Both the position numbers and the translations under genes were made by a program. The notes below the pieces were generated by a model, which was not told where the DNA came from, did no database searches, and saw only the letters and a list, made by a program, of their open reading frames with translations. This document shows positions 1-20,138 of a stretch of 20,138 bases of DNA, one piece after another (positions within the stretch are counted from its first letter, which is position 1; each line of letters starts with the position of its first letter). Source of the stretch: a virus; IMG/VR virus record IMGVR_UViG_3300030117_005018, positions 1-20,138 of that record; one strand, 5' to 3'.

Positions 1-2
1 AT

Positions 3-110
3 GAACAGTATTATAACGCATTAATTCGTATTAAAGAATTAAATGAAGAAGTCACAGAATTAAAAAACAAAGTAAAAACTTTAGAAAATGCCAACTTACA
101 TAATAACTAA
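3..110 (+). CDS. C-terminal end of a coiled-coil protein (partial)
   Basis: An open frame runs in from the left edge and stops at 108-110, giving 35 residues. They are rich in Lys, Glu and Leu, with Leu, Ile and Val at heptad-like spacing (LNEEVTELKNKVKTLE), which suggests the end of a coiled coil. The stop lies 20 nt inside the next gene, the usual packing here. The start is outside the window, so the family cannot be named. Confidence 0.55.
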   Translation, partial: EQYYNALIRIKELNEEVTELKNKVKTLENANLHNN

Positions 111-447
111 TACAGAAACAAATCAATCATTTGAAAAGTTTTGTACTTGGAATGAGCTTGAGACTTTTTTAAATGAAAATCCTAACTTCAAAAAAGAATT
201 GTCTGCACCAAATTTTGTTTCTGGTATTGAGGGTAAAACTCTTAAAGTAGATGGTGGATTTAAAGAAAATATGCAACGTATAGCTGAGGCTCACCCTAAC
301 TCAGCCATGGCAGAAAAATATGGTAATAATAGATCAAATAAATCTCAAAGAACCTTTGATGCTGTAAAAAAACACACAAGCTTGGGTCAGGCACATAATC
401 TACCAGAGATAGCAAAAGAATATAAGGATGGCCAATCGGTTAAATAA
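88..447 (+). CDS. FmdB-like small phage protein without zinc cysteines
   Basis: This 119-aa protein opens with MPTYIITNTETNQSFEKF, the start typical of FmdB-type proteins common in marine T4-like phages. The phage versions carry a middle block of the form GFKE...RIAEAHPNSAMAEKYG, seen here at about residues 57-79. Bacterial FmdB proteins have a CxxC zinc ribbon; this protein has one Cys (C19) and no CxxC, so zinc binding is unlikely. The C-terminal third is basic and probably helical. The role in phage is unknown. The start overlaps the upstream gene by 23 nt, and a 142-nt leader with a late promoter follows before phoH. Family assignment is from sequence resemblance only. Confidence 0.65.
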   Translation: MPTYIITNTETNQSFEKFCTWNELETFLNENPNFKKELSAPNFVSGIEGKTLKVDGGFKENMQRIAEAHPNSAMAEKYGNNRSNKSQRTFDAVKKHTSLGQAHNLPEIAKEYKDGQSVK

Positions 448-450
448 CTG

Positions 451-458
451 TATAAATA
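451..458 (+). promoter_or_regulatory. T4-type late promoter element TATAAATA upstream of phoH
   Basis: An exact match to the T4 late -10 element lies in the short intergenic region just after the FmdB-like gene. By T4 geometry transcription would start near 464, giving a leader of about 125 nt before phoH. In DNA this AT-rich several matches are expected by chance over 20 kb, so the intergenic position is the main support. Confidence 0.5.
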
Positions 459-525
459 CAAATGTATGAACTTCAATTTATTGACGTAGTGCCTTTATAT
501 AGGCCGACTTTAAAGAGTTTATACA

Positions 526-566
526 GAGGTGGTTGGTGGTTGCTACGAATTATCATCATCCACCTC
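526..566 (+). promoter_or_regulatory. Long hairpin in the phoH leader
   Basis: GAGGTGG at 526-532 pairs with CCACCTC at 560-566. The stem continues past one T-T mismatch through TGGTGGT/ATCATCA with G-U pairs, about 14 bp in all, closing an 11-nt loop. No T run follows, so it is not an intrinsic terminator. It ends about 10 nt before the AGGA ribosome-binding region of phoH, so it could affect initiation or mRNA stability. It is not a tRNA: there is no TpsiC-like arm or acceptor pairing. Confidence 0.5.
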
Positions 567-589
567 ACTTATATTAGGAAAGTGAAAGT

Positions 590-1294
590 ATGTCTAAGAA
601 AAGAGAAATAGGATTTTCAAATCTAACAAAAATTAAGCCAGTAACTGATAATCAAAAAACTGTTTTTGAAACTTGGAAACAGAATAAAAACCAATTTTTA
701 TTTGGTTGTGCAGGAACTGGAAAAACTTTTATATCATTATATCTTGCACTTCAAGATGTTCTTAATAATGAAAAGCCACAAGATAAAGTTGTTGTAGTTC
801 GTTCTCTCATCCCAACAAGAGAAATAGGTTTTTTGCCGGGTGATGAAGAAGATAAGGCAGCACTCTACCAAGTTCCATATTCAAACATGATGCAATTTAT
901 GTTTGAACAACCAAATGAACAAGCATTTAGCATGTTATATGATAGATTAAAAGCACAAGGTAGTTTTTACTTTCTTTCTACATCATTCTTGAGAGGCCTA
1001 ACATTTGATAACTCTATTATTATTGTAGATGAATGTCAAAATTTAAACTTTCACGAATTAGACACAATTATCACAAGAGTAGGACAAGATTCAAGAATTG
1101 TTTTTTGTGGTGATTTTGCACAAACTGATTTGACAAGAACTACAGAAAAAAATGGTCTGATGGACTTTTTACAAATTCTTCAAGAAATGGAAGAATTTAA
1201 TTGTGTCGAATTTGACATTGGCGATATAGTTCGTTCTGGTTTCGTAAGAAACTACTTAATACAAAAAACTAAACTAGGAATGGGGATAGAATAA
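590..1294 (+). CDS. phoH: PhoH-like P-loop ATPase
   Basis: PhoH family ATPase of 234 aa. The Walker A motif GCAGTGKT is at residues 39-46 and the Walker B motif IIIVDECQN at 143-151. The family's conserved RSLIPTREIGFLPGD block (71-85) and the later FCGDFAQTDL block (172-181, helicase-like motif III) are also present. PhoH is very common in marine phages; its role is unresolved, with RNA metabolism or a phosphate-stress link usually proposed. An AGGA at 576-579 serves the ATG. The stop codon shares one base with the start of the endolysin gene (TAATG), so the two are probably translationally coupled. Confidence 0.93.
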   Translation: MSKKREIGFSNLTKIKPVTDNQKTVFETWKQNKNQFLFGCAGTGKTFISLYLALQDVLNNEKPQDKVVVVRSLIPTREIGFLPGDEEDKAALYQVPYSNMMQFMFEQPNEQAFSMLYDRLKAQGSFYFLSTSFLRGLTFDNSIIIVDECQNLNFHELDTIITRVGQDSRIVFCGDFAQTDLTRTTEKNGLMDFLQILQEMEEFNCVEFDIGDIVRSGFVRNYLIQKTKLGMGIE

Positions 1295-1761
1295 TGGCAT
1301 TTAATCTTTCAAATAGATCAAGAAGAAAACTAGAGGGTGTACACCCAGATATGGTTGCAGTTGTTGAAACTGCAATAACTCTTACTAAAGTTGACTTCGG
1401 CGTTACATATGGAGTGCGCACTGTTGAAGAACAAGAAAAGCTTGTGGCTTCTGGTAGGTCACAAACAATGAAAAGCAAACACTTAATTCAAGATAGTGGA
1501 TACTCACACGCTGTTGATGTTGTAGCCTATGATGGATCAGACGTTGTTTGGGAAATAAATGTTTATGATGATATATGTGATGCTTTTAAAAAAGCAGCAG
1601 AGATGCATGGAGTTTCAATAAAATGGGGTGCTGCATGGTCTGAAGGTGATATTAGATCATATCGAGGTACTGCAGAAGATGCTATGAATGCCTATATAGA
1701 TTTAAGAAGAAGCCAAGGTCGAAGACCATTTATTGATGGCCCGCACTTTGAGCTTATGTGA
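1294..1761 (+). CDS. M15-family peptidoglycan endopeptidase (endolysin)
   Basis: This 155-aa protein resembles the phage T5 type L-alanyl-D-glutamate peptidase (peptidase M15C / VanY-like), which cuts cell-wall peptide stems at lysis. Visible features are the N-terminal FNLSNRSRRKLEGVHP region, YGVRTVEEQ at 39-47, zinc ligands H63 (SKH) and D75 (HAVD), and the C-terminal DGPHFEL with D148 as probable catalytic acid and H151 as third ligand. The H-to-D spacing is 12 residues rather than the 7 of T5, through a short insertion before HAVD. There is no signal peptide, so it would need a holin; none is obvious nearby. It overlaps phoH by one base. Confidence 0.9.
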   Translation: MAFNLSNRSRRKLEGVHPDMVAVVETAITLTKVDFGVTYGVRTVEEQEKLVASGRSQTMKSKHLIQDSGYSHAVDVVAYDGSDVVWEINVYDDICDAFKKAAEMHGVSIKWGAAWSEGDIRSYRGTAEDAMNAYIDLRRSQGRRPFIDGPHFELM

Positions 1762-1772
1762 TAGGATAAAAA

Positions 1773-2480
1773 ATGAAAACTTTTAATCATGAGCCTGTGA
1801 ATTTACCAAATATAAAAGCAAGAAATCAAGATGGTAGTAGAGTCTATGAGACTCCAGATGGTAACTTTTATCCATCAATTACAACTGTTCTTTCTGTAAG
1901 AAATAAAAAAGGCTTACATGAATGGAGAAAGAGAGTTGGTGACGATGTGGCAAACTATGTTGCTAGAACATCAGCTGCCAGAGGTACTGCTGTTCATCAT
2001 ATGTGTGAAGATTATTTAAATAATGAAGATATGTCAGAGCATGAGAAAAAATTTCTTCCATATTGTTTATTTGGTCAACTACAAAAAAAAGTTTTACACA
2101 AGATAGATAATATTCGTGCACAAGAATGTGGACTCTATTCTAATAAATATAAAGTTGCAGGTAGAGTAGATTGTATCGCAGAATATGATGGCAAACTTTC
2201 TATCATAGATTTTAAAACTTCTTCTAAAGAAAGAAATGATGAGTGGAATGAAAATTATTATATTCAAGCATCTGCTTATGCAGAAATGTTTGAAGAACGA
2301 ACTGGCGTAGAGATTAATCAAATTTGTATACTAGTTGTCACAGAGGATGGAGCAGTACAAGAATTTGTAAAAGATAAAAAAGAATATGTTCCATTAATTG
2401 AACAGACAGTTTTAGATTGGGAAATGAAAAATGAAAAAGTTCAAAATGTCAGTAGTGATTTTATCGGGGCTCCTATTTAA
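1773..2480 (+). CDS. PD-(D/E)XK exonuclease, RecB/MGME1-like
   Basis: 235 aa with the motifs of the RecB/Cas4-like PD-(D/E)XK nuclease superfamily: GTAVHHMCEDYL at 71-82 (the His motif), GRVDCIAEYDGKLSIIDFKTS at about 130-150 with D133 and the D146-x-K148 metal and catalytic residues, and the QASAY (QxxxY) motif at 165-169. It probably acts as a single-strand or end-processing DNA exonuclease in phage replication, recombination or host DNA breakdown. An AGGA sits about 6 nt before the ATG. The 3' end overlaps the next gene by 50 nt in another frame. Confidence 0.88.
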   Translation: MKTFNHEPVNLPNIKARNQDGSRVYETPDGNFYPSITTVLSVRNKKGLHEWRKRVGDDVANYVARTSAARGTAVHHMCEDYLNNEDMSEHEKKFLPYCLFGQLQKKVLHKIDNIRAQECGLYSNKYKVAGRVDCIAEYDGKLSIIDFKTSSKERNDEWNENYYIQASAYAEMFEERTGVEINQICILVVTEDGAVQEFVKDKKEYVPLIEQTVLDWEMKNEKVQNVSSDFIGAPI

Positions 2481-2793
2481 TAGTAGTCCAGTTGTAGCAC
2501 AAGCTCCACTAAAAGAATATTTTACTAATAAACCAGTTATATGTGGGCCGGTAGATAAAATTATAGATACTTCAAAAAATCTTGGGGAAGACCCTTTGTT
2601 ATCTGCAGATGGATTAACTTTGTTAGATAACAAAACACTATCAACAACTCCATCAAAGTATGTTTTTGGATTTAATCAAAAAACTGGAACTTGGACTTTG
2701 ATTGAACTTTTACCAGATGGTGTTCAAGCTTGTGTTTTAGGTAAAGGTAAAAGAATTAGAATATACACTAAAGAAAGCGGAATTAATTTATAA
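2431..2793 (+). CDS. Exported hypothetical protein
   Basis: 120 aa with a clear signal peptide: a KKFK n-region, hydrophobic core MSVVILSGLLF, and an A-Q-A cleavage site after residue 25. The mature part is about 95 aa with two cysteines (C38 and C101) that could form a disulfide in the periplasm. I do not recognise the family. The start at 2431 keeps the basic n-region; a second ATG at 2446 would lose it. It overlaps the end of the exonuclease gene by 50 nt and is the last protein gene before the tmRNA. Confidence 0.75.
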   Translation: MKKFKMSVVILSGLLFNSSPVVAQAPLKEYFTNKPVICGPVDKIIDTSKNLGEDPLLSADGLTLLDNKTLSTTPSKYVFGFNQKTGTWTLIELLPDGVQACVLGKGKRIRIYTKESGINL

Positions 2794-2800
2794 TAAGCCC

Positions 2801-2829
2801 TTGACATACAAGAAAAAATATGTTATAAA
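2801..2829 (+). promoter_or_regulatory. Sigma70-type promoter for the tmRNA
   Basis: TTGACA at 2801-2806, a 17-nt spacer, and TATAAA at 2824-2829. It is preceded by CC, as in the promoters at 16187 and 18890. Transcription should begin near 2836, just before the acceptor piece of the tmRNA. The -10 hexamer is also the first part of a T4 late element (TATAAATA, 2824-2831). Confidence 0.8.
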
Positions 2830-2831
2830 TA
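2824..2831 (+). promoter_or_regulatory. T4-type late element TATAAATA overlapping the tmRNA -10
   Basis: An exact TATAAATA occupies the -10 position of the sigma70-type promoter. If used by the late sigma, the start site would be about the same base, so the tmRNA could be made both early and late. This is an inference from sequence alone. Confidence 0.45.
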
Positions 2832-2835
2832 ACTC

Positions 2836-3107
2836 ATAGTTTGTTGATACAATTCGACAATTGGACAGGACTTGGGGGCAGTACCCAACGCCTCCACCAA
2901 AATGAGATTAAATTAGTCTTTTTTTGATGGGGGCGAACTAGGATCGACTGACAAGGATAGAGGCGAGTAGAACTATCGGATGACTGCGTTATTAGTCAAA
3001 ACTACTAAATGCAAACGATAACTTTGCACCTGTAGATTACGCACTAGCTGCTTAATCGTACTGAGTTCGGTGGGTACTTGGAAACAGAAACCCACCACCA
3101 GTTTCAG
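2836..3107 (+). ncRNA. ssrA: Circularly permuted (two-piece) tmRNA
   Basis: The acceptor piece comes first. A 5-bp T stem (2872-2876/2884-2888) with a 7-nt loop runs directly into CGCCTCC (2889-2895) and ACCA (2896-2899). After a 29-nt spacer the coding piece starts with GGGGGCG (2929-2935), which pairs with CGCCTCC over 7 bp. The third pair is G-U, the alanine identity signal. Next come the tmRNA hallmark GGATCGAC (2941-2948), a GATAG/CTATC helix (2956-2960/2973-2977), and the resume codon GCA at 3011. The tag is ANDNFAPVDYALAA, ending in TAA at 3053-3055. A pseudoknot-like GGTGGGT/ACCCACC plus GAAAC/GTTTC element (3069-3105) follows. This order, 3' half before 5' half, is that of alphaproteobacterial two-piece tmRNA. 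Both outer ends are estimates. It would rescue stalled ribosomes and tag nascent peptides for proteolysis. Confidence 0.93.
3011..3055 (+). other. tmRNA proteolysis tag reading frame
   Basis: Codons GCA AAC GAT AAC TTT GCA and onward encode ANDNFAPVDYALAA and end at TAA. The ANDN start and ALAA end match the general form of bacterial tmRNA tags recognised by ClpXP-type proteases. The upstream context (AAACTACTAAAT before GCA) is typical for the resume codon. Confidence 0.9.
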
Positions 3108-3385
3108 AGTTTGGCGACGGCCAAAATCGTGTTGTGCAAGGAAGAGCTTCTCACCAAGAGTTGCGAACTTGACTAGTTAGAGGTGGTACTCAGGCATGGT
3201 AGTGGAAACACGCTGTGTCACATCAATCTACCGATTGGAACTAGGTTCTGGGAATAAACAAGAATGGTATCTTGGTTTCTCAGTTGTAGGTGTACCCAAG
3301 TCCTACCAACACAAAATAATGGCGCACGTGGTACAGCCATCAATGTCGTAAAATACCACAAAAGGGTCACTACTTAATAAGTGCG
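3108..3385 (+). ncRNA. Structured RNA between tmRNA and terminator, unassigned
   Basis: This stretch has no credible protein gene and is richer in G+C than its neighbours (27 of 60 bases at 3121-3180, against 14 of 60 at 3481-3540). Helices readable by eye: TTTGGC/GCCAAA (3110-3125); GAAC and CTAGTT (3165-3178) with AACTAGGTTC (3239-3248); GGTAG/CTACC (3198-3202/3228-3232); CTGGGAA/TTCTCAG (3248-3254/3277-3283) with an inner AAGA/TCTT; GTTGTAGG/CCTACCAAC (3283-3310); and ATGGC/GCCAT (3319-3340). The loops of the last two are complementary (TGTACC 3291-3296 with GGTACA 3330-3335). It may be a tmRNA 3' trailer, a separate small RNA, or the leader of the oxygenase gene. I do not recognise it as a named RNA family. 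Confidence 0.6.
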
Positions 3386-3413
3386 TGTGGAGCCATGGTT
3401 AGCTCCACATTTT
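3386..3413 (+). terminator. Intrinsic terminator after the tmRNA region
   Basis: TGTGGAGC (3386-3393) and GCTCCACA (3402-3409) form a perfect 8-bp stem around an 8-nt loop, followed by TTTT. It ends 17 nt before the start codon of the 2OG oxygenase, so that gene lies directly behind the terminator. It would end the tmRNA transcript or act as a conditional terminator for the next gene. Confidence 0.75.
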
Positions 3414-3430
3414 AAAAATGAGGAATTTGA

Positions 3431-4132
3431 ATGTCAGAAACAAAATCTCAATTTGCACCATTATTTGCCAATGCATTTGGTTTTAATAATTTTGGTGAAT
3501 CTAGTCGTGAATTAAATAAACAATTAATAGAGGACATAGAAAAAGAGAGAAGTGACAATGATGGGAAAAATAAAACTTTTAGAAAAAATCCATGTGGTTG
3601 GCAATCAGTTGCAGGTATAGAAAATAAATATGAAAGTTTTCAAAAACTTGGTGAAAAGATAATAAAAGCTTTTATTCCAATAGTACATAGTAGTGGAATC
3701 CATCCAGAAGAATACAAAAAATTTGTTTTAGGTCAGTTTTGGGCAAATGTTATATTTGCAGCTGGTGGTTTTTCAAATCCTCACATACATGGTAATGGAA
3801 ACACCACTTGGACAGGTGTTTATTATCCAAAAGGTTTAGAAGAAATTGATGACCTAGACGATTTTGATTCAAAAAAATATTTTCAATATACTGTTAATAA
3901 AACTCCTGGCTCACTAGTTTTAAAAGACCCATCTGGAACTGCTAAAAGACAAGTAAAATCTGGTTTAAGAGATCAAAGATATTATTCTACTAATTTTAGT
4001 GTAATTCCAAGAGAGTCATTACTAATTCTTTTTCCTGCCTATATGGAGCATTATGTAACACCAACAATAGATGACTCAAAGAGATATAGTATATCTTTTG
4101 CGTTTCATAGAATGATACCCCATTTGGGATGA
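3431..4132 (+). CDS. 2OG-Fe(II) oxygenase family protein
   Basis: 233 aa resembling the putative phage/bacterial 2-oxoglutarate/Fe(II) oxygenases of the TIGR02466 type. The core has NPHIHGNGNTTWTGVYYP at 117-133 (iron ligands among H118/H120), a later LLILFPAYMEHYV with H207, and KRYSISFAFH with R218, the expected 2OG-carboxylate ligand. Such enzymes hydroxylate or demethylate protein, nucleic acid or small molecules; the phage substrate is unknown. A GAGGA at 3420-3424 lies 6 nt before the ATG, and the terminator hairpin lies just ahead of that, so readthrough would decide expression. It is followed closely by gp33. Confidence 0.82.
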   Translation: MSETKSQFAPLFANAFGFNNFGESSRELNKQLIEDIEKERSDNDGKNKTFRKNPCGWQSVAGIENKYESFQKLGEKIIKAFIPIVHSSGIHPEEYKKFVLGQFWANVIFAAGGFSNPHIHGNGNTTWTGVYYPKGLEEIDDLDDFDSKKYFQYTVNKTPGSLVLKDPSGTAKRQVKSGLRDQRYYSTNFSVIPRESLLILFPAYMEHYVTPTIDDSKRYSISFAFHRMIPHLG

Positions 4133-4159
4133 CCCAAATACAGCAATAGGATTATTAGT

Positions 4160-4405
4160 ATGCAAGAACCAACATTTGAAGTAAAGAGTACTTTACAAAC
4201 ACCAAAAAAGTTTTCACTAGAAATAGAAAATATAGTTAAAGAAAAACGTATCTCTCACATGGATGCAGTAATTGATTATTGTTATCAAAATGATATAGAA
4301 CCAGATACAGTAGGTAGACTTATAACTAAAAGTCTTAAAGAAAAAATTGAAGCAAATGCAAGGGAATTAAATTATTTAGAAAAACAAGCAAAATTGCCAA
4401 TTTAA
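4160..4405 (+). CDS. 33: gp33-like late transcription co-activator
   Basis: 81 aa, all helical in appearance, matching the short gp33 versions of marine T4-like phages: a central MDAVIDYCYQNDIEPDTVGRL region (34-54), then KSLKEKIEANARELNYLEKQ. In T4, gp33 binds the RNA polymerase beta flap and links the sliding clamp to late promoters. The late-promoter-like TATAAATA sites in this window fit that role. An AGGA lies 8 nt before the ATG. The assignment rests on resemblance over a short length. Confidence 0.7.
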   Translation: MQEPTFEVKSTLQTPKKFSLEIENIVKEKRISHMDAVIDYCYQNDIEPDTVGRLITKSLKEKIEANARELNYLEKQAKLPI

Positions 4406-4408
4406 TAC

Positions 4409-4437
4409 TTGACATTAAGCTTAAATTAATGTAGTAT
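4409..4437 (+). promoter_or_regulatory. Sigma70-type promoter before the thyX-gp32 block
   Basis: TTGACA (4409-4414), a 17-nt spacer, and TAGTAT (4432-4437), in the gap after gp33. It shares the CTTGACAT core with three other promoters in the window. It would drive the coiled-coil gene, thyX, the Rossmann-like gene and gp32. Confidence 0.75.
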
Positions 4438-4470
4438 GGAACTTATATTTTAACAAACTTTGGAGTGGAT

Positions 4471-4665
4471 ATGGAAATGCCAGATAAATTAGTTATTGAA
4501 CAACTTAAGGCTCAAGTCAAAGGGTTGCAATATGACTGTGCAGAATTACAAAAAAAGAATGATGAACTCTCAGAAAGATGTAAGAAGCTTGCATCTCGTC
4601 AACCAGAGTGGCCTAAAGGATATCGTCCTACAAGAAGAAAGTTCCATGAACGTAAAACTCATTGA
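4471..4665 (+). CDS. Small coiled-coil protein upstream of thyX
   Basis: 64 aa. Residues 6-45 form a likely coiled coil (VIEQLKAQVKGLQ...CAELQKKNDELSERC) and the end is basic (RPTRRKFHERK). The ATG at 4471 is chosen because GGAG at 4462-4465 lies 5 nt upstream; a GTG two codons earlier would sit on top of that site. It overlaps the start of thyX by 20 nt. No family is recognised. Confidence 0.65.
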   Translation: MEMPDKLVIEQLKAQVKGLQYDCAELQKKNDELSERCKKLASRQPEWPKGYRPTRRKFHERKTH

Positions 4666-5308
4666 CCACATGGGTAGCGATTTATCTGTGGTAAACGCTG
4701 CCCGTGTTTCATTTTCTAAAGAATCAAAACTAGAGTGGAGAGAGAGATCAAATTCTCCAACTATGTTTGAACAAGTATTAAATGATAAAGATAAAAAGTT
4801 AATTAAATATCTTGCAGAACATAATCATTGGAGTCCTTTTGGTCATGCATCTGTACAACTTCATATTAAGGCTCCTATATTTGTTGCAAGACAATTAGTT
4901 AAACATCAAGTTGGTTTAGTATGGAATGAAGTATCACGAAGATATGTAGACGATGAACCAGAATTTTATATTCCAGATGTTTGGCGTAAGAAACCAGAGG
5001 GTAGTATTAAACAAGGTTCTAGTGAAGAAACTGTAGAATATGATATAGCTGGTACAATAGAATATACAAAACAAACATACAAAAATCTTTTAAAAGCTGG
5101 TATTGCTCCAGAAATGGCTAGAATGGTTTTACCACAAAATATGTTCACAGAGTGGTATTGGAGCGGAACACTATATGCATTTGCTAGAGTTTGTGAGTTA
5201 AGATGTAAAGATGACTCACAAAGAGAAACAAGAGATATTGCATGGCAAATAGATAAATTAGTTAAAGATAAATTTCCTGTGTCGTGGGAAGCATTGAGGA
5301 CAAATTGA
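4646..5308 (+). CDS. thyX: Flavin-dependent thymidylate synthase ThyX
   Basis: 220 aa from the ATG at 4646, where the conserved MNVKLIDHMGSDLSVVNAARVS N-terminus begins; the frame is open further upstream but that part is a shadow of the coiled-coil gene. ThyX converts dUMP to dTMP using methylenetetrahydrofolate, FAD and NADPH. The signature normally written RHRx7S is KHQVGLVWNEVSRRY here (K86, H87, Q88, S97), a variant I associate with marine phage ThyX. The conserved LPQNMFTEWYWSGTL...FARVCELR block is at 162-186. It fits with gp32 and MazG in nucleotide and DNA metabolism. The stop TGA overlaps the TTG start of the next gene. Confidence 0.93.
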   Translation: MNVKLIDHMGSDLSVVNAARVSFSKESKLEWRERSNSPTMFEQVLNDKDKKLIKYLAEHNHWSPFGHASVQLHIKAPIFVARQLVKHQVGLVWNEVSRRYVDDEPEFYIPDVWRKKPEGSIKQGSSEETVEYDIAGTIEYTKQTYKNLLKAGIAPEMARMVLPQNMFTEWYWSGTLYAFARVCELRCKDDSQRETRDIAWQIDKLVKDKFPVSWEALRTN

Positions 5309-6051
5309 AAACACATATAGTTTATGGAAATGGTGAGTCAAGACCTAGAGAGCCACTTAGTGGTAATTTTACATCATGGGGATGTAATGCAATATATCGT
5401 GATTTTATAGTTGACAATTTAGTTGTAATAGATTATCCTATGCAACAAGAAGTTTATGAATCAGATTATCCATTGACACACAAATGTTGGTTTTTTGATT
5501 GGGAAGTATTACCAGAGGGATTTGACCCACATTGGATGTTACAACCAATAATGAAAGATGTACCTACATATGAAACACCTAGAAGAGATAGAAAAAATTT
5601 AGTGGTTCAAGGAAAAACTAGAGAATTAGTTGAAAATAATATTTTAGAAGCAATGTCACAGAATCCAAATTTAGTTGAAAAAGATTTAAGACAGAAAATG
5701 GAAAAGGACATTGGATTATATATTACTTGGGTTGAGGAAGAGGGTAATGACCAAGTAATAGACATAGATTATCCTAGAGGGTGGTCTGCAGGAAATACCG
5801 CACTATATCTTGCTTGTCGAGAAGGTGCAGAAGAGATATATATGTTAGGGTTTGATGGAAGTGATTACAGCAAACCTATAAATAATGTATATAAGGGTAG
5901 TAAGAATTATCTGCCCGAAGATAGTCGTGGATTTAACACGATTAACTGGGATAACCAATTTAAAATGATACAAAAGGATTTTCCTAATGTTAAGTTTTAT
6001 AAGGTTGGAACAGAATTAACATACGAAGAACTAAACAATATCATACGTTAA
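5305..6051 (+). CDS. Rossmann-like phage protein, GNGESR / GCNAIYRD family, TTG start
   Basis: 248 aa starting MKTHIVYGNGESRP at a TTG codon. This start is chosen because GAGGA (5296-5300) lies 4 nt upstream and the TTG overlaps the thyX stop (TTGA), giving coupling; an in-frame GTG at 5284 adds 7 residues with no ribosome site. Motifs: GNGESR at 8-13 (glycine-rich nucleotide-binding-like turn), SWGCNAIYRDF at about 24-34, and GWSAGNTALYLACREGAEEIYMLGFDG toward the C-terminus. The pattern recalls Rossmann-like proteins related to DUF115/MptE that are frequent in T4-like phages; that relation is tentative and the function is unknown. It precedes gp32 by 16 nt. Confidence 0.78.
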   Translation: MKTHIVYGNGESRPREPLSGNFTSWGCNAIYRDFIVDNLVVIDYPMQQEVYESDYPLTHKCWFFDWEVLPEGFDPHWMLQPIMKDVPTYETPRRDRKNLVVQGKTRELVENNILEAMSQNPNLVEKDLRQKMEKDIGLYITWVEEEGNDQVIDIDYPRGWSAGNTALYLACREGAEEIYMLGFDGSDYSKPINNVYKGSKNYLPEDSRGFNTINWDNQFKMIQKDFPNVKFYKVGTELTYEELNNIIR

Positions 6052-6067
6052 CATAAGGAGGCAATAA

Positions 6068-6958
6068 ATGTCATTAGATACGTTAAAAAGAACCAACTCA
6101 CTTGATAAACTTCTAGGTGCAGTTCAACAAGAGAATGCACCACTAGAAAAAAAATCATATAAAGATGAAAGATTATGGAAGCCAGAGCTTGATAAGTCTG
6201 GTAATGGATATGCAGTAATTCGTTTTCTTCCTGCAGTTGAAGGTGAAGAAATGCCTTGGGCTAAAATTTGGAATCATGCATTTCAAGGCCCAACTGGTCA
6301 ATGGTATATTGAAAACTCTCTGACTACTATTGGTCAAAAAGACCCTGTATCAGAGTTAAATACCACATATTGGAACACTGGTCTTGAATCAGACAAAGAG
6401 ATTGCTCGTAAACAAAAAAGAAAACTACAATATTATTCTAACATATATGTTGTAAGTGATGCGAAACACCCAGAAAATGAGGGTAAAGTTTTCTTGTTTA
6501 GATATGGCAAAAAAATCTTTGATAAACTGATGGCAGCAATGCAACCAGAATTTGAAGATGAATCACCAATCAACCCATTTGATTTTTGGCAAGGTGCAAA
6601 TTTCAAATTGAAAATTCGTAAAGTTGATGGTTATTGGAATTATGATAAATCTGAATTTGAAGCTCCATCTGCTTTATTTGATAATGATGCCCAAATTGAA
6701 CAAGTTTGGAAAACAGCTTATCCACTTGCAGATTTTACTGCACCAACAAATTTTAAATCATATGAAGAGTTAAAGACTCGACTTGATACTGTTCTATCTG
6801 GAACTGTTACTGTTGGAAATGTAATGGAAGATATTGAAGAGTCAGTTACTGTTCAATCATCACCAAAAGTGGATACTAAACCTGTAGAACCTGTTGTAGT
6901 GGCAGCGGAAGAGGAAGATGATACAATGTCATACTTTGAAAAGTTGGCTAAAGAATAG
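6068..6958 (+). CDS. 32: gp32 single-stranded DNA-binding protein
   Basis: 296 aa. Marks of T4 gp32: the basic N-terminal cooperativity region LKRTNSLDKLL (6-16, LAST-like), the OB-fold core with YYSNIYVVSDAKHPENEGKVFLFRYGKKIFDKL (about 122-154) and DFWQGANFKLKI, and an acidic C-terminal tail ending EEEDDTMSYFEKLAKE for partner proteins. It coats ssDNA in replication, recombination and repair. The region equivalent to T4's zinc site has no cysteine, and there is no Cys in the whole protein. A strong AAGGAGG lies 7 nt before the ATG. Two hairpins, the second a strong terminator, follow the stop. Confidence 0.95.
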   Translation: MSLDTLKRTNSLDKLLGAVQQENAPLEKKSYKDERLWKPELDKSGNGYAVIRFLPAVEGEEMPWAKIWNHAFQGPTGQWYIENSLTTIGQKDPVSELNTTYWNTGLESDKEIARKQKRKLQYYSNIYVVSDAKHPENEGKVFLFRYGKKIFDKLMAAMQPEFEDESPINPFDFWQGANFKLKIRKVDGYWNYDKSEFEAPSALFDNDAQIEQVWKTAYPLADFTAPTNFKSYEELKTRLDTVLSGTVTVGNVMEDIEESVTVQSSPKVDTKPVEPVVVAAEEEDDTMSYFEKLAKE

Positions 6959-7012
6959 GTCTGGTCAACCTGCTCAGAAGCTAAAGGCCTCACTGGCATC
7001 TGACCAAAAGAC
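6959..7012 (+). other. Hairpin immediately after the gp32 stop codon
   Basis: GTCTGGTCA (6959-6967) pairs with TGACCA (7001-7006) and AGAC (7009-7012), with a two-base bulge. This gives about a 10-bp stem that starts one base after the stop, ahead of the terminator hairpin. It may protect the gp32 mRNA 3' end; that role is an inference. Confidence 0.5.
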
Positions 7013-7014
7013 TA

Positions 7015-7054
7015 ATGCTCCCCTTAGTGCACTAATTATGGGGGGCATTTTTTT
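7015..7054 (+). terminator. Strong intrinsic terminator after gp32
   Basis: ATGCTCCCC (7015-7023) pairs with GGGGGGCAT (7040-7048) over 9 bp with one G-U, followed by seven T (7048-7054). It ends the plus-strand block where it meets the minus-strand tail block; the stop of the tape-measure gene lies in the T run. Confidence 0.9.
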
Positions 7055-8969
7055 ATTGTATTGTAATTATTCCCTCTGTAAATGGGTCTGGAGTGAGTCT
7101 ATTACCAAAAGAAAAAGTTTGGTCTTGTAAATTATTGGTAGTTACAACATTAGGGGCCATAACAAAACCACCACCATTAGGCCCATCTCCACTTCTTCTA
7201 GAACTTGAATTTGTGTAACTGTTTGATTTTGGAAGAGTTCCATTAGCAACAGTTCCCCCACCTTGAATTATTAATTTTTTTGCATCATCTACACTTATAC
7301 CCAAATCACTGGCCAATAATCCAGCATCAATGGCAATACTTCCTGCAGTTCCTCCACCAAAAGAAAAATAACCAGCAGTTCCTAATATTCCACTTAAAAC
7401 CTCTAGATAAGCTTTGTGGTACTCTCCCTCTGTTAATCTTTGTACACCGAACAACATTCCAGCTGGAATTGATATGAGTGGTAATTTTTTTAGACCACTT
7501 TTAACAATACTTTTGGTAACAGTTTCACCTGCTGTGGTAGCAATTTTTACTGAACTGGATAATTCTGATAAATATTTTGCTCTTTCTCCAGCTTTTTCTA
7601 CAACAGTTCCACGACCACCAGTTGTAGGAATTGCTGGTTTAGGTTTAAAAGCAAACTCACCAGTTCCACGAAGTGCGTCTAGTTGTTTTGGAGTTAACTT
7701 AGCTGTAGGTGATGTTACAGCCTTTAAACCTAATTTGACAGCTGCTTCTGAGGCCATTCCAGATAACTTTACTGTTGCCTTGGCAGCTATATCTGCCATA
7801 GTTGTAGCAAAAGTTTTAAGTGGTGAAAATAAAGTTTTAAAAACTGATGATATTCCTTTAGCTGTATCTGAAAATAATCCTTTTGTTTTTTCAAAATCTA
7901 ATAGTGATGCCATCCCAACACCAGCACCAACTAGTAAACCTACTAAGCCTCTTTTACCTAAAAATCTAAACAGGCTTCCAAATCTACCAGTAAGGCCCTG
8001 TAAACCTTTTCTAAAAACTCCAGTTTTTTTAGAGGTATTAACTTTATCCCTAAAACCTTTATTGGTATCAAGTAATGATGTACCTAAACTACCTAGATTT
8101 GTAAATAAAGCACCAAATTTTCCACTAATTGTTTTTAATATTTTTACACCTAATCCAGCAGTACCTCTTCCAACTTGGTATAATGTGCCAAAAAATAATC
8201 TTGGTGCTAGTAAAAGTGAAAATCCTGCTAACGCAGTTAAGATACCTGCAAAGTCTGCTGCTAAGTTTTTAATACCCCCAGTTAAAGTAAAATCACCATT
8301 TTCATCATAAAATCCATCTTTAAGAGATTTTATCCAATCAGTGAAAGCAGTTGATATCATACTCATTATATTTGATAAACCAGCAGTAGCACTAAATGTA
8401 TATTTTCCATTTTCACCTTTTACAAAAAATCCATCAACAACTTTTTTAAGAGTGTTGAATAAAGATTGTAATGCATCACCTAAGATTGGAATATATTTGT
8501 CTAAAATATCTTGCCATAATTGACTCTGTAAAAATTTACTAACAGCTAACAAAGATGCTAAAAATGCACCTGTTTTTAAAAGACCAAATAAAGAGTCTAT
8601 ACCCCCTTTAACTTTAGTCATTAAACTTTCACCTATACTACCTAAACCTCTTGCAACAAAAGAATCTTTACCTAAAAATTTATTAAATGTTTCTGTTAAA
8701 TAGTTTCGTTGTTCATTATTTGCCTCTTCTTGTGCAGCAGAAACTGGTTTTGGTTGATTTGCTTTTTGAGCGGCTGCTAGTTCAGCTTTTGCAATATTTT
8801 CTTGTCTAGTCCTCCAAGCTTTTTTACCAGCTTCAATTCTTAGTTCACTCTTTTCCCTATCATCTGTATTTTCATTGTTAGTTTGTGCTACGGCACGAAT
8901 GGCCGCAGTGGTTCTTTTTTGTTCCTCTACTAACATTCTAAAAGTTCTGTTAACTGCGTCTTCAGCCAT
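7053..8969 (-). CDS. Probable tail tape measure protein
   Basis: 638 aa, the longest gene here. A polar, helical N-terminus (1-95, Ala/Glu/Gln/Lys-rich) is followed by several hydrophobic or Gly/Ala-rich stretches (about 128-148, 238-262, 341-357 and near 540-570) separated by basic helices. The end is Gly/Ser/Asn-rich with FVMAPNVVTTNN. This make-up is typical of tape measure proteins. At roughly 1.5 A per residue, 638 aa would set a tail near 96 nm, like T4, whose gp29 is 590 aa. Its place after the gp26-type chaperone with a frameshift site supports this. A baseplate-associated role is the alternative. AGGTAG lies before the ATG, and only 6 nt separate it from the EF-hand gene. Confidence 0.68.
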   Translation of the reverse strand: MAEDAVNRTFRMLVEEQKRTTAAIRAVAQTNNENTDDREKSELRIEAGKKAWRTRQENIAKAELAAAQKANQPKPVSAAQEEANNEQRNYLTETFNKFLGKDSFVARGLGSIGESLMTKVKGGIDSLFGLLKTGAFLASLLAVSKFLQSQLWQDILDKYIPILGDALQSLFNTLKKVVDGFFVKGENGKYTFSATAGLSNIMSMISTAFTDWIKSLKDGFYDENGDFTLTGGIKNLAADFAGILTALAGFSLLLAPRLFFGTLYQVGRGTAGLGVKILKTISGKFGALFTNLGSLGTSLLDTNKGFRDKVNTSKKTGVFRKGLQGLTGRFGSLFRFLGKRGLVGLLVGAGVGMASLLDFEKTKGLFSDTAKGISSVFKTLFSPLKTFATTMADIAAKATVKLSGMASEAAVKLGLKAVTSPTAKLTPKQLDALRGTGEFAFKPKPAIPTTGGRGTVVEKAGERAKYLSELSSSVKIATTAGETVTKSIVKSGLKKLPLISIPAGMLFGVQRLTEGEYHKAYLEVLSGILGTAGYFSFGGGTAGSIAIDAGLLASDLGISVDDAKKLIIQGGGTVANGTLPKSNSYTNSSSRRSGDGPNGGGFVMAPNVVTTNNLQDQTFSFGNRLTPDPFTEGIITIQ

Positions 8970-8975
8970 AAATTA

Positions 8976-9356
8976 CTACCTGTTATCTTTTACTTGTATT
9001 GAATTAGTTCTTTTTGCTGCAAGAGCCTCTTTACCATAAAAGGCAGCAACAATGGCAGCAACTGAAACAAAATAAACTGCAGCCATATCACCTAAAATTT
9101 TTGCAGCTTGGTCTAAACCAATCCAATTGGCAATAACTACAAGTGAGGGATATAATAACATACCCCATAATGCGAACCATGCCATATATCTTTGTGCATC
9201 TTGTTTTTTATCTTCATTTTCCATATCAGACTTCATATCTTGAAGTTCAAGCATTTTTCTATCCATTTCAAGTTCCTCATCAGTTACAACACCATCGCCA
9301 TCCACATCTAAATGTGCATATTCAGACCCTTTTTGTAATTTTTTTTGTGCGGCCAT
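8976..9356 (-). CDS. EF-hand membrane protein
   Basis: 126 aa. Residues 17-28 (DVDGDGVVTDEE) form a canonical calcium-binding EF-hand loop with Asp at positions 1, 3 and 5, Gly at 6 and Glu at 12. A charged helix follows, then two membrane segments (about 57-79 and 90-107) and a basic tail. Small proteins of this design occur beside tail genes in other marine T4-like phages, but I know of no tested function. AAGGAG lies 6 nt before the ATG. It sits between the chaperone extension and the tape measure, so it is probably made late. A holin-like role is possible given the two membrane segments, but unsupported. Confidence 0.8.
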   Translation of the reverse strand: MAAQKKLQKGSEYAHLDVDGDGVVTDEELEMDRKMLELQDMKSDMENEDKKQDAQRYMAWFALWGMLLYPSLVVIANWIGLDQAAKILGDMAAVYFVSVAAIVAAFYGKEALAAKRTNSIQVKDNR

Positions 9357-9368
9357 TTATGACTCCTT

Positions 9369-9563
9369 TTACATCTGTTGTCGTTTTTCTTTTTCTATTT
9401 TTTCATTTTCCTCAAGAATATATTGCTCTAATAATCCTAAGTATATTTCCCTTTCAAATGGCATCATATTTTCTAATTCTGTTAAACTATATTTATGATG
9501 TTGCATCAATGCAAAGTTAGTTTTGTAATAATTAAATAGATTATCATGTGAAAGGCTTAACCT
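9369..9563 (-). CDS. -1 frame extension of the gp26-type protein (tail chaperone second half)
   Basis: An open frame continues past the gp26-type stop in the -1 frame. It adds 64 residues that begin RLSLSHDNLFNYYKTNFALM and include LTELENMMPFEREIYLGLL and a charged Glu/Lys tail. The PFEREIY block looks like the second part of phage tail assembly chaperones. The frame is open back to a TGA inside the gp26-type gene, with no ATG before 9506 (only an adjacent TTG). A separate 45-aa protein from the ATG at 9506 is possible, but would discard the SHDNLFNYY segment and has no good ribosome site. A frameshift at 9563-9569 would give a 297-aa fusion. Confidence 0.7.
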   Translation of the reverse strand, partial: RLSLSHDNLFNYYKTNFALMQHHKYSLTELENMMPFEREIYLGLLEQYILEENEKIEKEKRQQM

Positions 9564-10261
9564 AAAAAACTCTGGAGGCCCTCCAACATTACCTCACCTT
9601 TTTTCTTTGTTTTTGGATTTGTTACAGAAATTGAATGTCTAAGTTTTGGCATAGTATTAAAAAAATTCATCACTTGTTCAAATTGATTAGAAGTTAAAGT
9701 GTCAATAAACTCATCTAACTCTTTATCACTCATGTCAATTCTAGAATGAACTGTATCTCCATCATGTATTTCATGCACACATTTTGAAATTAGACCAAAT
9801 GTTCCATCAAGCCCAGCAGATATATCTATACCTTTCATATCACCCATAACTGGATACTTCATAAGTATTTTAATTTTGTCTGTGAGTTCTACAATATTTG
9901 TATGGTCAGCAGTCATGTGAACATCAATTTCATCTAATTTAATTATTTTTTCAACATAAGTTTTTCCATCATCTGGACATAAAACTTTTATATTTGAAGT
10001 TTCTCCTACAGATTTAGACCTTAGTTGTAAAAAGATATATTCAACATCAAATATGGGAAGTTGTTTTGCATTTAGTTGACCATCAGTACACGAGTCGATG
10101 ATGCTTGTAATTGTATTAGCAATTTGATCTTCATTCTCGCTCTCTTGAGCCATCATTAAAAGTTTTTGTTCTTTTACTAGGAAGGGTCTGTATTTAATTT
10201 TTCCACCAGTTGATGGAAGCTCCAAGTCATACTGTGGAGTATTCAGTTTGGGTAAAGCCAT
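9557..10261 (-). CDS. 26: gp26-type baseplate hub / tail assembly chaperone protein
   Basis: 234 aa matching the T4 baseplate protein family (PF12322, gp26-like) of marine T4-like phages. It starts MALPKLNTPQYDLELPS, followed by KYRPFLVKEQKLLMMAQES (24-42), a central LDEIDVHM region, and ends EVMLEGLQSFLG. In T4, gp26 belongs to the hub assembly set. Its acidic, helical nature and position two genes before a tape measure recall lambda gpG-type chaperones. The last codons AGT TTT TTA GGT TAA contain a slippery heptamer in frame, so it is probably made both alone and with a 64-residue extension. It follows the tail-tube-fold gene by 13 nt. Confidence 0.82.
   Translation of the reverse strand: MALPKLNTPQYDLELPSTGGKIKYRPFLVKEQKLLMMAQESENEDQIANTITSIIDSCTDGQLNAKQLPIFDVEYIFLQLRSKSVGETSNIKVLCPDDGKTYVEKIIKLDEIDVHMTADHTNIVELTDKIKILMKYPVMGDMKGIDISAGLDGTFGLISKCVHEIHDGDTVHSRIDMSDKELDEFIDTLTSNQFEQVMNFFNTMPKLRHSISVTNPKTKKKGEVMLEGLQSFLG
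9563..9584 (-). other. Probable -1 ribosomal frameshift site
   Basis: On the minus strand the zero-frame codons read AGT TTT TTA GGT TAA, so T TTT TTA (9569-9563) is an X XXY YYZ heptamer in the correct phase. A Shine-Dalgarno-like GGAGG (9584-9580) lies 10 nt upstream, the arrangement that stimulates -1 shifting in bacterial dnaX. The stop codon comes one codon after the heptamer. No strong downstream stem is obvious. Confidence 0.72.
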
Positions 10262-10274
10262 AATTTTTCATCCT

Positions 10275-11000
10275 TTAAAATAATTTAGTCAAAACACTTG
10301 GTATATTATTGTATATGTTTTTTGTTACTGTGTTAACAAAAATATCACCTAATGTATCTGATAATGGTTTTGGTGCATTTGGTTCATCAACAAGGGATAA
10401 CCAATATCTGTATGTCCATGTTACATTAACTTTTTGTATATCACCTGCAGCTTGAGTTACTGCCATTTGGTCTACTGTTTTTGGATAACACTCAATTAGT
10501 TTTATACCGAATCTTCTATTGTCTTTTTCATCTAATTGATAAATTCGTATTTCACCAACATAATCATAATAATATCCTAAAGTAAAGTCTTGAGGACTAT
10601 ATGCTAATCTTTGCCATGTGTCAAAGAATTGTCTTTCTTTTTGGTCTGAGGAAAGTCTAAAAGTAGATGATATGTCACCAAATGAATAACCACTTACTAT
10701 TTCTCTTTCAGGCCCAAATACGTTAGTATCTGGGGTGCTTTCTAAATTACGGCCAGGAAAGGCAAATGCCTCACACATGACACCAACTTTTTGAGTAACA
10801 CCTTCACCTGTGTTTTGTTGCATAATTGGAGCAAATATATTACCACTTTGATTTTGACCACGATAACCTGTTGGTGGAGTTATAATTAATTCAAAACGAT
10901 TAGTTTTTGCAAAACCATCTGGTGAATGATATTGTCCAAGAAGTTCATCTAAAAACTGAAATGCTGTTGCTTCAAAAATTGATTTTAATTGGAATGCCAT
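10275..11000 (-). CDS. Tail-tube-fold protein, gp54/gp19-like
   Basis: 241 aa. The stretch FRLSSDQKERQFFDTWQRLAYSPQDF...YYYDYVGEIRIYQLDEKDNRRFGIKLIECYPKTVDQM (about 113-185), then VNVTWTYRYW, is the beta-rich core shared by T4 tail tube protein gp19 and its baseplate relatives gp48 and gp54. Lying among baseplate genes, with gp48 across the divergent promoter, it is more likely the tail tube initiator gp54 than the major tube protein, but sequence alone does not settle this. The start shares one base with the upstream stop (TAATG), and it is followed by the gp26-type gene. Confidence 0.7.
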   Translation of the reverse strand: MAFQLKSIFEATAFQFLDELLGQYHSPDGFAKTNRFELIITPPTGYRGQNQSGNIFAPIMQQNTGEGVTQKVGVMCEAFAFPGRNLESTPDTNVFGPEREIVSGYSFGDISSTFRLSSDQKERQFFDTWQRLAYSPQDFTLGYYYDYVGEIRIYQLDEKDNRRFGIKLIECYPKTVDQMAVTQAAGDIQKVNVTWTYRYWLSLVDEPNAPKPLSDTLGDIFVNTVTKNIYNNIPSVLTKLF

Positions 11001-11557
11001 TATATCATCTTCCTACTATCGCTATAAACTTCTCCAGCACTAGCCTTTTTCCATCTTGCTATCGGTAAAAGTGTTGCAACAGTAAATTCATCTGCATCAA
11101 TTCTACGATATCTTGTTTTAACTCTTCCTGCCAAATATCTTTTAAGTGTTGGTTTAAGTTCTCTTATGTTTTTAAATTTACGATACTCTGCCATAATCAC
11201 AGTAGTCTTGTCAAACTTTGTATTATTACTAAAATCTACAACTCTATCTAGTAATTTTAATCTCAAATTCATAGGCAGGTAATGAAAATTAATACCTAAA
11301 AATCCATCTGGATATTCTTCTAGTGGTAACACAAGAGGAAATGTGTCATAATAAGGTAAAGTGTTTCTTCCTTTTGGATCATAGAAAAACATATTGAGTC
11401 TTCCATAGTGTGGTCTTGTTGATTGTGCACCATCACGAATTAAATCCATTGCACCTGGCTTACCAAACTCTTTGATTTTATCTCTATACCATTGAGTTGA
11501 TTTTGGTCTACCACCTGCGGCTTTTACTACACTTTGTATATATTTACTTACTGCCAT
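11000..11557 (-). CDS. Conserved phage structural-region protein, unassigned
   Basis: 185 aa, basic, with a striking middle segment LPYYDTFPLVLPLEEYPDGFLGINFHYLPMNLRLKLLD (about 67-104) that I associate with a protein conserved next to gp4 in marine T4-like phages. The C-terminal third is Arg/Lys-rich (RYLAGRVKTRYRR). In T4 the neighbour of gene 4 includes gene 2 (DNA end protector), so that is one possibility, but I cannot confirm it. No Shine-Dalgarno sequence precedes the ATG. A TATAAATA ends 5 nt before it, overlapping the gp4 stop, so a late transcript from there would be leaderless. Confidence 0.6.
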   Translation of the reverse strand: MAVSKYIQSVVKAAGGRPKSTQWYRDKIKEFGKPGAMDLIRDGAQSTRPHYGRLNMFFYDPKGRNTLPYYDTFPLVLPLEEYPDGFLGINFHYLPMNLRLKLLDRVVDFSNNTKFDKTTVIMAEYRKFKNIRELKPTLKRYLAGRVKTRYRRIDADEFTVATLLPIARWKKASAGEVYSDSRKMI

Positions 11558-11561
11558 AAGA

Positions 11562-12008
11562 CTATTTATACTTTGGATTTAGCTGGTCTTCAGTTAAAAT
11601 TTTAAATTCAAATCCATTATCAAGACAAAAATCATTTGCATATTTCCATTTTGCTTGATTTATTGTCCAGTTTTTTACATCATTAAACCATTTCCTAGTT
11701 TTACGTTTAGGATTTTCTGGTGGACTTTTACATTGATATTTTGGTTTTACTTCAATAATAAAATTTTTAATTTTACCATCTGACTGTTTAGCTTTTATAA
11801 TAAAGTCTGGAAAATATCTATGAACTTTTCCATCCCATGGCGACACATATGGGATGATAACTGTTTCACTACCCCACTCTAAAATATTATCATTATTATC
11901 ACAATAGACCATAAATTTCCTTTCCCATAGTGAACGATAAATCACTTGAGATGGATTTCCCTTATATTTTTTAGGGTTAGTTGGTTGATATTTACCCTTA
12001 TATGCCAT
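11562..12008 (-). CDS. 4: gp4 head completion protein
   Basis: 148 aa, a full-length match to T4 gp4 by motif: MAYKGKYQPTNPKKYKGNPSQ, YRSLWERKFM (24-33), EWGSE (44-48), HRYFPDF (63-69) and IEVKP (85-89). E29, D68 and E86-x-K88 follow the layout of a TnsA/PD-(D/E)XK nuclease fold, which is known for this family. In T4, gp4 (with gp50/65) finishes the packed head before tail joining. It is the first gene of the minus-strand tail block, with a late-type TATAAATA 43 nt upstream. The end of the gene (PKYK, TAG) contains another TATAAATA. Confidence 0.92.
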   Translation of the reverse strand: MAYKGKYQPTNPKKYKGNPSQVIYRSLWERKFMVYCDNNDNILEWGSETVIIPYVSPWDGKVHRYFPDFIIKAKQSDGKIKNFIIEVKPKYQCKSPPENPKRKTRKWFNDVKNWTINQAKWKYANDFCLDNGFEFKILTEDQLNPKYK

Positions 12009-12018
12009 ACACTTATCT

Positions 12019-12026
12019 TATAAATA
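12019..12026 (+). promoter_or_regulatory. Late promoter element for the gp48-gp53-hub block
   Basis: Exact TATAAATA in the 52-nt gap between gp4 and gp48. The predicted start near 12032 leaves a leader of about 29 nt before the gp48 ATG, with AGGA at 12046-12049 as the weak ribosome site. Confidence 0.7.
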
Positions 12027-12050
12027 GTTTAAACTTCTACTGTATAGGAC

Positions 12051-12058
12051 TATTTATA
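12051..12058 (-). promoter_or_regulatory. Late promoter element for the gp4-to-tape-measure block
   Basis: TATTTATA on the plus strand is an exact minus-strand TATAAATA. The predicted start near 12045 gives a leader of about 37 nt before gp4. It faces the plus-strand element at 12019 across 24 nt, so each promoter lies just inside the other's transcribed region. Confidence 0.7.
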
Positions 12059-12060
12059 AA

Positions 12061-13299
12061 ATGGCTTTCAACAATTTTTTACAAGGTGTAGCTACACAAG
12101 TCATTAACACAGGGTTAAAAAAAGTAGCAGGAAACTTGCCTGGCCTTAATTTATCTTATACCCCTGGCTCTGGTATAAACTCATCTTTTGGTGGAAACTC
12201 TGCAGATACACTTCCTTTTTCACCAAGTGGTAATCTTACACATTATACCTTTCCCTTAGATGTAATGGCAGATCCTGGCTTGGGAAATCAAGGTCATTAT
12301 GTTATGTTTTATATAAATGAACAACAAAATGCAAAAATAAGATTTGGTGGTAAAGGCGGGGGTACAACTATACCAACAGGAATAACCGAAAGGTCAATAC
12401 CCTCATCTATTCAAAGAATAACTTCTTTGGGTAATTATGTAAAAACACCAAATACAAATGGGGTTAAAAATCAATCGAATTTAGATCAACCAACATATAA
12501 TACACTACGGGCATTAGGGGTTGATCATGGTTTGGCTGTAGCTGAAACTAAAAGGAGACAGGCAAATTCAGTACCAAAACAAGCTGTGAATATTGAAAGA
12601 GCTCCAACAAAAAGAACTAGTACTGCCATTGTAATGTATATGCCTGCCTCTGTTTCAACATCATATAATGCACAATATACAGATACACAAATGGGTGCTG
12701 TAACAGCTGAGGCACTAAATGCATATGAGGCTTTTGCCGCAGGAAATATGCGTGGTGGATTAAATGAAATAAGAGCCATGTCTGGAAAAATGGCTGAGTC
12801 TATAAGTGCATTAATGTTAGGAACAGTTGGTGCCTTACCTGGCTTTCAAGGAGTTAGAGAAGCATCAGAAATGAGAAGAGGTGTTGTTTTATCTGACCGC
12901 ATGGAACTTGCATTCAAAGGTATTGACAAAAGAACTTTTGAATATGAATTTAAAATGGTGCCAAAAAGTCAAGAGGAAGCAAATGAGATAAGAAATATTG
13001 TCTTTGCATTCAAATCAAATATGTTACCAGAATTTGCAGGTAGTAATAGAGGTGGTAGGTCACTAATAGTTCCAAATACTTTTGACATAGAATATATGTG
13101 GAATGGAGCAGAAAATCAATTTTTACATAGAATATCAACTTGTTTTTTAGAAAGCATGAATGTGACATATGGTGGAGATAGTTACAAAACTTATGCTGGA
13201 ATAAATGGTGATGGTGCACCACCCATAGAAACAACTATGTCTTTGACATTTAAAGAAATAGAACTTATCACAAGAGAGCGTGTACACGAAGGATACTAA
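12061..13299 (+). CDS. 48: gp48 baseplate tail tube cap
   Basis: 412 aa (T4 gp48 is 364 aa). The N-terminus MAFNNFLQGVATQVINTGLKK and the LTHYTFPLDVMADPGLGNQGHYVMFYINEQ segment (about 59-89) are typical of gp48 from marine T4-like phages. The tail-tube-like core follows from about residue 275 (SDRMELAFKGIDKRTFEYEFKMVPKSQEE), then STCFLESMNVTYGG and MSLTFKEIELITRE at the end. In T4, gp48 sits on the hub under the first tube ring and starts tube and sheath polymerisation with gp54. gp53 follows directly. Confidence 0.88.
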   Translation: MAFNNFLQGVATQVINTGLKKVAGNLPGLNLSYTPGSGINSSFGGNSADTLPFSPSGNLTHYTFPLDVMADPGLGNQGHYVMFYINEQQNAKIRFGGKGGGTTIPTGITERSIPSSIQRITSLGNYVKTPNTNGVKNQSNLDQPTYNTLRALGVDHGLAVAETKRRQANSVPKQAVNIERAPTKRTSTAIVMYMPASVSTSYNAQYTDTQMGAVTAEALNAYEAFAAGNMRGGLNEIRAMSGKMAESISALMLGTVGALPGFQGVREASEMRRGVVLSDRMELAFKGIDKRTFEYEFKMVPKSQEEANEIRNIVFAFKSNMLPEFAGSNRGGRSLIVPNTFDIEYMWNGAENQFLHRISTCFLESMNVTYGGDSYKTYAGINGDGAPPIETTMSLTFKEIELITRERVHEGY

Positions 13300-13301
13300 T
13301 C

Positions 13302-13844
13302 ATGTATTTTAATTCAATCCCTAAAATATACTACGACTCTGAAAATAAAAGACAACCAAAAGTAGTTACAAATCTTTTGCGTAGAGTTGGGATAAGAACT
13401 AAAGTTAAAACAAATACTGCTTTGTTTGATACTTATAGAGTTAAGGCTGGAGAAACACCAGAAATTATTGCACATAAATTGTATGGTGATTCAGAATTAC
13501 ACTGGATAGTGATGATGGTAAACAATATTACAGATCGTTATCACGATTGGCCAATGAACTCCTCACAATTTAATTCATTTTTACAAGAAAAATATGTAGA
13601 CTCTGATGGAAACTCAACAGCATCAGATGTTCATCATTATGAAATAGACCAAGAATCTGGTAGTACCAAAACTAAAATTGAGGTTACAGATTTAACAAAT
13701 TATCCTAATGCTTCTACTGTAACTAATTATGAATATGAACAGAGACGCCAAGACGAGTTAAGAGAGATACGTTTACTTGATCCAGAATATGTACAGGATT
13801 TTGTGACAGAATATAAAGCGTTAATGAATGAATCGAGTATATAA
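13302..13844 (+). CDS. 53: gp53 baseplate wedge protein
   Basis: 180 aa. It shares with T4 gp53 the pattern FDTYRVKAGETPEIIAHKLYGDSELHWIVMMVNNITDRYHDWPM (about 43-86): a LysM-like turn followed by a Trp-rich stretch, then FNSFLQEKY. gp53 joins neighbouring wedges into the hexagonal baseplate. AAGGA lies 8 nt before the ATG, and the stop shares a base with the next start (TAATG), so coupling is likely. Confidence 0.92.
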   Translation: MYFNSIPKIYYDSENKRQPKVVTNLLRRVGIRTKVKTNTALFDTYRVKAGETPEIIAHKLYGDSELHWIVMMVNNITDRYHDWPMNSSQFNSFLQEKYVDSDGNSTASDVHHYEIDQESGSTKTKIEVTDLTNYPNASTVTNYEYEQRRQDELREIRLLDPEYVQDFVTEYKALMNESSI

Positions 13845-15328
13845 TGAAAGAAGTACAGTATGCTGGTGAATTTAAACTAGAAAATTGTGAAATAATAGCC
13901 TCCTCTGGAGTTGTTGCAGAAATATCCTCTAACATAGTTGAAATTAACTTATTTGAAAGTATATTTTCATCCTCTTTAACTGGTAGTATAATTATAGCAG
14001 ATACAAATAATTTAACCGATAATCTTCCAATTATTGGTCAAGAATATATTTCAATAAAAATTGTAACCCCAGGCCTAGATAAAAAAGAAGAGGTGATAGA
14101 TTTTACAGAAAATGTTTTTTGTTTATATGAAGTTGGTGGTAAAGAACCAGCAGCAACTGGTGCAGAAATAGTTGAACTTAAATTTTGTTCCCCAGAACTT
14201 TTAAGAAATGAGCGTGTAAGAGTTTCTAAATCTTTTGAACAAACTGCAGATCAAATAGTAAAAGCTGTATTAGAAAATCCGAAATATTTAAATACAAAAA
14301 AAGATGTGTATTTAGAATCAACTTTAGGTATTAGAAAAATAGTATCTCCAAATTATCATCCATTTACACTTATACAAAATCTTACAAGAGAAGCCATGGC
14401 AGCTGCAGATGAGTCACCACACTTTTTATTTTATGAAAATATTTTTGGATTTCATTTTAGAAGTATACAGAGTTTATATTCTCAAGGTTCTAAGGGTGAA
14501 TATCATGTAGGAGATAAAGGATTTGATGAAGAATATACTGCATCTGGAGATTCTGGAAAAATTGCTCAAGCTTATAAAAGAGCCATACAATTTACAATAC
14601 CAAATAGAAATAATTCTATAGCAGACATTAAAGGTGGAATGTTAGGTTCAACTATTATAATGCATGACATCTATAATAAAAGATATCATAAAAGTATGTT
14701 TAAATATTTTACTGACCATGATAATTACATGAGGTTAGAAACTAGTAGTTCTCCAAAATACAATAATGTATTAATTGATGAGGAAAATACTATAGAAGAT
14801 TTTACTGATGCAAGAATACATTTACATCCAACTAGTATTACAAATGATGATTTAGATGCACAATATATTACAGTTCCACCTACAGTTGAGGATTTGGTAG
14901 AACAAGGAGTAGATCGTGGTTTGGCTGTGGCTGCAGTTGAACAACAGCAACAACAAGTTGAAGAGGGTAATAAAGATTATATATCTAATCGAGCAGATAA
15001 ATGGCTTTTGCATAGAAATCAAAGAATACACGAACTAAATACTGGTATGACAGTAAATATGTCTATACATGGAAATACAACTGTTACTGTGGGTCAAGTG
15101 ATTGATATTAATGTTCCAATCAATGGAACAGACCACGAAGGAGTTGGACATTCCAAACATCAGTCTGGTCTTTATTTAATAAGTAAAGTCAGACACACAT
15201 TTTCACAACCAACTAGAACTCATACGATTCATTTACAAGCTACAAAGGATTCATATCCAATTGAGTTAGAATCTCAAGCTTCTGGTAAAGAACCAAAAAA
15301 TGGTTCAGCTAATTTTATTCCACTGTAA
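13844..15328 (+). CDS. gp27-like baseplate hub protein
   Basis: 494 aa. The N-terminus (GEFKLENCEI...EINLFESIFSSSLTGSIIIADTNNLTDNLPIIGQEYISIKI) and the middle LIQNLTREAMAAADESPHFLFYENIFGFHFRSI (about 172-204) follow the plan of T4 hub protein gp27 (391 aa), with the later GMTVNMSIHGNTTVTVGQVIDINVP and YLISKVRHTF typical of its barrel domains. A Gln run (EQQQQQVEE, near 366) and the extra length are differences from T4. It would form the central trimer that bears the spike. No lysozyme domain (T4 gp5) is present. Nothing resembling a terminator follows. Confidence 0.8.
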   Translation: MKEVQYAGEFKLENCEIIASSGVVAEISSNIVEINLFESIFSSSLTGSIIIADTNNLTDNLPIIGQEYISIKIVTPGLDKKEEVIDFTENVFCLYEVGGKEPAATGAEIVELKFCSPELLRNERVRVSKSFEQTADQIVKAVLENPKYLNTKKDVYLESTLGIRKIVSPNYHPFTLIQNLTREAMAAADESPHFLFYENIFGFHFRSIQSLYSQGSKGEYHVGDKGFDEEYTASGDSGKIAQAYKRAIQFTIPNRNNSIADIKGGMLGSTIIMHDIYNKRYHKSMFKYFTDHDNYMRLETSSSPKYNNVLIDEENTIEDFTDARIHLHPTSITNDDLDAQYITVPPTVEDLVEQGVDRGLAVAAVEQQQQQVEEGNKDYISNRADKWLLHRNQRIHELNTGMTVNMSIHGNTTVTVGQVIDINVPINGTDHEGVGHSKHQSGLYLISKVRHTFSQPTRTHTIHLQATKDSYPIELESQASGKEPKNGSANFIPL

Positions 15329-15387
15329 GAAAGGAGGGCTCTATAGTAATATAATTTATATCATGTCAACAATCTCATAAAAATAGG

Positions 15388-15573
15388 ATGGTCAACAACA
15401 TGGCAAAAATAAAAACTAAAGAAAAATTGAAAAAACTAAATTTCATAAACAAAGACAGGAGAATTGAACCAATGACGATAAATGATAAATACTTACTGAA
15501 AACTATAGAGAGTATCAAAAATGAAAACATTCAACGAATTACAAGAGGGAGTGTACGACCCCAATATACTTAA
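15388..15573 (+). CDS. Possible small basic protein upstream of the kinase
   Basis: An open frame of 61 codons, Lys-rich (MAKIKTKEKLKKLNF after the second Met), ending 53 nt inside the kinase gene. The second ATG at 15400 has GGA about 11 nt upstream and may be the real start. It fills the only gap between the hub and kinase genes, but it has no recognised family and could be chance in AT-rich DNA. Confidence 0.38.
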   Translation: MVNNMAKIKTKEKLKKLNFINKDRRIEPMTINDKYLLKTIESIKNENIQRITRGSVRPQYT

Positions 15574-16183
15574 AGCATTCTTTTTGGCTGGTGGGCCTGG
15601 CAGTGGTAAATCATACGTTGTCAGCCGTACCACAGGCGGTCTTGGTTTAAAAATAGTTAACTCAGATAATGCATTTGAAAAGCTTCTGAAGGATGCTGGT
15701 CTTTCTTTAAAGATGCCTCCAGAAGAGGAAGAACCAAGAGATGTGGTACGTGCAAGAGCAAAAGCAATCACAAAGAAACAACAAAAAAACTATATAGAGG
15801 GTAGACTTGGACTTATCATTGATGGAACTGGAAAAGACTATGATAAGATTGCAAAACAAGCTACACAACTAAAACAACTAGGTTATGATGTACATATGAT
15901 ATTTGTAAATACTTCTTTGGATACAGCACTTGAAAGAAATGCTGCTAGACCTCGTAGTATTCCAGAACCAATTGTTGTTAAATCTTGGAAGTCTGTTCAA
16001 TCAAACATTGGTAAGTTTAGTCAATACTTTAGACAAAATTTTGTTGTTGTGGATAATAATAATGCTGGTGAAGATGTGTTTAAAAAAGTATTTAAGCAGG
16101 TCATGTCACTGGCAAAAAGTAGAGTGCAGAATACTCTTGGTCAACAATGGATTGCAAATGAATTAGCAAAAAGGCGAAGATAG
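15521..16183 (+). CDS. P-loop kinase, zeta-toxin/AAA_33-like
   Basis: 220 aa. Walker A GGPGSGKS at 24-31 follows FFLAG, the layout of small P-loop kinases such as polynucleotide kinase, AAA_33 and zeta toxins. IVNSDNAFE at 45-53 is the substrate-side region, LIIDGTGKDY (99-107) has D101 after the third strand, VHMIFVNTSLDTALERNAARPR (124-145) includes the lid arginines, and QNFVVVDNN is the last strand. A nucleic-acid end or small-molecule kinase is likely; the substrate cannot be named. An antitoxin partner is not evident. A GAGAG region lies about 10 nt before the ATG. Confidence 0.75.
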   Translation: MKTFNELQEGVYDPNILKAFFLAGGPGSGKSYVVSRTTGGLGLKIVNSDNAFEKLLKDAGLSLKMPPEEEEPRDVVRARAKAITKKQQKNYIEGRLGLIIDGTGKDYDKIAKQATQLKQLGYDVHMIFVNTSLDTALERNAARPRSIPEPIVVKSWKSVQSNIGKFSQYFRQNFVVVDNNNAGEDVFKKVFKQVMSLAKSRVQNTLGQQWIANELAKRRR

Positions 16184-16186
16184 CCC

Positions 16187-16215
16187 TTGACATTACTACT
16201 ATAACATGATACTGT
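16187..16215 (+). promoter_or_regulatory. Sigma70-type promoter for the HesB/nuclease block
   Basis: TTGACA (16187-16192), a 17-nt spacer, and TACTGT (16210-16215). It overlaps the stop region of the kinase and shares CCCTTGACAT with the tmRNA promoter. Confidence 0.72.
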
Positions 16216-16243
16216 TAGTAGTAACTTGAGAGAAAGGCTAATT

Positions 16244-16495
16244 ATGAAGATTCTAAAAAATATTGAAGATATTAATTTTACCACACAAAACGTATATGGA
16301 TCAGATATGAAAGTATCTGAAGATATCGTTATGGCATCTGCCGCTGGGTGGTATGTTGGTACAGTCTGTAAAGAGTTTGGTTTTATTCAACCTTTTGATA
16401 GACATACAGGATATTTTAAGACTTCTGATGAAGCACAAGCTATCCTTGATTCTGGTGAAATTCCTGTGTGTAGTGTATGTGATGGGATACTTTGA
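16244..16495 (+). CDS. Hypothetical protein with C-terminal CxxC
   Basis: 83 aa from the ATG at 16244, chosen for AAAGG about 7 nt upstream; an in-frame TTG at 16226 lacks such a site. The middle reads VMASAAGWYVGTVCKEFGFIQPFDRHTGYFKT and the C-terminus has VCSVCDGIL, a CxxC that could bind metal or act in redox. No family is recognised. The stop overlaps the next start (TTGATG). It is the first gene after the promoter at 16187. Confidence 0.75.
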   Translation: MKILKNIEDINFTTQNVYGSDMKVSEDIVMASAAGWYVGTVCKEFGFIQPFDRHTGYFKTSDEAQAILDSGEIPVCSVCDGIL

Positions 16496-16812
16496 TGAAT
16501 GATGCATTAATGAAAAATTTTGAGGAGATGATTGTAAAAGATAAAGTTGCAGTCATACACTCTAGTTATAGTGATGGTGTTGAACCAACTACTGTTGCAT
16601 ATGTTCTTGTGGATAAGAATTTATCAGATAGAGAGAAATGTGAAAAAGCATTTATGTTGACTAACTCAATTGATGATGCTTGGTGGAACAACAAAGAAGT
16701 TACACCCATTTTTGATGGTAATGGTTGTAGATCAACAAGTAGTGGTGATTATGTTTTAGTAGGAAACACAAAGTATCTATGTGCCCCAGTTGGTTGGGAA
16801 AAAATCACCTAA
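16495..16812 (+). CDS. Hypothetical protein conserved in marine T4-like phages
   Basis: 105 aa from the ATG at 16495, which overlaps the upstream stop by one base (TGATG). It has a patch DDAWWNNKEV and a C-terminal CRSTSSGDYVLVGNTKYLCAPVGWEKI whose style I associate with proteins of similar size in cyanophage genomes. No catalytic motif is seen. It lies between a CxxC protein and the HesB gene in one transcription unit. Confidence 0.75.
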   Translation: MNDALMKNFEEMIVKDKVAVIHSSYSDGVEPTTVAYVLVDKNLSDREKCEKAFMLTNSIDDAWWNNKEVTPIFDGNGCRSTSSGDYVLVGNTKYLCAPVGWEKIT

Positions 16813-16820
16813 ATAGTTAA

Positions 16821-17135
16821 ATGAAAATTCCAGTAAAGATAACAGATTCCGCAAAAGGATATTTGATGGATGCACTTACTTCTAGTAATAAAAAGTATGT
16901 GCATCTTTCTGTATCTGGTGGTGGTTGTTCTGGTTTTCAATATAATTGGGATTTCATAGATGAGGACAAAGATGGGAGAGTAATAGATAATATACTTGTA
17001 CTTGATAATATGGCGGAAATGTTTGTTTTTGGTTGTACAGTAGATTATATAAAAGAGCTTGGGGGTTCGTACCTCAAAGTAATAAATCCAAACGCAAAAG
17101 CATCATGTGGATGTGGTGAAAGTTTTGCAGTTTAG
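16821..17135 (+). CDS. HesB/IscA-type iron-sulfur carrier
   Basis: 104 aa, the full length of an A-type Fe-S carrier. The three conserved cysteines are C36 in GGGCSGF and C96 and C98 in SCGCGESF. These bind and hand over an Fe-S cluster or iron to apo-enzymes. HesB-like genes are known accessory genes in marine T4-like phages, possibly supporting host or phage iron enzymes during infection. There is no clear Shine-Dalgarno site ahead of the ATG, 8 nt after the preceding stop, so translation may depend on coupling. An extra Cys (C72) is present. Confidence 0.9.
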   Translation: MKIPVKITDSAKGYLMDALTSSNKKYVHLSVSGGGCSGFQYNWDFIDEDKDGRVIDNILVLDNMAEMFVFGCTVDYIKELGGSYLKVINPNAKASCGCGESFAV

Positions 17136-17143
17136 GAGTAGGT

Positions 17144-17545
17144 ATGTATGAATATAAATGTAAATTGATAAAAGTTGTTGATGGAGATACCATAGATGTA
17201 GACATTGATTTAGGATTTGGTGTCTGGATGCTTAACCAAAGAATTAGAATGTATGGGATTGATACACCTGAATCACGAACATCTGATAAAGAAGAAAAAA
17301 AGTATGGTATAGCTGCAAAAGAGTTTTTAATAAAATGGACAAACTCTGGTGATTTAACACTTAAAACATTTAAAGATGACAGAGGAAAGTTTGGTAGAAT
17401 ACTTGGTGAAATTTGGTACGCTGGTAAACATAATGTAAATCAACTATTAGTGGACAATCACCATGCAGTTAGTTATCATGGTCAATCAAAAGAATTAATT
17501 ATGTATGAACACATAGAAAATAGAGATAAGGTTAAACTTTCTTAA
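17144..17545 (+). CDS. Staphylococcal-type nuclease (SNase, PF00565)
   Basis: 133 aa forming one SNase OB-fold domain: VVDGDTIDVDIDLGF (11-25, with D14 and D19 near the metal site), RIRMYGIDTPESR (33-45, R and E of the active site) and DDRGKFGRILGEIW (78-91, the second active-site Arg). No signal peptide is visible, so it probably acts inside the cell, for example in host DNA breakdown. GGAG lies about 6 nt before the ATG. Its last 14 nt overlap the end of a small minus-strand gene. Confidence 0.9.
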   Translation: MYEYKCKLIKVVDGDTIDVDIDLGFGVWMLNQRIRMYGIDTPESRTSDKEEKKYGIAAKEFLIKWTNSGDLTLKTFKDDRGKFGRILGEIWYAGKHNVNQLLVDNHHAVSYHGQSKELIMYEHIENRDKVKLS

Positions 17546-17696
17546 CACATTCTAACTTTAAAGGTTTACGTTCCATGTCGTGTGGGCCCATGTCTACGCT
17601 TTCAATACGTTTTGCATGATATAGACATTGTTCTTGTGTTTCATAAGATAAGTGATTAAACAATAAAAATGATGATGATACTATTAAAGTCCACAT
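17532..17696 (-). CDS. Small exported protein, 54 aa
   Basis: A short minus-strand frame of 54 codons begins MWTLIVSSSFLLFNH, a hydrophobic leader that could be a signal peptide or membrane anchor, followed by a polar part with two cysteines (C24, C50) and ending LKLECVKKV. It starts 12 nt after the upstream minus-strand gene, in the same direction, and AAGG lies about 14 nt before its ATG, which is rather far. It accounts for what would otherwise be an empty gap and fits the exported character of its neighbours. Its 3' end overlaps the SNase gene by 14 nt on the opposite strand. Confidence 0.62.
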   Translation of the reverse strand: MWTLIVSSSFLLFNHLSYETQEQCLYHAKRIESVDMGPHDMERKPLKLECVKKV

Positions 17697-17707
17697 AACT
17701 TTATTTA

Positions 17708-18100
17708 TTACCTTTTGAAAGAATCATTTAGTGAATCCACTACACTATTTATATTTGGCTCTTGTCCATTTGGGTCATACTTACATTGGTACTCAGCTGG
17801 ACAATAACCCTCGACAACAAGAGTATAAGTATCGTTTGCACCTCTGTACAAACAGACTTGTTGTCCACTTTTAGTGACAACTACTTTATATCTACGACAA
17901 GTGATATATTTTGGGTCTTCTCTTATTCCTTTTCTTTTTTCTTGTTCAAGTGTCCAATCACTTGGTTTTTTTAAGAAACAAGTAAAACATTGAAGTATAT
18001 TTTTGGGTTGTTTAGTTTCTGCAAAAACTGGTTGAACAAAGATAGTAAGGCATATGACTACCCATACATAAATGTTAATTTTTTGGGTTAAGTTTTTCAT
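17708..18100 (-). CDS. Exported six-cysteine protein
   Basis: 130 aa from the internal ATG at 18100. The signal peptide is clear: KNLTQK n-region, NIYVWVVICLTIFV core, and PVFA cleavage after residue 27. The mature part has six cysteines (38, 41, 68, 83, 100, 106), an even number that suggests three disulfides in the periplasm. A start at 18130 adds 10 residues before the n-region and is less likely. It overlaps the upstream gene by 26 nt. I do not recognise the family. Confidence 0.72.
   Translation of the reverse strand: MKNLTQKINIYVWVVICLTIFVQPVFAETKQPKNILQCFTCFLKKPSDWTLEQEKRKGIREDPKYITCRRYKVVVTKSGQQVCLYRGANDTYTLVVEGYCPAEYQCKYDPNGQEPNINSVVDSLNDSFKR
17746..17753 (-). promoter_or_regulatory. 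Possible late element inside the six-cysteine gene
   Basis: An exact minus-strand TATAAATA would start a transcript near 17740, about 44 nt before the 54-aa gene. It lies within coding sequence, so chance is a real alternative. Confidence 0.25.
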
Positions 18101-18338
18101 CTTCACGCAGTGCTTTGTCTTGGAGTTCAAATCTGCAGGCTTCTCTCATTGCCAATTGTTTTTTAAAAGGTTTAGATGCATCTGGATGGTTTCCACATGC
18201 TTTTATATACATTTTTATTGCTTGGTATCCAAAACCTTTAAATATCAATTTATCAGCTACAAATAGTGTTCCTTTACTACCTTTTAGTTCTAATATGACA
18301 TTATCGTGTTTGTAAAACATTGGTATATCGCGTTCCAC
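18075..18338 (-). CDS. Small basic hypothetical protein
   Basis: 87 aa if started at the GTG at 18338, or 81 aa from the ATG at 18320 (MFYKHDNVILELKG). Neither has a strong ribosome site. The C-terminal half is helical and charged (CGNHPDASKPFKKQLAMREACRFELQDKALREDEK). No membrane segment or known motif is seen. It sits 4 nt after the membrane-protein gene and overlaps the six-cysteine gene, so it belongs to the same minus-strand unit. Confidence 0.62.
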   Translation of the reverse strand: MERDIPMFYKHDNVILELKGSKGTLFVADKLIFKGFGYQAIKMYIKACGNHPDASKPFKKQLAMREACRFELQDKALREDEKLNPKN

Positions 18339-18342
18339 ACTA

Positions 18343-18825
18343 CTAAATGTACCCTCTATTATCTAAACCTAAGTATATCAAGAAGCCCACAAATCCAATA
18401 CATACAATTGCAAGAAAAGCAACTGCAATCCACTCAAGAACTTTTCTTCTGTATTCCTCTTGGTCATATATTGCTTTTTGTCGCCTTTTACGAATATCAG
18501 CTTCAGTTTTTAAAAGCTCATCCCATGCCGACATACCTCTTGTCATAGTAATAATTTGTTTAAGCTGATCACGCATATCTTCTGCCTTTTTTTTAGCCAT
18601 GAAAATATTCATTGCCTCCTCTTCAACAGACCCCGCAGCAAATAGTTTTTTAAAAAGGGGTGGTTTTTTATTATATTCTTCGGCCTTTTTTATGTCGCTT
18701 ACTGCTCCCATCCAACGACCTAAATCACCAGCCATAGTTTCTACGTCACGGCCCATTTGGAAACCGCTTTTGATTGTATTGAATGCTGCCGTTGCCGTTG
18801 CGACAGCTGTAATTGGGTCAATCAT
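18343..18825 (-). CDS. Hypothetical membrane protein
   Basis: 160 aa. The N-terminus (ITAVATATAAFNTIKSGFQMGRDVETMAGDLGRWMGAVSDIKKAEE) is a Gly/Ala/Met-rich helix seen in small proteins of marine T4-like phages. A charged helix 75-130 follows, then one membrane segment at about 131-153 (LEWIAVAFLAIVCIGFVGFLIYL) and a short tail. AGAGGA lies 8 nt before the ATG. It is the first gene of the minus-strand exported/membrane cluster; its function is unknown. Confidence 0.75.
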   Translation of the reverse strand: MIDPITAVATATAAFNTIKSGFQMGRDVETMAGDLGRWMGAVSDIKKAEEYNKKPPLFKKLFAAGSVEEEAMNIFMAKKKAEDMRDQLKQIITMTRGMSAWDELLKTEADIRKRRQKAIYDQEEYRRKVLEWIAVAFLAIVCIGFVGFLIYLGLDNRGYI

Positions 18826-18870
18826 TCATTAAATCCTCTCTGGAGATAAAACTTCTCCTATACTCACAAG

Positions 18871-18878
18871 TATTTATG
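18871..18878 (-). promoter_or_regulatory. Late-like element upstream of the minus-strand small-gene unit
   Basis: The minus strand reads CATAAATA, one base off the T4 late consensus, 46 nt before the first gene of the unit. It is the only promoter-like element I find for that unit. Confidence 0.4.
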
Positions 18879-18889
18879 AAAAAAAGGCC

Positions 18890-18918
18890 TTGACAAAGGT
18901 GGTAAAATGGTGTATTGT
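18890..18918 (+). promoter_or_regulatory. Sigma70-type promoter for the MazG block
   Basis: TTGACA (18890-18895), a 17-nt spacer, and TATTGT (18913-18918), preceded by GGCC. The start would be near 18925, about 20 nt before the MazG ATG with its AGGAG site. Confidence 0.75.
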
Positions 18919-18945
18919 AGAAATTAAAAGTATAGGAGTGACGAT

Positions 18946-19206
18946 ATGTCTATGGATGCAAGAACACAACTCATGGTTATTATGATGGAAGAATGTGGAG
19001 AACTTATCCAAGCTTGTAGTAAAGCATTAAGAACAGAAGATTTTTATGATAATCAAAGTCTTATAAATGAGGTTGGTGATGTTTATACAATGATGGAAAT
19101 CATGCACGAGTTTGATATAATCAGTTGGAAAGATATAGAGAAACGCGTTGAAGAAAAAAGACTAAAACTTTCTAAATGGTCTGATTTAGTTTCAGAAGAA
19201 GAATAA
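18946..19206 (+). CDS. mazG: MazG-type NTP pyrophosphohydrolase
   Basis: 86 aa, an all-alpha NTP-PPase of the MazG-like group. The metal-binding motifs are EECGE at 15-19 and EVGDV at 42-46 (ExxD), the standard EExxE...ExxD set. Such enzymes cut (d)NTPs to NMP and pyrophosphate; phage copies are proposed to tune nucleotide pools or ppGpp-linked state. It is shorter than two-domain bacterial MazG, as usual in phages. AGGAG precedes the ATG. It starts a plus-strand unit with a DUF4385 gene 7 nt later. Confidence 0.85.
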   Translation: MSMDARTQLMVIMMEECGELIQACSKALRTEDFYDNQSLINEVGDVYTMMEIMHEFDIISWKDIEKRVEEKRLKLSKWSDLVSEEE

Positions 19207-19213
19207 ATAAACA

Positions 19214-19669
19214 ATGAAAGAGTTTGATTATAATATAGATTATAAAAATACTTTATTTAAATCTAATGACAATCGTTACAGAATTGGTAGGGGTGAACAA
19301 GGAGTTTTATTAGTTCGTCCTTATACAGATGACATATGTAGATATTGGAGATTTAAAACACCGAATGAAGCAATAACTTCATCTATGAAAATACTACATA
19401 TGTATAATACATATAAAATTCAAGAAGATTTTGTTGGTATGGATATGTGTCGTAAATTTTTGGAGATGGGTTTTACTAGGGCTCGTAGATATGCAAATCA
19501 TAAAGATGGTAAGAAGTATGATGTAAATGGTAATGTGAAACCACAAGAACCAGATGCATTAACATCACCCAAAGCAAAATCTGCAAAAATATTTAAAGAG
19601 GTGAGAGACAGAGTTACATCTGACCCTACTTACCAAAAAATGAGAAAAGTATGGAGAGAAAATGAGTAA
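19214..19669 (+). CDS. DUF4385 family protein
   Basis: 151 aa fitting DUF4385 (PF14328) by its hallmark segments: FDYNIDYKN at the start, YRIGRGEQGVLLVRPY (22-37), WRFKTPNEA (45-53), and DFVGMDMCRKFLEMGFTRARRYANHKDGKKYD (72-103). The family occurs in bacteria and phages, and I know of no tested function. The basic RARRYANHK stretch might contact nucleic acid, which is an inference. There is no Shine-Dalgarno site before the ATG, 7 nt after the MazG stop. It overlaps the next gene by 8 nt. Confidence 0.85.
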   Translation: MKEFDYNIDYKNTLFKSNDNRYRIGRGEQGVLLVRPYTDDICRYWRFKTPNEAITSSMKILHMYNTYKIQEDFVGMDMCRKFLEMGFTRARRYANHKDGKKYDVNGNVKPQEPDALTSPKAKSAKIFKEVRDRVTSDPTYQKMRKVWRENE

Positions 19670-19871
19670 AGAGGTAAAACAGATAGATGTGTTAACTGAG
19701 TATATTCAACAAACACATGATCATAGATATACTACACCAGTTCTTGATAAGATAACCATAAAAAAGAGAGAAAATCTTTGGGAACTACTTTTTCAAGATG
19801 AGTCACAAGGTTTATTTGAAACAGAAGAAGATGCAGAAAGACACGCAGAAGTATTATTAAAAGAGTGTTAA
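19662..19871 (+). CDS. Small acidic hypothetical protein
   Basis: 69 aa, acidic toward the end (GLFETEEDAERHAEVLLKEC), with a single C-terminal Cys. The form resembles small helper proteins with a beta-strand pair and a helix, but no family is recognised. GGAGAG lies about 5 nt before the ATG, which overlaps the DUF4385 gene by 8 nt. Confidence 0.68.
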   Translation: MSKEVKQIDVLTEYIQQTHDHRYTTPVLDKITIKKRENLWELLFQDESQGLFETEEDAERHAEVLLKEC

Positions 19872-19892
19872 ATTATTGAAGGGAGAAGCATA

Positions 19893-20105
19893 ATGAACGG
19901 ATTAAATTTTTTATTTATAGGTGTTGCATTGTTAGTAATGATGTCAGTAACAGGTTGTAATACACCATACATTACCAAAAATGGTGAGAGACTACTTTCA
20001 AACTCAGTGGTCGGTTGTGCAGTAGGTCAAGCATTCTTTGATGATTGTGGTGCTGGAGCTGCAGTTGCTGCTGGTGCAACAATCATTGATGACCAAACTA
20101 AGTAA
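19893..20105 (+). CDS. Small lipoprotein
   Basis: 70 aa with a lipoprotein signal: hydrophobic LNFLFIGVALLVMMSV followed by the lipobox VTGC, so Cys22 would be lipid-modified after cleavage. The mature 49 residues contain a Gly/Ala-rich segment (GAGAAVAAGATI) like a short glycine zipper and two more cysteines. Phage lipoproteins serve in lysis (outer spanins) or superinfection exclusion; neither can be shown here, and no inner-spanin partner is seen. AGGGAGA lies about 7 nt before the ATG. Confidence 0.75.
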   Translation: MNGLNFLFIGVALLVMMSVTGCNTPYITKNGERLLSNSVVGCAVGQAFFDDCGAGAAVAAGATIIDDQTK

Positions 20106-20138
20106 AATGTAAAACTTTTATGACATTTAATGTGTGTG

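What the first reader, a model, noticed from the sequence alone, without database searches (positions are those of the whole stretch)
3108..3430. Structured RNA with a predicted kissing loop and a possible terminator switch ahead of the 2OG oxygenase
Seen: two neighbouring hairpins (3283-3310 and 3319-3340) have fully complementary 6-nt loop segments, TGTACC and GGTACA. GTGGTA (3328-3333), overlapping the second, can instead pair with TACCAC (3354-3359). CCACA (3356-3360) can in turn pair with TGTGG (3386-3390), which is the 5' arm of the terminator. The terminator ends 17 nt before the oxygenase ATG. Inference: formation of the kissing loop would free TACCACA to block the terminator, a riboswitch-like layout. 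The duller reading is a tmRNA trailer with its own terminator.
Basis: partly seen in the sequence, partly recalled or inferred. Interest (0 to 1): 0.7.

Follow-up and report, generated by a model that had tools for sequence, protein, structure and literature searches.

The report
manA RNA plus unlisted phage motif
The structured stretch between a phage tmRNA and an oxygenase gene is a known but unexplained marine RNA (manA), followed by a small pseudoknot and a second RNA motif that is found only in viruses, is common in marine ones, and is missing from the RNA database; the proposed terminator switch is not supported.

Summary
3110-3316 is a manA RNA (Rfam RF01745, 66.1 bits against a cut-off of 55.2), a published riboswitch candidate with unknown ligand, lying 10 nt after an alpha-type tmRNA. 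The proposed contact with the downstream hairpin is lost in L193 and L271, the relatives that carry both elements. That hairpin and the GTGGTA/TACCAC pair instead fit one H-type pseudoknot. The 'terminator' fails a terminator scan. It is a copy of a conserved two-hairpin motif ('motif B', 3363-3409): at least 120 viral matches, no true match in 84,980 prokaryote species, no Rfam match, and all 11 pairs covary. tmRNA and oxygenase also occur together without manA (L084, L005). Motif B occurs once per genome in the genomes checked, in varied contexts. I favour a phage-specific structured RNA of its own, perhaps processed and trans-acting; that function is inferred. The terminator switch is not supported; manA as a riboswitch candidate stands.

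The parts
2801..2831 (+). Promoter of the tmRNA transcript: TTGACA (2801-2806), 17 nt, TATAAATA (2824-2831); reads both as a sigma-70 promoter and as a T4-type late box
   Evidence: sequence; the same layout stands before tmRNA in about 40 related loci. The automatic promoter scan missed it because its second hexamer (TATAAA) lacks the required final T
2797..3099 (+). permuted alpha-type tmRNA (ssrA), tag ANDNFAPVDYALAA
   Evidence: Rfam RF01849 136.6 bits and RF04321 121.7 bits; ARAGORN 2807-3146
3110..3316 (+). manA RNA (RF01745). P1 hairpin 3110-3125; closing helix 3129-3134 with 3307-3312; penultimate hairpin 3259-3274; last hairpin 3286-3306
   Evidence: cmscan 66.1 bits, E 4e-15, full length 1-192, cut-off 55.2; MFE fold of 3105-3420 gives the same helices
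3266..3296 (+). manA internal kissing loop: GGTA 3266-3269 with TACC 3293-3296
   Evidence: 93 distinct loop pairs, mean complementarity score 7.74 against 6.82 +/- 0.18 when loops are re-dealt, 0 of 500 shuffles as high
3319..3359 (+). H-type pseudoknot: S1 3319-3323 with 3336-3340, S2 3328-3333 with 3354-3359
   Evidence: kept with compensatory changes in L193 and L271; L005 keeps S2 fully and S1 only in part. Four sequences only
3363..3409 (+).
   Evidence: model R1 72.6 bits, E 1e-16 (the window copy is one of the 56 sequences the model was built from); 56-sequence alignment with two-sided changes at all 11 pairs
3431..4132 (+). 2OG-Fe(II) oxygenase gene
   Evidence: Pfam PF13759 E 3e-11, PHROG 81 E 1e-27
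4160..4405 (+). gp33-like late-transcription coactivator
   Evidence: Pfam PF16805 E 8e-21

Best explanation
The stretch is a string of separate noncoding RNA modules on one phage transcript: promoter, tmRNA, manA RNA, a short H-type pseudoknot, motif B, then the oxygenase and gp33 genes. Shown by comparison: manA is a family member; its last two hairpin loops covary as a kissing contact; motif B is a conserved RNA structure carried by viruses. Inferred: manA acts as its own folded domain (ligand or partner unknown), and motif B is an independent RNA, most likely a roughly 50-nt processed stable RNA or protein-binding element that works wherever it is transcribed, rather than an intrinsic terminator switched by manA. 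Expression of the oxygenase may be affected, but no terminator/antiterminator exchange is needed or supported.
For: manA: 66.1 bits over the curated cut-off. Internal kiss: loops change together (window GGTA/TACC, cyanophages CTGT/ACAG, L167 GCTT/AAGC; by reading, L092 AGGAT/ATCCT, L174 CTGAT/ATCAG) and beat 500 of 500 re-dealings. Motif B: helix 1 paired in 56 of 56 sequences, 193 cells changed on both sides against 58.9 shuffled; G-U 27 cells against A-C 7, so the + strand RNA is the folded form; at least 120 viral stretches, none true in 84,980 prokaryote species, no Rfam hit; one copy per genome in nine records that carry it. Context independence: nine copies lie within about 10 nt of a tRNA gene on the same strand; others follow tmRNA or gp32, or precede gp33, the oxygenase or the clamp loader. 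Module independence: tmRNA + B + oxygenase without manA (L084, L005); manA without B (Mosig, L147, L108, P-SSM2).
Against: No expression data for any of these loci, so a processed RNA is inferred from position only. One copy per genome also fits a cis-element: manA too gave one match per genome in the records that carry it. 27 of 60 motif B copies lie 8-40 nt before a start codon, as a leader element would. 16 of 60 have a run of four or more Ts soon after helix 2, so some could terminate transcription. The loop conservation in alignment A1 is partly forced by the search pattern; the helices are not.
Confidence: 0.7

Rival explanations
1. Transcription-attenuation riboswitch: manA is the aptamer and the 3387-3408 hairpin the terminator, with TACCACA as antiterminator.
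For: manA is a riboswitch candidate (PMC2864571); 46 of 84 distinct pelagiphage-type manA RNAs are followed within 110 nt by a terminator-like hairpin; the window's helix 2 is followed by TTTT.
Against: The scan finds no terminator; CCACA/TGTGG is not kept in L005 or L271; the hairpin stands without manA in L084, L087, L088 and L005; its loop and its partner helix are conserved, which a terminator does not need; the downstream kissing pair is not kept.
Confidence: 0.07
2. Motif B is a cis-acting element, for example a translational operator or stability element bound by a phage protein, that controls the next or the previous gene.
For: 27 of 60 distinct copies lie 8-40 nt before a start codon and 21 of 60 sit within a few nt of a stop codon; neighbours are often replication or late-transcription genes (gp32, gp33, clamp loader).
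Against: Neighbouring genes are unrelated between phages and include tRNA genes on either side; some copies have a convergent gene downstream (4 of 60).
Confidence: 0.3
3. manA here is an ordinary 5'-leader riboswitch acting on translation or stability, and motif B is a neutral passenger.
For: Rfam files manA as cis-regulatory; cyanophage copies lie directly before gp32, transaldolase-like and Hsp20-like genes (names by eye from the sequences, except that related gp32 and Hsp20 proteins were matched to PHROGs).
Against: In L330, L348, L378, L405, L406, L408 and L429 manA is followed by a convergent gene, so it cannot be a leader there; motif B is too conserved to be a passenger.
Confidence: 0.25

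Closest known systems
manA RNA motif (RF01745; Weinberg et al. 2010, PMC2864571)
   Same: Full-length covariance-model match over cut-off, same multistem layout, marine phage setting; the published 'pseudoknot?' probably corresponds to the loop-loop contact found here
   Different: Here it sits between tmRNA and the gene, with further RNA elements between it and the start codon; in other phages it can lie before a convergent gene
Melnitz tmRNA plus glutamine riboswitch cassette (PMC9004378)
   Same: tmRNA, then a regulatory RNA, then motif B (unannotated there), then gp33
   Different: Glutamine riboswitch RF01739 in place of manA; the paper does not mention motif B or manA in the passages read
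GOLLD and ROOL RNAs of phages (PMC12286853)
   Same: Phage-borne RNAs of unknown function, often near tRNA islands
   Different: Much larger and ornate (GOLLD often over 800 nt); motif B is about 47 nt and two hairpins
Intrinsic (rho-independent) terminator
   Same: GC-rich hairpin followed by a few Ts
   Different: Conserved loops, a second conserved hairpin, and mostly no T run (44 of 60 copies)

Membership tests
manA RNA (RF01745) | covariance-model score over the curated cut-off across the whole model | tested here: met
   66.1 against 55.2 bits, model 1-192
manA RNA (RF01745) | multistem junction closed by a long-range helix | tested here: met
   MFE fold pairs 3129-3134 with 3307-3312 and forms the inner hairpins
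manA RNA (RF01745) | pseudoknot marked '?' in the original paper | tested here: inconclusive
   a loop-loop contact inside manA covaries across 93 distinct pairs, 0 of 500 shuffles as high; that it is the same contact as the published one is my inference, because the published figure and Rfam seed were not available
manA RNA (RF01745) | location in the 5' UTR of a gene | tested here: inconclusive
   upstream of the oxygenase here, but with motif B and a pseudoknot between; in L330, L348, L378, L405, L406, L408, L429 the next gene is convergent
metabolite-binding riboswitch | a ligand that changes the fold or expression | not testable with these tools
   I know of no ligand for manA, and the papers read name none
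intrinsic terminator | GC-rich hairpin followed by at least 5 Ts in 8 | tested here: not met
   0 terminator-like sites in 2700-3480
terminator/antiterminator switch | conserved alternative pairing that excludes the terminator | tested here: not met
   CCACA/TGTGG not kept in L005 or L271
any Rfam 15 family, for motif B | match to a curated model | tested here: not met
   no match at motif B on its own strand up to E 5 in the window, at gathering score in 18 loci, or up to E 1 in five loci; the one other window match, snoU13 at E 1.2, is a chance hit on the opposite strand
alpha-type permuted tmRNA | tmRNA model match with tag reading frame | tested here: met

The most novel reading that the evidence does not exclude
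Motif B is the signature of an undescribed virus-only class of small structured RNA, processed from tRNA, tmRNA and mRNA transcripts and acting in trans (on host RNA, ribosome or polymerase) during infection of abundant marine bacteria.
Probability: 0.4. Interest if true: 0.82.

Novelty: new variant of a known kind. Interest (0 to 1): 0.6.

Why it matters
manA has been an orphan riboswitch candidate since 2010. The phage sequences here give covariation for a loop-loop contact that the original paper marked as uncertain, and show copies that cannot be 5' leaders, so its 'cis-regulatory' label needs review. Motif B, inside the same coordinates, appears to be an unlisted RNA motif common in marine viruses and without a true match in 84,980 prokaryote species. 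One cultured phage (Melnitz) carries it, so it can be tested directly.

Tried and rejected
Kissing of 3291-3296 with 3330-3335: not kept in L193 or L271. Terminator switch: no terminator by scan, no conserved antiterminator. tmRNA trailer alone: manA and motif B each occur without tmRNA next to them. T4-type late promoter just before motif B as an explanation of AGGGT as a start site: 6 of 60 copies against 2.5 expected, not general. blastn of a 47-nt motif B against phage records found nothing; the covariance model finds a copy in Melnitz, so that BLAST search was too insensitive and its silence means nothing. The one relaxed genome hit (Winogradskyella) has helices that do not pair. Motif B as a tRNA fragment: loops resemble anticodon and D loops, but ARAGORN calls nothing there. 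Literature searches for a published description of motif B found none in the open-access library, which does not cover subscription journals.

Full report
Setting. The window is a 20,138-base virus record with T4-like genes: PhoH, exonuclease, gp33-like coactivator, ThyX and others. The stretch in question runs from the end of a permuted alpha-type tmRNA (2797-3099) to a 2OG-Fe(II) oxygenase gene (3431-4132).

What the stretch is. Rfam places manA RNA (RF01745) at 3110-3316 with 66.1 bits against a curated cut-off of 55.2. The unconstrained fold gives the same main helices. manA was described by Weinberg et al. in 2010 as a riboswitch candidate of marine samples and T4-like cyanophages, with a pseudoknot marked uncertain (PMC2864571). 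I found it at 177-184 bits in P-SSM2, P-SSM4 and P-TIM68 and in many viral contigs.

The kissing loop. In manA the loops of the last two hairpins are complementary and change together: GGTA/TACC in the window, CTGT/ACAG in cyanophages, GCTT/AAGC in L167, with further swaps read directly in L092 and L174. Over 93 distinct loop pairs the mean score is 7.74, against 6.82 (sd 0.18) when loops are re-dealt, with 0 of 500 as high. The re-dealing does not keep the relatedness of the sequences, so the number is not a probability. The hairpin finder chose a wrong hairpin in some rows, which weakens rather than creates the signal. Its match to the downstream hairpin turns up in 2.4% of shuffled spacers and is lost in L193 and L271, the relatives that carry manA and the same downstream element.

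The spacer. The downstream hairpin (ATGGC/GCCAT) and the GTGGTA/TACCAC helix can form together as an H-type pseudoknot. L193 and L271 keep both helices with compensatory changes; L005 keeps S2 and part of S1. L005 has this element and motif B but no manA, so it is a separate module. No Rfam family matches it. Four sequences is thin support.

The 'terminator'. 3363-3409 matches a pattern AGGGT-N4-[AC]CTTAATA-N4'-CGYG-stem-CAYGGTTA-stem that recurs across viral contigs. In a 56-sequence alignment all 11 pairs show two-sided changes, helix 1 pairs in every sequence, and the share of paired cells, the two-sided changes and the covariation score lie far above the shuffled and slid controls. G-U pairs outnumber A-C mismatches 27 to 7, which points to the + strand RNA. 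Rfam has no match. I call it motif B. A terminator scan does not recognise it, and 44 of 60 distinct copies have no run of four Ts just after it.

Context of motif B. Nine large records that carry it hold one copy each, Melnitz among them. Mosig, HTVC008M, P-SSM2, P-SSM4, S-PM2, syn9, S-SCSM1, P-TIM68, S-SKS1 and T4 gave no match (run with stricter filters). Copies follow tmRNA (L084, L087, L088), follow gp32, precede gp33, the oxygenase or the clamp loader, or lie within about 10 nt of a tRNA gene on the same strand in L176, L188, L195, L217, L278, L216, L201, L179 and L267. This independence of neighbours favours an RNA with a function of its own, but 27 of 60 copies also sit 8-40 nt before a start codon, so a cis role is not excluded.

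Modularity. tmRNA, motif B and oxygenase occur together without manA in L084 and L005; manA occurs away from tmRNA in Mosig, before a rubrerythrin gene; Melnitz has a glutamine riboswitch where the window has manA (PMC9004378). The transcript probably starts at a promoter conserved in about 40 relatives, TTGACW-17-TATAAATA, which reads as both a sigma-70 promoter and a T4-type late box.

Verdict. The finding is a real structured region, mostly a known family. The terminator-switch mechanism is not supported.

Noticed in passing
2801-2831: The tmRNA promoter joins a sigma-70 layout (TTGACA, 17 nt, TATAAA) with a T4-type late box TATAAATA on the same bases; conserved in about 40 related phage loci.
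   Followed up: partly
L330, L348, L378, L405, L406, L408, L429: manA RNAs followed by a gene on the opposite strand, several with a terminator hairpin between, so they cannot be 5' leaders as Rfam's 'Cis-reg' label implies.
   Followed up: partly
L443 and 19 other cyanophage-type loci: manA directly upstream of a gp32-like single-strand DNA-binding protein gene (named by similarity to the gp32 protein, not scanned itself).
   Followed up: no
L060 6400-6450, L332 about 870-920, L370 (minus strand): Another shared element between manA and motif B: GATGCCTATG..AATAGGTTCGGTTGAAAAAAATCGGTAAGATC, hairpins by eye, no Rfam hit in L060.
   Followed up: no
L161 (Melnitz) 3354-3402: Glutamine riboswitch sits where the window has manA, between tmRNA and motif B.
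   Followed up: partly
window 6959-7050: After the gp32 stop codon lies a different stretch with inverted repeats (TGGTCA...TGACCA, then a T-run hairpin), where many relatives carry motif B.
   Followed up: no

Follow-up and report, generated by a model that had tools for sequence, protein, structure and literature searches.

A conserved slippery heptamer and a coding -1 frame support programmed frameshifting of a tail assembly chaperone gene in a marine T4-like phage

Introduction

The tail assembly chaperones (TAC) of phage lambda, gpG and gpGT, are produced via a -1 shift, a strategy that a 2016 review (PMC5009743) describes as conserved among long-tailed phages, "except T4". Most long-tailed phages have equivalents (Xu, Hendrix & Duda 2004), with the shift likewise placed where the short gene ends. 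In T4, gp26 and gp51 have been listed as hub assembly chaperones (PMC3004832). The chaperone genes of T4-like phages were identified by Vladimirov et al. 2022 (Virology 566:9), as cited in the PRFect paper (PMC10885494), whose citing passage refers to T4-like phages in which two genes, one short and one long, take the place of frameshifting. The paper on phage Adele (PMC12846349) refers to the same work in connection with poly-T signals for a -1 shift in T4-like TAC-N genes. In the Vandenendeviridae and Andersonviridae, a -1 shift takes place at a conserved GTTTTT at the end of TAC-N, and the extension is annotated elsewhere as a separate hypothetical gene (PMC12846349).

Here we analyse a 20,138-nucleotide stretch of DNA (positions 1 to 20,138 of IMG/VR record IMGVR_UViG_3300030117_005018; hereafter the window) from a T4-like phage of different family and different host from the Vandenendeviridae and Andersonviridae. 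In place of the lambda heptamer, G_GGA_AAG, the window has T_TTT_TTA, and the likeness of its short protein to gpG is drawn from gene arrangement. The lambda pair and the predicted pair of the window are both encoded near the tape measure gene, but one small membrane-protein gene intervenes before the probable tape measure gene of the window. The Vladimirov, Gautam and Davidson study is reported to describe frameshifting as apparently conserved across several groups of T4-like phages, T4's own group using genes 26 and 51. The window shares with the TAC-N/TAC-NC of that study (Vladimirov, Gautam & Davidson 2022, Virology 566:9-15) the 26/51 gene pair and the chaperone assignment and, according to the citing passage in PMC12846349, the poly-T -1 signals; its own lineage differs in being represented by an uncultured marine contig. 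The original prediction knew of no description of a frameshift in T4-type gp26; the novelty that this implied is not supported, as the 2022 study precedes it according to the papers that cite it. The predicted shift in the window is a well-supported addition to a known phenomenon and not a new phenomenon, because T4-like TAC frameshifting was published in 2022.

Results

The gp26-type gene, encoding the putative short chaperone TAC-N of 234 amino acids, is located on the minus strand (9557..10261), and its product matches PF12322 T4_baseplate (E=3.3e-64) and phrog_150 "baseplate hub" (E=3.4e-70). Analysis of its 3' end revealed the 0-frame sequence CAG AGT TTT TTA GGT TAA, with the stop at 9559-9557 and the heptamer T_TTT_TTA (9569-9563, minus strand) in the correct X_XXY_YYZ phase, one codon ahead of that stop. 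A Shine-Dalgarno-like element, GGAGGG, lies upstream on the same strand (9579..9584), with exactly 10 nt separating its GGAGG (9584-9580) from the heptamer. The -1 frame (9369..9563, minus strand) remains open for 64 codons, from 9563 to 9372, and ends at a stop at 9371-9369; its first TTG is codon 19 and its first ATG codon 20. Upstream of the heptamer this frame is open from 9593 only, and ATG, GTG and TTG are absent from there until codon 19. A fusion would comprise 233 + 64 = 297 amino acids. The in-phase heptamer at the gene end, GGAGG 10 nt upstream, the 64 open codons with no ATG in the first 19, and the reading-frame arithmetic for a 297-aa fusion beside a 234-aa protein had all been predicted, and each was borne out at these positions.

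Profile searches assigned the -1 extension to a gp51-type C-terminal domain (TAC-C), with matches to phrog_634 "baseplate hub assembly catalyst" of the gp51 family (E=3e-26) and to positions 235-278 of the phrog_150 profile (E=5e-8). Both the N and the C parts of the fusion match the T4 gp26/gp51 family (PF12322, phrog_150, phrog_634), and the extension is 34% identical to the C-terminus of T4 gp51. T4 gp26 and gp51 are themselves paralogues, both within PF12322, and the C domain is present in gp51 only, which consists of N domain plus C domain; a short and long pair thus exists in T4 by another route. Genes 26 and 51 are separate and divergent in T4 and in Aeromonas phage 25, whereas the homologous proteins of the window would come from one frameshifted gene. 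An AlphaFold model of the gp26-type protein, whose input excluded phage-record rows, reached a pLDDT of 89. None of its PDB matches was significant; among those listed, the one with the highest probability was the HK97 tail assembly chaperone gp13 (2OB9; 0.41, with an E of 2.1), so that the likeness of fold to HK97 gp13 is only suggestive. A PDB sequence profile search found no relative with a solved structure.

The genes that follow are those that had been anticipated, and their order is the same as in Pelagibacter phage HTVC008M. An EF-hand-like membrane protein of 126 amino acids (8976..9356, minus strand), with its own ribosome binding site and ATG, shows 51-52% identity to its positional counterparts in HTVC008M and Melnitz-2. 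Two genes downstream of the gp26-type gene lies that of a probable tape measure protein of 638 amino acids (7053..8969, minus strand). Domain and profile searches with this protein gave no family match indicating function, and no sequence match was found to the HTVC008M protein annotated as "putative tail tape measure"; its probable identity rests on position and size, which agree with those of the HTVC008M gene. Between the chaperone and tape measure genes, the window and its relatives encode different small membrane-type proteins that seem unrelated to one another: an EF-hand-like one in the window, HTVC008M and Melnitz, a "WRxFPR" protein of about 80 aa in L072 and L025, and a protein of 135-137 aa in L015 and L024. 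In several cyanophages nothing intervenes.

To compare the junction across relatives, as the original prediction had proposed, viral contigs were scanned with the gp26 protein and with the -1 peptide as queries, resulting in 142 loci; these, with a few phage records, provided 114 distinct junctions. The sequence T_TTT_TT[A/C/T], in the same phase and followed by the -1 extension, was present in 114/114 of them, counts that are non-independent since the sequences are related, although the pattern still holds across deeply divergent members. The last base of the heptamer was C in 61, A in 38 and T in 15, and at every junction the next domain lay in the -1 frame. Within this set, identity to the gp26 of the window drops to about 31%. 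The gp26 scan is independent of the presence of the extension: it retrieved 62 loci, of which 6 ended short of the junction, and all 56 that spanned it carried both heptamer and extension. The same heptamer junction was found in HTVC008M, AG-345-O18, Melnitz-2, Melnitz-3, S-RSM4, S-WAM1, ACG-2014d and S-N03, as well as in pf16, Stenotrophomonas Ps15, Citrobacter Ci1, Aeromonas phiWae14 and Vibrio nt-1, and a variant, T_TTT_TTG, in Rhizobium phages.

A single heptamer proves little, since in-phase X_XXY_YYZ heptamers are common in the AT-rich window (52 in 5,216 codons). Away from the junction, these gp26 genes have T_TTT_TTN at 28 of 26,263 codon positions, and the conservation of heptamer and phase at the junction is, from these frequencies, evidently beyond chance. 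The codon that contains the first T of the heptamer encodes S, N, D, G, T or A, with T as third base in 114/114; likewise, the Phe codon is TTT in 114/114, in comparison with 79% elsewhere in the same genes. Selection thus acts on the nucleotides of the heptamer, as the residue of the first codon varies while its third base stays T.

With regard to stimulatory elements, of the 100 relatives with Glu at the codon within the GGAGG-like element, 70 use GAG, as compared with 21% elsewhere in the same genes. Two sub-clades of relatives showed strong hairpins about 5-6 nt downstream of the heptamer (energy z to -6.5), and one of these stems keeps its pairing at the same position via C-G, A-U, U-A and G-C. 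The two hairpins are different and belong to separate sub-clades (L072, L046, L080, L034, L075 and others; L111, L107, L121). An example is GGGCTCTC-ACAT-GAGAGCCT; the hairpins of the first sub-clade begin about 6 nt after the heptamer, and both kinds are absent from the clade of the window. A common downstream hairpin for the whole group was rejected: the window sequence downstream of the heptamer showed no unusual structure (z = +0.1), and the covariation test on 46 distinct sequences was weak. On these grounds we conclude that downstream hairpins are lineage-specific; the window phage seems to have none, relying on the heptamer and perhaps also on the GGAGG-like element.

Evidence of coding in the -1 frame was obtained from dN/dS values. 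Codons 1-18 gave 0.126, whereas reading this DNA in each of the two alternative frames gave 1.32 and 1.52; the remainder of the extension, past the first start codon, gave 0.095, and the end of gp26 0.180. Purifying selection acts on the first 18 codons in the -1 frame only, with none in the 0- and +1-phase readings. These codons belong to the conserved gp51-type domain, and in 63/114 junctions the -1 frame contains no ATG, GTG or TTG between its upstream stop and codon 19. The -1 frame is predicted to be translated from the heptamer onward, because codons 1-18, ahead of any possible start in the window, are under purifying selection.

Production of gp51 as a separate protein, started at the codon-20 ATG or by termination-reinitiation at the gp26 stop, would agree with the annotations of S-RSM4, Melnitz-2 and HTVC008M, in which gp51 starts at an internal ATG of this kind, with the presence of ATG at codon 20 in 101/114 junctions, and with the records of Vibrio nt-1, phiM9, RHph_I46 and Ps15, whose annotated gp51 begins at an ATG that overlaps the stop of gp26. 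We consider it improbable, as the selected codons 1-18 would lie ahead of the internal ATG yet within the conserved domain, start codons are absent from the -1 frame of the window ahead of codon 19, and codon 20 is ATA, ATT, AAA or GTA, counted as non-starts, in 11/114 relatives. Moreover, the heptamer is kept even in phages with a TAATG or TGATG overlap. In the four phages with the stop-overlapping ATG plus heptamer (L148, L149, L151, L157), the C domain could be produced both within the fusion and on its own.

A mixed mRNA population arising from RNA polymerase slippage on the T run, instead of a slip of the ribosome, is less probable still. In its favour are the homopolymeric site and the AT-richness of the genomes, but the run consists of only six T in 99/114 junctions (T_TTT_TTA/C), which is short for transcriptional slippage, and the enriched GGAGG-like element and the hairpins of some clades are both stimulators of ribosomal frameshifting. 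A T homopolymer is also a typical site of indel errors, so the break might be attributed to an assembly or sequencing indel, or to gene decay, splitting one true reading frame. This explanation has almost no probability left, given that 114 distinct junctions, together with isolate genomes from different groups, share the break, its direction and its phase, a conservation by which it is already contradicted. Programmed -1 ribosomal frameshifting remains as the reading in best agreement with these comparisons.

A conserved gp51-like C domain in the -1 frame around the gp26 stop was also observed in Ackermannviridae (Vi01, EP75, Dickeya phiD3, Serratia 2050H1 and Klebsiella MDA2066) and in Vibrio K413 (L152, L158, L159, L160, L161, L163). 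No in-phase X_XXY_YYZ site was found at these gp26 ends, which instead conserve NTT TTC followed by one codon, and no ATG, GTG or TTG was found at the beginning of the -1 frame in Vi01, EP75, Serratia 2050H1 and Klebsiella MDA2066. A -1 frame with neither start nor heptamer suggests a non-canonical slip. Tentatively, and with some doubt, the shift in these phages might involve P-site slippage of a single tRNA (from TTC to TTT), with the full heptamer and clade-specific stimulators (upstream GGAGG or different downstream hairpins) being used by the marine lineages.

Discussion

We hold it very probable that programmed -1 ribosomal frameshifting yields a chaperone pair, TAC-N and TAC-NC, like lambda G/GT. 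The lambda-like strategy put forward in the original prediction is in this way well supported at the sequence level by the conservation of the heptamer, the dN/dS of the -1 frame and the gp51 match. A fraction of the ribosomes on the gp26-type gene would slip back one base at T_TTT_TTA, with the Phe and Leu tRNAs re-pairing on TTT TTT, and would then read 64 further codons in the -1 frame. The expected products are the 234-aa TAC-N and a minor 297-aa TAC-NC made of residues 1-233 plus the gp51-type C domain. The in-phase heptamer, its conservation and the coding of the -1 frame with no preceding start codon are read directly from the sequence; the efficiency of the shift and its stimulation by the upstream GGAGGG are inferred. 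By analogy with lambda gpG/gpGT, TAC-N and TAC-NC would form a coat on the tape measure protein, with tail-tube subunits being recruited through the C domain.

These results have consequences for routine annotation, which they would correct: in the cyanophage and pelagiphage records examined, "gp51" is truncated at an internal Met or missed. The gp51-type extension is unannotated in S-WAM1 and ACG-2014d (L003, L156), and the S-WAM1 gp26 is annotated with 195 aa though its frame is open from an upstream ATG. In marine phages of this kind, the junction helps to locate an unannotated tape measure gene. It also allows a clean comparison between a phage group that appears to keep frameshifting and T4, which uses two genes.
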